This document shows, piece by piece, positions 1-64,000 of a stretch of 64,000 nucleotides of DNA (positions are counted from its first letter, which is position 1; the number at the start of each line of letters is the position of its first letter). The translations under genes and the position numbers were made by a program. The notes under the pieces were generated by a model that saw nothing but the letters and a program-made list of their open reading frames with translations, had not been told where the DNA came from and did no database searches. The stretch comes from Streptomyces sp. NBC_00224 (GTDB taxonomy: Bacteria; Actinomycetota; Actinomycetes; Streptomycetales; Streptomycetaceae), in contig NZ_CP108106.1 in assembly GCF_041435195.1 (NCBI RefSeq), positions 8,197,001 to 8,261,000 of the forward strand, read 5' to 3'.

Positions 1-215
1 TCAGCGGGTGCGCCGCGTCGGCGCTGTGCGGCTTGTCCGGGACGTCCATGGGGACAACCCGCACAGGTGAACCGTGACAGTTCGCCACTGTGATCCACTT
101 CACGCCCGCGTGGTGGTTCCAGCATGACCTGACTGCCGGGCGGGGGTCGGTGGCGGCCGGCCGGCGCGGGGCCCGCGGGTTGGCCTTCGGCCACTGCGGA
201 GGGCAGGGTGAGGGA

Positions 216-743
216 ATGACGTGGAGAGCACCGCAGGTGGAACGTACGACGCAGTTGGGTGGCCTGGGCGTCGAGCCCGAGCGGCGGATGCTGGAGGGCT
301 GGCTGAACTGGCACCGGGAAACACTGCTGGCCAAATGCGCCGGGCTGGAGCCGGGCGAGTTGGCGCGGGCGACCGTCGAGCCGTCGAACCTCACCCTTCT
401 CGGTCTGGTGAGGCACATGGCGGAGGTGGAGCGCTGGTGGTTTCGGCGGAGCTTCGCGGGCGAGGAGATCGGCGGGGTGTTCACCGGTTCGGCGGACGGT
501 GACGAGGGACTCGTCGGTGTCGATCCGGCCGGCGCCGAGCGGGACTTCGCCCTGTTCCGGGCTGAGGTACGAGCGTGCGACGCGGCGGTCGCGGGACACG
601 GTCTCGACGAGACGTTCGTGTCCACGGGGGGCAAGCCGCTCAGTTTGCGGTGGGTCCATGTGCTGCTGATCCAGGAGTACGCCCGGCACAACGGCCACGC
701 CGACTTCCTGCGGGAGCGGACCGACGGGGCAACAGGTGACTGA
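216..743 (+). CDS. DinB-fold (DUF664-type) protein
   Basis: A 175-residue protein of the DinB/DUF664 four-helix family, whose actinobacterial members are thought to be metal- and often mycothiol-dependent enzymes; the substrate cannot be read from sequence. I see the usual layout: an N-terminal helix with WLNWHRETLLAKC, a first histidine region LVRHMAEVERWW, and a C-terminal EYARHNGHADFLRE region that supplies the other likely metal-ligand histidines. The reading frame is open further upstream to 90, but the ATG at 216 follows a purine-rich GAGGG and removes a non-conserved N-terminus. It is a single gene, followed by about 280 bases before the lanthipeptide precursor, and nothing links it to that cluster. 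Confidence 0.8.
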   Translation: MTWRAPQVERTTQLGGLGVEPERRMLEGWLNWHRETLLAKCAGLEPGELARATVEPSNLTLLGLVRHMAEVERWWFRRSFAGEEIGGVFTGSADGDEGLVGVDPAGAERDFALFRAEVRACDAAVAGHGLDETFVSTGGKPLSLRWVHVLLIQEYARHNGHADFLRERTDGATGD

Positions 744-1025
744 CGTACACGATCCCGGGTCGCCTGCCATCGCGGAGCCCGGTCCGAACGTCAAGGCGCA
801 ATGCAGCCACGCGACTGGATCAAGTTGCGGCCGATAAACCCTTCTTGAGGCACGTGGGGCAGCCCCCTCGCTCGGCGTGGTGCCGTAGACCGTCGCCCCA
901 CGCAGCTCGATACCGCGCACGAACACCCCAGGACTGTGGCTGGATTAGTCGTCTGACAGGTGTTCGGATCCGGCAATACTCGGGACTGGGCAATCCGTCC
1001 CAATTCCTATGTCCGGAGGCCGCAG
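744..1025. promoter_or_regulatory. Leader region ahead of the lanthipeptide precursor
   Basis: This 282-base stretch holds no convincing gene. Short frames on both strands lack ribosome sites and family features. It must contain the promoter for the precursor gene at 1026. I could not place -35/-10 boxes with confidence, nor a convincing operator. Confidence 0.4.
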
Positions 1026-1226
1026 ATGCCCCAGACCAGTGTTCCCGCAACCGCCGTGCTCAACGCCTGGCTGTCGGGCGCCGAGAGTGCGTACGGTCAG
1101 TCCAACCCCGCCGGGCCGCTCTACGTCGGCGGCGCCGCTGCCGAGGCCGCGCTCACGGACCCGAGCGACGCCCTCTACGGCTTCTGCTCCAGCCCCAGCG
1201 GGTCGCGCGGCAGCTGGTGTTGCTGA
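1026..1226 (+). CDS. Class II lanthipeptide precursor (LanA-like)
   Basis: A 66-residue peptide starting at an ATG preceded by GGAGG (1015-1019). Residues 1-36 look like a leader and end in a Gly-Gly (VGG, 35-36), the usual class II cleavage signal. The C-terminus is CSSPSGSRGSWCC (54-66). It is rich in Ser and carries three Cys, the two last ones vicinal at the very C-terminus, which is what a LanM synthetase needs for dehydration and thioether closure. If cleaved after Gly36 the product would be 30 residues, with an acidic segment (ALTDPSDAL) before the Cys-rich tail. It lies 235 bases upstream of a lanM gene on the same strand. I do not recognise the core as a known lantibiotic; ring pattern and cleavage site are inferred. 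Confidence 0.75.
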   Translation: MPQTSVPATAVLNAWLSGAESAYGQSNPAGPLYVGGAAAEAALTDPSDALYGFCSSPSGSRGSWCC

Positions 1227-1461
1227 TCACCGACGGCTGTTGACCGTCCTGCGGAGTGCGCCTGTCGGGGGCACCGCCGCTGAGTGACGTTCGCAGACAG
1301 GAGAGTACGGACACACGAGTGGGGAACCGCTCACCAGGCCACGGCGCGCGTGCCGCGTCCGGAGGCTGGTCGCGCGGTTCCCCACGCCCTGTGCAGGCAC
1401 CCAGCACCCTGTGGAGCGCCTCGATGGCGCCAACGTGCGACGGATTGGGGAGGGGCGGACC

Positions 1462-4305
1462 GTGGACGGATCGGCGCCGGACAACAGGGACGAGGCGGAG
1501 TGGTTCGACCGCCCGGTACGTAACATCGCCCGCCCATGGCGGGAGGAGCTGGCCCGGCGGCTGGGCGCCGTGGACGCGCTGGAGAGCGCGGAGCGGGACG
1601 CGGTGCTGGACGCCGGGCACACCGCCCTGATCAGGTCCTTGCACGCGAAGCTGTCCCGTCTGTTCTTGATCGAACTGCACGCACTGCGCATGGCGGAAGG
1701 CGCTGGGCGGCCCGGCGCCGCTGCCGGGGCCGGGCGGGCCGGGCCCGACACCGCGACGTGGGCCGCGTTCATCGAACAGGCCGATGACGAGGGCTATCTC
1801 GACCGGCTGGCCGACCGGTACCCGACCCTCGGGCGGCGGATCGCGTCGGTGGCACGGCTGTCGGTGGCGGCCACGGCCGGTTTCGCCGCACGGCTCGCCT
1901 CGGACCGCGAACTGCTGCGGCCGCTGCTGGGAGCACCCGCGGGGGAGCTACGGGCCGTCGCGTTCGGGGCGGGCGACAGCCACCGCGGCGGTCTGACGGT
2001 CAGCAGGGTCGACTTCGACGGCGGCAGCGTCATGTACAAGCCCAGGCCGTCGCAGGCCGACGTGGCTCTGGGCGCGCTGCTGGAGGAACTGTTCGCGGAC
2101 TTCCCCGGTGCCCCGGCGCCCGACGAGCGCATCCGTGTGCCGCAGACGTTGGTGCGTGAGGGGTACGGCTGGTCCGAGTTCGTCCACCACCGCTACTGCG
2201 CGGGCGATGCCGAACTCGCCGCGTTCTACCGCAACGTCGGACACTGGCTGGCCGTCCTCCGCTTCACCGGCGGCACCGACATGCACGCCGAGAACATGAT
2301 CGCGGCGGGCCCGGTACCGGTGATCGTGGACGCGGAGACCCTCTTCGACGCCCCCGCGCCCTTCCCGGCAAGCGGCCGGGGCGACGCGGTGGACGTGGCG
2401 GCGGCGGCCATCCGCCGGACGGTGCTGCGCACCGGACTGCTGCCCGTGCGCGGCACCGGCTTCGCGCTCGGCGGGGTGGACATCTCCGGGGTCGGGGCAC
2501 TGCCCGGCCAGCAACCGCTGATCCCCAACCCCGTGATCGCGGACGGCGGCACCGCCGCGGCCCGCTTCGAGGTGGACCTGGTGGCCATGCCCACCGCCGG
2601 CAACCACCCCAGCCCCACCCCGGTGCTGAGCGCGTACTGGGACCGGATCCTGGCCGGGTTCCGTGAGATGACCGCGCAGCTGCGCCGACCGGGGACCGAT
2701 CCGTACCGGCTGCTGCGGCGCTTCGAGGGCGCCCAGGCGCGGCGGATCCTGCGGCCGACGCAGGCGTACGTGGACATCGGCCGGATGCTGTGGCATCCCG
2801 CGTCGCTGCACGACGAGGCGGCGGCCGTCGAGCGGGCCCGCGACATCCTGCGGCGCAACGCCGAGGTGCTGCCCGGAGCCCCGACCGACCGTGCGGCCAT
2901 CGACGGCGAGATAGCCGACCTGCTGGCCGGAGACGTGCCGATGTCCACCTTCACCGTGGACACGGCCGCCGTACGGGCCACCATCGAGGACTGGCGCACC
3001 ACCGACCTGCCGTTGGAGGAGTCGGTGATCCAGGACGCGCTGGTGGGCGCGTACCTCAACGAGCGTTCACTGCCCCAGCGGGTGCAGGCGGGCGCCCGCG
3101 ACCCGCATGCCCGTGACCGCGAGCGGCGGCGCCGCGACCTGGCCGTGCAGATGGTACGGCGCCTGTGCGACGGCGCGGTGCGCGGCGAGGACGGAACGGT
3201 CACCTGGATCAGCCCGGTCTTCACCCCGGCCGGGTGGTCCATCAGGGTGCTGCCCGCCGACCTCTACACCGGGCAGGGCGGTGTGGCGCTGACACTCGCG
3301 GAGTACGTGACCGAGGCGCGGGCTGGGCGGGTGGACGAAGTCCCCGGTGTCACCGAGGCGTTCGAGGGCGCGCTGCGGGTACTCATCGGCACCGAGGACA
3401 AGACGCCGACGCCGTCGGCCGGGGCGTTCAGCGGTGCGGCGTCGCAGGTATGGACGTGGTTGGCGCTGCACCGGGTGCTCGGTGAGGACTGGCTGGTGGA
3501 GCGGGCGGCCCAACGAGCCCTGCTGCTCGCGCAGGGGCGTCTGGTCGAGGACGACGTGGAGGTGGACCTCCTCAACGGCGCGGCCGGGGGAGTGGTTCCG
3601 CTGCTCGATCTGGCCGAGGCGACCGGACAGGACCGCTGGCTCGCCGCCGCCGCGCACATCGGCCGCCGGCTGTCCGGGCTGGCGATCGTCGACGCGAGCG
3701 GCGCACGCTGGACGACCCGGCTCAACCCCGAGGGCATCGGCGGCTTCGCCCACGGCGCCACCGGCATCGGCTGGGCGCTGACCCGGCTCGCCCTGAGCGA
3801 CGCGGGCTCCGCGGCCGAACGCCGCGACTGGACCCACCTCGCCGAGCGGGCCTTCGCCTACCAGGAGTCCCTCTACCAGCCCGAACAAGGCAACTGGCTG
3901 GACGTACGCATCGGCGCCGAGGAGGACTTCTTCACCAGTTGGTGCCACGGCAGCGCGGGGATCGGCATGGGCATGCTCGATCTCCACCGGCGTACGGGCG
4001 ATCCGGCCCACCTCGATATGGCCCAGCGCGCCGCGCGCGCGTGCGCCGCCGAGGGCTTCGGCTGGAGCCACACCCTGTGCCACGGCGACCTCGGCCTCTG
4101 GGAGTTCCTCACGTCCCTGGGCTTCGGCAACGCCGACGACCTCGACGGCGAGATCCTCACCGGCCTCGAACAGCGCGGTCCGGTGGGGGGTTTGGCCCGC
4201 GAAGCGTTCTCCCCGAGCCTCATGTCCGGCCTCGCGGGAGTCCTGCACACCCTTCTGCGTATGCACCCCGAGGCCACCCTGCCGAATCCCCTCCTGCTGG
4301 ACTGA
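1462..4305 (+). CDS. lanM: Class II lanthipeptide synthetase LanM
   Basis: A bifunctional synthetase of 947 residues that would dehydrate Ser/Thr of the upstream precursor and cyclise them with Cys. The N-terminal DUF4135 dehydratase half shows MYKPRPSQAD, GTDMHAENMI and VDAETLF, matching family catalytic motifs. The C-terminal LanC-like half shows the zinc ligands Cys828 (WCHGSAGIG) and Cys873-His874 (LCHGDLGLWE), with NisC-like spacing. I chose the GTG at 1462 because GGGGAGGGG lies about 7 bases upstream; an in-frame GTG at 1411 has no such site. Length fits the usual 900-1050. No LanT transporter/protease, immunity or regulator gene follows, since the next gene points the other way; export functions must lie elsewhere or be generic. 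Confidence 0.95.
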   Translation: MDGSAPDNRDEAEWFDRPVRNIARPWREELARRLGAVDALESAERDAVLDAGHTALIRSLHAKLSRLFLIELHALRMAEGAGRPGAAAGAGRAGPDTATWAAFIEQADDEGYLDRLADRYPTLGRRIASVARLSVAATAGFAARLASDRELLRPLLGAPAGELRAVAFGAGDSHRGGLTVSRVDFDGGSVMYKPRPSQADVALGALLEELFADFPGAPAPDERIRVPQTLVREGYGWSEFVHHRYCAGDAELAAFYRNVGHWLAVLRFTGGTDMHAENMIAAGPVPVIVDAETLFDAPAPFPASGRGDAVDVAAAAIRRTVLRTGLLPVRGTGFALGGVDISGVGALPGQQPLIPNPVIADGGTAAARFEVDLVAMPTAGNHPSPTPVLSAYWDRILAGFREMTAQLRRPGTDPYRLLRRFEGAQARRILRPTQAYVDIGRMLWHPASLHDEAAAVERARDILRRNAEVLPGAPTDRAAIDGEIADLLAGDVPMSTFTVDTAAVRATIEDWRTTDLPLEESVIQDALVGAYLNERSLPQRVQAGARDPHARDRERRRRDLAVQMVRRLCDGAVRGEDGTVTWISPVFTPAGWSIRVLPADLYTGQGGVALTLAEYVTEARAGRVDEVPGVTEAFEGALRVLIGTEDKTPTPSAGAFSGAASQVWTWLALHRVLGEDWLVERAAQRALLLAQGRLVEDDVEVDLLNGAAGGVVPLLDLAEATGQDRWLAAAAHIGRRLSGLAIVDASGARWTTRLNPEGIGGFAHGATGIGWALTRLALSDAGSAAERRDWTHLAERAFAYQESLYQPEQGNWLDVRIGAEEDFFTSWCHGSAGIGMGMLDLHRRTGDPAHLDMAQRAARACAAEGFGWSHTLCHGDLGLWEFLTSLGFGNADDLDGEILTGLEQRGPVGGLAREAFSPSLMSGLAGVLHTLLRMHPEATLPNPLLLD

Positions 4306-4330
4306 AGGGGTTCGACAGCGGTGCGACGGC

Positions 4331-6264
<1,934 letters not shown>

Positions 6265-6309
6265 GCAGACCCTGCCCGGTGACCGGGACGCCGTTTTGCG
6301 CGGCGTCGG

Positions 6310-6351
6310 CCGGCCGGGGTGCGCGGTGTTGGCTCCGCGCGCCCCGGCCGG
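6310..6351. terminator. Bidirectional terminator hairpin
   Basis: Arms 6310-6326 and 6335-6351 pair over 17 bases with one G-T wobble and an 8-base loop. The hairpin lies between the convergent ends of rox and the phosphatase gene, so it can serve both. Confidence 0.8.
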
Positions 6352-6356
6352 TCCGG

Positions 6357-7145
6357 TTACGGCAGGAAGTACATCGGGTTGGGGACCTTGTACGTCCTGT
6401 CGGCGTGGCCGCCCGCGAGGTCGGTGTACTGGTCGCCGAGGTTGGCGACGATGCGGTAGCCGAGGCTCTCGATGTGCTTGCGGGTGCCTGCCTTGTAGTC
6501 GACCGTGGAGCACGTCCAGGTGGGCTTGCCGCAGCTCAGGTAGGCCGGCGGGTTGGCCTTGTCCTTGAGGAAGAAGTGCGCGCTGTCGACCGGGACGGCG
6601 TAGCCCGCCTTGGTGAGGTTGGTGGCGCTCGCGTCGCGCTGCGAGGTGTCGCGGCCGGTGAGGAAGAAGACCGTGACACCCTTCTTGGCCGCGTAGTTGA
6701 CCAGGTCGGGCATGCCGAACACGGCAATGGACCGCGCGCTCTGGACGTACGTGTTGAAGGCGGTGGCGTTGTACGCGAAGCCGTTCTTCTTCTCGTAGTC
6801 GTAGGTCAGCAGTGTCGTGTCGTCGACGTCGAGGACGATGGCGGGCTTACGGCCGTCCCGCCCCGGGTGCTCGGCGGCATGCGATATCTGGCGCTTGGCG
6901 CGTGCCTCGATCGCGGCGACCTGCTTGGCGTAGTTGCTGGTCGGGGAGGCCTGGTAGGCCCCGGTGGAGTCGGGAGCCCCGCCGTAATAGGCGTTGATCT
7001 TGTCCTCGACCTTGGTGATGTTGGGGATCTCCTTGTCGCTCTTCGGCGTGCTGTTCCCTGCGGTGGCCGCGCCGGCGCCGTAGAAGGCGGCGCCGGTGAC
7101 GGCCAGGGCGGCGACGGTTGCTGCGGTTTTGGTGACAGTGCGCAT
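6357..7145 (-). CDS. Secreted HAD-superfamily acid phosphatase (class B-like)
   Basis: A 262-residue exported phosphatase. The N-terminus (MRTVTKTAATVAALAVTGAA) is a signal peptide. HAD motif I is IVLDVDDTTL with the nucleophile Asp and the general acid Asp two residues on; motif II is FLTGRD; a lysine region (FFLKDK) and motif IV NLGDQYTDLAGG complete the active site. This pattern is that of the acid phosphatase B / plant VSP-like group, which removes phosphate from nucleotides or other monoesters outside the membrane. The ATG at 7145 was preferred over a TTG two codons upstream. It is monocistronic and convergent with rox. Confidence 0.88.
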   Translation of the reverse strand: MRTVTKTAATVAALAVTGAAFYGAGAATAGNSTPKSDKEIPNITKVEDKINAYYGGAPDSTGAYQASPTSNYAKQVAAIEARAKRQISHAAEHPGRDGRKPAIVLDVDDTTLLTYDYEKKNGFAYNATAFNTYVQSARSIAVFGMPDLVNYAAKKGVTVFFLTGRDTSQRDASATNLTKAGYAVPVDSAHFFLKDKANPPAYLSCGKPTWTCSTVDYKAGTRKHIESLGYRIVANLGDQYTDLAGGHADRTYKVPNPMYFLP

Positions 7146-7224
7146 GGGCAAGATCTACGCGCATCACATGCCGTCCCGCCAGGGTGTTTGATCAATTCTT
7201 TACCGCGAGGCGGTGCAAGAGTGA

Positions 7225-7884
7225 TCACACCCCGCTGAGCGACAGCTTCGCGGCGAAGCCGAGGAAGAGGACGCCTGCCGCCGAGGTCGCGCCCGCCGAC
7301 AGCCGCTTGCGGCGGCGGAAGGCGGCGGCCAGCCGGGTGCCGCTGAATATCAGCGTGGACAGATAGAGGAAGCTCGTCAGCTGGAGCAGCGTGCCGAGCA
7401 CCAGGAACGACAGCGCCGGATAGGCGTACCCCGGGTCCACGAACTGCACGAAGAAGGAGATCAGGAACAAGATCGCCTTCGGGTTGAAGAGGCTGAGCAT
7501 CAGCGCGCGCCGGTAGGGCCGCTCGACGGTGGCCTCCTGCTCGGGGGCGTCGGCCGCAGCGGGGCCGGCCGCGGTGTGGCGGTTGCGCCACATGCCGAGG
7601 GCCTGGCGCAGCATGCCGATCGCCATCCAGCAGAGATACCCGGCGCCGGCGTATTTGACGACATCGAACAGCAGCGGCGTCGTCTGGAGCAGAGACGCCG
7701 CGCCGAGCGCGGAGAGCGTCATCAGCACCGTGTCCCCGGTCCACACCCCTGCCGCGGCGACGTATCCCGTCCGCACACCGCGCCGGGCGGCGACGGAGAG
7801 TACGTACAGGGAGTTGGGCCCCGGCGCCAAAATGATCAGCACCAGGCCCACGAGGTATGTCGGAAGATCGGTTACACCCAGCAT
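7225..7884 (-). CDS. LeuE-type amino acid exporter (LysE/RhtB family)
   Basis: A 219-residue inner-membrane exporter with about six membrane helices. The family signature LAPGPNSLYVL near the N-terminus and LFNPKAILFLISFFVQFVD in the middle align well along the length of E. coli LeuE, a leucine and analogue exporter. A cytoplasmic, charged loop (APEQEATVERPYRR) separates the halves. The ATG at 7884 (MLGVTDLPTYLV) matches the family start; a GTG at 7932 would add 16 non-conserved residues. It is transcribed alone, away from the ArsR-type regulator, and the 224-base gap between them holds that regulator's palindrome. Confidence 0.88.
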   Translation of the reverse strand: MLGVTDLPTYLVGLVLIILAPGPNSLYVLSVAARRGVRTGYVAAAGVWTGDTVLMTLSALGAASLLQTTPLLFDVVKYAGAGYLCWMAIGMLRQALGMWRNRHTAAGPAAADAPEQEATVERPYRRALMLSLFNPKAILFLISFFVQFVDPGYAYPALSFLVLGTLLQLTSFLYLSTLIFSGTRLAAAFRRRKRLSAGATSAAGVLFLGFAAKLSLSGV

Positions 7885-8062
7885 GCGGGGGAGTGTCGCA
7901 CAAAAGTGCGAGATGGGGCCCGTGTGTTTCACGATGCGGCACGGGCGCCATCGCGTGGCGAGGTCGCGCGCATTCGCGCTGTTGCGTGGTCAGGTCGCGT
8001 ACGCCCGCGCAACGCGGCGGAGGGGTTCGGTATGTCCGCCAGGGAGAGCTCGGAACAAGATC

Positions 8063-8092
8063 TGAAAGTTCTATTGCGCAATTTATCTTTCA
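8063..8092. promoter_or_regulatory. 30-bp perfect two-part palindrome (operator)
   Basis: TGAAAG, four bases, ATTGCGCAAT, four bases, CTTTCA: both the inner 10-mer and the outer 6-mers are perfectly symmetric about 8077/8078. It ends 16 bases before the ATG of the ArsR-type regulator and is AT-rich against its surroundings, so it is very likely the autoregulatory operator and probably overlaps the promoter. Confidence 0.82.
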
Positions 8093-8108
8093 CATCTAGG
8101 TTCGGTAC

Positions 8109-8702
8109 ATGCGACCGAAGCGCGAGCCCGAGCAGATCACCGACCTGTCCCGGTTGAAGGCGTTCACCAACCCGCTGCGCATGCAGCTCTACCGGCTGCT
8201 GTACGCCGCGGGCACCGCGACCGCCTCCCAGCTCGCCGACCAGGTCGACCAGGCGCCTTCGCTGGTCAGTTACCACCTGCGCAAGCTGGCCGAGCACGGC
8301 TTCGTGACCGAGGCGAGCGGCCGCAGCGCCGACGGACGGGAGCGGTGGTGGCAGGTGGCCTCCGAGGAGGGCTGGGGCTTTCGCGACTCGGACTTCGCGG
8401 ACACACCCGAAGGGGCAGCCGCCGTGGGCGCGGTGACCCGAGGCATCTTCGACACTCGCGTCGCCCAGTACCGCGCGTATCTCGACCGGACGGCCGCCTG
8501 GGGCAAGACGTGGACCGACGCGGCCTTCAGCTCCGAGTGGCTGGTCGATCTGACTCCGGCCGAACTCGCCGAGATGAACGACGAGCTCGAAGCGGTGACC
8601 CGGCGCTGGCGGGACCGGGGCAGAGCCGCCAAGGCGGCCGACGACATCGAAGGCCGCGAACACGTGTCCGTGCACCTCTACGGCTTCCCGTTCCGGCCCT
8701 GA
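8109..8702 (+). CDS. ArsR-type winged-helix regulator of the adjacent MFS pump
   Basis: A 197-residue regulator. The N-terminal 80 residues form a winged helix (RLKAFTNPLRMQLYRLL, then QLADQVDQAPSLVSYHLRKL as the recognition helix) of the HTH_20/ArsR class. No metal-binding Cys motif is present, so it is not a metal sensor; the C-terminal half is helical and probably senses a small molecule or dimerises. It is followed 32 bases later by an MFS transporter, forming an operon. The symmetric palindrome at 8063-8092 immediately upstream is the expected binding site, implying repression of both genes until an inducer, probably the pump substrate, binds. Confidence 0.88.
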   Translation: MRPKREPEQITDLSRLKAFTNPLRMQLYRLLYAAGTATASQLADQVDQAPSLVSYHLRKLAEHGFVTEASGRSADGRERWWQVASEEGWGFRDSDFADTPEGAAAVGAVTRGIFDTRVAQYRAYLDRTAAWGKTWTDAAFSSEWLVDLTPAELAEMNDELEAVTRRWRDRGRAAKAADDIEGREHVSVHLYGFPFRP

Positions 8703-8734
8703 CCCAGCCGCACCTTCACTCACTGGAGCCCGCC

Positions 8735-10006
8735 ATGGCCACCGCAGACACAGCCCTGCCCGAAAGCGCCACCGCGCCGGCCCACCGCGACGGCAACGTG
8801 CTGCGCTGGCTCGCCGCGTACACCGCCTCCCTCATCGGCGACAGCGTGTACTTCATCGCCCTGGGCTGGTCCGCCCAGAAAGCCGCAGGCCCCACCGAAG
8901 TCGGCCTCGTCATGGCCGCCGGGGCGCTGCCGCGAGCGGTACTCATGCTCGGCGGAGGCGTGGTGGCCGACCGCTTCGACCCCCGCCGGGTCATTCTCGG
9001 CAGCGACGCGCTGCGCTGTCTCCTCATCCTGGCGGTGGCCGGCTGCATCGCACTGTCCGCGCCGGCCCTGTGGATCCTGGTCGCGGTGGCGCTCGTCTTC
9101 GGTGCCATAGACGCACTGTTCGTACCCGCGATCGGGGCCCTCCCGCCACGGACCACCAGCCCCGAGCAACTGGCCCGGGTCACCGGTATGCGCTCGCTGT
9201 CGATGCGGCTCAGCCAGATCACGGGCCCGCCGATCGCCGGGCTGGCCATGGGGCTCGGAGGCGTCGCGGCCGCCTTCACCGTCGCGGGCCTGCTCTTCGC
9301 GCTGTCCCTGCCGCTCCTGCTGACGGTCCGGATGCGGCCCCTCGGGGCGCGTCACGAGGAGCGGCCCGAACTCGGCACCGCACGCGAGGACTTGCTCGAC
9401 GGACTGCGCTACATCCGCCGCCACCGCCTCATCGGGCCACTCGTCGCCGCCGGCGCCCTGTGCGAGCTGGGCCTCACCGGCACCCTCAACGTCGGCATGG
9501 TGCTCCTCAACGCCGAGCGCGGCTGGGGGCCTTCCGGCTACGGCTGGATCGTCAGCAGCTTCGGCGCGGGAGCGGCGGCCAGCGCCGCGCTGCTCGCCGT
9601 CGCCGGCTGGCTGCCCCGCGCGGGTCTGATGCTGGCCGGAACCCTGCTCGTGGGCTGCGCGGGAGCGGCCGCCATCGCGCTGGTGCCGACCCTGTGGATG
9701 GCGGTGGTACTGGCCGGGGTCATCGGGCTGAGCGCGGGCGTCTTCGGCAGCCTGGACAACGCGCTGATACAGACAGCGGCGGACCCCGCCTATCTCGGCC
9801 GGGTCACGTCCGTCGTCATGGTCACCATGGTCGGGCTGGCGCCCCTCAGCTACCCGCTGGTCGGCGCCGCCGTCGGAGCCTGGGGCGCGGCCCCGGTGTT
9901 CGTCGGCTGCGGCGCCTTCGCCAGTCTGGGCGCGGTCATCGCCCTGGCCTCCGACGCGGTACGGCGCGCCGAACTGCCGCGTCAGCGGGCAGGTTTGACC
10001 ACGTAG
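8735..10006 (+). CDS. MFS exporter (drug-efflux type)
   Basis: A 423-residue major facilitator with about 12 membrane helices. The loop after helix 2 carries the MFS motif A variant GGGVVADRFDPRRVI. The N-terminus (MATADTALPESATAPAHRDGN, abridged) is cytoplasmic. It belongs to the group of macrolide/drug exporters often paired with ArsR-type repressors. The ATG at 8735 follows GGAG about 6 bases upstream; the longer open frame upstream overlaps the regulator and is not used. It ends 4 bases before the convergent stop of the GlxA-type regulator. Substrate unknown. Confidence 0.88.
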   Translation: MATADTALPESATAPAHRDGNVLRWLAAYTASLIGDSVYFIALGWSAQKAAGPTEVGLVMAAGALPRAVLMLGGGVVADRFDPRRVILGSDALRCLLILAVAGCIALSAPALWILVAVALVFGAIDALFVPAIGALPPRTTSPEQLARVTGMRSLSMRLSQITGPPIAGLAMGLGGVAAAFTVAGLLFALSLPLLLTVRMRPLGARHEERPELGTAREDLLDGLRYIRRHRLIGPLVAAGALCELGLTGTLNVGMVLLNAERGWGPSGYGWIVSSFGAGAAASAALLAVAGWLPRAGLMLAGTLLVGCAGAAAIALVPTLWMAVVLAGVIGLSAGVFGSLDNALIQTAADPAYLGRVTSVVMVTMVGLAPLSYPLVGAAVGAWGAAPVFVGCGAFASLGAVIALASDAVRRAELPRQRAGLTT

Positions 10007-10010
10007 GCGT

Positions 10011-10982
10011 TCAGGTGGCGGTGCGCCGGAAGGTCGCGCGGTAGTCCCTCGGGCGTCGTCCGGTGTGTTTGGCGAAGAGGGCGGCGAAGGTCGCGGAGTC
10101 CTGGTAGCCGACCGCGGTGGAGATACCGGCGACGGTTCGGTCCGTGGTCTCCAGCAGATGACGGGCACGGCGGACGCGTGACGACTGCAGATATTCGAGC
10201 GGACTCTGGCCGGTCTCGTCGGCGAAGCGCCGCAGCAGCGTACGGGTGCTGACGTTGAAGGTGTCCGACAGCGCGGTGAGGTCGTATCGGGCGGCAAGGG
10301 TCTGGTCGAGGCGTCGCATCACGCGGTGGGAGAACTCGTTGCCGGGCCGCGGAAGCAGCCGTGCGTCGACGTAGGGGGTCTGGGACGATCGTGCGTCGTC
10401 GACGAGCGCGACCCGCGCGGTCGTCCGTGCCACGTCGGCGCCGCTGTGCCGACGGATCAGTTCCAGCGCGAAGTCGTACATCGCGCTGAAGGCCGCCGTC
10501 GTCGTCACCCCCTCGTCGGTGACGACCAGATGGTCGGGCCGGACATCGGCGTCCGGACAGCGGCGGGCCAATTCGTCCGCGAAGAGCCATGACGTGGTGG
10601 CCCGGCGCCGGTCGAGGAGTCCCGCCTCGGCGAGCAGGAACGCACCGACACAGATCGACACCACGGCGTTGCCCGCGGCGGTGTGTGACCGGATCGCCGC
10701 GATCTCGGGGGCGAGGAGGGCGAGCCTGGCGTCCATGTCCAGGCCCGGCACTAGCTCGAATCCGGGTACGACAAGGACGTCGACCTCGCGCAGGGGAGAG
10801 ACGGCCAAGGCCGCGCCGCCCGAGGCAGTGACGCGACGGCGGGGCGAAATGATCGACACCTCGTACCCCGCGTGGTCCGGACCGGCGACGTGTGTGGCCA
10901 TGGTCAGGAGATCGGGCACGCCGAACACCTCGGACGCGAAACAGCCCGGATAGGCCAGGACACCCACACGCAATGCGCTCAC
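10011..10982 (-). CDS. GlxA-family regulator (DJ-1/PfpI domain + AraC HTH)
   Basis: A 323-residue regulator. Residues 1-190 form a DJ-1/PfpI-like domain (VLAYPGCFASEVFGVPDLL; VSICVGAFLLAEAGLL with the nucleophile-elbow Cys), and the C-terminus is an AraC-type double HTH (DTFNVSTRTLLRRFADETG and AGISTAVGYQDSATFAALFAK). The GTG at 10982 is favoured because GGGAGG lies 6 bases upstream; an ATG at 11006 is an alternative. It is divergent from a dienelactone hydrolase-like gene across about 95 bases, so that gene is its likely target. A second protein of this architecture is encoded at 33252. Confidence 0.87.
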   Translation of the reverse strand: MSALRVGVLAYPGCFASEVFGVPDLLTMATHVAGPDHAGYEVSIISPRRRVTASGGAALAVSPLREVDVLVVPGFELVPGLDMDARLALLAPEIAAIRSHTAAGNAVVSICVGAFLLAEAGLLDRRRATTSWLFADELARRCPDADVRPDHLVVTDEGVTTTAAFSAMYDFALELIRRHSGADVARTTARVALVDDARSSQTPYVDARLLPRPGNEFSHRVMRRLDQTLAARYDLTALSDTFNVSTRTLLRRFADETGQSPLEYLQSSRVRRARHLLETTDRTVAGISTAVGYQDSATFAALFAKHTGRRPRDYRATFRRTAT

Positions 10983-11077
10983 GCTCGCCTCCCACTGTCG
11001 GCCCATGGCGAGATTACCCTCACACATGGCGATCTGGCCCCTCATGGTGTGCGGTGGCATGAGGGCACGCTGTCCCC

Positions 11078-11905
11078 ATGAGCGCTGCCAACGGCCGTCC
11101 TGACGACGCCATCACGGATTTCTCCCGCCGACTCGTGGACGTGGACGGGACGGTCAAGACGGTGTACGTCGCCGGTACCGGGCCGGCGGTCGTGCTGATG
11201 CCGGAGATGCCCGGCATCAGCCCCGACGTCCTTCGGCTGGCGCGGTGGGTGCGGGAGGCGGGCTTCACCGTCTACGTCCCCTCGCTCTTCGGGACCGACG
11301 GCGCCTACCCCACGGCCGAGGGCGGGAGTGAGGTCGTCCGCCGCGCGTGCGTCAGTGCCGAGTTCCGTGCGTTCGCCGGGGGCGGCACCAGCCCCGTCAC
11401 CGCGTGGCTGCGCGGGCTCGCGCGCCAGGCACACGCCGAATGCGGCGGCCCGGGAGTCGGAGCGATCGGACTGTGCTTCACCGGCAACTTCGCCCTCACC
11501 ATGGCACTTGAGCCGGCCGTCATCGCGCCCGTGGTCAACCACCCGTCCCTGCCGCTGGACGATCCCGCCGGACTTGAGATCAGCGACGAGGACGCGCGTG
11601 CGGTCCGCGACCGCATCGAGTGCGACGGACTGAAGGTTCTCGCCTACCGCTTCGACGACGACCGCTGGTGCACCGGCCAGCGCTTCGCCGCCTACCGCAA
11701 GCTTCTGGGCGACGCCTTCGACGGCCGCGTCCTCACGGGCAGTTCCGCCAACACCGACCCACCGCCGTTCTTCGCCGACGTGGTCGGGTCCCCCCACAGC
11801 GTGGTCACCGCCCACCTCGTGGACGAGGACGGACACCCCACCCTCAAGGCCAGGGACGAGATCCTCGCATTCCTGACCGACCGACTGAGCCGACACACCC
11901 CGTGA
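11078..11905 (+). CDS. Dienelactone hydrolase family protein
   Basis: A 275-residue alpha/beta hydrolase. The nucleophile elbow is GLCFTGNFAL with Cys in place of Ser, the hallmark of dienelactone hydrolases. An Asp-containing RFDDDRWC segment and a late His (DEDGHPTLKA) can complete the triad. Such enzymes open lactone rings in aromatic-compound degradation, but many actinobacterial members act on unknown substrates. The divergent GlxA-type regulator likely controls it. Downstream, about 180 bases contain no recognisable gene before the stop of the leftward membrane protein. Confidence 0.85.
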   Translation: MSAANGRPDDAITDFSRRLVDVDGTVKTVYVAGTGPAVVLMPEMPGISPDVLRLARWVREAGFTVYVPSLFGTDGAYPTAEGGSEVVRRACVSAEFRAFAGGGTSPVTAWLRGLARQAHAECGGPGVGAIGLCFTGNFALTMALEPAVIAPVVNHPSLPLDDPAGLEISDEDARAVRDRIECDGLKVLAYRFDDDRWCTGQRFAAYRKLLGDAFDGRVLTGSSANTDPPPFFADVVGSPHSVVTAHLVDEDGHPTLKARDEILAFLTDRLSRHTP

Positions 11906-12083
11906 CACCGGGGCAAGTCGTGGCGCGGCGGCTACGGGAATTCCTCGATACCGCCCGGCCCGGACGCGCCACGGGGGTGCGGGTCCGGGCCGGGCAGCTT
12001 CGTCGTCCGCGGTGGGCGCGGCAGCTGACGACATGTGAGTCGGGGCGGTACGGACGTATGCGTCGGGGCGATACGGACGTGCT

Positions 12084-12422
12084 TTACGGCTGAGTGATCA
12101 CCCGGGGGTCCGCGTCGGACGGGTCCACCGGGTCCGTCGGTGTGGACGGTCGTTCGCTGATGCCCGGGGCGCGGGCGGGCGGCGCGGGAGCCGGGGCCAG
12201 CGGGCCGCCGGGCAGCACCAGCAGGCACACAGCCACCACGGCGGCAGCCGCACCAAGCGCAGTGAAAGCGACCCTGCGCACCCGGCGCACTCCCCAACTG
12301 CGCCCCTGCGGGGGTGCCTCGTGCTTCAGGTCGTGGTGGGTGACGAGCGACGCGCGGGCGGCAAGTGCGGCGCGCACCCGGTCCTCGGCCGCGGACCGGG
12401 GGTCTTCGGCAAGCGGCTTCAT
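12084..12422 (-). CDS. Small single-TM protein coupled to the SigE-family sigma factor
   Basis: A 112-residue protein with a charged cytoplasmic N-terminus (residues 1-50), one membrane helix (VAFTALGAAAAVVAVCLLVL, 51-70) and a short Pro-rich extracellular tail ending DPRVITQP. Its ATG overlaps the TGA of the sigma factor gene (ATGA), so the two are translationally coupled. That position and topology fit an anti-sigma factor or membrane accessory, though no ZAS zinc motif is present, so the role is inferred. The C-terminal PRVI-T-QP is echoed by PRVIQPG at the end of the next secreted protein (13104-13442). Confidence 0.75.
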   Translation of the reverse strand: MKPLAEDPRSAAEDRVRAALAARASLVTHHDLKHEAPPQGRSWGVRRVRRVAFTALGAAAAVVAVCLLVLPGGPLAPAPAPPARAPGISERPSTPTDPVDPSDADPRVITQP

Positions 12423-13033
12423 CGGTCCGCCTCCAGCTTCTTCTCCAGGACGTCCAGCGCACGGCTGGCGGTGGACTTCACCGTGCCCCGCGCCAGGCCG
12501 AGCGTGTGGGCGATCTGCGCCTCGGTCAGCTCCGACCAGTAGCGCAGTACCAGCACCTCCCGCTGACGCTGTGTCAACTGTGCCATCGCGTCGAGAACTT
12601 GGCGGTGTTCCTCGGCGAGCAGCAACCCCTCGTCGACGGGCGGCCCGTACCCCTGGTGGGGCGGGGTGTACGCGCGGGCGGTACGACGTCTGCGCAGCAC
12701 GGAGCGGGCCGCGTTGACCACGGCGGTGTGCAGATAGGACGCGGGGTCGTCGAGCCCGTCCAGCGAGGTGCCGTATCTGCGGCAGAGGGCGGCGAAGGCG
12801 TCCTGGACGACGTCCTCGGCGGTGTGCAGATCGTCCACCAGGAAGAGCGCCAGCCGCACCATGTCGAGCCGCCGTGCCCGGTACAGCTCGGTGAGCGTGG
12901 GCGGCGGATCGTAGTCGTACCGTGTGCCGACTGCCCGCAGACCGTGCCGGCGTACGGGCACGTCCTCGGTCCGGGACATACGGGCGAGCAGCCGGGGCCA
13001 CCAGGGCAGCGCTGCGGGTATGGCGTACTGCAT
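12419..13033 (-). CDS. SigE-family ECF RNA polymerase sigma factor
   Basis: A 204-residue sigma-70 family factor. Region 2 includes ELYRARRLDMVRLALFLVDD and AEDVVQDAFAALCRRY; region 4 includes LTQRQREVLVLRYWSELTEA with QIAHTLGLARGTVKSTASRAL as its HTH. Such SigE-family factors usually answer envelope signals. The ATG at 13033 is used, though an in-frame ATG at 12979 would still keep region 2. The stop codon overlaps the start of the membrane partner. The secreted protein and DUF11 operon beside it are plausible targets, but this is inference from position. Confidence 0.88.
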   Translation of the reverse strand: MQYAIPAALPWWPRLLARMSRTEDVPVRRHGLRAVGTRYDYDPPPTLTELYRARRLDMVRLALFLVDDLHTAEDVVQDAFAALCRRYGTSLDGLDDPASYLHTAVVNAARSVLRRRRTARAYTPPHQGYGPPVDEGLLLAEEHRQVLDAMAQLTQRQREVLVLRYWSELTEAQIAHTLGLARGTVKSTASRALDVLEKKLEADR

Positions 13034-13055
13034 GGGCCTCGATCCGTTACGGAGG

Positions 13056-13087
13056 AGCGGGCCGGCCTGCGAAGAGGCCGGCCCGCT
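13056..13087. terminator. Terminator hairpin after the small secreted protein
   Basis: AGCGGGCCGGCCT (13056-13068) pairs perfectly with AGGCCGGCCCGCT (13075-13087) around a six-base loop. It lies just past the stop of the leftward gene at 13104 and before the sigma factor start. Confidence 0.75.
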
Positions 13088-13103
13088 TCATGGTGCGCTG
13101 CTG

Positions 13104-13442
13104 CTACTTCCGGACTCCGCTGCCCGGCTGGATCACCCGGGGAGCGTTCTCGGCCGGGGCGGACCCGGCGCCGGGCTTGGCGGCGGGCTTGGCCGCGGCG
13201 GCCGACTTGCCCGTCTCAGTGACCTTCGGCGTACCGGCGGCCTTCGAGACGCCGGGCTGCGACGCCGCCTGCGGGGCGGTGTCCCCGGTCGTGGCGACCT
13301 TCGGCGCGGCGGGGGCCGGCGTGGCGCCCGAGTCGGCGACGGCCTGCGCGGCGAAGCCGCCGCCCAGCAGCAGCGCTACTCCGGTGACGGCGCCCAGGAC
13401 CCGGGGGCGGGGACGGTAGTTCCGCTTGGCGTGCGATGACAT
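13104..13442 (-). CDS. Small secreted Ala/Pro-rich protein
   Basis: A 112-residue exported protein: signal peptide over residues 1-36 (VLGAVTGVALLLGGGFAAQA), then a low-complexity Ala/Pro/Lys-rich, probably disordered, domain. No Cys and no known domain. The C-terminus ENAPRVIQPGSGVRK shares the PRVI(x)QP motif with the end of the membrane protein at 12084-12422, which suggests both tails are made or recognised together. It is transcribed toward the sigma factor but separated from it by a terminator. Function unknown. Confidence 0.7.
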   Translation of the reverse strand: MSSHAKRNYRPRPRVLGAVTGVALLLGGGFAAQAVADSGATPAPAAPKVATTGDTAPQAASQPGVSKAAGTPKVTETGKSAAAAKPAAKPGAGSAPAENAPRVIQPGSGVRK

Positions 13443-13793
13443 GGCATTCTCCCGAGGAAGTGAGAAACGTGGTCTGGTACATCAGCTGAAGGGCGCCTTC
13501 ACCCCACCAGACGTGCGACTTCGCCGGAGGTTGCGACCACATCCGAGAAACTTCGCCGCTGTCTGCCCGTCGGCTTCTGCCGCTGAGGGGGCGTCGGATC
13601 CGGGAGGTCGTCCTGGACGTGGCGTCGCGCCGTGCGGGCCGCAGGGGGCTCGCGGCCGGGCGGATCGTGCGGGCTCTCACTCATTCGTATGCCTTGATCC
13701 ATGCATAGCTGGACAAACAAGATAAAAAGATCTTGTTCCCATGCGGGGGACGGTGCTGGTTCGCAGCGCGCGAGGCGAAGGGCAGTTCCCCGA
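13443..13793. promoter_or_regulatory. Divergent promoter region with AT-rich inverted repeat
   Basis: This 351-base region separates the leftward secreted protein from the rightward DUF11 operon. The notable element is AACAAGAT (13716-13723), six bases, ATCTTGTT (13730-13737): a perfect, strikingly AT-rich inverted repeat in otherwise GC-rich DNA, 56 bases before the DUF11 start. It is a candidate operator for the operon. No gene is evident here. Confidence 0.55.
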
Positions 13794-15161
13794 ATGAGAC
13801 GCTTCCCCGGACGTCGTGCAGGAGCTCAGCGTCGGCCGTGCCGGGTGGTGACCTTCCCGCTGGGCTGCGCCGTCGCCGTCAGCGCGGCCCTGCTCGGGCA
13901 GCCGTCCGCGACCGCGTCGGAGCGCCCGTCACCTTCTGCCACCCCGTCATCCCCTGGCATCCCGTCACCTTCTGCCACCCCGTCACCTTCCGCTCCGGCT
14001 TCGTCGGCGGCCCCACCGGCGACCACCACCTCGCCCTCGACGACGGCCTCGGCGTCAGCACCAACACCCACACCAACAGCTTCGGCATCCGCATCCGCCT
14101 CGCCACCCGTGCCCGCGCCGCCTTCGCCCACGGGCGTACACGGCGCCGGCGCCCAGGCCGATCTGGAGGTCCGGTCCTCCGCCGAGGGCCAGGACCAGGA
14201 CCAGGACGAGCCGGAGGCTCGGGCCGCGGCCGGATCCGAGCGCGGGGCGGACGGCGTGTTCGACTACGTCATCACCGCCGTCAACCACGGCCCCTCACAG
14301 GCCGTCTCCGTAACCGTCACGGACGAGCTGCCCGCCTCGCTCGTCTACGTCTCGTCGCGCGACGGCTGCACGGCGAGCGGCCGCACCGTCCGCTGCGGTC
14401 CGCTCCCCCGGCTCGCCGTCGGCGAGTCCCACTCCTGGGCGGTGACCGTGCGGCTGGCCGACGACTACGACGGCGACGGCCAGGACATCGTGAACTCCGC
14501 GTCCGTCTCTTCCCCGACCTCCGACCCGCACCCGGAGAACAACACGACCTCGGTGACGGGCCTGCCCGTGCCCCCGGACCGGGGGCGGGCGGACCTGTCC
14601 CTGGACAAGACGGCGGTACTGGCCAAGGGTCAGCGCTGGGTCAGGCCCGGCGAGACGTTCGCCTACCGGATCACGGTGGACAACCGGGGTCCCGGTGCCG
14701 CCCGCCAGGTGCGGGTGAGCGATCCGCTTCCGGGCGAGCTGAGCTTCGTCGAGTCGGCGGACGGATGCGCCCCGGACGGGGACGGCGCACGGACGGTCGT
14801 CTGCCCCGTCCTGGACCGGCTGGAGCCGGGCGCGTCGGTCTCGTACGAGATCACGGTGAAGGTCGCCAAGTCGCTGCCCCGGCACCTGCGGCAGATCGAC
14901 AACATCGCGTCCGTCACCTCCGCGACCAGGGACCCCGACGAGAGCAACAACCAGAACGCCGAGAACACCACCGGCCCCGACGGCGGCCCGCTCCACATCA
15001 AGCCGTGGCCGGATCCCGATCACTCGGACGGTGAGCTGCCCGACACCGGCAGCGACGTGCCGGACCGGCTGGGCTGGCTGGCCGGTTCGGCGGTCGCCGC
15101 CGGAGCCGTCCTGGTGGCAGCGGCACGCCGCCGCGTGACGTGCCGGGGGCGGAAGCGGTGA
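13794..15161 (+). CDS. Sortase-anchored DUF11 surface protein (LPDTG)
   Basis: A 455-residue cell-wall protein. An Arg-rich N-terminus and hydrophobic stretch (VVTFPLGCAVAVSAALLGQ) form the signal peptide. Residues about 45-118 are Ser/Pro/Thr/Ala-rich, encoded partly by direct repeats of CACCTTCTGCCACCCCGTC. Two DUF11 beta-sandwich repeats follow, starting near residues 121 and 265; the first carries an acidic insert (EGQDQDQDEPEAR). The C-terminus is a sorting signal: LPDTG (415-419), a membrane helix, then Arg-rich RRRVTCRGRKR. Streptomyces class E sortases prefer LAxTG, so LPDTG is notable. The ATG at 13794 is chosen over earlier codons lacking a signal-like start. The TGA overlaps the next gene's GTG. 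Confidence 0.85.
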   Translation: MRRFPGRRAGAQRRPCRVVTFPLGCAVAVSAALLGQPSATASERPSPSATPSSPGIPSPSATPSPSAPASSAAPPATTTSPSTTASASAPTPTPTASASASASPPVPAPPSPTGVHGAGAQADLEVRSSAEGQDQDQDEPEARAAAGSERGADGVFDYVITAVNHGPSQAVSVTVTDELPASLVYVSSRDGCTASGRTVRCGPLPRLAVGESHSWAVTVRLADDYDGDGQDIVNSASVSSPTSDPHPENNTTSVTGLPVPPDRGRADLSLDKTAVLAKGQRWVRPGETFAYRITVDNRGPGAARQVRVSDPLPGELSFVESADGCAPDGDGARTVVCPVLDRLEPGASVSYEITVKVAKSLPRHLRQIDNIASVTSATRDPDESNNQNAENTTGPDGGPLHIKPWPDPDHSDGELPDTGSDVPDRLGWLAGSAVAAGAVLVAAARRRVTCRGRKR

Positions 15162-17266
15162 CGGCCCGGCGGTGCGCCTTCGCACCCCGCCGCGCCCGGC
15201 GCACGGGTGCCGTCCTGCTGGCCCTGGCGGTCGTCCTGGGCCTTGGGGCCCTGCTCCAGCCCGCTTCGGCCGTCAACCACGCCCGGGCGCCCAGGGCCCT
15301 GAGCTTCCCCGTCCACGAGAGCTTCGACAACGGCAACGACCTGGGCACCGCCACGGGAAGCACCGCCTACGAGAGCGGCTGGCTGCGGCTGACGTCCGCA
15401 TCCAACAACCAGGCCGGATCCTGGCAGATGAAGGACTCGTTCCCCACCAGTCTCGGGATCGTCGCGGAATTCACCTATGCCACCTACGGCGGCAAGGGCT
15501 TCGACGGCAAACGCGGTGACGGGATGGCGTTCTTCCTCGCCGACGGCAGCGCCGCCGCCGGGACGGGCGCCGCCGGCGGGGCACTGGGCTACGCCTGTGC
15601 CGGCTCGGTCCTGCGCTGTACGTCCAGCGGTGTGCCCGGCGGCTTCCTGGGGATCGGCCTGGACGAGTTCGGCAACTTCTCGGCCAACTCCACCGGAGCC
15701 AGCGGCCCGGGCACCCAGGCCAACAAGATCGTGCTGCGCGGTGGGGGCAGCGGGACCACCGGTTACCGCTTCGGCACGTCCGCCGACGGTCCCGGATCCA
15801 CCGTGGAGACGGGCAGCCGGACCTCGTACCGCACCGTGCGGATCGCCGTGCAGCCCACCAACGGCAAGCTGCTGGTCTCGGTCTGGTCGGACTCCGGCCC
15901 GGGCACCGCGTCGACCAAGCTCATCACCGACTTCGACGTCTCCACCATCACCAACCAGCCGTCACTGCCGTCCACCCTGAGGGTGGGTTTCTCGGGCGGT
16001 ACGGGCGGCGCGACCAACAACCACGAGGTCGGCGACCTGACCATCAACGTGCCGGCCAACCTCACCGTCGCCAAGTCGGGCAGGCCCGCCACGGTCGCGG
16101 CGGGGGCGGGCCCGGTCACGTACACCGTCAAGGTCACCAACAGCGATGCCAACGACGTGACGGGAGCGACCGTCAAGGACCCGGTGCCCGGACTCACCCA
16201 GGTGACCTGGAGGTGCACGGCCAGCACCGGCAGCACCTGCGGCAAAGCCTCCGGCGCGGGCGACCTCGACACCACGGCGGACCTCCTGCGCAACGGCACC
16301 GTCACGTACACCATCACCGGTACCGCGCCCGCCCAGCCGACCACGCTGCGCAACACGGCGGTGGTGACCGCGCCGGGCAACCGCACCGACACCGACCCCA
16401 GTGACAACTCCGCCACGGCCGAGACCACCGTGACCGCACTCGCCGACGTGGCGGTCACCAAGGAAGGTGTGGGGGCGGGGCCGGTACGTCCCGGTGAGGA
16501 GTTCGACTACCGGATCACCGCGCGCGACAACGGGCCGTCCGACACACGCAATGTGAAGGCCACCGACACCCTGCCCGCCGGGCTGACCTTCGTCTCGTCC
16601 GCCGACGGCTGCACCGCCGCGGGCTTCTTCGTGACCTGTCCCACTGTCGCCGCGCTGGAGGCGGGCTCCGCCGTGTCGTGGACCGTCCGGGTCAAGCTCA
16701 GGGCCACCTACCAAGGCGACGGTAGCGACCTGGGCAACGTCGCGAGGATCACCCACGATGTCACGGACCCGGACACCGCCAACAACACGAGCGGCGCCGC
16801 GTTTCCGCCGGGCGGGGTCACCCCTCCGGCGGCCGACCTCGTGACGGTGAAGAAGACAACGACCACCGCCCGGGTCGCGCCGGGGGAGACCTACGCGTAC
16901 ACGGTGACGGTCACCAACCGCGGCCCGTCCGTGGCCCGTGCCGTCCGCGTCCAGGACCCCCTGCCGACCCCCTTGACGTTTCTCTCCTCCGCCGACGCCT
17001 GTGCGGTGACCGACCGCACGGTCACCTGTGGGCCTGTCGCCACACTCGCCCCCGGTGCCTCGGTGTCCTGGACCTTCAGGGTCCGCCTGGACGCCGCCTA
17101 CAGCGGCGACGGCACCGACGTGCACAACACCGCGACGGCCGGCGCCGACACGGCCGACCCCGACACCACCAACAACAGCGGCACCGCCACCGTGCCGGGC
17201 GGGTCACTCAAACCGCCGACCGCCGACCTGGAATTCGGCAAGCAGGCCGACGACACCCCCGCCTGA
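15158..17266 (+). CDS. Secreted L-type lectin / DUF11-repeat protein
   Basis: A 702-residue secreted protein. The GTG start at 15158 overlaps the TGA of the preceding gene (GTGA), so the two are coupled. Residues 1-38 are a signal peptide. Residues about 45-300 look like a bacterial L-type lectin domain (FDNGNDLGTATGST; GDGMAFFLADG; GIGLDEFGNFS), likely binding glycans. Three DUF11 repeats start near 301, 428 and 559. The chain then ends abruptly at 689-702 with TADLEFGKQADDTPA, which is only the first strand of a fourth repeat. No sortase or membrane anchor is present, so attachment must be through another protein. Confidence 0.85.
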   Translation: MTARRCAFAPRRARRTGAVLLALAVVLGLGALLQPASAVNHARAPRALSFPVHESFDNGNDLGTATGSTAYESGWLRLTSASNNQAGSWQMKDSFPTSLGIVAEFTYATYGGKGFDGKRGDGMAFFLADGSAAAGTGAAGGALGYACAGSVLRCTSSGVPGGFLGIGLDEFGNFSANSTGASGPGTQANKIVLRGGGSGTTGYRFGTSADGPGSTVETGSRTSYRTVRIAVQPTNGKLLVSVWSDSGPGTASTKLITDFDVSTITNQPSLPSTLRVGFSGGTGGATNNHEVGDLTINVPANLTVAKSGRPATVAAGAGPVTYTVKVTNSDANDVTGATVKDPVPGLTQVTWRCTASTGSTCGKASGAGDLDTTADLLRNGTVTYTITGTAPAQPTTLRNTAVVTAPGNRTDTDPSDNSATAETTVTALADVAVTKEGVGAGPVRPGEEFDYRITARDNGPSDTRNVKATDTLPAGLTFVSSADGCTAAGFFVTCPTVAALEAGSAVSWTVRVKLRATYQGDGSDLGNVARITHDVTDPDTANNTSGAAFPPGGVTPPAADLVTVKKTTTTARVAPGETYAYTVTVTNRGPSVARAVRVQDPLPTPLTFLSSADACAVTDRTVTCGPVATLAPGASVSWTFRVRLDAAYSGDGTDVHNTATAGADTADPDTTNNSGTATVPGGSLKPPTADLEFGKQADDTPA

Positions 17267-17354
17267 CGCGGCCCCGCCCGCCCGGGTGGCACACCCCCCC
17301 CAACGTCCGTACAGCGGTGTACGGCAACCGGAGCACGAACGGAATCGATGCGAG

Positions 17355-19406
17355 ATGAGAACGAGACGACATCGTCGGCGCCCCTGGGCGGGAGCGGCGC
17401 TCGCCGCACTGCTCGGCGCGCTGCCGCAGTGGTCCGGCCAGAGCCCGGCCGCCGCGGCCGACACTCCGCCCGGCGGCCTCATCACCTACACCCTCACGGC
17501 GAAGAACAACGGGCCGTCCGTGGCCCGCAACGCCACGGCGACCGACACACTGCCCGACGGCATCTCGTTCGTCTCCTCGGCCGACGGCTGCTCGGCCACC
17601 GGACAGACGGTCACCTGCGGCCCCGAAGGGCAGTTGGGTGTGGGACAGACCAAGAAGTGGACCTTCCTCGCCCGGCTGAGTCCCTCCTACGAGGGTGACG
17701 GATCGGATCTGGGCAACGCCGCAGTCGGCAAGTCGGACTCCACGGACCCGGATCCGGACAACAACAAGCCCAAGCCGGTGACACCCCCGGGCCCCTTCAC
17801 ACCCCAGTCCGACATCTCCGCGGTCAAGACGGCACTGGGCAGCGGACCGACGATTCCCGGTCAGGAGTACGAGTACGAGATCGACGCGTCCAACGCCGGA
17901 CCGTCGGACGCCCGCAACGTCACGGCCACCGACACGCTCCCGGACGGCGTCACCTTCGTGTCGTCGGGGGACCCCTGCACGGCTTCCGGCCAGAAGGTGA
18001 CCTGCGGTCCGCAGGCCAAGCTGGTCCCCGGGGCGACCACCAAGTGGACGTTCAAGGTGAAGCTCAGCGCCGCCTATCAGAGTGACGGCGCGGACCTGCA
18101 CAACACCGCCACCGCCAGCTCGGATTCCAGGGACCCCGACCCCACGAACAACACCAGCACCGCGATCCTGCCGCCCGGCGGGGTCACGGCACCCCAGGCC
18201 GACCTGTGGGCGACGAAGCGGCCCGCGACCACCACCCCCATCGCACCGGGCGAGACCTTCGAGTACGAGGTCACCGCCCACAACGACGGCCCCTCACGCG
18301 CGCTGAAGGCGAAGGCGACGGACACCCTGCCCGCGGGGCTGACCTTCGTCGACTCGGCCGACGGCTGCACCGCCACCGGCCGGACCGTCAGCTGCGGCCC
18401 GCAGGCGATCCTGGAGCCGGGCGCGTCCAGGACCTGGAAGTTCCGCGTCAGGCTCGACTCCGAGTACACCGGCGACGGCAGCGACATCCGCAACACCGCC
18501 ACCGTCTCCTCCGACACCAAGGACCCCGTCCCGGCCAACAACACCAGCTCCCCGGCCGGTCTGCCCGGCAGCACGGTCAACCGGCCCACGGCCGACCTGG
18601 CGGTGACCAAGACCGCGGTGGGGGACACCCCGCCGGCCCCCGGCACCACCTTCGACTACAAGATCACGGTGACGAACAACGGCCCGTCGGCCGACGCCTA
18701 CAACGTGAAGCTCACCGACGACCTCCCCGAAGGCCTGTCCTACGTGGCGTCCTCCCCGGCCGGCTGCACGGTCTCCGGCCGCGCGGTCTCGTGCAAGCGC
18801 ACGACCCCGCTCAAGGTGGGAGAGATCATCGAGTACCTGCTCACCGTGAAGGTCGACCCCGCCTACCACGGGGACGGCAGCGATCTGAAGAACACCGCCA
18901 GGGTCACCGCCGACAACATCGACCCGAGCAGCGAGAACGACAGCGACACCGCCACGCCTCCGGGCGGCACGGTCGCCGCGCCCTCCGCCGACCTGGCGAT
19001 CGTCAAGAAGCCGGTCACGAACACGCCCGTCGCCCCTGGCGAGAGCTTCGAGTACGCGGTGACCGTCACCAACAAGGGCCCCTCCCAGGCGGAACAGGTC
19101 CAGGTCACCGACACCCTGCCCACTGCCCTGAGCTTCGTCTCCTCCGACGACACCTGCACCTCGGGCCGTGCCGTCACCTGCGGCCCGCAGGCCGCACTGG
19201 CGCCCGGTGCGTCGGTGACCTGGGTGTTCAAGGTGAAGCTCGCCGCCACGTACACGGGTGACGGTTCCGACATCCACAACACGGCCACGGTGTCGTCGGC
19301 GACCAAGGACCCGGTCACCGAAAACAACGCGAGCACCACGGGCCCGCCCGGCGGCAAGGTCAACAAGCCCACGGCCGACCTGGAGGTGTCGAAGCAGACA
19401 CCCTGA
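17355..19406 (+). CDS. Secreted DUF11-repeat protein with permuted ends
   Basis: A 683-residue secreted protein consisting only of DUF11 repeats of about 130 residues. A signal peptide (residues 1-36, RRPWAGAALAALLGALP) is followed directly by DTPPGGLITYTLTAKNNGPS: the first repeat lacks the usual ADLxVxK first strand. Four complete repeats begin near residues 152, 282, 413 and 545 (SDISAVK, ADLWATK, ADLAVTK, ADLAIVK). The protein then ends at 674-683 with TADLEVSKQTP, an isolated first strand. So N-terminus and C-terminus are complementary parts of one repeat. The ATG at 17355 gives the signal peptide; its ribosome site is weak. It lies 88 bases after the previous gene, probably in the same operon. 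Confidence 0.82.
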   Translation: MRTRRHRRRPWAGAALAALLGALPQWSGQSPAAAADTPPGGLITYTLTAKNNGPSVARNATATDTLPDGISFVSSADGCSATGQTVTCGPEGQLGVGQTKKWTFLARLSPSYEGDGSDLGNAAVGKSDSTDPDPDNNKPKPVTPPGPFTPQSDISAVKTALGSGPTIPGQEYEYEIDASNAGPSDARNVTATDTLPDGVTFVSSGDPCTASGQKVTCGPQAKLVPGATTKWTFKVKLSAAYQSDGADLHNTATASSDSRDPDPTNNTSTAILPPGGVTAPQADLWATKRPATTTPIAPGETFEYEVTAHNDGPSRALKAKATDTLPAGLTFVDSADGCTATGRTVSCGPQAILEPGASRTWKFRVRLDSEYTGDGSDIRNTATVSSDTKDPVPANNTSSPAGLPGSTVNRPTADLAVTKTAVGDTPPAPGTTFDYKITVTNNGPSADAYNVKLTDDLPEGLSYVASSPAGCTVSGRAVSCKRTTPLKVGEIIEYLLTVKVDPAYHGDGSDLKNTARVTADNIDPSSENDSDTATPPGGTVAAPSADLAIVKKPVTNTPVAPGESFEYAVTVTNKGPSQAEQVQVTDTLPTALSFVSSDDTCTSGRAVTCGPQAALAPGASVTWVFKVKLAATYTGDGSDIHNTATVSSATKDPVTENNASTTGPPGGKVNKPTADLEVSKQTP

Positions 19407-19420
19407 CCGACCACGGCGAG

Positions 19421-19490
19421 CGGGGCGGGCCGCACGACGGCCCGCCCCGCGACCGGCCATCGGCGCCCCCTGAAGCGGGGGCGCCGATGG
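19421..19490. terminator. Double hairpin, bidirectional terminator
   Basis: Two perfect stems in tandem: 19421-19432 with 19438-19449 (12 bp, 5-base loop) and 19457-19470 with 19477-19490 (14 bp, 6-base loop). They close the DUF11 operon and the convergent subtilase gene whose stop is at 19496. Confidence 0.85.
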
Positions 19491-19495
19491 CTCGT

Positions 19496-21058
19496 TCAGA
19501 AGCGCAGGGCCCAGGAGTCGACATAGCCGGTGTTCCCGGCGCGGGCGTCGAACACCCGCAGTCGCCACACCCCGTTGGCGGTCTCCGATGAGGCGTCGAT
19601 CGCGTAGACCACGGTGAAGTCCGTGACGGCCCAGCCCTCCCATTCGTCCTTGATGGGATACGCGGTGCCGTCGGGGGCGATCACGTCGATCCGCAGGTCG
19701 CCGGAGTCCGGATGCTTGATGTCGATCTCGACGTCGAGGTCAGCCGGGGCACGGCCGGACACTCCGCTGACGGTCACGGGGGAGTTGACGGTCGCCAGGT
19801 CGGCCACCGGGTAGTCCGTGGTGTTGGCGAAGCGGCTGCCGGGCGGACGCTGTGGTGAACTGCCCACGTACAGCAGCCGGTTGACCGAACCGGCGCCCGG
19901 GTCGATGACGGATCCGGTCGTGGCCGAGGCGGTGAGGGCCGCACCGACCTGGGCCGGGGTGGCCGTGCGGTGCTCGGCGAGATGGAGCGCGGCCGCACCG
20001 GTGACGTGCGGCGTGGCCATCGAGGTGCCGGACATGGTCGTGTACCAGTCCTCGGACCAGTACGCGGCGGAGGTGATGGAGTCTCCCGGAGCGAACAGGT
20101 CCACCAGCGGCCCGTAGTTGGAGTAGGAGGCGCGGTGGTCGTGCTCGCCGACCGCCCCGACCGTCAGCGCGGTCTGGACGCGGGCGGGGGAGCGGCCCGC
20201 CGCGTCGATGTCCTGGTTGCCCGCGGCGACGGCGTAGGTGATGCCGGAGGCGATGGAGTTGCGGACGGCGGCATCCAGGACGTCGTCCGGGTCCCCGCCC
20301 AGGCTCATGTTCGCCACGGCCGGCTTGACCGCGTTGCGGGTCACCCAGTCGATGCCCGCCACCACCTGCTCGGTGGTGCCCTCGCCCGTGTAGTCGAGCA
20401 CCCGCACCGCGACGATCTTCGCCTTCTTCGCCACCCCGTAGGTGGTGCCCGCGACCGTACCGGCGACGTGTGTGCCGTGGCCGTGGTCGTCCTGCGCGGT
20501 CATGTCGTCGTCGATGGCGTCGTAGCCGTAGGTGGCGCGGCCGCCGAAGTCCTCATGGGCGATGTTCACACCCGTGTCGATGACATACGCGGTCACCCCC
20601 TGCCCGGCCGAATCCGGGTACGTGTAGCCCCCGGCCATCGGCAGACGGCGCTGGTCGATGCGGGCCAGGCCCCAGGAAGGGGGATCCGGTTGGGTGGCAT
20701 CGAGCCGCAGCGTCCGGTTCTGCGCCACCTCGGCGACCGCCGGATCGGCGGCGAGGCGCCGGGCCTGACGCTCCGACAGGTGGGCCGAGTAGCCGTTGAG
20801 CGCGGTGTCGTAGGTGCGGCGGATCCTGCCTCCGTACCGCTCGACGACGGCCCGGCCTCCCGGCGTCCGCGAGGCGGCGCGGGAGGGGTTGAGGACGACG
20901 AGGTAGCTGTCGGCGACGGCTCCCGGGGCGTCGGCGTACTGAACGACGCCTTCCGGCGGCCCGGCAGCGGATGCCTCCGTGGTCCCGACGAGTACGAGCG
21001 CTGCGGCGAGCGCGATCACGGCGCCGCAGCGCTGTCTTAAGCGCGGTGTGATGGCCAT
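19496..21058 (-). CDS. Secreted S8 subtilisin-like protease with P-domain
   Basis: A 520-residue secreted serine protease. A signal peptide (1-32) is followed by an I9-type propeptide (about 50-118, DSYLVVLNPSRA... HLSERQARRLAADPAV). The catalytic domain has Asp161 (YVIDTGVN), His194 (HGHGTHVAG), oxyanion Asn281 (AAGN) and Ser346 (MSGTSMATPH). Residues about 405-520 form a proprotein-convertase P-domain (DLDVEIDIKHPDSGDL; GVWRLRVFDARAGNTG). It would mature autocatalytically and degrade or process extracellular proteins. The ATG at 21058 begins the signal peptide; a GTG at 21091 is possible. It is convergent with the DUF11 operon, so any role on those proteins is speculative. Confidence 0.93.
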   Translation of the reverse strand: MAITPRLRQRCGAVIALAAALVLVGTTEASAAGPPEGVVQYADAPGAVADSYLVVLNPSRAASRTPGGRAVVERYGGRIRRTYDTALNGYSAHLSERQARRLAADPAVAEVAQNRTLRLDATQPDPPSWGLARIDQRRLPMAGGYTYPDSAGQGVTAYVIDTGVNIAHEDFGGRATYGYDAIDDDMTAQDDHGHGTHVAGTVAGTTYGVAKKAKIVAVRVLDYTGEGTTEQVVAGIDWVTRNAVKPAVANMSLGGDPDDVLDAAVRNSIASGITYAVAAGNQDIDAAGRSPARVQTALTVGAVGEHDHRASYSNYGPLVDLFAPGDSITSAAYWSEDWYTTMSGTSMATPHVTGAAALHLAEHRTATPAQVGAALTASATTGSVIDPGAGSVNRLLYVGSSPQRPPGSRFANTTDYPVADLATVNSPVTVSGVSGRAPADLDVEIDIKHPDSGDLRIDVIAPDGTAYPIKDEWEGWAVTDFTVVYAIDASSETANGVWRLRVFDARAGNTGYVDSWALRF

Positions 21059-21330
21059 CCGGCCAGGGTGGCCGGTGCCGGTCACCCGCACAAGGGCGTG
21101 CCACAGCTGCTGGGGACGCTGGTGCGGATGAGGGGTGGGGCCGGCAAAGTGTGCCCGGTTGCGGCCTCCGTCTCAAGGTATCCGGCTGGAACGTGCCACC
21201 TGCCGGGTGCGAACCGGGCGTCGGGGGAGCGCCGTTGGAGGCCGTATCGGTTCGCGGAGGCGTTCGGGGCCCGGTTGGTCCGCGGCGTTACCGGCCGCCG
21301 CCGCGACCTCGGTGACTGGTCTTGACTGGT

Positions 21331-22152
21331 CTACCGCCCCGCCGGATCGCGGGTGGTCGGCAGCTGCCACACGTACTCGAACGAGGCGTGAACCATCTTG
21401 TAACCGTGTGCCCCGGAGCGGAAGAGGATCATCGGCAGGCCCACCGGGGCCTTGGGGGCGAGGAGGTTGGGTGAGTAGTAGCAGACGTGCGGGAAGATGA
21501 CCGTCGTGCAGTAGGGGGCGGCCATGGCCAGTCTCAGGTCGACGTGCGGTCCCATCGTGGCCCGCAGGCCGGCGACGGTCACCCTCGTCGACTCGACGTC
21601 GCGCTCCAGCTGCGAGGTGTGCTCGGGGCTTCGTCCGACCTCTTCGATCGCGGCCCGGACGGGAACATCGGGGTTGGCCGGATCGCAGACGACCGCCCGG
21701 ATCCGGACCCGGCCGCCGGTCTCCCGCAGCATCGTCTCGATGTCGCGGTAGAACGGTCCGAGGGGATTGAAGAACACCCGCAGAGAGACGCCCATCATGA
21801 GGATCTCGCCGTTCTCGAAGCTGCGGAACTCCTCCGACAGCCGTGTCTGCGCGTTGTCGCGGCGGGGCGATGTCTCGCGGTCCTTGTACACGCGGCTGAT
21901 CCCGGCGTCGGACAGCTCGTTGAAGATGCGCCACACCTCGTCCCCGAGCCACTTCTCCTTGAGCCGGTCGTAGGAGAAGGACACCAGGATGGGAAAGAGC
22001 ACGGCCGATCCCAGCGACTCCAGAACCACCGCCGACAGGGCCCACAGCCTGCTCTCGGTGAGGACGCCGACCGCGAGCCCCGAGACCAGTACGGCGAACC
22101 CGAGCGCGGCGCAGAGGTAGAGGAACTTCTGGTGCACGACGGACGGAGTCAC
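21331..22152 (-). CDS. Two-TM protein with PLD-like domain, coupled to selD
   Basis: A 273-residue protein. Two N-terminal membrane helices (LYLCAALGFAVLVSGLAVGVL and a second at about 38-58) anchor a cytoplasmic domain. The core, ILMMGVSLRVFF ... VRIRAVVCDPANPDV, resembles the beta-strand skeleton of phospholipase D-like proteins, but I see no HxK(x4)D motif, so it may be catalytically inactive or use other residues. Its GTG start overlaps the TGA of selD (GTGA), implying tight co-expression. No known selenium role exists for such a protein; the function is unknown. About 270 bases downstream to the subtilase start hold no gene. Confidence 0.72.
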   Translation of the reverse strand: MTPSVVHQKFLYLCAALGFAVLVSGLAVGVLTESRLWALSAVVLESLGSAVLFPILVSFSYDRLKEKWLGDEVWRIFNELSDAGISRVYKDRETSPRRDNAQTRLSEEFRSFENGEILMMGVSLRVFFNPLGPFYRDIETMLRETGGRVRIRAVVCDPANPDVPVRAAIEEVGRSPEHTSQLERDVESTRVTVAGLRATMGPHVDLRLAMAAPYCTTVIFPHVCYYSPNLLAPKAPVGLPMILFRSGAHGYKMVHASFEYVWQLPTTRDPAGR

Positions 22153-23249
22153 GCGGGCTTCCCCTTCCCGGTTCCGCGTCCCAGGCGCTGCATCACGATC
22201 GTCCCGGGAGTGCCGCCACCCGTCACCTCCCCTATGTCGACGGCCAGAACGCCGTACTCGGCACAGCGGGCCTGGAACGTACGAGCCTGGTCGGGGGAGG
22301 CCGAGAGGAGCAGGCCGCCCGAGGTCTGCGGATCACACAGAGAGATGCGCCGCGCCACGGGCAGGTCCGCCCAGTCCACCCGGTCCTCCAGCGCGAAGTA
22401 GGTCCGCTCGGCGCTGTTGGCTACGATGCCGTGCTCCTCGGCGAGTTCGACCGCGTGCCGCAGCATCGGTACCGCGTCGGGGAACACCATGGCGGTGCAG
22501 GCCGAGGCGACCAGCATGGTGCGCAGATGGCCGATGAGTCCGTAGCCGGTGATGTCGGTGGCGGCGTCGATACCGGTGTCACGGGCCAGTCGACAGGCCG
22601 TGCGGTTGGAGGCGAGCATGACGCTCTCGGCCTCCAACACCGCGTCGGCGGAGGCCACTTCGGCCTTCTGTCCGGCGATGACGATGCCGGTGCCGAGCGG
22701 TTTGGTGAGGACGAGCCGGTGACCGGGGCGTGCGTTGCTCTGGAGCATGACGTGGCCGGGCTGGGTCGCGCCGATCACGCACAGGCCGAAGACGGGGGAT
22801 TCGGAGACGATGGAGTGGCCTCCGGCGAGCTGCGTGGAACACTCGGCGAGTGCGCGGACGGCGCCCCGCATGAGCTGCGCCACCGTCTCGTGCGGCAGTT
22901 CGGGAGGCCAGCCGAGTATGCCGAGCGCGAGGAACGGTTCGGCGCCCATCGCGTAGATGTCGGACACCGCGTTCATCGCGGCGATGCGGCCCCAGGTCTC
23001 CGCGTCCTGTGAGACGGGTGTGCCGAAGTCGGTGGAGAAGGCGAGGGTGAGATCGGTGGTGAGCCTGTAGAGCGCCGCGTCGTCCCGTTGTGTGCCCGGC
23101 ACGAGGTTGTCCGTGCGGCCGCCGAACGCGGCCGGGCGGGCCCCGAGAGACTCCAGCAGGGCTTCCATCCGGTCGAGGGGGATCTTGCACGCGCATCCCC
23201 CCGCCGCGGTCAAGTTGAGCAGGTTCGTCGAAGCCGCCGCACCTGGCAT
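22149..23249 (-). CDS. selD: Selenide, water dikinase (selenophosphate synthetase)
   Basis: A 366-residue PurM-like enzyme that makes selenophosphate from selenide and ATP, the selenium donor for selenocysteine and selenouridine. The N-terminal active-site loop GGCACKIP has Cys19 and Cys21 with Lys22, matching GCGCK of E. coli SelD; it is a Cys, not Sec, form. Further motifs: DDAALYRL, STDFGTPV, MNAVSDIYAMGAEP, GGHSI and LCDPQTSGGLL. The ATG at 23249 has AAGGGGGA just upstream. The neighbours do not include selA, selB, tRNA-Sec or mnmH, so the partners must be elsewhere. It is coupled to the downstream PLD-like membrane gene. Confidence 0.93.
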   Translation of the reverse strand: MPGAAASTNLLNLTAAGGCACKIPLDRMEALLESLGARPAAFGGRTDNLVPGTQRDDAALYRLTTDLTLAFSTDFGTPVSQDAETWGRIAAMNAVSDIYAMGAEPFLALGILGWPPELPHETVAQLMRGAVRALAECSTQLAGGHSIVSESPVFGLCVIGATQPGHVMLQSNARPGHRLVLTKPLGTGIVIAGQKAEVASADAVLEAESVMLASNRTACRLARDTGIDAATDITGYGLIGHLRTMLVASACTAMVFPDAVPMLRHAVELAEEHGIVANSAERTYFALEDRVDWADLPVARRISLCDPQTSGGLLLSASPDQARTFQARCAEYGVLAVDIGEVTGGGTPGTIVMQRLGRGTGKGKPA

Positions 23250-23606
23250 CCCGTCCCCCTTCGATGCCCGCCGTCTGCGCTGTGTGGCGCGCGGTGGTCC
23301 CACTATGACGGCGGCACCTGACGGAGACCAGAGCCCGGTACGGACCGCGAAGAGCAGGCCCGCAACGCACGTGTCCCGTACGGCACTTCACGCCTCGCCG
23401 GCACCGGTCTCCTCGGGCTTTTTCGGGCCCGAGCATCGAGGAATTACCGCCGATTCGGCGTCGGGAAGGGCGAATTCTGAAAGTAACGCGAAAGAAAATG
23501 GCGTGCGCGCCTGGGGCGCTGCTAGCGTCCGAACAGCGGGTTGGAGTCGATGGATTTCGACGCGCCGAATAGGACACTCTTGAAGGCCTGAGGAAAGGGC
23601 ATGCGC
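23250..23606. other. Intergenic region between selD and small secreted protein
   Basis: About 357 bases serving as divergent promoters. I see no gene, RNA or strong symmetric site here; an AT-richer patch near 23450-23500 probably holds promoter elements for the rightward gene. Confidence 0.35.
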
Positions 23607-23966
23607 ATGCGAAATTCCAGGAACCTTGCCGAGGCGGCGATCGTCGCCGTCGGGATGGCGGGCATGTTGGCCGTCTGCGGACCGACGGCGCAGGCAGCAC
23701 ACGCGGCTCCGACAGGGAATGCTGCTGCGCAGCAGGTCGGCGGTAGTGCCGCGTCGACAGCGACTCAAACCGTGGGGTTCAGCGGAAAGGTCATCGAATT
23801 CAAAGACGGTCGCCTCCAGCTCGCCACCGCAAACGGGGATGTGACCTTCGAGCTCACCAAGGGAACGTACCGCTACGGCTCCCTTCAGCCGGGATTCCAT
23901 GCCTATGTGGCGGCTTACGAGCAGAATGACACCTGGGTGGCAACCTCCATATTCACCTACCCGTAA
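23607..23966 (+). CDS. Small secreted protein with OB-like beta domain
   Basis: A 119-residue exported protein. The signal peptide ends near AQAAHA (about residue 34). The C-terminal 60 residues (GFSGKVIEFKDGRLQLATAN ... YRYGSLQPGFHAYVAAYEQN, abridged) read as a small beta-barrel with alternating strands, reminiscent of OB-fold/DUF5666-like secreted domains. No Cys remains in the mature chain. Two ATGs lie six bases apart; the second (23607) sits 7 bases after GGAAAGGG and is preferred to 23601. Monocistronic; function unknown. Confidence 0.72.
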   Translation: MRNSRNLAEAAIVAVGMAGMLAVCGPTAQAAHAAPTGNAAAQQVGGSAASTATQTVGFSGKVIEFKDGRLQLATANGDVTFELTKGTYRYGSLQPGFHAYVAAYEQNDTWVATSIFTYP

Positions 23967-24018
23967 ATAGGCGACCGAACAGTGTTTCCCTCGGTGCTGC
24001 CGGTGGCACAGTGGTTCT

Positions 24019-24762
24019 ATGTGTGGCCGTTACGTCTCCACCCGCAGCCCCGAGGACCTGGTCCAGCTCTTCCAGGTCACCGACTGGCATGCCCAGGAGC
24101 GGTTGGCGCCGAGCTGGAACGTCGCGCCGACCGACGAGGTGTGGGCCGTCCTGGAGCGCACCGCGCGCGGACATGACGATGCCGCGCCGCACGGCAGGCA
24201 GTTGCGGCCACTGCGCTGGGGGCTGGTGCCGTCGTGGGCGAAGGACGTGAAGGTGGGCGCCCGGATGATCAACGCGCGGGTGGAGACCGTGCACGAGAAG
24301 CCCGCCTTCCGCCGTGCGTTCCTCAAGCACCGCTGCCTGCTGCCGGCCGACGGCTTCTACGAGTGGGAGCAGGTCAAGGACCACGGCACCGGCAAAGTCC
24401 GTAAGCAGCCGTACTTCATCCGTCCCGAGGACGACCAGGTGATGGCGCTCGCCGGGCTGTACGAGTACTGGCGCGATCGCACGGTCAAGCAGGACGACGA
24501 CCCCGCCGCCTGGTTGGTGACCTGCACGATCATCACCACCGAGGCCACGGACGCGGCCGGCCGCGTGCACCCGCGCATGCCCCTCGCGCTCACCGAGGAC
24601 CATTACGACGCCTGGCTCGACCCCCACCACCAGGACCCCGACGAACTGCGCGCCCTGCTGACCCAGCCCGCGGGCGGCCACCTGGACGCCCGGCCGGTCT
24701 CCCCGGCCGTGAACAACGTACGCAACAACGGCCCCGAACTCCTGGAGGGGGCCGCTCCGTAG
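24019..24762 (+). CDS. SRAP (YedK/HMCES-like) abasic-site protein
   Basis: A 247-residue SOS-response-associated peptidase family protein. Family members cross-link covalently through Cys2 to abasic sites in single-stranded DNA, protecting them. All expected residues are visible: Cys2 in MCGRYV, NARVET (Asn), GFYEW (Glu) and VHPRMPLAL (His). WGLVPSWAKD is the conserved DNA-contact region. Exposure of Cys2 by Met removal fixes the start at 24019. It is followed immediately by the remnant of a kinase-like gene in a different frame. Confidence 0.93.
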   Translation: MCGRYVSTRSPEDLVQLFQVTDWHAQERLAPSWNVAPTDEVWAVLERTARGHDDAAPHGRQLRPLRWGLVPSWAKDVKVGARMINARVETVHEKPAFRRAFLKHRCLLPADGFYEWEQVKDHGTGKVRKQPYFIRPEDDQVMALAGLYEYWRDRTVKQDDDPAAWLVTCTIITTEATDAAGRVHPRMPLALTEDHYDAWLDPHHQDPDELRALLTQPAGGHLDARPVSPAVNNVRNNGPELLEGAAP

Positions 24763-24935
24763 ATCGACTGGAGTGCGACACCAGTACGGCGAGCCCACGC
24801 GAATGCGCCCAGCGGATCGAGGAGTTCCTCCCACGCCGCCCGAGCCCCACCGCCTTCACCCGCCTCCGCGCACGCTACGGCTTTGACGAGGCACTGGTAG
24901 GGGTGCCCCCATCGAGGCTCGGGGGACAGCCGTAG
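24759..24935 (+). pseudogene. C-terminal fragment of a CPT/AAA-kinase-like protein
   Basis: Directly after the SRAP stop, an open frame ending at TAG 24933-24935 reads RLECDTSTASPRECAQRIEE followed by FLPRRPSPTAFTRLRA. This resembles the C-terminus of chloramphenicol-phosphotransferase-like/AAA kinases (DTS..SP.ECA..I pattern). The P-loop and all upstream parts are missing, and there is no start codon with a ribosome site, so it is a relic. A stem-loop-like GTGCCCCC/GGGGGAC lies near its end. Confidence 0.45.
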
Positions 24936-25151
24936 TGAATGGGGCGGCTGTTCCGCTTAGCGTCTGACGGTGTGAGACATATACGGAACAGGGTGACGAG
25001 ATCCCCTTTTGGTAGGAGTCAACCAGCCGCGTCCGCAGGGCCGTTGCCCGGCACCTCAGCCGTCGTGGCGGTCGCCTTGGCCACGGCCGACGCGGCGCAC
25101 ACCGCACGCACTCCCGACCGCAACCCCCCCCCCGCACGCCGAGGAGACTTC
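24936..25151. promoter_or_regulatory. Promoter region of the Tap-type peptidase
   Basis: Contains TGTTCCG (24949-24955) and CGGAACA (24984-24990), a perfect 7-bp inverted repeat with a 28-base spacer, flanking a likely promoter around GAGACATATACGG. It may be an operator for the peptidase gene. No gene is evident. Confidence 0.4.
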
Positions 25152-26732
25152 GTGATCACCCCCAGCCCCACCCTGCGCCGCACTTCGGCCGTGGGCCTCG
25201 CCCTCGCCGCCTGCCTCGGCGCGGTACCCGCCGTGACGGCCACGGCGGCGACGCCCACCGCGTCGAAGTCCGGGGCCTCGCTCGACCGTTACTACGATCA
25301 GCGTCTGGGCTGGGGCAGCTGTGCCAAGGGGCCGGGCGACAGTATGGGCCGTGATCTCGACAAGGCCGGTGTGCAGTGCGCGGACGTCACCGTGCCGCTC
25401 GACTACGCCGCTCCCCGGGGCCGTACCATCACCGTCGCGATATCCCGGCTCAAGGCCACCGACACCCGCCACCGCATCGGGTCGATCCTGCTCAACAACG
25501 GTGGTCCCGGCGGGACGGCGCTTGAGTCCCCGCCGGAGTTCCATGCGTGGATGAAGAAGACCGGCCCGCGGTACGACATCGTCGGCTTCGACCCGCGCTT
25601 CGTCGGCCGTAGCACCCCGCTGGACTGCGGCTGGCCCGTCGGTACCAATCTCCTCTCGGCCGGTCTCAGCCGGGCGAGCTTCGAGCGCCAGGTCGCCCTG
25701 CAGAAGGATCTGGCCGCCAAGTGCCGTGCCGCCGGCGCCTCCGTGCTGCCGCACGTGACCACACGTAACACGGCCCGCGACATGGACGTCATCCGTGGCG
25801 CGCTCGGCGAGAAGAAGATCTCCTACTTCGGTTACTCGTACGGCACCTATCTGGGCACCGTCTACACCCAGATGTTCCCCGGCCGCACCGACCGCATGGT
25901 CCTGGACGGCGCCGTCGACCCCCGCAAGTTCGGCCCCCGACTGCTCCAGGCGGCCGTCGGCGAGAACGAGCAGGCGCTCGCCGACTGGGCCACATGGGCT
26001 GCCGCCCGCCACGATACCTACGGCCTCGGCCGCACCCGGGCCCAGGTCCTGGCCACCATCGACCACATCATCAAGACCTCCGCACGCGGCCCGCTGACCG
26101 TCGGCACGGCGCCCGAGACCTTCCAACTCGACGACACCCACATACCGTTCATCCTGCTCGCCGGGGTCGACAGCGACACCAACACGTCCCGGGCGACCCT
26201 CGCCGAGCAGGTGTCCGTGCTGAACAAGGCCGCGGCCGGACAGCCGACCCGGCTGTCGCCGATCTTCGCTGCGACCCTGCGGCTCGCGATGACCGGCGAG
26301 CAGTCGCACCACGGCAGTGTGCAGTCCGCGGTCATCTGCGGGGATAGGGCGGCTCCGCGCGACCCCGAGGTCTACTGGCGGGACATCGAGCGCAGCCGTG
26401 CCGCATACCCGCGCTTCGGCGCGCTGGCCAACAACATCGGCCCGTGCGCCTTCTGGGACCGGCCCCGCGAGGAGCCCACTCAGGTGAAGCACGACGCCAA
26501 GGTGCTGATCGTGTCCGCCACCGGCGACCCGCGCACCGCGCACAAGGGTGCCGTCGCTCTGCACGGCCTGCTGCCGAGCTCCAAGCTCATTACCCTCAAG
26601 GGCGCCAACCGGCACGCGATCTACGGCCTCTACGAGAATGCCTGCGTCGACAACAAGGTCAACCAGTACCTGGCCACCGGCAAGCTGCCCGCCAACGACC
26701 AGACCTGCTCCAAGCAGGCCGGCCGGCCCTAA
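25152..26732 (+). CDS. Secreted tripeptidyl aminopeptidase-like alpha/beta hydrolase
   Basis: A 526-residue exported peptidase of the Streptomyces Tap/SlpD/SlpE family (S33), which removes N-terminal tripeptides from extracellular proteins. A GTG start at 25152 follows GAGGAGA and gives a signal peptide (residues 1-33). The catalytic triad is Ser229 (GYSYGTYLG), Asp459 (ATGDPRT) and His488 (NRHAIYG); NNGGPGGT forms the oxyanion region and the C-terminal ENACVDNKVNQYLATGKLP is typical. Its 3' end overlaps the convergent hydrolase gene by 4 bases. A paralogue is encoded at 43195-44742. Confidence 0.92.
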   Translation: MITPSPTLRRTSAVGLALAACLGAVPAVTATAATPTASKSGASLDRYYDQRLGWGSCAKGPGDSMGRDLDKAGVQCADVTVPLDYAAPRGRTITVAISRLKATDTRHRIGSILLNNGGPGGTALESPPEFHAWMKKTGPRYDIVGFDPRFVGRSTPLDCGWPVGTNLLSAGLSRASFERQVALQKDLAAKCRAAGASVLPHVTTRNTARDMDVIRGALGEKKISYFGYSYGTYLGTVYTQMFPGRTDRMVLDGAVDPRKFGPRLLQAAVGENEQALADWATWAAARHDTYGLGRTRAQVLATIDHIIKTSARGPLTVGTAPETFQLDDTHIPFILLAGVDSDTNTSRATLAEQVSVLNKAAAGQPTRLSPIFAATLRLAMTGEQSHHGSVQSAVICGDRAAPRDPEVYWRDIERSRAAYPRFGALANNIGPCAFWDRPREEPTQVKHDAKVLIVSATGDPRTAHKGAVALHGLLPSSKLITLKGANRHAIYGLYENACVDNKVNQYLATGKLPANDQTCSKQAGRP

Positions 26733-27559
26733 GCGGCGGGGCTGACGGAGGGGCTGCCCGTCGCTGACCTCGGGAACGCGTCGTCCGTGAAGCGCTGCAG
26801 TGCCGCGCGGATCAGCGTGTTGACCGCGGCGGGCTGCTCCTGGTGAGCCATGTGCCCGGCCTGTTCGATCACATGGAAGGTGCCGTACGGGGTCAGCGCG
26901 GCCAGCGTACGGGACACCTCCAGCGGTATCTCGGTGTCGTACCGACCGTGCAGGTAGTCCACCGGGACGGCGATCCCGGTCAGCGCCTCGCGCGGATCGT
27001 GGGACATGGCCTCGGTGAACAACTCGTCGATGAAGTGCCCCGATTCGAGGATCTGGCGCACCGTCTGCCGTACGAGCCCGACCGGCGCGGTAGGACCGAA
27101 CCACTTCGGGACCCAGTTGGCCACGGTTGCCGCACGGTCGGCGGCGAGGGAGGAGATCAGGGAGTGCAGGGCACTGGCCATGCCCTGGCTCGGCCAGTGT
27201 CCGGGCCCGCTGATCGACACCACACCGGCGACGTGCTCCGGTGCGCGAAGAGCCGTTTCCAGGGCGAAGGTGGCTCCGAGTGAACTGCCCACCAGCAACG
27301 GCTGTTGCAGGCCGAGGTGTTCGATGAGGGCGAGTATGTCTTCTACGTTGGCCCGTGTGGTGTTGCCGGTGGGTGGATGCTCCGAGCGTCCGCATCCCCG
27401 CCAGTCCATGGTGATCACGCGGTGGTCGGCGGCCAGGTCGGCGACTTGTGCGTCCCACACCCTGCCGCTGGTGCCCCAGCCGTGCAGGAACAGCACCGGG
27501 GCCCCGGCTCCGGTGTCCGTGTGGAAGAGTTCGACCCCGTTGACGGTCACGTACGGCAT
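26729..27559 (-). CDS. Alpha/beta hydrolase
   Basis: A 276-residue cytoplasmic alpha/beta hydrolase of the haloperoxidase/esterase type. LFLHGWGTSGRVWDAQ carries the oxyanion hole, GSSLGATFA the nucleophile Ser, LHGRYDTEIP the Asp and EQAGHMAHQEQP the His. The substrate is not deducible. It is divergent from a LysR regulator over 173 bases with a symmetric site near the regulator, so it is the probable target. The ATG at 27559 gives the standard MPYVTVNGVEL start. Confidence 0.88.
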   Translation of the reverse strand: MPYVTVNGVELFHTDTGAGAPVLFLHGWGTSGRVWDAQVADLAADHRVITMDWRGCGRSEHPPTGNTTRANVEDILALIEHLGLQQPLLVGSSLGATFALETALRAPEHVAGVVSISGPGHWPSQGMASALHSLISSLAADRAATVANWVPKWFGPTAPVGLVRQTVRQILESGHFIDELFTEAMSHDPREALTGIAVPVDYLHGRYDTEIPLEVSRTLAALTPYGTFHVIEQAGHMAHQEQPAAVNTLIRAALQRFTDDAFPRSATGSPSVSPAA

Positions 27560-27690
27560 GAGTGGCTTTCCTCGCTGATTCGCTGATCCGCTGACTCACC
27601 ACGCGGGAAACGTGGCGTTGTGCGGGCAAGTTCACCGCGCCAGTTCACCGCGTTGCAGAGCGACGACCAAGGTCCGGTTCGCTCGTACAC

Positions 27691-27709
27691 TCATCAAGGA
27701 TCATGATGA
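27691..27709. promoter_or_regulatory. Putative LysR binding site
   Basis: TCATCA, seven bases, TGATGA: a perfect inverted repeat containing the T-N11-A spacing typical of LysR boxes, 23 bases upstream of the LysR start. Likely controls both divergent genes. Confidence 0.65.
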
Positions 27710-27732
27710 ATTCGGGTGGCCGGAGGTAGGTA

Positions 27733-28668
27733 ATGGAGCTGCGTCAGTTGCGGTACTTCGTGGCGGTCGCCGAGGAACTGCACTTCGGCCGGGCCGCCGA
27801 GCGTCTGCACATCGTCCAGCCCACTGTCAGCCAGCAGGTCCGGCGCCTGGAGCGCGAACTCCGACTGGACCTGTTCGACCGCACCACACGCAAGGTCACC
27901 CTCACCGCCGGGGGCGCCGCGTTCCTGCCTCACGCCCGGGCCGTCCTGACAGCCGAGCGCGCGGGCCTCGACGCCATGGCCGACCACCGCGCCGAGCGGA
28001 AGGCCGTCCTGCGTATCGGCACCAGTGTCGGCCTCGGGACCCGCCTCGAACACGTCCTGGCTTCGCTGGCGGAGAGTGCCCCTGACGTCGCCGTCGAACT
28101 GACGAGTTCCCCGACGGCCAACCGCCTCCAAGCCGTACGGGACGGTGAGTTGGACGCGGCCTTCGTACGCGGGGCGAGTCGCGGCCAAGGGCTGGACCTC
28201 GTCCCGGTCTGGAAGGATCCCCTGGTCGTGGCCCTTCCCGCAGCCCACCCCCTGGCCACCGGCACTGCCGTCCAGGTAGCCGACCTCGCCGCCCTGCCCC
28301 TGCGGATCGTGCCTCGTGAGCACAACCCCCACCTGGTGGACTTGGTGGTCGCGGCGTGCAACGACGCCGGGTTCGAGCCCCTTCTCGGCCCTGCCTTCAC
28401 CACCGACCAGGACACCCTTGCCGCGATCGCCACCGGCGCCCCCAGCTGGACGGTCTTCTACGCCGCCCAGGCCGCCCGCCTCCCCGCCGGGCGCACCGTC
28501 TTCCGGCCCTTCGCTCCGCCCATCCCGATGGCCGAGACGTTTCTCGCCGTCCACCCCGCCACACCCGCGCGCCGCCTCACTCCTCTCCTCGCCGCCTGTC
28601 ATGGATCGGAATTCGCGCGCGGCGGCGCCTGTGTGCGTGATAGGACAGTCGGCGATCATCGGGCTTGA
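27733..28668 (+). CDS. LysR-family transcriptional regulator
   Basis: A 311-residue LysR regulator. The N-terminal HTH (MELRQLRYFVAVAEELHFGR, AAERLHIVQPTVSQQVRRLE) is canonical; residues about 90-290 form the periplasmic-binding-like effector domain (VLRIGTSVGLGTRLEHVL ... LRIVPREHNP). The ATG at 27733 follows GGAGGTAGGTA. It is divergent from the hydrolase at 26729-27559 and followed 14 bases later by the SDR gene, so both neighbours could be in its regulon. The C-terminal extension after LLAACHG is longer than usual and not conserved-looking. Confidence 0.92.
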   Translation: MELRQLRYFVAVAEELHFGRAAERLHIVQPTVSQQVRRLERELRLDLFDRTTRKVTLTAGGAAFLPHARAVLTAERAGLDAMADHRAERKAVLRIGTSVGLGTRLEHVLASLAESAPDVAVELTSSPTANRLQAVRDGELDAAFVRGASRGQGLDLVPVWKDPLVVALPAAHPLATGTAVQVADLAALPLRIVPREHNPHLVDLVVAACNDAGFEPLLGPAFTTDQDTLAAIATGAPSWTVFYAAQAARLPAGRTVFRPFAPPIPMAETFLAVHPATPARRLTPLLAACHGSEFARGGACVRDRTVGDHRA

Positions 28669-28682
28669 TTCCAGGGGGAGTT

Positions 28683-29419
28683 ATGAGCAGCGGTCAGGCA
28701 GTCATGAGCGGCGAGCGCGGCGGACCGGTGACCCTCGTCACCGGCGGGGCGAGCGGGATCGGTGCGGCGACCGTGCGGCGGTTGGTCGCGGCCGGGCATC
28801 GGGTGGCCGTAACCGGCCGCGACCAGGGACGGCTCGACGGATTCGCCGCCGAACTCGGCGCCGGGGAGGTCGTGTTGCCCATAGCCGCCGACACCACCGA
28901 CTTCGCGGCGGTCCAAGGTGCCGTCGACGCGACGGTCAAGACGTTCGGGCGCCTCGACCACGTCGTCGCCAACGCGGGGTTCTCCACTCACGACAACCTT
29001 GTCGACGGCGACCCCGAGGAGTGGCGAGAGATGCTCCTGGTGAACGTCCTCGGCCCGGCTCTCCTGGTGAAGGCGGCGCTCCCGGAGCTCACGGCCAACG
29101 GGGGTCGGATCATCCTGGTGGGCAGCACCGCGGGCATCAAGAACACCCCCGGCAACATGTACTCGGTCAGCAAGACCGCCCTCACCTCCCTCGCCGAGAA
29201 CACCCGCGTCCTGGTCACCGGTGCCGGAGTCGGGTCACCCTGATCGCCCCCGGCCGGGTCGACACCCCGTTCTGGAGCAGCCACCCGCAGAGAGCCGCGC
29301 CCACAGGGCCGGTGATGACCGCGGAGAACGTCGCCGACGCCATCACCTGGGCGCTCGGCCAACCTGCAGGAGTCGACGTGAACACCGTGGTGGTCCGCCC
29401 CATCGGGCAGATCCACTGA
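28683..29419 (+). pseudogene. Short-chain dehydrogenase/reductase, frameshifted
   Basis: An SDR oxidoreductase interrupted near 29229-29233. The first part (28683-29243) has TGGASGIG, VANAGF, the catalytic Ser (VGSTAG) and YSVSK, then runs out of frame as VTGAGVGSP-stop. The missing end, RVTLIAPGRVDTPFWSSH ... NTVVVRPIGQIH, continues in the next frame to the stop at 29419. Restoring one base between GGAGTC and GGGTCACC rebuilds a standard 245-residue SDR. It is either a recent loss-of-function mutation or a single-base sequencing error; both arms are intact. The ATG at 28683 follows GGGGGAG. Confidence 0.82.
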
Positions 29420-29655
29420 CTCGCGGGCGCACGCGGGGGCCCGTTCGTACAACTCCCGTATCGCACGATGACCTGGGAACCTGAGTCTGGACATCCGAGC
29501 CACGGGTGAGGGGGAGTGCTCGACCGGTTCGTGGAGACGCATCGCCTGCGGGGCGACCACCCGGGTGGGGGAGTGCGTTGGTTGGTATCCCCATTGCGGG
29601 GCATTCCAAGAGGATGCCCCTGACACCCGTGGGGGCCTGCACGTCAGGAGTTTTC

Positions 29656-29973
29656 ATGACCGACTACGTCATCACCGTGCCGGGCACGTTCGTGCACGGC
29701 GTCACAGATGCCCAGCGTTCGGCGGTGGAGCGGAAGCTGCGTCCCCAGGACCCGGCGAACACCGACTTCGGGGAGAGCGAGGAGTTGAGCCTGTTGACCG
29801 TCCAGGACGGCAACATGTTCTCCGTCCGGCTCGAAGTGGAGGCCGCCAGCCGCATCGAGGCAGAGGCTAACGCGGTGCGGCTGGTCTCCGCTGCCCTGCG
29901 CGACAGCGGATTCACCGAGGAGGATGCCCCCTTGGGGCCTGCCGCGGTCACGGGGATCGACCGCGAATTCTGA
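29656..29973 (+). CDS. Small conserved-looking hypothetical protein
   Basis: A 105-residue soluble protein, MTDYVITVPGTFVHGVTDAQ onward, alternating strands and helices with no Cys, no signal peptide and no membrane helix. The ATG at 29656 is preceded by CAGGAG at 7 bases; the frame is open upstream, but that part is not protein-like. Third positions are G/C rich, as expected for a real gene. I recognise no family. It stands alone between the broken SDR and the leftward oxidoreductase. Confidence 0.65.
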   Translation: MTDYVITVPGTFVHGVTDAQRSAVERKLRPQDPANTDFGESEELSLLTVQDGNMFSVRLEVEAASRIEAEANAVRLVSAALRDSGFTEEDAPLGPAAVTGIDREF

Positions 29974-30084
29974 ACTTTGCCAGGGTGCTTCGCGTAATCG
30001 CGGCGTCCGGCCTTCGCGGGATTCCCAACTCGGTCTAGGCGTCTGTGAGTTGCTTGGATGCGGAAGCCTTCGGAATGACGACAT

Positions 30085-30136
30085 GACGACGGACCAAGAC
30101 GACGGACCAAGACGACGGACCATGACGACGGACTTC
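30085..30136. repeat. Four 13-bp tandem repeats
   Basis: The unit GACGACGGACCAA occurs at 30085-30097 and 30098-30110, then as ...CCAT at 30111-30123 and ...CTTC at 30124-30136. The unit length is not a multiple of three and no gene spans it, so it is a noncoding minisatellite in the gap 29974-30194. Confidence 0.8.
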
Positions 30137-30194
30137 GATGCCTTGGGCGCGATGCGGTTGGCACTTGGTGTGGCCCGGGAAGCCGTGGTGCAGC

Positions 30195-31226
30195 TCAGGG
30201 TGTCAGGACAACCTTGCCGGTGGCGGTGCCGGACTCCGCCAGGCGCAGTGCCTCGGCGGCCTGGGCGAGCGGGAGTTGTGCGGCGATGCGGGCGCTCACG
30301 TCGCCCCGGGCGACGGCGGCGAACACCTCGGTGAGGTCGGCCCGGAGGCGGGCGCGGAACCGGTCCTTGCCGAGGGCGCGGCCGGCCCAGATGTTGTAGA
30401 AGTGGGCCCGGCGGCCGTTGGGCAGGGTGTTCCAGAGCCAGGTGCGGGCGAGGATCTTCAGTACGGGCCACTGCTTGGAGCCGGTGTCGTCGCGGGTGGA
30501 GGCGCTGCCGTAGGAGACGAGCGTGCCGCCGGGGGCGAGCAGGCGCCAGGAGTCGATCACGCTGCGCCCGCCGACGTGGTCGAACACCGCGTCCACCCCG
30601 CCCGGCGTCAGCTCCCGAACCCGGGAAGCCACGTTGCCCGCACGGTAGTCGACGGGGGTCACGCCGACCTCCCGAAGGGCGTCGTGGTGCCGTGGAGATG
30701 CCGTGCCGATCACCTCGGCGCCTGCCGCGCGCGCCAGCTGGACCAGGACGGAGCCCACCCCGCCGCCCGCGCCGTGCACCAGTACGGTCTGCCCGGCGCG
30801 AACCCGCGCCCGGCGGTGCAGCATCTGCCAGGCCGTGATGCCGTTGACCACCACGGTTTCCGCCTCCGCCGCCGTGAGGCCGTCCGGGACGAGTACGGCG
30901 TCGTCGGCGTCGACGACGACGTGACTGGCCCACCCGCCGACCTTCACCAGCGCGGCCACCCGCCGGCCGGTCAGTCCCGGGTCGACGCCCTCTCCGGTGC
31001 TCAGTACGCGGCCCACCAGGTCGTAGCCGGGCACGAACGGGAACGGCGGCTGGTCGTAGTACCGCCCTCGGCGCATCTGCTGCTCGGCGAAGGAGACCCC
31101 GCTCGCCTCCATGGCGATCAGGATCTGGCCCCGTCCGGCCTCCGGTACGGCTCCGTGGCGGATCTTGAGGCCCTCCGGAGCCACGATGCCCGGCAGGACG
31201 ACCTCGGTCAGGCGCTCGCTGGTCAT
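30195..31226 (-). CDS. Zinc-independent MDR quinone oxidoreductase
   Basis: A 343-residue medium-chain dehydrogenase/reductase. The GroES-like N-terminal half lacks the structural and catalytic zinc ligands; the Rossmann half has LVHGAGGGVGSVLVQLARAAG for NADPH. This places it with quinone oxidoreductases (QOR) that reduce quinones or enones. The ATG at 31226 is standard. It is divergent from a TetR regulator, whose gap holds two related symmetric sites, so it is the likely regulated target, perhaps in response to electrophiles. Confidence 0.9.
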   Translation of the reverse strand: MTSERLTEVVLPGIVAPEGLKIRHGAVPEAGRGQILIAMEASGVSFAEQQMRRGRYYDQPPFPFVPGYDLVGRVLSTGEGVDPGLTGRRVAALVKVGGWASHVVVDADDAVLVPDGLTAAEAETVVVNGITAWQMLHRRARVRAGQTVLVHGAGGGVGSVLVQLARAAGAEVIGTASPRHHDALREVGVTPVDYRAGNVASRVRELTPGGVDAVFDHVGGRSVIDSWRLLAPGGTLVSYGSASTRDDTGSKQWPVLKILARTWLWNTLPNGRRAHFYNIWAGRALGKDRFRARLRADLTEVFAAVARGDVSARIAAQLPLAQAAEALRLAESGTATGKVVLTP

Positions 31227-31269
31227 GACGGTCCCTCTCTGTAGACGCTCTGTGGAAGCTGTTGCGTTC

Positions 31270-31335
31270 GTTAGAAGTTATAACTGGCAGCTTCGGTGAG
31301 AGTCAAGAGGGAAAGTGATAGCCTCTAACTAGAGG
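31270..31335. promoter_or_regulatory. Divergent operator region for TetR/MDR pair
   Basis: Two sites in 31227-31368 share the hexamer TCTAAC (as GTTAGA at 31270-31275 and TCTAAC at 31324-31329). The first overlaps the palindrome GTTATAAC (31277-31284); the second is the perfect palindrome CCTCTA-AC-TAGAGG (31322-31335). These are probable TetR operators overlapping both promoters. Confidence 0.65.
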
Positions 31336-31368
31336 TTGATGTTGTAGTCGTGAAGCCTGGAGGCGGAC

Positions 31369-32019
31369 GTGGCGGAGTCGGACGCGAGGACACCCCGGGA
31401 GCGCTATCGCGCTCAGGTGCGGGAGGAGATCAAGAAACACGCCTGGGAGCAGATCGCCGACGCCGGGGCCTCCGCCCTGTCCCTCAACGCCATCGCCAAA
31501 CAGATCGGTGTGAGCGGGCCCGCGCTCTACCGGTACTTCGCCAACCGCGACCAGCTGATCACCGAGCTCATCAGGGACGCCTACCGCAGCCTCGCCGACA
31601 CCTTCCTGGCCCGCGCCACGGCCGGCGCCGACCTCGCCGAACTGGCGCACACCCTGCGCCGGTGGGCCCTGGACGACCCGCAGCGGTACTTCCTCGTCTA
31701 CGGCACACCCGTGCCCGGATACCAGGCCCCCGAAGACACCACCCGGATCGCCTCCGAGATCATGGCCGTCCTCCTCGACGCCTGCGCCGTCGGCACACCG
31801 GAAGGCTCCCCGGCGGCTCCCCTGGACGACCACCTCGCCGAGCACCGGTCCTGGGCGCGCGAACACCAGGCCCCGCCCTCGGCGCTCAGCCGCGCCCTCC
31901 TCTTCTGGACCCGCCTCCATGGCGTACTGTCCCTCGAACTCGCGGGCCACTTCAGTGGTATGGGATTCGACCCCGCGGAGCTCTACACCGCCGAGACGCG
32001 AGCCCTCACCACCTCTTGA
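31369..32019 (+). CDS. TetR-family regulator
   Basis: A 216-residue regulator. The N-terminal HTH reads ALSLNAIAKQIGVSGPALYR followed by YFANRDQLITELI, canonical for TetR. The C-terminal ligand domain (about 90-205, HTLRRWALDDPQRYFLVYG) belongs to the TetR_C_13/WHG type found beside oxidoreductase genes. It begins with GTG at 31369. It is divergent from the MDR oxidoreductase and likely represses it through the palindromes at 31270-31335. Confidence 0.9.
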   Translation: MAESDARTPRERYRAQVREEIKKHAWEQIADAGASALSLNAIAKQIGVSGPALYRYFANRDQLITELIRDAYRSLADTFLARATAGADLAELAHTLRRWALDDPQRYFLVYGTPVPGYQAPEDTTRIASEIMAVLLDACAVGTPEGSPAAPLDDHLAEHRSWAREHQAPPSALSRALLFWTRLHGVLSLELAGHFSGMGFDPAELYTAETRALTTS

Positions 32020-32086
32020 CGGCCGAGTGCGGCGGCCCCCCGTCGGCCGCCGCACCACATCCGGGCTCTGTCCTTCACTCGCCCGG

Positions 32087-33130
32087 TCACTCGCCCAGTC
32101 GCTCGCTCAGCTCGAAGGAAATGTGCGGGGACAGGGCGCGGAGGAAGTCGGCCGCGTCGAAGAGCGCGCCGGCGGCGGCGACGCCGACCGTCCTCGTCCG
32201 CCCGGCGAGGATGCGGTGCACCGCTTCCACCGCGAGCGGCGCGCTGACGGCGTAGATGTCCCGGCCCCTCGCCACGGCGCGCCGCTCGCGACCGCCGGAG
32301 CGCACGACCACATCGACGAGGAAGGTCTGCGCCGACCGGCCCCGCTCATCGACGGCGGCCGGTGCCGGGGAGTCCGGGGCGAGCACGTCCTTGACCGCAT
32401 CGACCGTCATGTAGGTGCTGAACTCGGAAACGGGCAGATGGGTGGGGGCGGTGACGACATCGGCCGTCAAGAACTCCCCGAAGACGGTCCTGGCGCCCAC
32501 CGGATCCGGAAAGAGCCAGTCCACAGTGGGTGCGCTGTCGTCGCGGTACTCCATCTTCCCGTTGGCGAAACGCAGGCGCCGACCCCCGCGCCGCGCCCGT
32601 GAGACCGCGCCCGCCGCACGCGTCCCCGGCGTCGGGTGCCAACTGTCCAGCGCGTACGCGATGTGCGCCTCGTCGGCCTTCTCCCAGTCGCCCATCGCGG
32701 CGGTGGCCAGCAGGTCGCCGAGCCCGCCGTAGAAGGCCATCGCCGGGACGACCACCGCCCCGGCTTCGCGGGCGCGGTCCGCGAAGTGCGCGAACGTATC
32801 GACGGTGGCCTCGACTTCGCCCGCCACGTCCAGGTACGGGATACCGGCGCGCAGCGCCGCCTCGACCAGCGGTGCGGCCGTCGTGGCGAAGGGCCCCGCG
32901 CAGTTGATCACGGCTGCCGCACCCGCCAGCGCGCGGTCGAGCGCGGCCGGATCGTCGACCGGCGCCGGACGGATGTGCGGCTCGTCCGTGGACACCGCCA
33001 GCGACTTGAGCTTGTCGGCGTCGCGGCCGGAGAGGACCGGCACGAAACCGCGCTCCCTCAACTCCGCCACCATGAACCGGCCGGTGTGCCCGTATGCGCC
33101 GTACACCACGACCATCTGCCCCGCCACCAT
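32087..33130 (-). CDS. Saccharopine dehydrogenase-like NAD(P)-binding protein
   Basis: A 347-residue protein with a Rossmann fold at the N-terminus (VVVYGAYGHTGRFMVAELRERG) and the saccharopine-dehydrogenase/trans-acting enoyl-reductase-like body (VINCAGPFATTAAPLVEAAL, DVAGEVEATVD). Members act as oxidoreductases or trans enoyl reductases on varied substrates; lysine metabolism is not implied. ATG at 33130 follows GGGGAG at 6 bases. It is divergent from the FtrA-type regulator at 33252, which may control it. Confidence 0.82.
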   Translation of the reverse strand: MVAGQMVVVYGAYGHTGRFMVAELRERGFVPVLSGRDADKLKSLAVSTDEPHIRPAPVDDPAALDRALAGAAAVINCAGPFATTAAPLVEAALRAGIPYLDVAGEVEATVDTFAHFADRAREAGAVVVPAMAFYGGLGDLLATAAMGDWEKADEAHIAYALDSWHPTPGTRAAGAVSRARRGGRRLRFANGKMEYRDDSAPTVDWLFPDPVGARTVFGEFLTADVVTAPTHLPVSEFSTYMTVDAVKDVLAPDSPAPAAVDERGRSAQTFLVDVVVRSGGRERRAVARGRDIYAVSAPLAVEAVHRILAGRTRTVGVAAAGALFDAADFLRALSPHISFELSERLGE

Positions 33131-33251
33131 GGGTTTCTCCCCGCTTCATGTGCGTAGCCCGAGTCCCGGGCTGATCGACTGCGACCATCCTGGCGCGTTC
33201 GCACACTCCGCAGTGAGTGTCTGGAACGACATGACCCATACACTTCCGGAC

Positions 33252-34202
33252 ATGAATACTGTCGCGCTGGCCGTCACCGACGGGATGCTGCACTTCGAAC
33301 TCTCCGTGGCGTACGAGGTCTTCGGCTCCGCCCCGGCCAGTGTGGACGTTCCCTGGTACGACCTCGAAGTCTGCGGGAGCGGCGCCGTGCGGCTCGGCCG
33401 GTTCGTGCTGGAGCCCGACCATGGACTGGAGCGGCTGCGCGAGGCCGACACCGTGATCGTCCCCGGCTGGGTCGACGTCGACGTGGAACCGCCCGCCGAC
33501 CTGGTCGACGCGGTGCGTGCGGCCCACGAGGCGGGCGCGCGCGTGGCGTCCCTGTGCACCGGCGCGTTCGTACTGGCCGCGGCCGGACTCCTTGACGGGC
33601 GGCGCGCCACGACGCACTGGGCGCACACCGATGACCTGGCCGCGCGCTGGCCCCTGGCGGAGGTCGACCCGGACGTGCTCTACGTGGACAACGGCAGCGT
33701 GCTCACCTCGGCGGGCAAGGCCGCGGCGATGGACCTCTGCCTGCATATGGTCCGCCTCGACCACGGCTCGTCGATCGCCAACGCGGTCGCCCGCCGCCTG
33801 GTCGTGCCGCCCCACCGGTCCGGCGGCCAGGCCCAGTTCGTCACCACCGCGGTGCCCGCCCGGGACGACCACCCGCTCACGGCGCTGCTGCCGTGGGTGC
33901 TCGAACGGCTCGACCGGCCGCTGACGGTGGAGGACCTGGCGCGCCGTGCGCGGATGAGCTCGCGCAACCTGGGCCGCCACTTCCACGCGGCGACCGGCAC
34001 CACACCGCTGCAGTGGCTGCTGACCCAGCGGATCCGCCGCGCCCAGGAGCTGCTGGAGAAGACCGACGACAGTGTCACCTCCATCGCGACGGCGACCGGT
34101 ATGGGCACCGCCACGACGCTGCGGCGCCACTTCAACCGCACGGTGGGTGTGCCCCCCGACGCCTACCGCCGTACCTTCCGCTTGCGTACGGGTTCCCGCT
34201 GA
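33252..34202 (+). CDS. FtrA/GlxA-type AraC regulator
   Basis: A 316-residue regulator of DJ-1-like domain plus AraC HTH. ADTVIVPGW and ASLCTGAFVLAAAGLLDGR with its Cys form the DJ-1 core; the C-terminal HTH is LARRARMSSRNLGRHFHAATG and SIATATGMGTATTLRRHFNR. The ATG at 33252 (MNTVALAVTDG) matches the family start; an in-frame ATG at 33231 is possible and neither has a strong ribosome site. It is divergent from the saccharopine-dehydrogenase-like gene, its likely target, and 28 bases from the convergent end of the LuxR-type gene. Confidence 0.88.
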   Translation: MNTVALAVTDGMLHFELSVAYEVFGSAPASVDVPWYDLEVCGSGAVRLGRFVLEPDHGLERLREADTVIVPGWVDVDVEPPADLVDAVRAAHEAGARVASLCTGAFVLAAAGLLDGRRATTHWAHTDDLAARWPLAEVDPDVLYVDNGSVLTSAGKAAAMDLCLHMVRLDHGSSIANAVARRLVVPPHRSGGQAQFVTTAVPARDDHPLTALLPWVLERLDRPLTVEDLARRARMSSRNLGRHFHAATGTTPLQWLLTQRIRRAQELLEKTDDSVTSIATATGMGTATTLRRHFNRTVGVPPDAYRRTFRLRTGSR

Positions 34203-34230
34203 GCCGTGCCGGGCCTTTCGGCAGACGGTG

Positions 34231-35214
34231 TCACAGCCATCCGTGGCGCTGTGCCTGCAGAGCCAGCTGGAAGCGGTTCGCGGCGCCCAGTTGGGCCATC
34301 AGGATCTGCAGGCGGCGGAACAGTGTGCGGCGGCTGAGCCCCAACTCGCGGGCGATGACGTCGTCGCTCGCGCCACCCGCGAGGAGCCACAGCAGACGGC
34401 GGTCGGCGGGTGGCACACCGCCGGGGCGGGCGGTGCTGCCGTGGAACGGCAGGGCGTTCTGCCAGGACTGCTCGAACAGTGCGATCAGCGCGGACAGCAG
34501 GCCGCAGGGCTGTACGACCAGCATGGTGTTGTGCACGTCGGCCTCTTTGATCGACAACGACACGAGCGCGTACGCCTCGTCGATGATCACGAGCTTGACC
34601 GGCACCGACGGCAGCACCCTGGCCTGTTCGCCGGCGTTGACGCACGGTTCGATGGCCTCCTTCAGATGGCCCGGGTACTCCAGTGACTCGCGCGAGTACA
34701 CGACGCGCTGCGTCACACCGCGGGCGAGCGTGGCCAGCGCGTCGTCCGTGGCGCCGGGCAGGGTGAGGTACGGAGGCGACTCAAGCTGCCGGATCTGCTC
34801 GCGGGCGCTCGCCCAGGCCTGACGGATCCGGGGGCCGACGGCGTCGCCGGTGACGACCTCGACGAGGTTGTCGTTGTACGCGGCGAGCCGCTGACGCCGG
34901 AACGACTCGAACGCGCCCCCGACGGCGATGCGCGACTCCTCGACCTCCGCCGCCCGGTGCCGGGCCAGGATCTCCAGACCGGCGGCCGGCGGAACCGGGG
35001 CCACCACGTCCCCGCCCTCCTCGGCGGCACTGGCCAGACCGGCGTCGACCAGCGCGCCGTACGCCGCGGCGAGCTCCGCGCCGTCCAGAGCGGCCGCGGC
35101 CGCGATCGCGCTCAGCGGCGCGGGGGCCAGCTCCAGCAGCGCCAGATAGACCTGGCCCGCCGCGTGATCGATGCCCAGAAGCCGCAGGGCCTCGCCGAGT
35201 TTCGCGTTCGTCAT
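34231..35214 (-). CDS. TrmB-like/LuxR-type HTH regulator
   Basis: A 327-residue regulator. The N-terminus (LGEALRLLGIDHAAGQVYLALLE) is a TrmB-like winged helix, the middle holds a PLD-like effector fold (VKLVIIDEAYALVSLS), and the C-terminal RRLLWLLAGGASDDVIAREL with GLSRRTLFRRLQILMAQLG is a LuxR-type HTH. This layout is common in Streptomyces. No ribosome site precedes the ATG at 35214 or the in-frame ATG at 35223, so it may be leaderless. It is divergent from the M24 peptidase, which may be its target. Confidence 0.82.
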   Translation of the reverse strand: MTNAKLGEALRLLGIDHAAGQVYLALLELAPAPLSAIAAAAALDGAELAAAYGALVDAGLASAAEEGGDVVAPVPPAAGLEILARHRAAEVEESRIAVGGAFESFRRQRLAAYNDNLVEVVTGDAVGPRIRQAWASAREQIRQLESPPYLTLPGATDDALATLARGVTQRVVYSRESLEYPGHLKEAIEPCVNAGEQARVLPSVPVKLVIIDEAYALVSLSIKEADVHNTMLVVQPCGLLSALIALFEQSWQNALPFHGSTARPGGVPPADRRLLWLLAGGASDDVIARELGLSRRTLFRRLQILMAQLGAANRFQLALQAQRHGWL

Positions 35215-35354
35215 AGGCCGCATTATCAACGACCGCACGGGAGCTGTGGCCGATCTGTGCCAGTGGCACTCTTCGGCACCGAGTGTGCGCGGCGCGGAGT
35301 ACCGTCCGCCGAGGAAACGCACCCAGCAGACCCATCCAGAAGAAGGTGTACGCC

Positions 35355-36767
35355 GTGGCGAAAGGCCGGAAGAACGGTCTCTACTCAGGGATCTCCGAGG
35401 AACTGTCCGCGCTGATGCGGACGGGGTGGGCGGACACCGAGCGGCTCGACCTGCGGCCCGACGCGCAGGCCCCGTACGCCGCCGCCCGCCGCGCCGCGCT
35501 CTCCGCGCGCTTCCCGGGCGAACGCCTCGTGATCCCCTCGGGAAACCTCAAGACCCGCTCCAACGACGACAGTTACCCCTTCCGGTCGTACACGGGCTAC
35601 GTCCACATGACCGGAGACCAGGCCCGGGACGGCGCGCTCGTCCTCGAACCCCGAGCGGACGGCGGCCACGACGCCTACTGCTACCAGCTGCCGCGGGACA
35701 GCAGGGACGACAACGAGTTCTGGACCGGGGCCACGGCGGAGCTGTGGATGGGCCGACGCCGCTCCCTCGCCGAGTCCGAGGTCGTACTCGGACTGCCCTG
35801 CCGCGACGTCCGCACGGCGGCCGACGACCTCGCCGCCGCCTCCGGTGCGCCGACCCGGATCGTCCGCGGCATCGACCCGTCGCTCGAATTCGCGGTCGCC
35901 ACCGAGGAGGAGCGCGACGACGAACTGGAAGAGGCGCTCAGCGACCTCCGCCTGGTCAAGGACGAGTGGGAGGTGGCCGAGCTCCGCAAGGCCGTGGACT
36001 CCACCGTGCGCGGCTTCACCGACGTGATCGGTGAGCTCTCCCGGGCGATCGCGTCGTCCGAGCGGTGGATCGAGGGCACGTTCTTCCGCCGCGCACGCCT
36101 GGAGGGCAACGCCGTCGGCTACGGCACGATCTGCGCCGCGGGCGAGCACGCCACGATCATGCACTGGACGGACAACGACGGCCCGGTCCGCCCCGGGGAC
36201 CTCCTCCTGCTCGACGCCGGCGTGGAGACGCACACCCTCTACACCGCCGACGTCACACGCACGCTTCCCATCAGCGGCACCTTCACGCCGCTGCAGCGCA
36301 AGGTCTACGACGCGGTGTACGAGGCCCAGGAAGCCGGCATGGCCGCCGTCAAGCCGGGCGCCGCCTACCGCGACTTCCACGAGGCGTCCCAGCGCCACCT
36401 GGCGGCCCGCCTCGTGGAGTGGGGCTTCATCGAAGGCCCGGCGGAGCGCGCGTACGAGCTCGGCCTCCAGCGCCGCTTCACCATGGCGGGCACCGGCCAC
36501 ATGCTCGGTCTGGACGTCCACGACTGCGCACACGCCCGGAACGAGGAGTACGTCGACGGCGCCCTTGAGGCGGGCATGGTGCTCACCGTCGAGCCCGGCC
36601 TGTACTTCCAGCCGGACGACCTCACCGTGCCCGAGGAGTGGCGCGGCATCGGTGTCCGGATCGAGGACGACCTGGTCGTCACCGCCGACGGCCACGAGAA
36701 CCTGTCGGCGGGCCTGCCGCGCTCGGCGGACGAGGTCGAGGAGTGGATGGCCCGCCTCGCGGGCTGA
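35355..36767 (+). CDS. M24 metallopeptidase (Xaa-Pro aminopeptidase)
   Basis: A 470-residue aminopeptidase P. The N-terminal domain (residues 1-180) is the AMP_N type, and the pita-bread domain holds the two-metal ligands: Asp in LLLDAGVETHTLYTADVTRT (two Asp), His in GTGHMLGLDVHDC, Glu in TVEPGLYF and Glu in GVRIEDDL. It removes N-terminal residues preceding proline. I use the GTG at 35355, 8 bases after GAAGG; a GTG at 35346 would add three residues. Divergent from the LuxR-type regulator. Confidence 0.92.
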   Translation: MAKGRKNGLYSGISEELSALMRTGWADTERLDLRPDAQAPYAAARRAALSARFPGERLVIPSGNLKTRSNDDSYPFRSYTGYVHMTGDQARDGALVLEPRADGGHDAYCYQLPRDSRDDNEFWTGATAELWMGRRRSLAESEVVLGLPCRDVRTAADDLAAASGAPTRIVRGIDPSLEFAVATEEERDDELEEALSDLRLVKDEWEVAELRKAVDSTVRGFTDVIGELSRAIASSERWIEGTFFRRARLEGNAVGYGTICAAGEHATIMHWTDNDGPVRPGDLLLLDAGVETHTLYTADVTRTLPISGTFTPLQRKVYDAVYEAQEAGMAAVKPGAAYRDFHEASQRHLAARLVEWGFIEGPAERAYELGLQRRFTMAGTGHMLGLDVHDCAHARNEEYVDGALEAGMVLTVEPGLYFQPDDLTVPEEWRGIGVRIEDDLVVTADGHENLSAGLPRSADEVEEWMARLAG

Positions 36768-36842
36768 CCCTCCGGCTCCGGAGAGGCCGGAGGCCTGCTG
36801 AACCAGGGCCTCCCGCACCGTGTTCCAGGAAGGCTCCACGTT

Positions 36843-37430
36843 TCAGGAAGGCTCCGCGCCGAAACGCCACGCTTCGATGTCGCGGTAGTGGATCGGTCCC
36901 GGTCCGCGGCCGACGTTGCTGGCGACCAGGTGCAGGCGTTCGGCCCGCCATGGCCGGCCGACGAACGCGGCGAGTCCGGCGGCGGCCTCCACCACGCTGG
37001 ACGCGTCGTCGCGGCGTGACCGGGCCAGCGTCAGATGGGGGCGCAGGGGGCGGTCCTCGAAGGCGACACCGCACCCTCTGATCACGTCGCGGACCTCTTT
37101 GGTGAGCAGGTGCAACCCTTCGAGGTTCCCCTCGACCCCGCTCCACAGCACCCGCTCGTCGAAGTGCCCGCCACCGCGCAGTGCCAGTCGCAGGGGTTGG
37201 TTCACTGCCGCGAGATCCGCGAGCGGCGGCTGGAGGAGCGGGACGGTTGCCACCGGGAGCTCACCGAGGAACGCGAGAGTGATGTGCCAGTCCTCGATGC
37301 GGTTCCACCGCAGACGGGGGTACGCGGAGTAGGCGTGCCGCAGTTCTCGCGCCAGCTCTTCCTTCGCGTCGTCGGGCGGAGCGAGCGCTATGAACACGCG
37401 CACGGTCGAGGGCTGAATCTGTTCGTTCAC
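36843..37430 (-). CDS. thpR: RNA 2',3'-cyclic phosphodiesterase ThpR
   Basis: A 195-residue 2H phosphoesterase. The two HxTx motifs are HITL (49-52) and HLTL (132-135), the catalytic pair that opens 2',3'-cyclic phosphates on RNA to 2'-phosphates. The start is uncertain: GTG at 37430 is used, GTG at 37403 (VRVFIALAPP) is closer to the usual beginning, and the frame is open to 37586. It is monocistronic, converging with the M24 peptidase gene. Confidence 0.88.
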   Translation of the reverse strand: MNEQIQPSTVRVFIALAPPDDAKEELARELRHAYSAYPRLRWNRIEDWHITLAFLGELPVATVPLLQPPLADLAAVNQPLRLALRGGGHFDERVLWSGVEGNLEGLHLLTKEVRDVIRGCGVAFEDRPLRPHLTLARSRRDDASSVVEAAAGLAAFVGRPWRAERLHLVASNVGRGPGPIHYRDIEAWRFGAEPS

Positions 37431-37730
37431 GAAGGACTTCGTACACCATCGGCCGCGGGAACGGGGAGCAGGCTCCGCCGTTACCGGGGCCGCCCGCTCG
37501 CGGCGCATCGCCGCGGCACGTCGCGGACCGGCTGCGGTCGGCAGCCGTTTCGAAGACCCCTTCCGGACCGTATGCCGCGCGGGCACGGGTCAGGCGGCAG
37601 CGGAAGTCACGCTGCCCCGGCCCGCCCGGCGGCTGTCCCAGGTCGTCCCACCCTGTCCCAACCCGTTGTCGGACAGACGGCGCGCTTCCTAGTCTCCCGG
37701 GACGACTTCAACGGCACGAGGAGGAACTCC

Positions 37731-38162
37731 ATGCGCAGATCACGCACGGCTCCCGGCGCACGCCGGGGCAAGGTCCGCATCGGTGCGGCCGGTGCGATCG
37801 CCGCCGCCGCCCTCGCCACCACGTTCCTGGCGGCACCCGGCGCGAGCGCGGCCGGCGCCAACTGGAGCGGCTGGTCGGGAAGCTGCTTCGGCTGGACGAC
37901 CTGGGACGCCAACCATGTCACCGGCCACACCTGGGACCACTCGTACGACACCTGCAAGGTCACCATCTACCAGTGGGACAGCGCCCACCCGAACCAGGGT
38001 TCTTCGAGCTCCGGCTATGTGGCGGCCCCGGACCGAGGAGCCAACACGGCCACCTACTGGCACGGCTTCGCCTCCTCGGGCGGACGGCTTGAGGACAACG
38101 TCTGCGTCGAGGACGTCACCACGGGCGCCGCCCAGGCGTGCAGCGGCTGGGTCTACAACTAG
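37731..38162 (+). CDS. Small secreted four-Cys protein
   Basis: A 143-residue exported protein. Signal peptide ends GASAAG (about residue 41), with an Arg-rich N-region. The mature part is about 100 residues, aromatic- and Ser/Gly-rich (ANWSGWSGSCFGWTTWDANH), with four Cys that can form two disulfides. A GAGGAGG site precedes the ATG at 37731. I recognise no family; it could be a small wall-associated or inhibitory protein. It is followed by a strong terminator hairpin and stands alone. Confidence 0.75.
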   Translation: MRRSRTAPGARRGKVRIGAAGAIAAAALATTFLAAPGASAAGANWSGWSGSCFGWTTWDANHVTGHTWDHSYDTCKVTIYQWDSAHPNQGSSSSGYVAAPDRGANTATYWHGFASSGGRLEDNVCVEDVTTGAAQACSGWVYN

Positions 38163-38183
38163 CCACCGCGACCGCTGAAAGAC

Positions 38184-38219
38184 CTCCGGGGGCTGCCGGG
38201 TCCCGGCAGCCCCCCGGAG
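38184..38219 (+). terminator. Terminator hairpin
   Basis: CTCCGGGGGCTGCCGG pairs with CCGGCAGCCCCCCGGAG with one bulged base and a three-base loop, 22 bases after the stop of the four-Cys secreted protein. Confidence 0.75.
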
Positions 38220-38415
38220 CTTGCGGCCGTGGCCGGAGAGACGCCCAGGCGCTGGGCGTGCCATGGGCCGGCGCTCCGGATGTCTCGTCATCCGGCCCAC
38301 CCTGTTCGGCGATGAGCTGATCAGCTAGAAAGGGAGCGGCCCGGCTGCCGCTCGCAGGCGCTTCCGAGCCGTCGCGTTTCCCGTCGGCAATGCCCAGCTC
38401 AGAGGTCGTACGCAC

Positions 38416-39408
38416 ATGCCCGCAGCCGCAGCCCCCTGGCTGTTCCTCGCCGTCTTCTCCGGCACCCTGATAGCCCTCCAGGCCCGCATCACCGGCGAGC
38501 TCGCCGCCGGGCTCGGCGGCGACGGGTTCACGGCCGCGGTGATCTCGTTCGGCTCGGGGTTCGTGGTGCTGGCCCTCGGACTGCTCGTGCTGCGAAAGCC
38601 GCGCCGTGGGATCGGTCTGGTGCTGGCGGACGTACGCGGCGGGCGGCTCAAGTGGTGGCAGGTGCTCGGCGGCTTCGGGGGCGCGGCCTTTCTGCTCGCG
38701 CAGGGGCTGACCGTCGGGGCGCTCGGGGTCGCGCTGTTCACCGTCGCGATCGTGGCGGGCCAGGTCACCGGGGGACTGCTCTTCGACCGGATGGGGCTCG
38801 GCCCTGCCGGACCGCAGCGGCCGACGCGGCGCCGGGTCGTCGGCGCGGTGCTCGTGCTCGCGGCCGTGGGCCTGTCGATGGCGGACAAGCTGGGCGGGGG
38901 ATTCCCGTATGCGATGTTGTTGCTCCCGCTGGTGGCGGGCGTGTGCGTGAGTTGGCAGCAGGCGGTCAACGGACATGTGAGGAACGCCTCCGGATCCGCC
39001 TACACGGGGACGCTCTTCAATTTCGTCGCCGGTACCGGCGCGCTGAGCGTGATCTTCCTGGTGCATGCCGTGGCGACGGGGCTGCCTGCTGGTCTGCCGT
39101 CCGAGCCGTACCTCTATCTCGGCGGTCTGGTCGGCATCTCCTTCATCACCATCGCGGTCGCCACGGTGCAGAAGCTCGGCGTCCTGGTGCTCGGACTGTG
39201 CACGATCAGTGGTCAGTTGGTCGGCTCCCTCGCCTTGGACCTGCTGCTGCCGCGCGGTGATACGCAGGTCACGGCGGCCACCGTCGCGGGCGTCGTGCTC
39301 GCCCTGGTGGCCATCGCGGTCGCGGCGCTCTCGGGTACGCGGGCGGGCCGGGTCGTCTCTTCGAGCGATGCGACCCGGCCCACCGCGCCGGAGCGAGTGA
39401 AGGGCTAG
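38416..39408 (+). CDS. DMT-superfamily transporter (YdcZ type)
   Basis: A 330-residue membrane protein with ten predicted helices arranged as two DMT_YdcZ halves (LFLAVFSGTLIALQARI and LLPLVAGVCVSWQQAVNGHV begin the repeats). Substrates of this family are largely unknown. The ATG at 38416 lacks a strong ribosome site. Its stop overlaps the convergent VOC gene by 4 bases. Confidence 0.88.
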   Translation: MPAAAAPWLFLAVFSGTLIALQARITGELAAGLGGDGFTAAVISFGSGFVVLALGLLVLRKPRRGIGLVLADVRGGRLKWWQVLGGFGGAAFLLAQGLTVGALGVALFTVAIVAGQVTGGLLFDRMGLGPAGPQRPTRRRVVGAVLVLAAVGLSMADKLGGGFPYAMLLLPLVAGVCVSWQQAVNGHVRNASGSAYTGTLFNFVAGTGALSVIFLVHAVATGLPAGLPSEPYLYLGGLVGISFITIAVATVQKLGVLVLGLCTISGQLVGSLALDLLLPRGDTQVTAATVAGVVLALVAIAVAALSGTRAGRVVSSSDATRPTAPERVKG

Positions 39409-39815
39409 TCGCGCTTGGGCCAGACCGGGCCCTGGTCGGTCCAGATGACGCCCTTGTTGCGGCACAGGCAGAAGGGGTGGCCGATCGGGTCGGTGTAGAC
39501 CTGCCAGCCGTAGCCGTTGGAGCCGATGGAGTCCTGCCTCAGCGTCGCGCCGAGGTCGAGGACGCGGCGCTGCTCGGACTCGATCTCGTCCACTTCGAAG
39601 TCGAGGTGGAACTGCTTGGGGTGCTCGCTGTCGGGCCACTGCGGAGCGCGGTAGTCGTCCACCCGGATGAATGCCAGCTCGATCTCGCCGAACTGGATGC
39701 CAGCCCACTCCTCGGAGCTGCCTTCCTTGATCGGACGGCCCGTCACCTCGGAGTAGAAAGCCGCCAGCTTCATCGTGTCCGGACAGTCGATAATGAAATC
39801 AGTGAGTCGCAACAT
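39405..39815 (-). CDS. VOC-family (glyoxalase/bleomycin-resistance fold) protein
   Basis: A 136-residue protein with two beta-alpha-beta-beta-beta halves (LTDFIIDCPDTMKLAAFYSE; FHLDFEVDEIESEQRRVLDL; DPIGHPFCLCR). This fold covers glyoxalases, dioxygenases and drug-binding proteins; the substrate cannot be told. It begins with ATG at 39815. Monocistronic, convergent with the DMT transporter. Confidence 0.85.
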   Translation of the reverse strand: MLRLTDFIIDCPDTMKLAAFYSEVTGRPIKEGSSEEWAGIQFGEIELAFIRVDDYRAPQWPDSEHPKQFHLDFEVDEIESEQRRVLDLGATLRQDSIGSNGYGWQVYTDPIGHPFCLCRNKGVIWTDQGPVWPKRD

Positions 39816-40244
39816 CCCGCGATCTTGCCACAAGCTCACACCCGACTTCGGGACAGGCCCTGAGCAGCTCCGCCAAGGGCCTCGGCCACCACCCGTAACC
39901 CGGCCAGTGCGGCCGCCACACGGCGCTGAGGGCGACGCCCGAACACCCTCGATAACCGGGGGAGTGCTCAGGGTGAGGCGGTGGGGCGCCCCCCCGCCCG
40001 CACGGTCCGGCGCATCGCCGCTGGTCACGCCGCTGTGTCTGTAGCACCCTGGAGGAAGGGAAGTCGCGCGAGCAGAAAGCAACGCAAAGCGCCCCGGTTT
40101 TCCCTTTCCCCTGAGGTCGGGCCTCGCTCATGGCCGGACCGTGAGGGCGCGCCGGGACGGGTGAAGGCGGTGGCCTTCGCGAACGACGGCCGGCGGCTGC
40201 GTGAACACGGCCTTGGGCGGCGGCCAGGGAGAAGGAAAGCGGCC
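39816..40244. other. 429-base intergenic region
   Basis: Upstream of the universal stress protein and the leftward VOC gene. Frames here have poor codon bias and no family features. Promoters must lie here; I could not fix boxes or find a convincing symmetric operator. Confidence 0.4.
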
Positions 40245-40715
40245 ATGGATACCAACAGTGGCAATCCCCGTGTCGTGGTGGGTGTCGACGGCTCCGATGC
40301 GTCTTATGAGGCGCTGCGGTGGGCGGTGCGGCACGCCCGCCTCATCCGGGCGACGGTGGACGCAGTGGCGGCCTACGAAGTGCCCGGGGCGGCCGGGTGG
40401 TCCGCTCCGGCGGTGGACGCGGACCTCGATGAGGAACAGGCGAGAAAGGATCTTGCCGATGAGATTCGCACCGTGCTCGTACAGGCCGAAGACGTGGCAC
40501 TGACCAGCCACGTGGCGCGGGGCAACCCGGCAGAGGTGCTGATCGCCGCGTCGGCCGACGCGGAGCTGCTGGTGGTGGGCAGCCGCGGCAGGGGAGGGTT
40601 CGCACGCCTCCTGCTCGGCTCGGTCAGCCTGCAATGCGCCCAGCATGCGTCGTGCCCGGTGGTCATCATCCGCCAGGGCACCGCGGACGACGTCGGCGTC
40701 GTCCACGAGACGTGA
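40245..40715 (+). CDS. Universal stress protein (UspA fold)
   Basis: A 156-residue single-domain Usp. VVVGVDGSDASYEALRWAV starts the fold and VVGSRGRGGFARLLLGSVS is the ATP-binding G-x2-G-x9-GS motif, so it is a nucleotide-binding type. Such proteins respond to hypoxia, starvation or stress in actinobacteria. Start ATG at 40245 follows GGAGAAGG. The next frame is an endonuclease remnant. Confidence 0.92.
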   Translation: MDTNSGNPRVVVGVDGSDASYEALRWAVRHARLIRATVDAVAAYEVPGAAGWSAPAVDADLDEEQARKDLADEIRTVLVQAEDVALTSHVARGNPAEVLIAASADAELLVVGSRGRGGFARLLLGSVSLQCAQHASCPVVIIRQGTADDVGVVHET

Positions 40716-40770
40716 GGGTGTGGGCGCGCCGCGTGACCTACCCGTTTTCGACTGCGTCCCGAGGAGCACC

Positions 40771-41040
40771 ATGGCGCGGCGAGTGACGGCGAAACACCTG
40801 TTGGAGGAGTACGGGAGGACCCACGCCGAGGAAGCGGGTATCCGGGCGGCGGAACACGTCGGCACCGCCGCTCGGCCGTGCGCACGGGCCCGCCACGCTG
40901 CGGGCGATCTAGGGCTTGTGAAGACAGCTGCGGGGCTGGCGCGTCTCGTCGCGGCCGAGGATCTGCCGAAGCCGGCAGCCGCCCTGGTGCGGGTCGAACT
41001 CTCCAGTGGGGCCGCCGATGCCCTGCGAGAGACGGGCTGA
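40771..41040 (+). pseudogene. Remnant of a HhH-GPD-type endonuclease
   Basis: An 89-residue frame with GAGGAG before the ATG. The first 25 residues (MARRVTAKHLLEEYGRTHAE) look like the N-terminus of actinobacterial endonuclease-like proteins and the last 30 (AGLARLVAAEDLPKPAAALV) look like their C-terminus. The middle, about 150 residues with the HhH-GPD core, is missing, replaced by a low-quality join. I infer an internal deletion and no activity. Confidence 0.55.
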
Positions 41041-41100
41041 GAGCGGGCAACGTACGCGGTCGTCTCCCTGGGCCGGTCTTCAGCGGGCCGAGCGATCGGG

Positions 41101-41466
41101 TTACGGTTCCGCCTTCGAGCCGTCGGGTGGTGTCCGGTCGAGTTCGGCGGCCCAGCGCTCGGACCAGCGGTTCAGGCCGCGAAGTTCGTGGCAGGCGTCC
41201 TTGCCGAGAGGTGTCAGTCGGTAGCCGCCTTCGAGGTCGCGCTCGACGAGAAGGGTTTCCTGGAGTTCGGTGAGGCGTTGCTGAAGCACGCTGGACGACA
41301 TGCCGTCGCACCGTTGTTGCAGCGGCCGGAATCCAAGGGCCTGGTCCCGGAGTTCCCACAGGATGCGCAAGGTCCAGCGTCGGCCGAACAGGTCGAGGGC
41401 CGCCATGATGGGACGCCCCGTGGAGGACCCGCGCACGGGACGCCGGGGTGCTGGTGCGGCGGTCAT
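41101..41466 (-). CDS. HxlR-family regulator
   Basis: A 121-residue MarR-like winged-helix regulator (HxlR type). ALDLFGRRWTLRILWELR, QQRCDGMSSSVLQQRLTELQ and RYLTP-like wing (YRLTPLGKDA) are typical. It has no effector domain. The start ATG at 41466 has GAAGGGCAGG upstream. Divergent from the CMD gene with a symmetric site between; the likely repressor of it. Confidence 0.88.
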   Translation of the reverse strand: MTAAPAPRRPVRGSSTGRPIMAALDLFGRRWTLRILWELRDQALGFRPLQQRCDGMSSSVLQQRLTELQETLLVERDLEGGYRLTPLGKDACHELRGLNRWSERWAAELDRTPPDGSKAEP

Positions 41467-41533
41467 CGAGCCTGCCCTTCTCTTCTGCCCGGGATGGCGC
41501 TTCGGTTTCAGAGACAGTACCTTCTCTCCAGGT

Positions 41534-41550
41534 GCTTCTAAAAGAGAAGC
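41534..41550. promoter_or_regulatory. Putative HxlR operator
   Basis: GCTTCT-AAAAG-AGAAGC is a perfect 6-5-6 inverted repeat; a wider CTTCTCT (41521-41527) / AGAGAAG (41543-41549) pair overlaps it. It lies between the divergent HxlR and CMD genes, about 16 bases before the latter's start. Confidence 0.6.
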
Positions 41551-41566
41551 AGTCGAGGGAGGCTCC

Positions 41567-42139
41567 ATGACTGCCCGGATCTCACCTGTCGCTGCCCCGT
41601 ACCCCGCTGACGTCGCATCAGTGCTGCGCGGCATGATGCCCACCGGAGAGGAGCCGATCGCCCTCTTCCGGACCTACGCGCGCAACCCGCCGCTGACGGA
41701 GGCGCTCCACGCCTGGGGCTCCTACCAGCTCAGCCGCCGACTCAGTCTCGGCCTGCGCGACCGGGAAATCGTCATCGACCGCACCTGCGCGCTGTGCGGG
41801 TGCGAGTACGAGTGGGGCGTGCACGTTCAACGCTTCGCACCACGCGCGGAGTTGAACGTTGCGCAGATCCGTTCACTCACGCGCGGAACGAGCACGGACG
41901 CATGCTGGGAAACCGAACGCGACCGGCTGCTCATCGAGGCGACCGACGCGCTGCACGCCCACCACGACATCGACGATGCGCTGTGGGGCCGACTGGCGAC
42001 CGAGTTCAGCTCCGAGCAACTCCTGGACCTGCTGATGCTGTGCGGCTGGTACCACGCCATCAGCTACACCGCCCGCGCCACCCGGCTCCCCCCGGAGCCC
42101 GGCGCACCACGGTTCTCCGAGTTCTCGGGAAGTGTCTGA
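41567..42139 (+). CDS. Carboxymuconolactone decarboxylase-fold (AhpD-like) protein
   Basis: A 190-residue CMD-fold protein. RTCALCGCEYEWGVHVQRFA has the AhpD-like CxxC and the downstream His, so a peroxidase or redox role is likelier than decarboxylation. The ATG at 41567 follows GAGGGAGG. Divergent from the HxlR regulator, which typically responds to electrophilic or oxidative stress. Confidence 0.88.
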   Translation: MTARISPVAAPYPADVASVLRGMMPTGEEPIALFRTYARNPPLTEALHAWGSYQLSRRLSLGLRDREIVIDRTCALCGCEYEWGVHVQRFAPRAELNVAQIRSLTRGTSTDACWETERDRLLIEATDALHAHHDIDDALWGRLATEFSSEQLLDLLMLCGWYHAISYTARATRLPPEPGAPRFSEFSGSV

Positions 42140-42213
42140 CCCCGCAGGGTGACGCGTACAACGTCAGGACTGGCAGCACCTGGAGCCCTGATGACCGGTG
42201 GTGTCCCTTCGGC

Positions 42214-42579
42214 TCAGCCGGCCGGAGTGCCCTGGTGGAAGTACATTCGCCAGCCCTCTTCCGTCAGGCGCCACAAGGAACTCCGCCATGCCCTACGGCC
42301 TTGGTGGTCGGTGAGGTACGTCAGGTGCACGATGCCCGGGGCAAGGACGACGCCGGACATCTCGTCGACGTTGACCGGCGACTCCGGGGACACCGCGCCG
42401 TCACCCGTCACCGTGAGGATCGACGCCACGTCCCACCGGTTTCCAGATGCCCCGATCTCGGTGAACTCCGGATCAAGAAGCTCCAGGACACGGTCCGGGG
42501 AAGCACGCACCTCAGGATCGAGAAGCCGCAGCTCCCCCTCCATCGCCGCCTGTACGGCCCGCTCACTCTCATCCGCCAT
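42214..42579 (-). CDS. NTF2-like (DUF4440) protein
   Basis: A 121-residue cone-shaped NTF2-like protein. ERAVQAAMEGELRLLDPEVR then LLDPEFTEIGASGNRWD and HLTYLTDHQG are characteristic of DUF4440. Function of the family is varied, from small-molecule binding to isomerisation. Start at the ATG 42579. Monocistronic. Confidence 0.85.
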   Translation of the reverse strand: MADESERAVQAAMEGELRLLDPEVRASPDRVLELLDPEFTEIGASGNRWDVASILTVTGDGAVSPESPVNVDEMSGVVLAPGIVHLTYLTDHQGRRAWRSSLWRLTEEGWRMYFHQGTPAG

Positions 42580-42632
42580 GCGGGAACCCTACGGACGCCG
42601 CGCCCCAGGTCAGAGCGAATTGTTCACGTGCG

Positions 42633-43298
42633 GTGGCCGGGGAGTGGGTCTGGGTCGTCGGCGGGCTGACGCAGCTCCAGGAGACCGCGGGCCGCGAGGT
42701 CGAGGAGGGTGGCCGCGGCGGCGCGGTCGACGGACCGCCACCGGTTGGCCAGCAGCGCGTCTTCGCGGTACTGCGCCAGCCCGACTGGGCGGTGACCACG
42801 GGCCCGGACGCGGACCACTCGCTGCGCCGCCCCGGGCTGCTGCTGAGCGCCGGATGGGTGGGCATCGCACTGCTCGGCGTCCTGGTGGCGGGCCGCTTCG
42901 GCCGCTGGACGCTGTTCGTGGCGTTCCTCGCGATGATGCCCGGCAACTTCGGCAGCGCCCACGGCTGGCTGAGCCACGCCATGGACCGCTCCGGGCCGCT
43001 GGTGGGGGAGACGGTCGCGATCGTCTGCTTCGGCGCGCTGGCCGCGTACTACGCGACGCTCGCCGTCCTGGAGCGGCGTGCTCCGCACACGGTCACGGGT
43101 GAGGTGTTGCGCATGGAGCCGCGCAGACGTGAAAGTGCGCCGCGCTTCTTGGCGCTGGACACGGGCGAGACGGACCGCACTCGCTTATGCGTACTCAGCC
43201 CGGCGTCCGCGCCATCAGCCTCAGGTCCTTGGCCGGGAGTCTGCCCGTGGTCAGGTAGAGCGTGGCGCTCGCGTCCGCGCGGGAGTTGGTGCCGTTGA
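42633..43298 (+). CDS. Membrane protein, probably truncated at the 3' end
   Basis: A 221-residue frame beginning with GTG. Third positions are strongly G/C up to about 43185, supporting the plus strand over the long antisense frames. Three membrane helices are visible (LLLSAGWVGIALLGVLVAGR; WTLFVAFLAMMPGNFG; VAIVCFGALAAYYATLAVLE). After them, TGEVLRMEPRRRESAPRFLA with LDTGETDRTR resembles the start of a beta-domain in Streptomyces membrane proteins. The chain then loses coding character and runs 104 bases into the convergent peptidase gene. I infer loss of the original 3' end by rearrangement. Confidence 0.6.
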   Translation: MAGEWVWVVGGLTQLQETAGREVEEGGRGGAVDGPPPVGQQRVFAVLRQPDWAVTTGPDADHSLRRPGLLLSAGWVGIALLGVLVAGRFGRWTLFVAFLAMMPGNFGSAHGWLSHAMDRSGPLVGETVAIVCFGALAAYYATLAVLERRAPHTVTGEVLRMEPRRRESAPRFLALDTGETDRTRLCVLSPASAPSASGPWPGVCPWSGRAWRSRPRGSWCR

Positions 43299-44742
43299 CG
43301 ATGTGCCCCTCTCCGCCGAGGACGGTGACCATCCGGGAGCCGCGCAGGGCCTGGTGCATGGCCTGGCCGCTGGCCAGGGGCGTTGCCGGGTCCCACTCGT
43401 TCTGCAGGATGAGTGCGCGGACGTTGTTGTTCACGGTTGTCCCGGGCTCGCTGCCCGGCTTCCAGAAGGCGCACGGTTTGATGCTGGACGCGAAGTCGCC
43501 GGACAGTGGATAGCGGGCCTTGTCGCGGATCGCGTCGCGGCGGTACTGCTCGGGGTCGCGCGGCCACGACGCGCGGGTGTCGGCGCACAGGACAGCCCAG
43601 GCGCTCGCGGCTTCATTGTCCGAGGGAACAAGGTCATGGGCGGACGACGGAGGGAGGGGGCTGAGGGCCTGCCCGGGAGTGCCGGACGGGGTCGCCCTCC
43701 TGCCCTCGGCCGCCTTCTTCAGCTCGGCGACCCAGGTGGCGGCCTTCTGAACCCGGGAGAACGTGGCGCGCTGAGCACGGATGTCGTCACCGGTGAAGAG
43801 TGTTCCGCCGTAGTCGATGGGTGTGCGGTCGGCCCGGGCGATGAGGTCCCAGAAGGTCTTGCGGACCTCGGCCGGGGTATGGCCCAGTTCGTACGTCGTG
43901 TGTCGCTCGGCAGTCCATTGCGTCCATCGTGTGAAGGCGGGCTCGGCCCTCTCCGCCATCGCCTGGAACATGCCCCGCCCGTACCGCTCCGGGTCGGCCG
44001 CACTGTCCAGCACGAACCGGTCGGTGTGCCGGGGGAACATCTGCGTGTAGACGGCGCCGAGGTAGGTGCCGTAGGAGAACCCCAGGTAGGAGATCTTCCT
44101 TTCGCCCAGCACGGCGCGGATGACGTCCATGTCGCGAGCGGTGTTGCGGGTGGTGAGGTGGCGCAGCCTGTCACCTTCCTTGGCCTGGCACTTGTCGGCC
44201 ACCGTACGGGCCCACTCCACGTCCTTGGCGAAGCTCTCGGCCCTGTACGGGCGTTCCAAGGCCTGTTCGTCGCCGGACAGACCGCAGCTGACGGGCGAGC
44301 TCTGCCCGATGCCCCTCGGGTCGAACCCGATGAGGTCGTACCGCCTCCTCACTTCCTCGGAGATGTTCACGTTCGGGTCGACGGGCAGGCTCAGGCCCGG
44401 CCCGCCGGGGCCGCCGGGGTTGAGCAGCAGAACGCCACGGCGTTCCTTTGCGCTGCTTGCCTTCAGCCGCGATATCGCGACGTCGACCTTCTTGCCGTCG
44501 GGATCGCTGTAGTCCAGCGGCACCTTGAGTGTCGTGCACTGAAAGGCGGCGGGGCTGTCCGCGCCGCAGCGCTGCCACTGGGGCTTCTGCTGCGTGTATT
44601 GCCGCAGAGGAGCCTTGGTCGCAGACGCCTCGGACGCGGCAAGGGCTGTTGTGGGTGTCTGCGCCGCGACGCACGTCGCTATGGCGCCGAGGGCCATGAG
44701 AGGTGTTGTTCGTGTGTTCCGCACGTTGATGCTCGTCCTCAC
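43195..44742 (-). CDS. Secreted tripeptidyl aminopeptidase-like alpha/beta hydrolase
   Basis: A 515-residue exported peptidase, paralogous to that at 25152-26732. Signal peptide ends TTALAAS. The nucleophile is Ser223 (GFSYGTYLGAVYTQMFP), with Asp in NEWDPATP and His in GEGHIVNG; NPGGPGGPG forms the oxyanion loop. It starts with GTG at 44742; a GTG at 44724 is possible. The gene end overlaps the neighbouring membrane gene. It is followed upstream by a DUF4190-type gene, possibly co-transcribed from it. Confidence 0.92.
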   Translation of the reverse strand: MRTSINVRNTRTTPLMALGAIATCVAAQTPTTALAASEASATKAPLRQYTQQKPQWQRCGADSPAAFQCTTLKVPLDYSDPDGKKVDVAISRLKASSAKERRGVLLLNPGGPGGPGLSLPVDPNVNISEEVRRRYDLIGFDPRGIGQSSPVSCGLSGDEQALERPYRAESFAKDVEWARTVADKCQAKEGDRLRHLTTRNTARDMDVIRAVLGERKISYLGFSYGTYLGAVYTQMFPRHTDRFVLDSAADPERYGRGMFQAMAERAEPAFTRWTQWTAERHTTYELGHTPAEVRKTFWDLIARADRTPIDYGGTLFTGDDIRAQRATFSRVQKAATWVAELKKAAEGRRATPSGTPGQALSPLPPSSAHDLVPSDNEAASAWAVLCADTRASWPRDPEQYRRDAIRDKARYPLSGDFASSIKPCAFWKPGSEPGTTVNNNVRALILQNEWDPATPLASGQAMHQALRGSRMVTVLGGEGHIVNGTNSRADASATLYLTTGRLPAKDLRLMARTPG

Positions 44743-44781
44743 TGGGGAGTGCCGTCTGTGTTGCCCGTCGCTGGTCGCCGG

Positions 44782-45222
44782 TCAGTTCCCGGCGAACTGC
44801 TGGTGGACGCACTGCTTGTACTGCTGGAAACTGTCCGGCTGGTAGCAGTCCTGCGTCGTGTTGGCGTACCAGACCGTGAAGACGGCGACCAGGATGGACA
44901 CCACGATCGCGAGGGCCGACGTCACCACCGCGGTGATGGCCTTGCTCCGGCCGATGCCGGTCCGCTTGGTCGTCGGCAGGGCCGCGATGCCCAGGATCAG
45001 GCCGATGACACCGAGCGGGCCGCCGACGAAGACGATCGACGTGCTCAAGGCGATGACGCCCAGCACCACGGCGGCTCCGGCCAGACTGTTCTTGCCGCCC
45101 ACAGGCCGTGTGTCGTGGCCGTGGCCCCGGGGGCCTGGGGAGTACGGGTCCGCTTCAGCGGCCCAATTCGATGCCGTGTGATGCGGCGACATCTCAGTCA
45201 TTTCTGTCGCTTGCGTGTTCAT
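44782..45222 (-). CDS. DUF4190-like two-TM membrane protein
   Basis: A 146-residue protein: a polar N-terminus with a Pro/His-rich stretch, then two long membrane helices (AGAAVVLGVIALSTSIVFVG, abridged; AITAVVTSALAIVVSILVAV), and a short extracytoplasmic tail with two Cys (DCYQPDSFQQYKQCVHQQF). The start ATG at 45222 has GGAAGG at 8 bases. It lies 39 bases upstream of the peptidase start on the same strand, so they may form an operon. Its function is unknown. Confidence 0.78.
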   Translation of the reverse strand: MNTQATEMTEMSPHHTASNWAAEADPYSPGPRGHGHDTRPVGGKNSLAGAAVVLGVIALSTSIVFVGGPLGVIGLILGIAALPTTKRTGIGRSKAITAVVTSALAIVVSILVAVFTVWYANTTQDCYQPDSFQQYKQCVHQQFAGN

Positions 45223-45363
45223 CAGCGCGTCCTTCCGTTTCAACCGGGCAGGACACGATCATGGTTTCCGGGGGCTTGGGTACGCATCGCGTAATGGCGG
45301 GAGAATGTGCTCCCCCGATCGGGGGAGGTCGCCGGTGAGCTGCCCGGTCATACTGGGGCGATC

Positions 45364-46662
45364 ATGATCAGGGGAATCCGGCCGCTGCTGCGCGGCTCCA
45401 CGTATACGGGCATGCTGTTCGCCTATTGCGGCGCGTTGGCGAGTCTGCCACTGCTGCCATTCGCGCTGCTGCCGACGCTGGCGTGGCCATCCGCTCCCTA
45501 TGGAGTGCAGGCCGTCCTGGTCCTCCTGGTCTGGGCGGCACTGATCGGCGCGGTCGGGCTGCCCCGCACCACGCGCCGGGCACTGATCGCGTGCGCCCGC
45601 CAACTGCTGAGGGTGCCGCTGCCGGCTCCTGTGACCGCCCGTCAGCGGGCACCCGAGCCCGGCACCGCGCCGACTCCTCCCGCGCCGACCCCGGCCGTGG
45701 CATCCGGCGCCGACCGTTGGCGGACTCCTCTCTGGCTGCTGTTGCACGTGGCGCTGGGGTGGACGGGTGCGCTGGTCAGCGGTGTGCTGATCCTCGCCGG
45801 CCTGGCCCTTTCGGCGATGGGTTGGTTCCGTGCCGAGGCGGGGCTGAGTCTGTTCGGCTGGTCGGTGCGGGCGGAGGCCGGCTGGCAGAGCTGGGTGGTG
45901 GCACTCGGCTGCGTGTTGCTGGCGGCGGCCGTGTGCGCGGTGGTGACGAATACCCTGCGGTGGTTGGCGCCCAGGTTGCTGGGGCCGTCGTCGGCCGAGC
46001 GCCTCGCGCTGGCGGCCGAGCGGGAGTTGCGACTGGCCGAACGCAACCGACTGGCCCACGAGTTGCACGACTCGATCGGACACACCCTGACGGCGACCAC
46101 GATCCAGGCGGCGGTGGCGGGCGAAGTGCTCTCCGCCGACCCGGTGGCCGCGCGGGCCGCCCTGCGCAGCATCGAGGAGTCGACCCGTGCCGCGCTGGAG
46201 GACCTGGACTACGTACTGGGCGTGCTGCGCGAGCAGAAGGCGGAGACGGCTCCCACCCGGACCTTGGCCGACCTGCCCGAGCTGTTCGACCGGTTGCGGC
46301 TCGCGGGCGCGGTGGTGGAACCGCAGCTGTCGGGCGAGTTGACGCAGGTGCAGGGGACGCTCTCCCGGGCGGCCTACCGGATCCTGCAAGAGGGGCTGAC
46401 GAACGCGTTGCGGCACGGGGCGGGCGGTCCGATCGAGGTTTGTGTGACGGCCGCGCCGGACGGGCTTGAGCTCAGTGTGGTCAACCGGGCCGGGGCGGCG
46501 ACGGGCCCGGGCCCGGGCCTGGGGTCCTTCCCGACGTCCGGGCACGGCCTGCCCGGCCTGGCCGAACGTGTGCGGCTGCTGCACGGCGAGTTCGAGGCCG
46601 GCCCGGACGGGCCGCGGCACTGGCGGTTGGCGGTCCGGCTGCCGGTACGGTTGTCGGCATGA
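45364..46662 (+). CDS. NarL-type sensor histidine kinase
   Basis: A 432-residue membrane kinase. About four to five membrane helices in the first 215 residues, with a Pro/Ala-rich loop, form the sensor; the dimerisation/phosphoacceptor segment is LAHELHDSIGHTL with His235; the ATPase domain shows QEGLTNALRHG and GHGLPGLAERVRLL. It overlaps its response regulator (ATGA). Signal unknown. Start at ATG 45364. Confidence 0.92.
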   Translation: MIRGIRPLLRGSTYTGMLFAYCGALASLPLLPFALLPTLAWPSAPYGVQAVLVLLVWAALIGAVGLPRTTRRALIACARQLLRVPLPAPVTARQRAPEPGTAPTPPAPTPAVASGADRWRTPLWLLLHVALGWTGALVSGVLILAGLALSAMGWFRAEAGLSLFGWSVRAEAGWQSWVVALGCVLLAAAVCAVVTNTLRWLAPRLLGPSSAERLALAAERELRLAERNRLAHELHDSIGHTLTATTIQAAVAGEVLSADPVAARAALRSIEESTRAALEDLDYVLGVLREQKAETAPTRTLADLPELFDRLRLAGAVVEPQLSGELTQVQGTLSRAAYRILQEGLTNALRHGAGGPIEVCVTAAPDGLELSVVNRAGAATGPGPGLGSFPTSGHGLPGLAERVRLLHGEFEAGPDGPRHWRLAVRLPVRLSA

Positions 46663-47408
46663 CCGGCACTGACACGAGCGAAGCCGTCGTGGCCGACCCT
46701 GACACGAGAGCAGCCGCCATGACCGGCGTCGCCGCCACCATTCCTGCCGGCACCCCCGTCACACTCCTGATCGCGGACGACGACGAGGTGACCCGCAGCG
46801 GTCTGCGCACCTTGCTCGCGGCACAGCCGGGGATCGCGGTGGTCGGGGAGGCCGCCGACGGCGTCGAGGCGGTCGATCGGGCACTGCGGTTGCGGCCGGA
46901 CGTGGTCCTGATGGACGTACGGATGCCGCGTCGCAACGGAATCGAGGCCACCCGGCAGTTGCTGGCCGAGTCGGCCCGGCCGCCGAAGGTCGTGGTGATC
47001 ACCACGTTCGAGAACGACGACTACGTCACCGCCGCGCTCAGCGCCGGGGCCAGTGGGTTTGTGCTCAAGCGGCATCCGGTCCGCCAGATCGCGGAGGCGG
47101 TGCGGGTCGTGGCGGCGGGAGAGGCGATCCTCTTCCCGGCGGCGCTGCGCCGGATGGTCGCCGCCCGCCCGCTGGACTCCGCCGAGGCGCTGCCGAAGGC
47201 GGCGCTGACGGGGCGGGAGGAGGAGGTGCTGCGGCTGATGGCCACCGGCCTGTCCAACCCGGAGATCGCCGAGTCGCTCACAGTGAGCTTGGAGACGGTG
47301 AAGACCCACGTCGGAAACGTGCTGACCAAGCTCGGCGCGCAGAACAGGACCCACGCGGTAGTGATCGCGTACGAGTCCGGCCTGGTGGTACCGGGGTTTG
47401 GCGGTTGA
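46659..47408 (+). CDS. NarL/LuxR-family response regulator
   Basis: A 249-residue regulator. The receiver domain has acidic residues DDD (40-42), the phosphoacceptor Asp86 (VVLMDVRMP) and Lys of FVLKRHP; the C-terminus is a LuxR HTH (LTGREEEVLRLMATGLSNPE then VKTHVGNVLTKLG). The start ATG overlaps the kinase stop codon, so both are co-translated. The first 30 residues are an extension beyond the usual start; an internal ATG at 46719 is an alternative. Targets unknown. Confidence 0.92.
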   Translation: MTGTDTSEAVVADPDTRAAAMTGVAATIPAGTPVTLLIADDDEVTRSGLRTLLAAQPGIAVVGEAADGVEAVDRALRLRPDVVLMDVRMPRRNGIEATRQLLAESARPPKVVVITTFENDDYVTAALSAGASGFVLKRHPVRQIAEAVRVVAAGEAILFPAALRRMVAARPLDSAEALPKAALTGREEEVLRLMATGLSNPEIAESLTVSLETVKTHVGNVLTKLGAQNRTHAVVIAYESGLVVPGFGG

Positions 47409-47557
47409 CGCGGCGGGAGTCGGTCGGCGAAGCCGTGTCGGCGCCGCCGGTGTGCACCGGTGCGCCGCTGCGGCGCCTGGTGATCCCCCCTGGCGCGGAG
47501 CCGACCCTACCGGCAGGGTGTGGCAGGGCGACGGCAGGTTCCCGCGTCCGGCGACTT

Positions 47558-47581
47558 GGCCTGGGCCTGGGCCTGGGTCTG
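47558..47581. repeat. Hexamer tandem repeat GGCCTG
   Basis: Four copies of GGCCTG (the last as GGTCTG) in the gap between the response regulator and the TerD-like gene. Noncoding minisatellite-like. Confidence 0.7.
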
Positions 47582-47668
47582 GGCGATCGAGGTAGGGATG
47601 CGGTCCCCTGCGCGTGACGTACGAAAACCCGAGTGCGTCGGTTCGTACGGCTCTGGGATCATTCCCGG

Positions 47669-49843
47669 ATGGTCCACCCTTTCGAACCCCTGGTCATCCG
47701 GCATACCCACCGCCTTCCCGCCCCCTGCGGACCCGCGGGGCAAGGCGACGTCGCGGCGCGGCAGTTGGACGCCGCGTTGATGTCGGTGGGTTTCAAGCTC
47801 TCGGCAGAGCTGCTGGGGCACCTGTCGGCGTTGTCCGAGGGGACGGTCGTCGACACCGCCGTACGGACGCTGGACACGGTCCGCGAGATGGTCGGTGACC
47901 ACGTCCAGCACAACGCCTACTTCATCGACTTCCCGGCCAACGTGCCGGACACCCTCGACTTCTGGACGCAGTGCATCACCGAGGCACTCGTCGACGGCGC
48001 GTCGTGCGAGGGCACGCTCGCCCAGTTGCGCGAGGGCGTGCTCGACCTGCTGACCCTGCCGTCCTACGGCACCTATCAGCACACGTACGCCCAGATGCTC
48101 GCCGCGCACGACGAGCTGATCGCCGCGACGGGTGACCGCCTGACCGTCCTGCACCTGGGCGGCACCCCGAACGACGAGGTCACCGCCCTGTACCTGGCCC
48201 TGGCCGGGAGCACCACGCCGCTGGGCGACGAGGCGCTGCTCGACCTGGCCGTGCTCGCCGGGCACTGCGTGGGCGGGCCGCAGCCCGAGGAGATCCCGGT
48301 CCGGGAGAACCGTGCTGTCGTCAACCGCGCCCGGCTCGAAGCCGGTGCGGGCCTGCTCCTTGACACCGTCACCGATGTGCTCCGGCTGGCCTGCGGGCTG
48401 TCGGACGGTGACGTGACCCTCCTGGAGCCGACCCGGTTCCGGTCGCCGTCCCGCCCGGTGCGGCGTGCCCTGCTCGCCGGCCTCGACGCGGTCGTCGCGG
48501 CGTCCCCGGCCAAGCTCGCCGACGTGACCGCACACCGCGAGGCGTTCAAGCGCCTGGGCGAGCGGCTGCACGCGCACGAGTACGCGGCGCGCTGGCCGCA
48601 CGCCGCCGACGTGTTCGCCGTCGCCCGGGGGGAGAAGGAGGCCCGGTCCTTCGACAGCCGCGCGGCGGAGCTGCTCGCCGCGCGCGACGTCACCGGGGCG
48701 ACGCGGCTGCTGGAGTCCGCTCCGGGCAAGCTGTTCCGCTCGCTGGACCACCTGCTGCGCTCGTGCGGCACCCAGGACGAGCGCGACGTGGTGGTGGCCG
48801 CCGCCGAGCGGGTCGTCCCGCAGGTGTCCGGCCGGGTCCTGCTGTCGGTGCGCGAGCACCTGAACAACCGCGCACAAGAGGACGGCGAGCGCCGTGTCTT
48901 CGTCAACGGCCGCGGCCGTGCCTGGGTGAGCGACGACACCCGCCCGCCTGTGCCCGCGGCCGAGCGCGAGCGCCTGATCGCCGCCCTGGACGCCGAGATA
49001 TGCCGCCGTCTGCCCGACCCCGGCCACCTGCTGATCGACCCGGACGTTCTGGACGTCGCACTCCCGCTCAGCGGCAAGGCGACGGCGGCCGGTCTCGGCG
49101 TGCTGCCCCGCGGCTCGCTCTCGCCGGTCGACGGTGAGCTGCTGCGGTTCTTCGTCCACTGGAAGCAGGCAAGCCGCAGTACCGACTTCGACCTGTCGGC
49201 GCTGATGCTGGACGCCTCGTACGAGACGGTGTCCTGGCTGTCGTACACCGCGCTCACCGGGATGGAGGGCGAGCACTCCGGCGACATCACCGACGCGGCC
49301 GATGGCGCTTCGGAGTTCATCAATCTGCGCCTGGGCGCCGTGCGCGGCACCTTCATCGTGCCGCAGGTCAACATCTTCTCGGGGGAGGGGTTCGAGGAGG
49401 TCGAGGAGTCGTTCTTCGGCTTCATGCTGCGCGAGGCCGAGCAGCAGGGCCGCCCCTTCGAGCCGCGTACGGTCCGTATGAAGTCGGAGTTGCGCGGCCC
49501 GGGCCGCGTCGCGCTGCCGCTGGCGTTCATACGCGGGGACGACGGCCGCTGGCGCGCCAAGTGGCTGCACCTGTACCTCAAGGGCAACCCGAACTCCAAC
49601 CGCGTCGAGGGCAACCGGGTCTCGGTGGCCACGCTGCTGCGCGGCATCGTCGAGCGAGACCACCTCACGGTCCGCTACCTCACCGACCTGGTGGCCGACC
49701 GGGCGACGGCCACCACCCTGTGGGACGGTGTGTCGGTCCCGGACGGCCCCGTCACCTACATCGGTCTGGAACGCCCGGAGGGTCTGCACCCCGACTCCCG
49801 CGTCCTCACGCCGGAAAATCTGCGCGACCTGATCCCCGGCTGA
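47669..49843 (+). CDS. Long TerD-domain-containing protein
   Basis: A 724-residue cytoplasmic protein. The N-terminal 500 residues are helical with no named domain I can assign; the last 220 hold a TerD-like beta-sandwich (FFVHWKQASRSTDFDLSALM, HSGDITDA, VPQVNIFSGEGFEEVEESFF). TerD proteins bind calcium and belong to stress/phage/tellurium response networks in actinobacteria, often as long modular fusions such as this. Start ATG at 47669. Monocistronic here, with no other ter gene in the window. Confidence 0.75.
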   Translation: MVHPFEPLVIRHTHRLPAPCGPAGQGDVAARQLDAALMSVGFKLSAELLGHLSALSEGTVVDTAVRTLDTVREMVGDHVQHNAYFIDFPANVPDTLDFWTQCITEALVDGASCEGTLAQLREGVLDLLTLPSYGTYQHTYAQMLAAHDELIAATGDRLTVLHLGGTPNDEVTALYLALAGSTTPLGDEALLDLAVLAGHCVGGPQPEEIPVRENRAVVNRARLEAGAGLLLDTVTDVLRLACGLSDGDVTLLEPTRFRSPSRPVRRALLAGLDAVVAASPAKLADVTAHREAFKRLGERLHAHEYAARWPHAADVFAVARGEKEARSFDSRAAELLAARDVTGATRLLESAPGKLFRSLDHLLRSCGTQDERDVVVAAAERVVPQVSGRVLLSVREHLNNRAQEDGERRVFVNGRGRAWVSDDTRPPVPAAERERLIAALDAEICRRLPDPGHLLIDPDVLDVALPLSGKATAAGLGVLPRGSLSPVDGELLRFFVHWKQASRSTDFDLSALMLDASYETVSWLSYTALTGMEGEHSGDITDAADGASEFINLRLGAVRGTFIVPQVNIFSGEGFEEVEESFFGFMLREAEQQGRPFEPRTVRMKSELRGPGRVALPLAFIRGDDGRWRAKWLHLYLKGNPNSNRVEGNRVSVATLLRGIVERDHLTVRYLTDLVADRATATTLWDGVSVPDGPVTYIGLERPEGLHPDSRVLTPENLRDLIPG

Positions 49844-50185
49844 CTGCTACTGTTGGCCGGGCGAGGCCATGAACGGACTTCCTTCTCCACCTCACTGAAA
49901 CTAGTCCCTTCGCTTTCCTCGCCTTCGACTTCGCGCCGGGGTGTCAACGACACCCCGGCGTCGTCGTGTCCGGGGCTCGCTCCCAGCCTCGGGGCGGTGG
50001 GCCGCGTACCGCCGGAGTTGACCTCCCGACAGCACTACCGCGCGCGGTCTACTGGAAGCTCAACCGTGCGTTGGATGACCGCTCGCGACGTGCTTTGTAC
50101 CTTCGATGACGACCGCGACGCCCGGGCCGGGACCTGACCCCCCGGCAGACAGGGCGTGGCACGGCAGTCGAAACGGGAGGACCAA
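49844..50185. other. Intergenic region with terminator hairpin
   Basis: About 342 bases without a gene. A perfect 12-bp stem (CGCCGGGGTGTC, 49934-49945, with GACACCCCGGCG, 49949-49960, loop AAC) likely ends the TerD-like transcript. The rest, including the promoter for the small secreted protein at 50186, shows nothing distinctive. Confidence 0.6.
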
Positions 50186-50533
50186 GTGCATTTGCGTGGA
50201 GCGGTGTTGTCGGTTGTGACGGCGCTGGCCGTCGCTGCCCCTGTGGCGCCGGCAGTGGCGGCCAGTAGTACGGCGAGCAGCTCGTCGTCCGGTCAGGTGA
50301 GTGTCCAGGCCCTGAAGTGTCATACGAACTGGCAGAACAGCACTTCGGCCAACGTGTGGTGTGACGGGCATGGGCCCGCCCGGTACGGGGCCAGCATTCT
50401 GTGCAAGAAGGGATCCTTGCAGAAGCAGCTGAACTACGGTCCCGGACCGTGGCAGGGTGACCGCCGTGGCATCAGCATGTACTGCCCGGACGGCGGCTTC
50501 AAGCGTGTGAAGCAGTGGGGCTGGCCCGGATAG
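50186..50533 (+). CDS. Small secreted four-Cys protein
   Basis: A 115-residue exported protein. GTG start at 50186 with GGGAGG at 6 bases; signal peptide to about residue 28 (APAVAAS); Ser-rich linker; then about 65 residues with four Cys (LKCHTNWQ, VWCDGHG, ILCKKGS, YCPDGG), aromatic and basic. Two disulfides are likely. I recognise no family. A strong terminator follows. Function unknown. Confidence 0.75.
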   Translation: MHLRGAVLSVVTALAVAAPVAPAVAASSTASSSSSGQVSVQALKCHTNWQNSTSANVWCDGHGPARYGASILCKKGSLQKQLNYGPGPWQGDRRGISMYCPDGGFKRVKQWGWPG

Positions 50534-50835
50534 TCAGCCCAGGCAGGTCCCTTGAGGCAGGTGGGGCAGCGATCGGTTCGCTGCCCCACCTGCCTTTGCG
50601 CGACGAGTCACGCCCAGCAGCCGGGAGACCGCCCACGCGCAGGCTCGCGACCTCGCCAAGAAGTTCTGATCGATCCGGAGCAGGCGCTGTGGGTGACGCC
50701 CTGGTGACGCCACTGCGAGCCAGCCAGAAAACAGACCCAAAAAAATTCTGGCGGCGATGTCGAGAACCCGTGGCTGGCTCCGTCCCCGTAGTGAAAGCGA
50801 CCACAATGGGCCGCACCAGTACCGAGGAGAACACG
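50534..50835. other. Terminator and ECF42-type promoter region
   Basis: This 302-base region holds a perfect 17-bp hairpin (50555-50571 with 50579-50595, seven-base loop) ending the upstream gene, and the promoter-like TGTCGA/CGTC pair described separately. I see no other gene. Confidence 0.75.
50758..50784 (+). promoter_or_regulatory. Putative ECF42-dependent promoter
   Basis: TGTCGA at 50758-50763 and CGTC at 50781-50784, 17 bases apart. ECF42 sigma factors are reported to recognise a TGTCGA -35 with a CGA/TC -10. It lies 51 bases before the YCII/DGPF gene, consistent with autoregulation of the YCII-sigma operon. Confidence 0.6.
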
Positions 50836-51249
50836 ATGGCCAAGTACCTGCTTCTCAAGCACTACCGCGGCGCTCCGGCTTCGGCCAACGACGTGCCCAT
50901 GGACAAGTGGACGCCGGAGGAGATCTCGGCGCACGTCCAGTACATGCGGGACTTCGCGGACCGGCTTGAGGGAACCGGCGAGTTCGTCGACGGTCAGGCG
51001 CTCGCCCCCGAGGGGGCGTGGGTCCGGTACGACGGCGAGGGGCGGCCGCCGGTCACCGACGGCCCGTTCGCCGAGACGAAGGACCTCATCGCCGGCTGGA
51101 TGGTGATCGACGTCGACAGCTACGACCGCGCCGTCGAGCTGGCCGGGGAACTGTCGGCCGCCCCCGGTGCGGGCGGGAAGCCGATCCACGAGTGGCTGGA
51201 ACTGCGCCCGTTCCTGGCCGCGCCGCCCACCATCTCCGAGTGCCACTGA
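50836..51249 (+). CDS. YCII/DGPF-family partner of ECF42 sigma factor
   Basis: A 137-residue YCII-domain protein. VTDGPFAETKDLIAGWMVID contains the DGPF motif that names this partner family; HYRGAPASA and the surrounding beta-alpha fold fit. Such genes sit beside ECF42 sigma genes; their biochemical role is not clear. The ATG at 50836 follows GAGGAGA. It is separated by one base from the sigma gene start, so the two are translationally linked. Confidence 0.9.
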   Translation: MAKYLLLKHYRGAPASANDVPMDKWTPEEISAHVQYMRDFADRLEGTGEFVDGQALAPEGAWVRYDGEGRPPVTDGPFAETKDLIAGWMVIDVDSYDRAVELAGELSAAPGAGGKPIHEWLELRPFLAAPPTISECH

Positions 51250-51250
51250 G

Positions 51251-52396
51251 GTGAATGAGGCCCTCCTACGGAGCCTCACGCCGAGCGTGCTCGGGATCCT
51301 CGTCCGCCGCGGAGCAGACTTCGCGGCGGCCGAGGACGCCGTGCAGGACGCGCTGGTCGAGGCGGTTCGCGTCTGGCCGACCGACCAGCCACGGGACCCC
51401 AAGGGCTGGCTGGTCACCGTGGCCTGGCGCCGGTTCCTCGACGCGACCCGGTCGGAAACCGCCCGCCGCCGGCGGGAGGATGTCGTCGACGAGGAACCGG
51501 CGCCCGGGCCCGCGCCCGCGGTGGACGACACGCTCCAGCTCTACTTCCTGTGCGCCCACCCGTCGCTGACGCCGTCGTCCGCGGTCGCGCTCACCCTGCG
51601 CGCCGTGGGCGGGCTGACCACCCGCCAGATCGCCCAGGCCTATCTGGTGCCCGAGGCGACCATGGCGCAGCGCATCAGCCGGGCCAAGCGCACCGTCTCC
51701 GGCATACGGTTCGACCAGCCCGGCGACGTCGCCACCGTGCTGCGTGTCCTCTACCTGGTCTTCAATGAGGGCTACTCCGGCGACGTGGACCTCGCCGCCG
51801 AAGCCATCCGGCTCACCCGGCAGCTCGCGGCCGCGATCGACCACCCCGAGGTGGCGGGGCTGCTCGCCCTCATGCTGCTCCACCACGCCCGGCGCGCCGC
51901 CCGCACCGCACCCGACGGCAGCCTGGTGCCGCTCGCCGAGCAGGACCGCGGCCGATGGGACACCAAGTCGATCGCCGACGGCGTCGAGATCCTGCAGGCG
52001 GCCCTCGCCCGCGACCGGCTTGGCGAGTTCCAGGCCCAGGCCGCCATCGCGGCGCTGCACGCCGACGCGCCCACCGCCGAGGAGACCGACTGGGTACAGA
52101 TCGTCGAGTGGTACGACGAGCTCGCGCGCCTGACCGACAGCCCGGTCGTGCGGCTCAACCGCGCGGTGGCCGTCGGCGAGGCGGACGGACCGCGCGCCGG
52201 CCTGGCGGCACTCGCAGCTTTGGACGACTCCCTGCCCCGCCACACCGCGGTGGCCGCGTACCTCCACGAGCGCGACGGCGACCTGGCGACGGCGGCCCGG
52301 CTGTACGCCGAGGCGGCCCAGAAGGCCCCCAACCTCGCGGAACGCGACCACCTCACGCGGCAGGCCGCCCGGCTCAACGCCCGCCGGGGCCGCTGA
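51251..52396 (+). CDS. ECF42-type sigma factor with TPR-like C-terminus
   Basis: A 381-residue sigma factor. Residues 1-170 contain region 2 (AEDAVQDALVEAVRVWPTDQ) and region 4 (LTTRQIAQAYLVPEATMAQR); the remaining 210 are a helical, TPR-like extension (DUF6596) with NEGYSG and RLTDSPVVRLNRAVAVGEAD. ECF42 factors lack a classical anti-sigma factor, and the C-terminal extension is required for their activity. Start GTG at 51251. The TGTCGA promoter-like motif upstream supports autoregulation. Confidence 0.9.
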   Translation: MNEALLRSLTPSVLGILVRRGADFAAAEDAVQDALVEAVRVWPTDQPRDPKGWLVTVAWRRFLDATRSETARRRREDVVDEEPAPGPAPAVDDTLQLYFLCAHPSLTPSSAVALTLRAVGGLTTRQIAQAYLVPEATMAQRISRAKRTVSGIRFDQPGDVATVLRVLYLVFNEGYSGDVDLAAEAIRLTRQLAAAIDHPEVAGLLALMLLHHARRAARTAPDGSLVPLAEQDRGRWDTKSIADGVEILQAALARDRLGEFQAQAAIAALHADAPTAEETDWVQIVEWYDELARLTDSPVVRLNRAVAVGEADGPRAGLAALAALDDSLPRHTAVAAYLHERDGDLATAARLYAEAAQKAPNLAERDHLTRQAARLNARRGR

Positions 52397-52450
52397 CGAA
52401 GCGACTCTCCTGCGCCGCTCGGCGCGGCCCGCGTGCACGTCGAGCCCGCG

Positions 52451-53431
52451 CTACCGGGGGACGGTGAGCAGGATGCGGCCGGGGCCGCCGGTGTCGACGC
52501 GGTCGTGGGCCTTGGCGATGTCCTCCAGGGGGAAGCGGTCGCCGACATCGACGGTGAGCGCGCCGACGGCGGCCGCCGCGGTGAGGTCACGGGCGGCCTG
52601 GCGCTTGGCCTCGGCCGGGAAGTCGTCGCTGCCGAAGAGCCGCAGGGTGACGTTGTTGAACAGGAGGGGCCAGAAAGGGATTTCGGTGCGGTCCGCGCGG
52701 GTGGCGTAGGCGGCGATGACGGCCTCGTTCGCGACGACGGCGTTGTCGAGGTCGGCGTTGTCGGACAGGGCGACCTCGATGATCCGGTCGACGCCCCGGG
52801 GTGCGTGGGCGCGGATCGCCGCCACCGGGTCGCCGGTGTCCAGGGCGACGGCGTGGGAGACGACGACGGGGTCGACCCGGTCGAGGTCCGCGGTGCGGCG
52901 GACGGTGGCGATCACTGTGGCGCCGGCCCAGTGGGCGAGCTGGGCGGCCAGGGAGCCGACACCGCCCAGGACTCCGTGCACCAGAACCAGTCGACCGTCG
53001 ACCGGGCCGTCCGCGAAGACGGTGCGGTGGGCGGTGATCCCGGGGATGCCCAGGCTCGCGCCGAGTTCGTCGTCGAGGTGGTCGGGCAGGGGGACGGCCT
53101 GATGGTCGGGCACGACGGTGTACTGGGCGGCGGTGCCGAAGGGGCGGTAGGACTGAGCCCCGTACACCCACACCCGCTGCCCCACGCGCCGGGCGTCGAC
53201 TCCATCGCCCACGGCGTCGACGACTCCGGCCGCGTCGCTGTGTGGGATCACCCTCGGGTACGGCATGGACGAACCGAGCCAGCCGCGCCGCTTCTTGGTG
53301 TCACCGGGGCTGATGCCCGAGACGGTGACGCGGACGCGGACCTCGCCGGGGCCCGGGGTGGGGTCGGGCAGTTCACCGACGCGTAGGACGTCGGCGGCCG
53401 GGCCCTGTTCGTCGTACCAGGACGCAAGCAT
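52451..53431 (-). CDS. NADPH:quinone reductase (MDR family)
   Basis: A 326-residue zinc-independent MDR. DEQGPAADVLRVGELPDPTP starts the GroES-like half; VHGVLGGVGSLAAQLAHWAG is the nucleotide-binding motif. ATG at 53431 has GGAGG 7 bases upstream. It may reduce quinones or enones; second such gene in the window after 30195-31226. Divergent from DUF4291. Confidence 0.9.
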   Translation of the reverse strand: MLASWYDEQGPAADVLRVGELPDPTPGPGEVRVRVTVSGISPGDTKKRRGWLGSSMPYPRVIPHSDAAGVVDAVGDGVDARRVGQRVWVYGAQSYRPFGTAAQYTVVPDHQAVPLPDHLDDELGASLGIPGITAHRTVFADGPVDGRLVLVHGVLGGVGSLAAQLAHWAGATVIATVRRTADLDRVDPVVVSHAVALDTGDPVAAIRAHAPRGVDRIIEVALSDNADLDNAVVANEAVIAAYATRADRTEIPFWPLLFNNVTLRLFGSDDFPAEAKRQAARDLTAAAAVGALTVDVGDRFPLEDIAKAHDRVDTGGPGRILLTVPR

Positions 53432-53522
53432 GGGATACCTCCGTGTGCGGCAGCGGGACGCCATGTTCTCGCTGGTTCGACAGTGTTACGCCACAGTAAT
53501 TCGATGGCGCGCGCGGGCCGGT

Positions 53523-54164
53523 GTGTCCACTCTGGTGATCGTGGAAGAACCCAAGTACCAGATCCGGGCCCAGTACACGGCCTCCACGGTCACCGTCTAC
53601 CAGGCGTACGCACCGGAGATCGGCGTGCCCGCGGCCCGGGAGGGCCGGTTCCCAGCCGTATGGCAGCGGGACCGGATGACGTGGATCAAGCCGTCGTTCC
53701 TGTGGATGATGTACCGCTGCGGGTGGGGCACCAAGGAAGGCCAGGAGACCGTCCTGGCTGTCGAGATCACCCGCGAAGGCTTCGAGTGGGCACTGGCACA
53801 CGCCTGCCTGTCCCACTACGAGCAGGGCCTCCACGCCGATCGCGCAGCGTGGAAGCGCCAGTTGAAGCGGGCTCCGGCCCGAGTGCAATGGGACCCCGAA
53901 CGCGACCTGCGCCTCCAGCCCCTTCCCCGCCGTGCGCTCCAGCTCGGCCTCTCCGGCGAAGCCGCGCGTCTCTACGCCGACGAGTGGATCGCCTCCATCA
54001 CCGACGTCACCCCGCTCGCCCGCACGATCCACGCCCACGTACGGGACGGAGACCTGGAAACCGCCCGGCAACTCCTGCCCGGCGAACGGCCCTACCCCAT
54101 AGGCGAGGGGCTGCTTCGGGGCGAAGCCGGTGTGTTGGACAGCGCTGCTGAGCAGATCGGTTGA
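53523..54164 (+). CDS. DUF4291-family protein
   Basis: A 213-residue protein with the family block RDRMTWIKPSFLWMMYRCGW and TVYQAYAPEIGVPAAREGRF. DUF4291 occurs broadly in bacteria and fungi, function unknown. The GTG at 53523 is used; a GTG at 53535 is possible. Divergent from the quinone reductase and converging with the DinB gene across 66 bases. Confidence 0.85.
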   Translation: MSTLVIVEEPKYQIRAQYTASTVTVYQAYAPEIGVPAAREGRFPAVWQRDRMTWIKPSFLWMMYRCGWGTKEGQETVLAVEITREGFEWALAHACLSHYEQGLHADRAAWKRQLKRAPARVQWDPERDLRLQPLPRRALQLGLSGEAARLYADEWIASITDVTPLARTIHAHVRDGDLETARQLLPGERPYPIGEGLLRGEAGVLDSAAEQIG

Positions 54165-54230
54165 GCCGCGCTGATCGAGCGCGCGAGCGGGTGTTGACTG
54201 GCGTCTGCGCTCCACACAACGCGCTCGGAC

Positions 54231-54953
54231 CTACCTCCCGCCAGTGGTGAGGCGGGCCTGCCACAGGTCGCGGAGCAGCGCGATCTCGGCCATGTGGTGG
54301 ATGAATTCGAGGTTGGCCGACGCCAGCACGCCGACGTAGGGGTATTCGGAGTCGTTGCTGTACGGGTACTGCGAGAAGCCGACCGTGTCGAGCTGCTCGT
54401 CGGTCAGGGTGGCGACACTGTCGCGCCAGCGGTCGATCAGGGCCCAGAACCGCTCTTGTGCCACCGCGGCAGAGGGGGTGAAGTCGACCAGCAGCTTCGG
54501 TTCCTGCCGCCGTTCACCGAAGGTCCACTCCCATGCGCCCGCGAAGTGGAAGTGCAGGTGCGCCAGCCGCCACGCGATGGTCGTGATCGGCGTTTGGTCA
54601 GGCTCCGGTTCACCGGTGTGGGCAAGGATCTGCTCGACCCGCTCCACACTCACGCTCCAGTCATCGGCGATCTTGGCGACCGTCATGCCGTCGGCGGCCT
54701 GCCGGGCAACTTCGGCGTACTCGTTGGCCGGGATGTCGGGGGCGCCCAAGTCGAGCACCCACGCACCCGGCCCGAACGCCCGGGGCGTCACTGCCTCTTC
54801 CCGGCGCCGGATCGACCAGCTACCGGGTACCGGCTCCCACAGGTACTCCTCGTCGCCGAGAGCCGTCAGCCGTACCTGCGCCATCTCCCTGGCCCGATCG
54901 AACTGGTCGAGCAGTATGCCCAATCGGTCGGTCCGCATGCCCTCGATCTCCAT
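54231..54953 (-). CDS. DinB-fold protein with inserted HTH-like segment
   Basis: A 240-residue DinB_2 protein. Flanking helices with metal-ligand His (WRLAHLHFHFAGAWEWTFG; FIHHMAEIALLRDLW) and the N-terminal LLDQFDRAREM helix are standard. Residues about 78-111 (EYAEVARQAADGMTVAKIAD then DWSVSVERVEQIL) form an insert reading like a DUF433-type helix-turn-helix. The ATG at 54953 follows AAGGGAG. This combination is unusual; function unknown. Confidence 0.82.
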   Translation of the reverse strand: MEIEGMRTDRLGILLDQFDRAREMAQVRLTALGDEEYLWEPVPGSWSIRRREEAVTPRAFGPGAWVLDLGAPDIPANEYAEVARQAADGMTVAKIADDWSVSVERVEQILAHTGEPEPDQTPITTIAWRLAHLHFHFAGAWEWTFGERRQEPKLLVDFTPSAAVAQERFWALIDRWRDSVATLTDEQLDTVGFSQYPYSNDSEYPYVGVLASANLEFIHHMAEIALLRDLWQARLTTGGR

Positions 54954-55228
54954 GCACGGCTCCCTTCGCGGTCGTGTCTTCCACCTCACTGCGCTCTGGC
55001 GGAAGCTAACGGCTCACCTCACGGGGCGCCACCGATTTCCTCACCCGCGGAGGGGCGCGGCGCCGCCCGCACCACCGCGCGGTCGCCACCGCAAGCCATG
55101 CCGTGACCAGGAGGTCGGCCTCCGTTCAGGCCCGAGGCCTCCTGTTCCCGACACCTCGCCCGATGATGGCTCCGCGTACGAGCGCGCCTGCAGTGACCCG
55201 GAGGGGACGGGCGCATGATCTCAGCAGA

Positions 55229-55303
55229 CGGAGCCGACCGGATTCGAACCGGCGTCCTCGCGATTTTGGAGACCGCGCGCGTCGACCTCTGCGCTACGGC
55301 TCC
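55229..55303 (-). tRNA. tRNA-Trp (anticodon CCA), atypical
   Basis: Leftward tRNA. The acceptor GGAGCCG/CGGCTCC, anticodon arm GCGGT-CTCCAAA-ATCGC with CCA anticodon, T-arm GCCGG-TTCGAAT-CCGGT and discriminator G are all present; the D-arm is GCGC-10-GCGC with no separate base 26. No CCA is encoded. The body differs from the usual Streptomyces tRNA-Trp. It stands alone in a roughly 650-base gap between protein genes. Confidence 0.88.
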
Positions 55304-55600
55304 GCCTGCCCCCGCATCGTATCGGTGAAGCGTGTCGCAGGACGCTGTGGGGTGGAAGCCCGCCCGGTCGCCAACTCCTGCTCCCAGACCGGTAGATGCC
55401 CACCTCCCGGCCCCGCCCGATGCGCTGGTGCGCCGTGACGATTCCGTGACATGGAGCGGACTCGTCCGTCGCGCATGTCCCAATAGATTCACTCATACAC
55501 CGCCACAACACACCGGCTCAGACCGAACGGTGGCGGTTCGTGTCCTTGCTCGCTCTCGCGGCCATCCGTACTTTCCGTACTTCCACGCACAGGAGTTGTC
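55304..55600. other. Upstream region of duplicated-domain secreted protein
   Basis: Contains a tRNA promoter on the leftward side and a long inverted repeat, ACCGCCAC (55499-55506) with GTGGCGGT (55530-55537), 23 bases apart, in the leader of the next gene. No gene is evident. Confidence 0.4.
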
Positions 55601-56332
55601 ATGCGCTACACCCTTCGCACCGGCTTGGCTGTCGCCACGCTCGCCGGTTCCGTCCTCGTCCCGACGGCCGCGTTCGCGGGCACTTCCCATGGTGCTCGCA
55701 GCGCCTCAGCCGCAACGGCCGCTGACCAGTGCACCGTGGTCAAGAGCGACGGAGTCGGTGCGGGTCTCGGCGTCCGGATGACGATGAGCCCGCAGGGTCC
55801 CTCGGCCGTCTTCTTCGACGAGGCCGACGGCAGCGAGGTCAAGCGGTTCGGCACACTCGACCGCAGCCACCCGGCGCTGGCGCGGGATGCGGGTATCGAG
55901 GTGGAGATACTCAACCCGTATGGCTCGACCCCGCAGCTGTTGGCCAAGACCAACGGCGGCCGGGACGGCTACTACGGGATTCGGAACTTCCCCAAGTTGC
56001 CCAAGGGTTGCTCGCTCGACGAGGGAACGGTCGTCAAGCAATGCACCGTCTCCCACCAGGACGGCATCGGCGCCGGCCTCGACGCCCGGCTGACGATGAG
56101 CCCGAAGGGCCCCTCGGTCACCTTCATCGACGAGGCCGACGGCAGCCAGGTCACGCGCCTGGGCACGCTCAACCGCAGTCACCCCAAACTCCCCGCGTCG
56201 GCCGGTATTTACGCCGAGATCGTGCAGCCGTCCAGCTGGGACCCGCAGCTGAAGTCCAAGACCCAGGGCGGTCCCACGGAGTATGCCTTCACCGACTTCC
56301 CCAAGCTCCCCAAGGGCTGCCCGCTGTACTGA
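55601..56332 (+). CDS. Secreted protein with two tandem Cys-bounded domains
   Basis: A 243-residue secreted protein. Signal peptide to about 26 (AAFAG). Two repeats of about 97 residues follow: each begins QCTV (VKSDGVGAG or SHQDGIGAG) and ends FPKLPKGC, so each carries one Cys pair at its ends. In between are the shared segments (L/M)TMSPxGPS and EADGS-V-R(F/L)GTL-RSHP. The ATG at 55601 follows AGGAG. The domain is unknown to me; internal duplication is clear. Monocistronic with a 17-bp terminator. Confidence 0.78.
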   Translation: MRYTLRTGLAVATLAGSVLVPTAAFAGTSHGARSASAATAADQCTVVKSDGVGAGLGVRMTMSPQGPSAVFFDEADGSEVKRFGTLDRSHPALARDAGIEVEILNPYGSTPQLLAKTNGGRDGYYGIRNFPKLPKGCSLDEGTVVKQCTVSHQDGIGAGLDARLTMSPKGPSVTFIDEADGSQVTRLGTLNRSHPKLPASAGIYAEIVQPSSWDPQLKSKTQGGPTEYAFTDFPKLPKGCPLY

Positions 56333-56364
56333 CCCGCCTCTGCATCCGCACAGAAGTAGCCGCT

Positions 56365-56403
56365 CCGGCCGGGAGCCACCGTGATGCGGTGGCTCCCGGC
56401 CGG
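56365..56403. terminator. Terminator hairpin
   Basis: CCGGCCGGGAGCCACCG (56365-56381) pairs perfectly with CGGTGGCTCCCGGCCGG (56387-56403) around a 5-base loop, after the duplicated-domain secreted gene. Confidence 0.85.
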
Positions 56404-56557
56404 ACCCGTTCCGCCCTGCCGTCTTCCGCCCACCCACAGTGTCAAGAGACCGTGCCGGTCGGTGCCCGGTGATATTGGTGGGTGGATGTGCCTAGAGCGG
56501 ACGGGCCGCCGTCTGTTTCTATGACCTCTGGGAGACAACGGAGGAGGTGGCGGATAC

Positions 56558-57202
56558 ATGGTGTCCACGGAGAGCATTCTCGCGTTCGCGGCGATTTCGC
56601 TCTTGGTGATCGTGATTCCGGGGCCGAGCGTGCTGTTCGTGATCGGTAGAGCTCTCGCGCACGGCCGCCGTGTGGCGCTCGCGACGGTCGTCGGCAACCT
56701 GCTCGGTTCGTACCTCCTGGTGATCGCTGTGGCGTGGGGCCTCGGCGCGCTGGTGGAGAGCTCGGCGACGGTGTTCGTGGGGGTGAAGCTGGCAGGGGCG
56801 GTGTACCTCGTCCACCTCGGCGTGCAGGCGTTCCGGCACCGCAAGGAGATGCGCGCGGCGAACATGGCGGCCCCGGCAGGTGAGCGGCGTGGCGATCTGC
56901 GCACCGTCCTGGACGGTATTTTCGTGGGCGTCACCAACCCGAAGGGCCTCGTCTTCTTCGCGGCGGTGCTGCCGCAGTTCGTGAACCACTCGGCGGGCCA
57001 TGTCCCCCTGCAAATGATGGTGTTGGGGCTGGTCCCGGTCGCCATCGGCATGATCACGGACACCCTTTGGGGCCTGGGCGCCTCGGCGGCCCGCTCCTGG
57101 TTCGCCCGCTCGGACCGCCGCCTGTCGATGGTCGGCGGAGCGGGCGGCATCGCGATGATCGGTCTGGGCGTGACCGTGGCAGCGACAGGCCGCGCCGACT
57201 AG
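56558..57202 (+). CDS. LysE/RhtB-family amino acid exporter
   Basis: A 214-residue exporter with six membrane helices. VIVIPGPSVLFVIGRALAHG and GVTNPKGLVFFAAVLPQFVN are family signatures. It exports amino acids or related compounds. ATG at 56558 (MVSTESIL). Second LysE-family gene in the window besides 7225-7884. Monocistronic; converges with an alpha/beta hydrolase. Confidence 0.9.
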   Translation: MVSTESILAFAAISLLVIVIPGPSVLFVIGRALAHGRRVALATVVGNLLGSYLLVIAVAWGLGALVESSATVFVGVKLAGAVYLVHLGVQAFRHRKEMRAANMAAPAGERRGDLRTVLDGIFVGVTNPKGLVFFAAVLPQFVNHSAGHVPLQMMVLGLVPVAIGMITDTLWGLGASAARSWFARSDRRLSMVGGAGGIAMIGLGVTVAATGRAD

Positions 57203-57265
57203 CCGCAAGCTGGGCGAGCTCGACGACCCCGCCGGTTTCACGCGGGCACCGCGGAGCGTGAGGTG

Positions 57266-58087
57266 TCAGGCCTCCCGGCCCTGGAGGAATCGGGTGAGAG
57301 CGGCGACGTACTGCTGCGGATGTGTGGCGTGGGGGAGGTGCCCCGCCCCTTCAAACGTGTGGCGTTGCGCGTGCGGCAGTGCCGCGGCCAGTCGGTCGAG
57401 GACCGTCGTGAACCATGCCGGGCTCGTGGTGCCACGGGTGAGGAGTACGGGTGCGGTGCAGCGGGAGAGTGTGTCGACATCGAGCGTCGCCCATCCGGGG
57501 TCGGACTGCTCGTCCAGCCAGGTGGGGGCGTTGCGTACGAACGTGTCCTGAACGGGGCCGGGCAACTGGTCCCACATACCGGGGCCCAACGCGACCTCCT
57601 CCACGAACAACCGCGCGGCTTGTTGATGCTCGCCCTTGCGGAGAAGGGCGAGTGCGGCCTCGATCGAGGCCGCCGTCGGGCGCAGCTCCTCCATGGCGTC
57701 CGGGTCGTCGGCCACGATCGTGACCAGGGGTGGTTCATGCACCACGATGCTGCGGAACAGCTCCGGACGGCGTGCGGCCAGACCGAGCGTGATGATGGCG
57801 CCGAAGGAATTGCCCGCGACGTGCGCGGGCGCGGGTCCGAGCTGCTCGATCAGGGCCGCGAGATCGTCCTCGTCCTGCCTCCGAGTGCCCTGACCAGGCG
57901 CTGCCTCGCTCTGGCTGTGGCCACGGCGGTCGTAGCTGATCACCTGGAACGACGCGCGGATGTCCGCCTCGATCGCGGGCTGCCACGAGGTGTGGTCGGT
58001 CCACGAGCCGTGGACGAAGACGAGCGGTTCGCCTTCCCCGACGACCTCGTAGTACAGGGCGGTGCCTCCTGTACGAAGAAGCGGCAT
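57266..58087 (-). CDS. Alpha/beta hydrolase
   Basis: A 273-residue hydrolase. VFVHGSWTDHTSW (oxyanion), GNSFGAIITLGLA (Ser) and EGAGHLPHATHP (His) are visible. The acid residue is not certain. ATG at 58087 follows GAGGAG at 7 bases. Third such fold in the window; the substrate is unknown. Confidence 0.87.
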   Translation of the reverse strand: MPLLRTGGTALYYEVVGEGEPLVFVHGSWTDHTSWQPAIEADIRASFQVISYDRRGHSQSEAAPGQGTRRQDEDDLAALIEQLGPAPAHVAGNSFGAIITLGLAARRPELFRSIVVHEPPLVTIVADDPDAMEELRPTAASIEAALALLRKGEHQQAARLFVEEVALGPGMWDQLPGPVQDTFVRNAPTWLDEQSDPGWATLDVDTLSRCTAPVLLTRGTTSPAWFTTVLDRLAAALPHAQRHTFEGAGHLPHATHPQQYVAALTRFLQGREA

Positions 58088-58500
58088 GGCGTGGCTCCTC
58101 AGAGGGTGTGGGGCGGGGCGGCAGTCCATAGCCAAGTGATAGCCGACTGTAGTCGCGGTGATGGCATGGTGCACCCTCTGTTACGCGGTGACGGTGGTGG
58201 CGGCGGTGTCGTCTGCGGCGAAGGGGCGGCATGTGGCATTTGCGGATGCGTACCCCAGGGGGCCGTTCGGGTGGTGGTGTCCACACTCAGTGGTTTGAGG
58301 AGTGATCATGACTGCGCGGCGGGGGAGTCACTTGGCGTTACCTGTGAAGGCGGCGAGGAGTCGGTGGATGCTCAGGCTCGCCCCGAGGTCGTCGGCCACG
58401 TGATCGGGCAACGGCTGCCGGTCGGGCGTCCACGGGAAACGGACGCTCCGGCCGGCAGACGCGACAGACAAGGTTGATGACTCACCTTGCCCATCTCAGC
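58088..58500. other. 413-base region without a convincing gene
   Basis: Short frames here, one at 58308 with a good GAGGAG site but only 31 codons, are not protein-like. Perhaps a decayed gene; nothing else is recognised. Confidence 0.35.
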
Positions 58501-58764
58501 TCAGCGGCGTCCCTTGAAACGGTCCAACGCGCCTACGCCCACGGCAGCCAGCGCGACTTGGAGGGCGAGCTCGATCCAGTCGATGCCCTTGGTGTCAGCG
58601 ACACCGAAGCCGGCTGCAATCGCCGTTCCCAGCAGTGCTGCGACGATACCGACCAGGATGGTCCACAGGACACCGATGCGCTGGCGGCCAGGGAGCACGA
58701 GCCGCCCCAGAACGCCGATGACGATACCGATCACGATCGCGCTGACAAGCCCCGAAATCCCCAC
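58501..58764 (-). CDS. GlsB/YeaQ/YmgE-family stress membrane protein
   Basis: An 87-residue protein with three membrane helices (SGLVSAIVIGIVIGVLGRLV; GVLWTILVGIVAALLGTAIA). GRLVLPGRQRIG is the family linker (transglycosylase-associated/YeaQ). Members are induced by envelope or acid stress. Start ATG at 58764; GAGG upstream. Confidence 0.88.
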   Translation of the reverse strand: MGISGLVSAIVIGIVIGVLGRLVLPGRQRIGVLWTILVGIVAALLGTAIAAGFGVADTKGIDWIELALQVALAAVGVGALDRFKGRR

Positions 58765-59432
58765 GATGGCCTCCTTTGAGCCTGACCCTCTCGTTCAAGG
58801 TGTGCCCCGAGACAGCCTGCTCACGCTTCCTCTGAGCGCACGCCCGGCGCAGTGGTCAGGTCGAGCGCGCTCTGCGGCGAGCAGGGTGAAGGGACCGGTG
58901 AGGGTGGGAGCGATCCTGAGGCGCCCCTGAAGGGAAGTTTTGACGTCGATAGAAGGTGCCCAGAGGGCAAGAGGGCGGGCCCCTCAGCTGCACGTCCCGC
59001 TCGCGGCTCTGGAGATTGCCGGTGTCTGGAAGTGCTACTCGCGACGCCAAACCTCAAGGGCGCGAAGCCATCCGCGCCGGCCTCGCCTCATCTGCAACTC
59101 CGTCTGGCCAAACACCAGATGGGAGGCAGGGCCAGTTTCCTCCGCTTTCGTGAACGTGTGATCCTCGTGGCTCACTCCAGACGCACTACAACCGGCAGTT
59201 CGACGGATGACGCCCTCTGGGCGATCAACTCGCCGCGAAAATTGGACATTGGGCCGTGAGCGCGTTGCTGGAAACAAGCCGTGGTGTGAGACTCGGGGCG
59301 CCCGACCGGAGAATTTCGCTGACGTCTCCGGCGGGCAGGCTCAAGGCTCGCGGTGTTCGGGCACCTTCCTCTGCACGTACCGCGTGTCGTTGAGGCTCCA
59401 ACATTCTCTAGCGAGAAACCTGGAGAGGACTC
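58765..59432. other. 668-base region without a recognised gene
   Basis: Composition is less coding-like; frames on both strands have poor codon bias. No RNA gene, repeat or mobile element is visible. The promoter of the ricin-type lectin gene must lie near its end. Confidence 0.4.
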
Positions 59433-59942
59433 ATGCCCAAGAGACGCAGCCTGCTCGCGCTGTTCACCGGGGTGTTGGCGATGCTGGTCATCGCCGTGAT
59501 CGGCACACCTGCGCAGGCGGCAGGCTTCAGCCCGATCAACGTCTGGAACTCGACCCACTGCCTCGACAACGCCACCGAAAACTCCGCAAAGCTCCACATG
59601 TGGTCGTGCTCGGGTGGCTCCGAGCAGAAGTGGCTCGAAGGGTTCAACACGCAGACAGGCCTGTTCACCTTCACCAACCAGCGCACGGGACGGTGCATCA
59701 CCGCACCGGCCTGGGGCTCGGGCACGGTCACGGTGGAGTTCTGCAACGCAGCCGCGCCCACCCAGCAGTGGCGCGTCTTCTTCGCGGACAACCCCAACGG
59801 GCCGCCCTCGGGCTGGTACGACGTCTGGCAGAACGTGTCGAGCGGGCTCTGCCTGTCGACACCCAGCGTACGCAACGGCACCCTCCTGCAAGCGACGGCC
59901 TGCGATCCCTCCAACCAGTACTACAGGTGGCATCAGCAGTAA
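59433..59942 (+). CDS. Secreted ricin-type (beta-trefoil) lectin
   Basis: A 169-residue secreted protein. Signal peptide to about 30 (PAQAAG), then one RICIN beta-trefoil with three QxW-like sites (EQKWLEGF, TQQWRVFF, YYRWHQQ) and Cys pairs (HCLDN, WSCSG, RCITA, FCNAA, LCLST, ACDPS). It likely binds carbohydrate. The ATG at 59433 follows GGAGAGG. Without an attached catalytic domain it is a stand-alone lectin. Monocistronic. Confidence 0.88.
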   Translation: MPKRRSLLALFTGVLAMLVIAVIGTPAQAAGFSPINVWNSTHCLDNATENSAKLHMWSCSGGSEQKWLEGFNTQTGLFTFTNQRTGRCITAPAWGSGTVTVEFCNAAAPTQQWRVFFADNPNGPPSGWYDVWQNVSSGLCLSTPSVRNGTLLQATACDPSNQYYRWHQQ

Positions 59943-60031
59943 GAGCCGTCGCGGGGAAACCAGCAGAGCGGCGAGGCATGCGTGACCGGGGGCCGTCCAC
60001 CACCTGACGGCACAGCATGCACTGTCTCGCG

Positions 60032-60085
60032 GACCTGGACCCGGCCCTGGACCTGGACCCGGACCTCGACCCGGACTTGGACGTG
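60032..60085. repeat. Nine hexamer repeats (GACCTG/GACCCG)
   Basis: Nearly perfect tandem hexamers of consensus GACC(T/C)G. In one frame they would encode alternating Asp and Leu/Pro, but the surrounding frame is not gene-like. Simple noncoding repeat. Confidence 0.7.
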
Positions 60086-60325
60086 TCCGCCGTCCACCCG
60101 GGCCACGCCGCAGCTTCAGCTCTGCCCGAGACGCGTGCTCGTCCAGGGGGTACTTCGCAGAGCCAACGGCCCTGCGCCGACCTTCGGCTCCCTGTCCGCC
60201 GCGCTCACCACCACCCTGACGCCCGAGGCCCACGCAGCCGTACCCGACCGTACCGGGCACAGGATGTCGGGTGCGGCAAGGTGAGTCCTTCCTAATGTGA
60301 GTGATCGAAAGGGAAGGAGGCCGGG

Positions 60326-61192
60326 GTGCTGGAGCGGCTCAACCAGGCCATGGAGCACATCGAGGGCCATCTCGATCAGCGGATCGAGGCGGCCGACCTG
60401 GCGCGGATCGCGGTGACGTCGGAGTACCACTTGCGGCGGCTGTTCTCCGCCCTGGCGGGGATCCCGCTGTCGGAATACATCCGGCGCAGGCGGCTGACGG
60501 TCGCGGGTGCCGAGGTGCTGACCGGCGAGCGGACGCTGCTGGAGGTCGCGGTGCGTTACGGCTACACCTCGGGGGAGGCGTTCGCGCGCGCGTTCCGTGC
60601 GATGCACGGCGTCGGTCCGGGAGAGGCCAGACGGGTCGGTGCGAGTCTGCAGTCCCAGCCCCGGATGTCCTTCCGCCTCGTCGTCGAAGGGAGCAGCAGC
60701 ATGCGGTACAGGGTCGTGGAGAAGGAGGAGTTTCGTGTGGTCGGCAGGAAGGCGCGCGTCCCCCTGGTGCACGAGGGGGTGAACCCGGCCATCGCCGACT
60801 TCATCCGGGGCATCGGCCAGGAGACGCTGCAGCGCATCCAGAGCCTGTCCGACCAGGAGCCGGAGGGGATCGTCTCGGTGAGCGAGAATCTGGACGAGAG
60901 CCGTGCCGAGGGGACCGAACTCGACTACTACCACGGTGTGGTGACGGGCGCCGCCGTGCCCGAGGACATGGACGCGCTCACCGTCCCGGCCGGAACGTGG
61001 GCCGTCTTCGAGAGTTCCGGGCCGTTTCCGCAGGCGCTCCAGTACATGTGGCGGGACGTGTTCACCCAGTGGTTCCCGTCCAATCCGTACCGCAGCAGGC
61101 CGGGGCCCGAGATCCTGCGGACGCGTCTGTCGCAGGATGCGGCACAGGCGGACGCGGAGCTGTGGATCCCCGTGGAGCGGACCGCGCTGTGA
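60326..61192 (+). CDS. AraC-family regulator with GyrI-like domain
   Basis: A 288-residue regulator. The N-terminal AraC HTH (IAVTSEYHLRRLFSALAGIP; GYTSGEAFARAFRAMHG) is followed by a GyrI-like/AraC_E_bind domain (about 125-288, MRYRVVEKEEFRVVGRKARV; ELWIPVERTA) that binds effectors or drugs. It resembles regulators for multidrug or aromatic-compound stress. GTG at 60326 has GGAGG upstream. Confidence 0.9.
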   Translation: MLERLNQAMEHIEGHLDQRIEAADLARIAVTSEYHLRRLFSALAGIPLSEYIRRRRLTVAGAEVLTGERTLLEVAVRYGYTSGEAFARAFRAMHGVGPGEARRVGASLQSQPRMSFRLVVEGSSSMRYRVVEKEEFRVVGRKARVPLVHEGVNPAIADFIRGIGQETLQRIQSLSDQEPEGIVSVSENLDESRAEGTELDYYHGVVTGAAVPEDMDALTVPAGTWAVFESSGPFPQALQYMWRDVFTQWFPSNPYRSRPGPEILRTRLSQDAAQADAELWIPVERTAL

Positions 61193-61246
61193 GCCGTGGT
61201 GCGCGGTTGCCCAGAGCCGCCGCGCACCACGGCCCGTTCGGAGCGT

Positions 61247-61450
61247 CTACGGCAGGGCTTCCGCTTCGCCTTCCGGCACCGCACCGCTCTCCTGCGGGCT
61301 GTGCGCGATGAGGTGGGGTGCCGCCTCGGCGATCCGCTGCCGCATCGGGCGTCGGCGCAACGCATCCAGTGCCTCGCCGACGAGTCGGCTCAATGGGAAC
61401 GAGAGTTCCGCCTCGAACTCCGTGGCCGCTGCCGTGGTGGCGGCCCATTC
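61247..61450 (-). pseudogene. C-terminal gene fragment (leftward)
   Basis: A frame ending at 61247 (ATEFEAELSFPLSRLVGEAL then DALRRRPMRQRIAEAAPHLI) looks like the end of a soluble protein, perhaps an SRPBCC-like fold, but no beginning is present: it meets the truncated proline iminopeptidase near 61450. Low certainty. Confidence 0.3.
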
Positions 61451-61455
61451 GCGTC

Positions 61456-61953
61456 GGCCGGTTCTTCCCCGAGCAGTGGGAGCGTTTCCTCGCCGGCGCT
61501 CCGGGCACACCGCGCGACGGCGACATCGTCGGGGCCTACGCACGTTTGATGGAGCACCCCGACGCCGCGGTACGGAACAAGGCCACGGCCGACTGGTGTA
61601 CCTGGGAGGACGTGGTCCTGTCCGGCGAGACCAAGGGCGCTTCCCACCCGTACGGCGACCGCCCGCCGTCCGACCGGCTCGCGCCGGTGCGTATCTGCTC
61701 CCACTACTTCTCCCACGGGGCATGGCTGGAGGAGGGCGCGCTGCTGCGCGACGCCGACCGTCTGGCCGGCATCCCTGGCGTCCTCGTGCACGGCCGACTC
61801 GACATGAGCGGACCTCTCGACACCGCGTGGGAGCTCGCCCGCGCCTGGCCCGACGCGGAGCTGATCGTCGTCGAAGACGCGGGCCATCTGGGCGGTACGA
61901 CGACCCGCGACCACGTACTCGGAGCTCTCGACCGGTTCGCTGCCGACGCCTGA
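61456..61953 (+). pseudogene. Proline iminopeptidase, N-terminally truncated
   Basis: The last 165 residues of a Pip-type alpha/beta hydrolase: FFPEQWERFLAGAP, ADWCTWEDVVLS, ICSHYFSHGAWLEEGALLRD, HGRLDMSGPLDTAWELARAW (Asp) and VEDAGHLGG (His). The first 150 residues with the nucleophile Ser are absent and the sequence upstream belongs to another remnant, so it is inactive. The junction lies near 61450. Confidence 0.75.
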
Positions 61954-62178
61954 TCGCGGACGCGTCCCGGGCACGGCTGATGGTCGTCGGTGTCGGGCGG
62001 TGGGGTCGCCGGTGTGCTGGCGCCGACCGGGGCCGCGGCGGCTCTGATCGCTGTGGTCTGGCTGGCCATGACCGTACGGCCTCCCTCGTCTGAGAGACGA
62101 CCGGCCTCGACGGTGCTTCTCACTTCAAGTCCCGCCGAGCATGGCGACGGGGCGAGTTCGTCGGGTGATGCGGTCGGG

Positions 62179-62436
62179 TCAGGAGTACCTCCTGTAGTGC
62201 TCGTTGTCGGCCTCAGATGCGGTGTGTCCGTACTTGGAGTAGAAGTTGCCCTCGTCGTACTGGTGGTCCTCGACGGGGTATGTGTGCGAGCCGTCGGTGG
62301 TGTGGTGCCGGGCGCCGGGCGCGACAGTCCTGCTCTGCCCGGCGGCTCCGTGTGTTCCGGCGGCCTGGGCCGCGGCGGCGCCCAGCACAACACTGCTGAG
62401 GGCGACTGCGGCGTGCATTCGTCGTGAGATGCGCAT
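62179..62436 (-). CDS. Small secreted His/Tyr-rich protein
   Basis: An 85-residue exported peptide. Signal peptide to about 26 (AAAAQAAG), then a polar, His/Tyr/Asp-rich mature part (HHTTDGSHTYPVEDHQYDEG), no Cys. The ATG at 62436 (MRISRRMHAAVAL) gives the best signal peptide; an upstream ATG at 62454 would be less usual. Unknown function. Confidence 0.65.
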   Translation of the reverse strand: MRISRRMHAAVALSSVVLGAAAAQAAGTHGAAGQSRTVAPGARHHTTDGSHTYPVEDHQYDEGNFYSKYGHTASEADNEHYRRYS

Positions 62437-62708
62437 GCCCGGGCAAACGATCACGGGTGTTCCGGGTTACCCGCGGCGGCGCGGGCGCGCACGTCGGTGC
62501 TGAGGAGCGCTACACCCTGCGGCCGGGGCCGCGACCACACCCGGTCCGCTACATCGCGGCCCGAGCTTCCTCGACGAGCTCAGTGCCCCAAGTGATCGGG
62601 TAGATCGTCAGGTTGATGGCTGCCCAGGTGACGAGGGTGCCCGGCGTGTCGAGCGAGGTTCTCGAATATCGCGTGCCGTGCCGGTCGGTGGAAGTGCAGA
62701 CTCGCTTC

Positions 62709-63326
62709 ATGGCAGACATGTGGGCGTTCCGGGATGCGGTGAGCAGCTGGGCGGCCGGTGGTTCAGGCGAACCGGCGAGTGAACTGGCTGTACGACTGCG
62801 GTTGAGGACGGCGGTATTGCTGGAGGGGCCGAGTGATCTCGCGGCCGTCGAGGAGCTGGCCGCACGGCGTGGCCGGGATCTGGCCGCCGAGGGGGTGTGC
62901 GTCGTGCCGATGGGCGGGGCGATGAGCGTCGGTCGCTACGCCGGTCTTCTCGGGCCGCCCGGTCTCGGCCTGCGCCTGAGGGGACTGTGCGACGAGGGCG
63001 AGCAGCGCTTCTACGACCGTGGCATGGCGCGGGCCGGGGCGCCGCGCCACGGCTTCTACGTGTGCGTCGCGGACTTGGAGGACGAGCTGATCCGCGCGCT
63101 GGGCACGGCTCGGGTCGAGGAGATCATCCGGGCCGAGGGCGACCAGCGCGCTTGGCAGACCTTCCTGCAGCAGCCCGCACAGCAGGACCGGCCCCGGCAG
63201 CAGCAGTTGCGGCGTTTTCTCGGCACGAAGAAGGGCCGCAAGATCCGCTACGGCCGTCTCCTGGTGGAGGCCCTCGACCCGGGACAGGTACCGGCCCCGC
63301 TCGACGACCTCCTCACGAGCGTGTGA
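62709..63326 (+). CDS. TOPRIM-domain protein
   Basis: A 205-residue protein. LLEGPSDLAAVEELAARRGR is a TOPRIM Glu motif, VVPMGGAMSVGRYAGLLGPP follows, and CVADLEDELIRALG provides the DxD-like acidic site. It resembles the C-terminal nucleotidyl-transferase/hydrolase domain of OLD-type nucleases but lacks their ATPase. RKIRYGRLLVEALDPGQVPA ends it. Start at 62709 is uncertain. Possibly a stand-alone nuclease or a piece of a defence gene. Confidence 0.78.
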   Translation: MADMWAFRDAVSSWAAGGSGEPASELAVRLRLRTAVLLEGPSDLAAVEELAARRGRDLAAEGVCVVPMGGAMSVGRYAGLLGPPGLGLRLRGLCDEGEQRFYDRGMARAGAPRHGFYVCVADLEDELIRALGTARVEEIIRAEGDQRAWQTFLQQPAQQDRPRQQQLRRFLGTKKGRKIRYGRLLVEALDPGQVPAPLDDLLTSV

Positions 63327-63368
63327 CCGACGCACGAAAGCGCGTCGCAACCACTCCCGGCGCCCCTG

Positions 63369-63821
63369 TCACGCCTGGTCAAGGCGCCCCAGATGCCGGA
63401 TGTTCTGCTGGTCGGTCCGGTCCTGGCTCGGACTGGTGTCGAACCACGCGTCCAGGATTTCCCCGAGTGTGGCTGCCGAGGTCAGTCGCAAGCCCAAGGC
63501 CAGGACATTCGCGTCGTTCCAGCGGCGGGCACCACTGGCTGTGTAGGCGTCCGTGCACAGCGCCGCCCGCACGCCAGGGACCTTGTTGGCCGCGATGCTC
63601 GCACCGGTCCCGGTCCAGCAGCACACCACCGCCTGGTCCGCTCGCCCCTCTGCCACGTCCCGCGCGGCAGCCTCCGTGCAGAACGCCCAGTCGTCCGTCT
63701 CTTCCGCTGCCAGTACGCCATGAGGGATCACCTCGTACCCACGGCGGCTCAGCTCCGCCACGAGTTGACGGGTCACCCCCTCGTCAGAGTCGGCGGAAAC
63801 AGAGATCCGCAGGGTCGCCAT
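63369..63821 (-). CDS. RpiB/LacA/LacB-family sugar-phosphate isomerase
   Basis: A 150-residue isomerase. VVCCWTGTGASIAANKVPGV contains the conserved active-site Cys of RpiB-like enzymes; TDAYTASGARRWNDANVLAL follows. It interconverts a ketose and aldose phosphate, ribose 5-phosphate or a tetrose relative. Start ATG at 63821. It is leftward, possibly with a gene beyond the window end. Symbol withheld because of substrate ambiguity. Confidence 0.85.
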   Translation of the reverse strand: MATLRISVSADSDEGVTRQLVAELSRRGYEVIPHGVLAAEETDDWAFCTEAAARDVAEGRADQAVVCCWTGTGASIAANKVPGVRAALCTDAYTASGARRWNDANVLALGLRLTSAATLGEILDAWFDTSPSQDRTDQQNIRHLGRLDQA

Positions 63822-64000
63822 GACATTCCCCTTCCGAAAGGTTCCTTGTTTGCAGCAGGCACCATCGTCTTACAGCAGCCGCCTCTAGACGCTCCGCGAC
63901 CGTCGCGTGTGCCGCCTGGGCTGCCGCGCCATCGGCGTGGCGGCCGGCACGGATGCGCCGGACCGGTCCGCGGTGCCGGCACCAGCTTCCGCCCCGCTCT

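Follow-up and report, generated by a model that had tools for sequence, protein, structure and literature searches.

The window analysed here is a stretch of 64,000 nucleotides from Streptomyces sp. NBC_00224 (contig NZ_CP108106.1), whose genome measures 9.18 Mb, and all positions given are those of the window. Three consecutive genes, here called A, B and C, lie on its + strand, A and B overlapping in the sequence GTGA. Gene A (13794..15161, +) encodes a secreted protein with two DUF11 repeats (Pfam DUF11, 2.2e-40). It is laid out as a signal peptide assigned by eye, a long Pro/Ser/Thr-rich stretch, the two repeats, and a sorting signal read from the sequence, in which the motif LPDTG (15036..15050, +) is followed by a hydrophobic segment and RRR. 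The Pfam Gram_pos_anchor match in A, at 14.9 bits, is below the cut-off of 20; the AlphaFold2 (AF2) model of the protein has a C-terminal helix (H312-338, model numbering). Gene B (15158..17266, +; Pfam matches and triads) encodes a signal peptide, also assigned by eye, a lectin-like domain, three complete DUF11 repeats and a C-terminal tail. The stretch of the lectin-like domain that was used as query (15290..16057, +) resembles L-type lectins by its Pfam match to Lectin_L-type_dom (6.8e-8), which at 33.1 bits lies below the cut-off of 78.3, so that sugar binding by B is something we infer from a sub-cut-off match. Gene C (17355..19406, +) encodes a signal peptide, again assigned by eye, a tail and, between them, five DUF11 repeats, which Pfam matches in five stretches (DUF11, 2.9e-100). 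Against the DUF11 profile (PF01345; curated cut-off 24.6 bits), A scores 138, B 176.4 and C 330.9 bits. Neither B nor C carries an anchor or sorting signal, both proteins ending in the tail, and LPDTG is found on A only. The genome lies near Streptomyces melanogenes; among the matches listed, the best homologues bearing a name are 91-94% identical to B and C.

Isopeptide triads and incomplete repeats

DUF11 domains have been renamed CLIPPER and are described as bearing an isopeptide triad of Lys, Asp and Asn, the first strand providing the Lys; in the structure 9IFR the Lys-Asn bond was solved inside one chain (PMC12617251). In the window, the repeats A2, B1-B3 and C2-C5 have the full triad, at spacings of 35-38 (K-D) and 56-60 (D-N), the corresponding values for 9IFR being 33 and 58 (table in PMC12617251), and the fold was found to agree with that of 9IFR. 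Foldseek and VIA-align lists were headed by integrin leg domains, matches that are read as reflecting the common Ig-like fold only. In the two remaining repeats, the first of C (C1) and the first of A (A1), the Lys is absent and the Asp and Asn are retained.

B and C each end in what would be strand A of a further DUF11 repeat, the rest of which is absent, and both ends keep the Lys. The tail of B is TADLEFGKQADDTPA (17219..17263, +), with Lys695 at 17240-17242, and that of C is TADLEVSKQTP (19371..19403, +), with Lys680 at 19392-19394; both were assigned from the sequence, tail patterns and the triad table, and that of C also from an alignment. C1 (17460..17800, +) is a DUF11 repeat without strand A, as judged by profile, alignment, AF2 model and triads, and it keeps Asp64 (17544-17546, +) and Asn121 (17715-17717, +). 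The DUF11 profile match starts at position 13 in C1, versus position 1 in C2-C5. In the AF2 model of C (residue 28 onward, 38 sequences, mean pLDDT 89.8), strand A of C2-C5 is found at E127-134, E257-263, E388-394 and E520-526, C1 opens with strand B (E15-23), and the tail forms no strand, its pLDDT dropping from 79 to 53. The tail is not docked in cis in this single-chain model, an outcome that says little about docking in trans. The window therefore contains both an incomplete Ig-like candidate acceptor, C1 without strand A, and complementary partner strands in the free tails of B and C.

Tails were also drawn from the DNA of related loci by patterns in which the Lys and the classes of hydrophobic residues are fixed. 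They were obtained for B from 18/18 sources and for C from 16/18, or 16 and 14 distinct ones, as L059 and L060 duplicate L047 and L048; the sources lacking a pattern-matched C tail are L049, with no C on its contig, and L061, with a longer tail. In these pattern-picked tails position 3 is an invariant Asp, position 4 is L, I or V, position 6 is V, F or L, position 8 is K, and the outward-facing position 7 is S, T, G, D, A or V, a pattern that fits a strand docking with its Lys inward. Since the patterns fix the Lys, independent support for such a tail is provided by an alignment of 38 C proteins, in which the tail Lys, the C1 Asp and the C1 Asn are invariant columns. Within one strain, the tails of B and C agree at residue 5 only in part when compared by eye, and this observation was not used.

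A1 differs from C1 in having a strand A of its own. This strand is Lys-less (ADLEVRS; 14157..14177, +), is followed by a disordered tether and is proposed to be a displaceable plug. In the AF2 model A1 is a closed domain with its own strand at E9-18, and residues 22-39, the long tether after it, have pLDDT <50. The triad table shows that Asp177 (14322..14324, +), of catalytic type, and Asn234 (14493..14495, +), of isopeptide type, are both retained, and as a second Lys-less domain keeping Asp and Asn, A1 is a candidate acceptor. That A1 is an ordinary complete repeat was considered and set aside on the triad table, though its own Lys-less strand keeps this reading alive, and the closed A1 may be a CLIPPER domain merely without its bond. 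Among the matches listed, the ADL strand was found in 40/57 A proteins, with S, G, A, T or W at the Lys site and never K, and none was found in the other 17/57.

Conservation among homologues

The triad table covers 269 homologues and the window, from overlapping searches that contributed the best 120 of 947 matches, 66 matches and the best 120 of 301. A first list of C proteins had required a Lys-bearing tail, which made its 48/48 tails circular. It was replaced by a set for which the sole criterion was similarity to C, with an identity of 55% or more across 90% or more of its length; this set comprises 48 proteins including that of the window. Six proteins of the first list are left out of the second (P0041, P0048, P0068, P0098, P0237 and P0243); two shorter, tailed C-like proteins (P0057 and P0064) also fall outside the second, and neither list includes P0040, which appears frame-shifted at its end. 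Among these matches listed, the 193/193 internal repeats of C have the full triad, and C1 has no Lys aligned at the strand-A site and both Asp and Asn in 48/48. The tail Lys is present in 47/48; 42 of these proteins stop exactly three residues past it and 5 extend further. The sole tail-less protein, P0033, ends in an LPETG anchor of its own.

The position of the Lys relative to the PG motif gives a closer view. Among the matches listed, it lies 9 residues ahead of PG in 181/184 parsed internal C repeats and in 0/30 of the C1 repeats that could be parsed from the 48 proteins of the first list. Within these 30, seven have a Lys right before APG, two (P0034 and P0035) have one four residues before PG and P0039 has two Lys further up; in the remaining 18, inspected by eye, a Lys occurs in P0021 alone, right before APG. 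The Lys of P0034 and P0035 (2/48 C1) might, by its position, have a role in cis. Many orthologous C1 repeats among the matches listed retain a Lys-less stretch at the strand-A site, and the statement that C1 lacks the strand holds exactly only in the window and in the relatives nearest to it.

A proteins were picked by anchor motif, and seven were left out by judgement: P0033, which was counted with C, and P0060, P0073, P0081, P0111, P0172 and P0263, some of them from other lineages. Apart from P0033, the first matched repeat of the excluded proteins has the Lys, save in P0060, whose start is cut off. Among the matches listed, A1 has no aligned Lys and keeps Asp and Asn in 57/57 A proteins, the window included. 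Proteins with the lectin domain have a tail with a Lys at most 12 residues from the end in 85/98 cases, again among the matches listed and including the window; of the 13 without a tail, 5 end in their own membrane segment (P0102, P0245, P0248, P0249 and P0251) and the other 8 appear truncated or different. As a background, the repeats of the remaining proteins include 21 in which the Lys column holds a different residue; both Asp and Asn are retained in 7/21, one of the 7 being itself an A1; this background is rough, because 37 further repeats match from beyond the Lys column and 17/37 of these have both residues. All these counts come from sequences that share ancestry and are therefore not independent events, and the Asp and Asn of C1 and A1 might have been kept for other reasons.

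The sequence-only reading had proposed that B and C end in isolated first strands and that C begins with a repeat lacking that strand, and it had taken tail-less orthologues or complete first repeats as arguments to the contrary. The tails are borne out by the homologues, which share the altered first repeat (48/48) and the Lys tail (47/48), the one exception being anchored by itself. The split as described fits the window and the relatives nearest to it. The many orthologous C1 repeats that keep a degenerate strand, and A1, count in part against it, although none of them has the Lys aligned. The altered first repeat is not confined to C: A1 is altered as well, by replacement of its Lys.

Gene order, genome context and origin of the tails

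Orthologues of lectin-bearing B and of C occur together in 10/295 Streptomyces genomes and in 5/345 genomes of the family, two of the 5 belonging to another genus; the two samples overlap. B orthologues were accepted at 63% identity or above (range 63-100%), a cut set after the gap to the next best match, at 44%, had been seen. Any lectin match occurs in 30/295 genomes, the excess over orthologues consisting of distant lectins, and C matches occur in 8/345, in 3 of which (G297, G338 and G433) they are only pieces of giant repeat proteins. The loci that were read show the gene order A, B, C, apart from S. roseicoloratus (L061) and L155, where C stands between A and B. The contig of L048, which is also that of L060, begins within B, and L049 has A and B in divergent orientation, with C on a separate contig. 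An apparent two-component system (G014, A and B without an adjoining C) was ruled out, its C being on another contig. Seven other neighbouring genes were followed over 17 loci, and none recurs past the two nearest relatives (L054 and L055), with the exception of a dienelactone-hydrolase-like gene found at 39-41% in L045 and L062.

The recurrence of the same ends across Streptomyces and Kitasatospora rules out chance or a local frameshift. An older event, in which a long repeat protein broke up and left meaningless strands behind, with A1 and C1 having merely lost their bonds, is decidedly improbable. It could draw on the B tail and the start of C being alike at DTP, and on the loci read outside Streptomycetaceae, where the lectin lies within single proteins whose triads are mostly complete. 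Among distant lectin loci, look-alike breaks, which speak against the proposed assembly as well, are seen in L093 and L120, where the lectin protein breaks off in that same loop and is continued by an overlapping frame, apparently through a frameshift. In L114 and L119 the contig ends fall in such a strand. Such a relic would, however, hardly explain a tail Lys that is still found in Kitasatospora and in C proteins whose identity is as low as 55%, nor the signal peptide that C has of its own. What decay may look like is seen in the middle repeat of the Kitasatospora A proteins (P0069, P0076, L153 and L154), which has no aligned Lys, V or I for the Asp and G for the Asn, and which C1 and A1 do not resemble; for P0056, P0063 and P0071 the alignment covers only part of this repeat.

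No sortase gene (PF04203) was found in the window; the genome has 10 matches, the nearest about 382 kb away. No usher gene (PF00577) was matched in this genome, the Escherichia coli control being positive. It is conceivable that the tail Lys is a sortase nucleophile comparable to a pilin motif, to which the LPDT end of A is linked, and the LPDTG of A, the sortase matches in the genome and a tail that is unpaired in the model all agree with this. We nevertheless regard it as most improbable, as it leaves unexplained both the B-C and C-C links, B and C having no sorting signal, and the Lys-less C1 and A1 that retain Asp and Asn, and as the nearest sortase gene is so distant.

Proposed assembly

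The interpretation that we consider rather probable is that a naturally split CLIPPER domain joins B as tip, C as shaft and A as anchor by means of a donor strand and a Lys-Asn bond. The C-terminal strand of B or C would take the place of the missing first strand of an acceptor, either C1 of the next C or A1; docking would set the tail Lys beside the retained Asp and Asn, and the isopeptide bond could then form without an enzyme. B, lectin-like and proposed to be a donor only, would cap the fibre; C, proposed to be both donor and acceptor, could repeat as its shaft; and A, the proposed wall anchor and an acceptor only, would terminate it at the cell wall by its LPDTG, an order of subunits and a fibre length that we infer from these ends. 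With B and C each having a signal peptide and no anchor, a joint is the simplest reading of the split domain. As A1 is modelled closed and many C1 repeats keep a similar Lys-less stretch, the acceptor grooves may not be open, and the Lys-less strands could act as plugs that are displaced by a Lys-bearing donor, which would then be locked in place. With this addition the proposal is that Streptomyces and Kitasatospora weld to their wall a fibre of three parts with a lectin tip and need no pilus sortase to do so, Lys-less plugs shutting its acceptors, and in that fuller form we give it a little better than an even prospect.

Head-to-tail strand donation between a lectin-like tip and an LPDTG base, as first suggested from the sequence, is thus kept as the best reading, with A1 added as a candidate second acceptor that could join A, for which that suggestion offered no means of attachment; the likeness to donor-strand exchange fits the anatomy and falls short at the link, which is probably covalent as well, in the manner of SnoopTag/SnoopCatcher, because the donor strand carries the isopeptide Lys. 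The same tails could dock in C1 and A1 and build a fibre without any isopeptide bond: the anatomy would be identical, and TasA and the chaperone-usher pili are bond-free donor-strand fibres (in part PMC9715654). We consider this unlikely, since a purely structural strand needs no Lys, and among the matches listed the Lys of the C tail and the Asp and Asn of C1 and A1 are kept almost without exception. Very improbable, too, is a role of the tail other than in a fibre, be it in binding some different partner, in closing a single C molecule or in pairing C into dimers. C does bear both a donor and an acceptor; against such a role, the two donors and two acceptors of the window pair without remainder, B being donor-only and A acceptor-only.

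Relation to known systems

Several systems share parts of the proposed split-domain joint. The domain of 9IFR belongs to the same family and has the first-strand Lys, the Asp and the Asn, but its bond is formed within one chain, whereas here the domain is split over two; the main text of PMC12617251 makes no mention of Streptomyces, SpyTag, a split or a donor strand. SnoopTag/SnoopCatcher was obtained by splitting the Ig-like domain D4 of RrgA after its first strand, with the Lys in the tag and the Asn in the catcher (PMC5487036). The cut is at the same position as that between the B and C tails and C1, although it is engineered there and natural here, in a three-gene operon and in a domain of the CLIPPER family. 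For the archaeal thread of Saci_0406, PMC9715654 describes head-to-tail donor strands with a proposed intermolecular isopeptide bond, and, as putative cap, a subunit that has a donor but lacks an acceptor. It differs in having an N-terminal donor and a bond from the alpha-amino group to an Asn two subunits away, and no DUF11. Sporesilk, as cited in PMC12617251, forms a natural autocatalytic intermolecular isopeptide bond and, by its title, a fibre, but has an alpha-helical hairpin fold. TasA of Bacillus subtilis is a Gram-positive donor-strand filament with a self-plugged monomer; the displacement of its plug resembles that proposed for A1 and C1, and the description in PMC9715654 contains no isopeptide triad. 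Sortase-assembled pili (SpaCBA, RrgABC) have in common with the present proteins the scheme of tip, shaft and base and Ig-like repeats with isopeptide bonds, but their subunits are joined by a sortase via sorting signals, and B and C have none. TasA is not known to have tip and base proteins of the kind of B and A.

No earlier report of a natural split CLIPPER domain was found in the open-access literature. Two known devices, the donor strand and the isopeptide domain, are here joined in an anatomy that we did not find described in that literature.

Significance

The ligation of proteins by a split isopeptide domain has so far been known as an engineering trick. If the proposed assembly is true, it would provide Gram-positive bacteria with a sortase-free route to covalent fibres and would explain how secreted proteins without an anchor are retained at the surface, and CLIPPER domains would yield a new family of genetically encoded tags.

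Genes around the operon

Upstream of the operon in the window, an ECF-type sigma factor gene and a gene for a small protein occupy positions 12419–13442 on the minus strand, and among the 17 loci compared they adjoin the operon in the two nearest relatives only. Directly downstream, also on the minus strand, lies a gene for a subtilase with a proprotein-convertase P-domain (19496–21091), which among the same loci is common only to the window and the S. melanogenes locus L055. Farther off, a long open reading frame on the plus strand (1411–4305) was recognised by eye and looks like a lanthipeptide LanM-type enzyme.

Variation among homologous proteins

In the Kitasatospora counterparts of the LPDTG protein (for example P0069, P0076 and those at L153:5241–7508 and L154:6309–8480), the third DUF11 repeat has no aligned lysine and has lost the aspartate and asparagine of the triad; the first repeat, unlike the third, retains the latter two. 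In the S. roseicoloratus group, the counterparts of the window's five-repeat protein (P0042, P0043, P0044, P0046 and P0049) carry at least ten extra residues after the C-terminal tail, many of them charged or small. At two cyanobacterial loci, a lectin-DUF11 protein ends close to strand A and an overlapping frame continues (L120, 506–2851 and 2773–7074; L093, 7206–9419 and 9386–9688); both breaks resemble frameshifts. Lastly, the 937-aa protein P0033 of Streptomyces sp. NPDC051561 has a first repeat that lacks the lysine, like that of the five-repeat protein, and unites it in a single chain with an LPETG anchor and five further repeats, all complete; it has no tail and would be a fusion of the proposed shaft and anchor.
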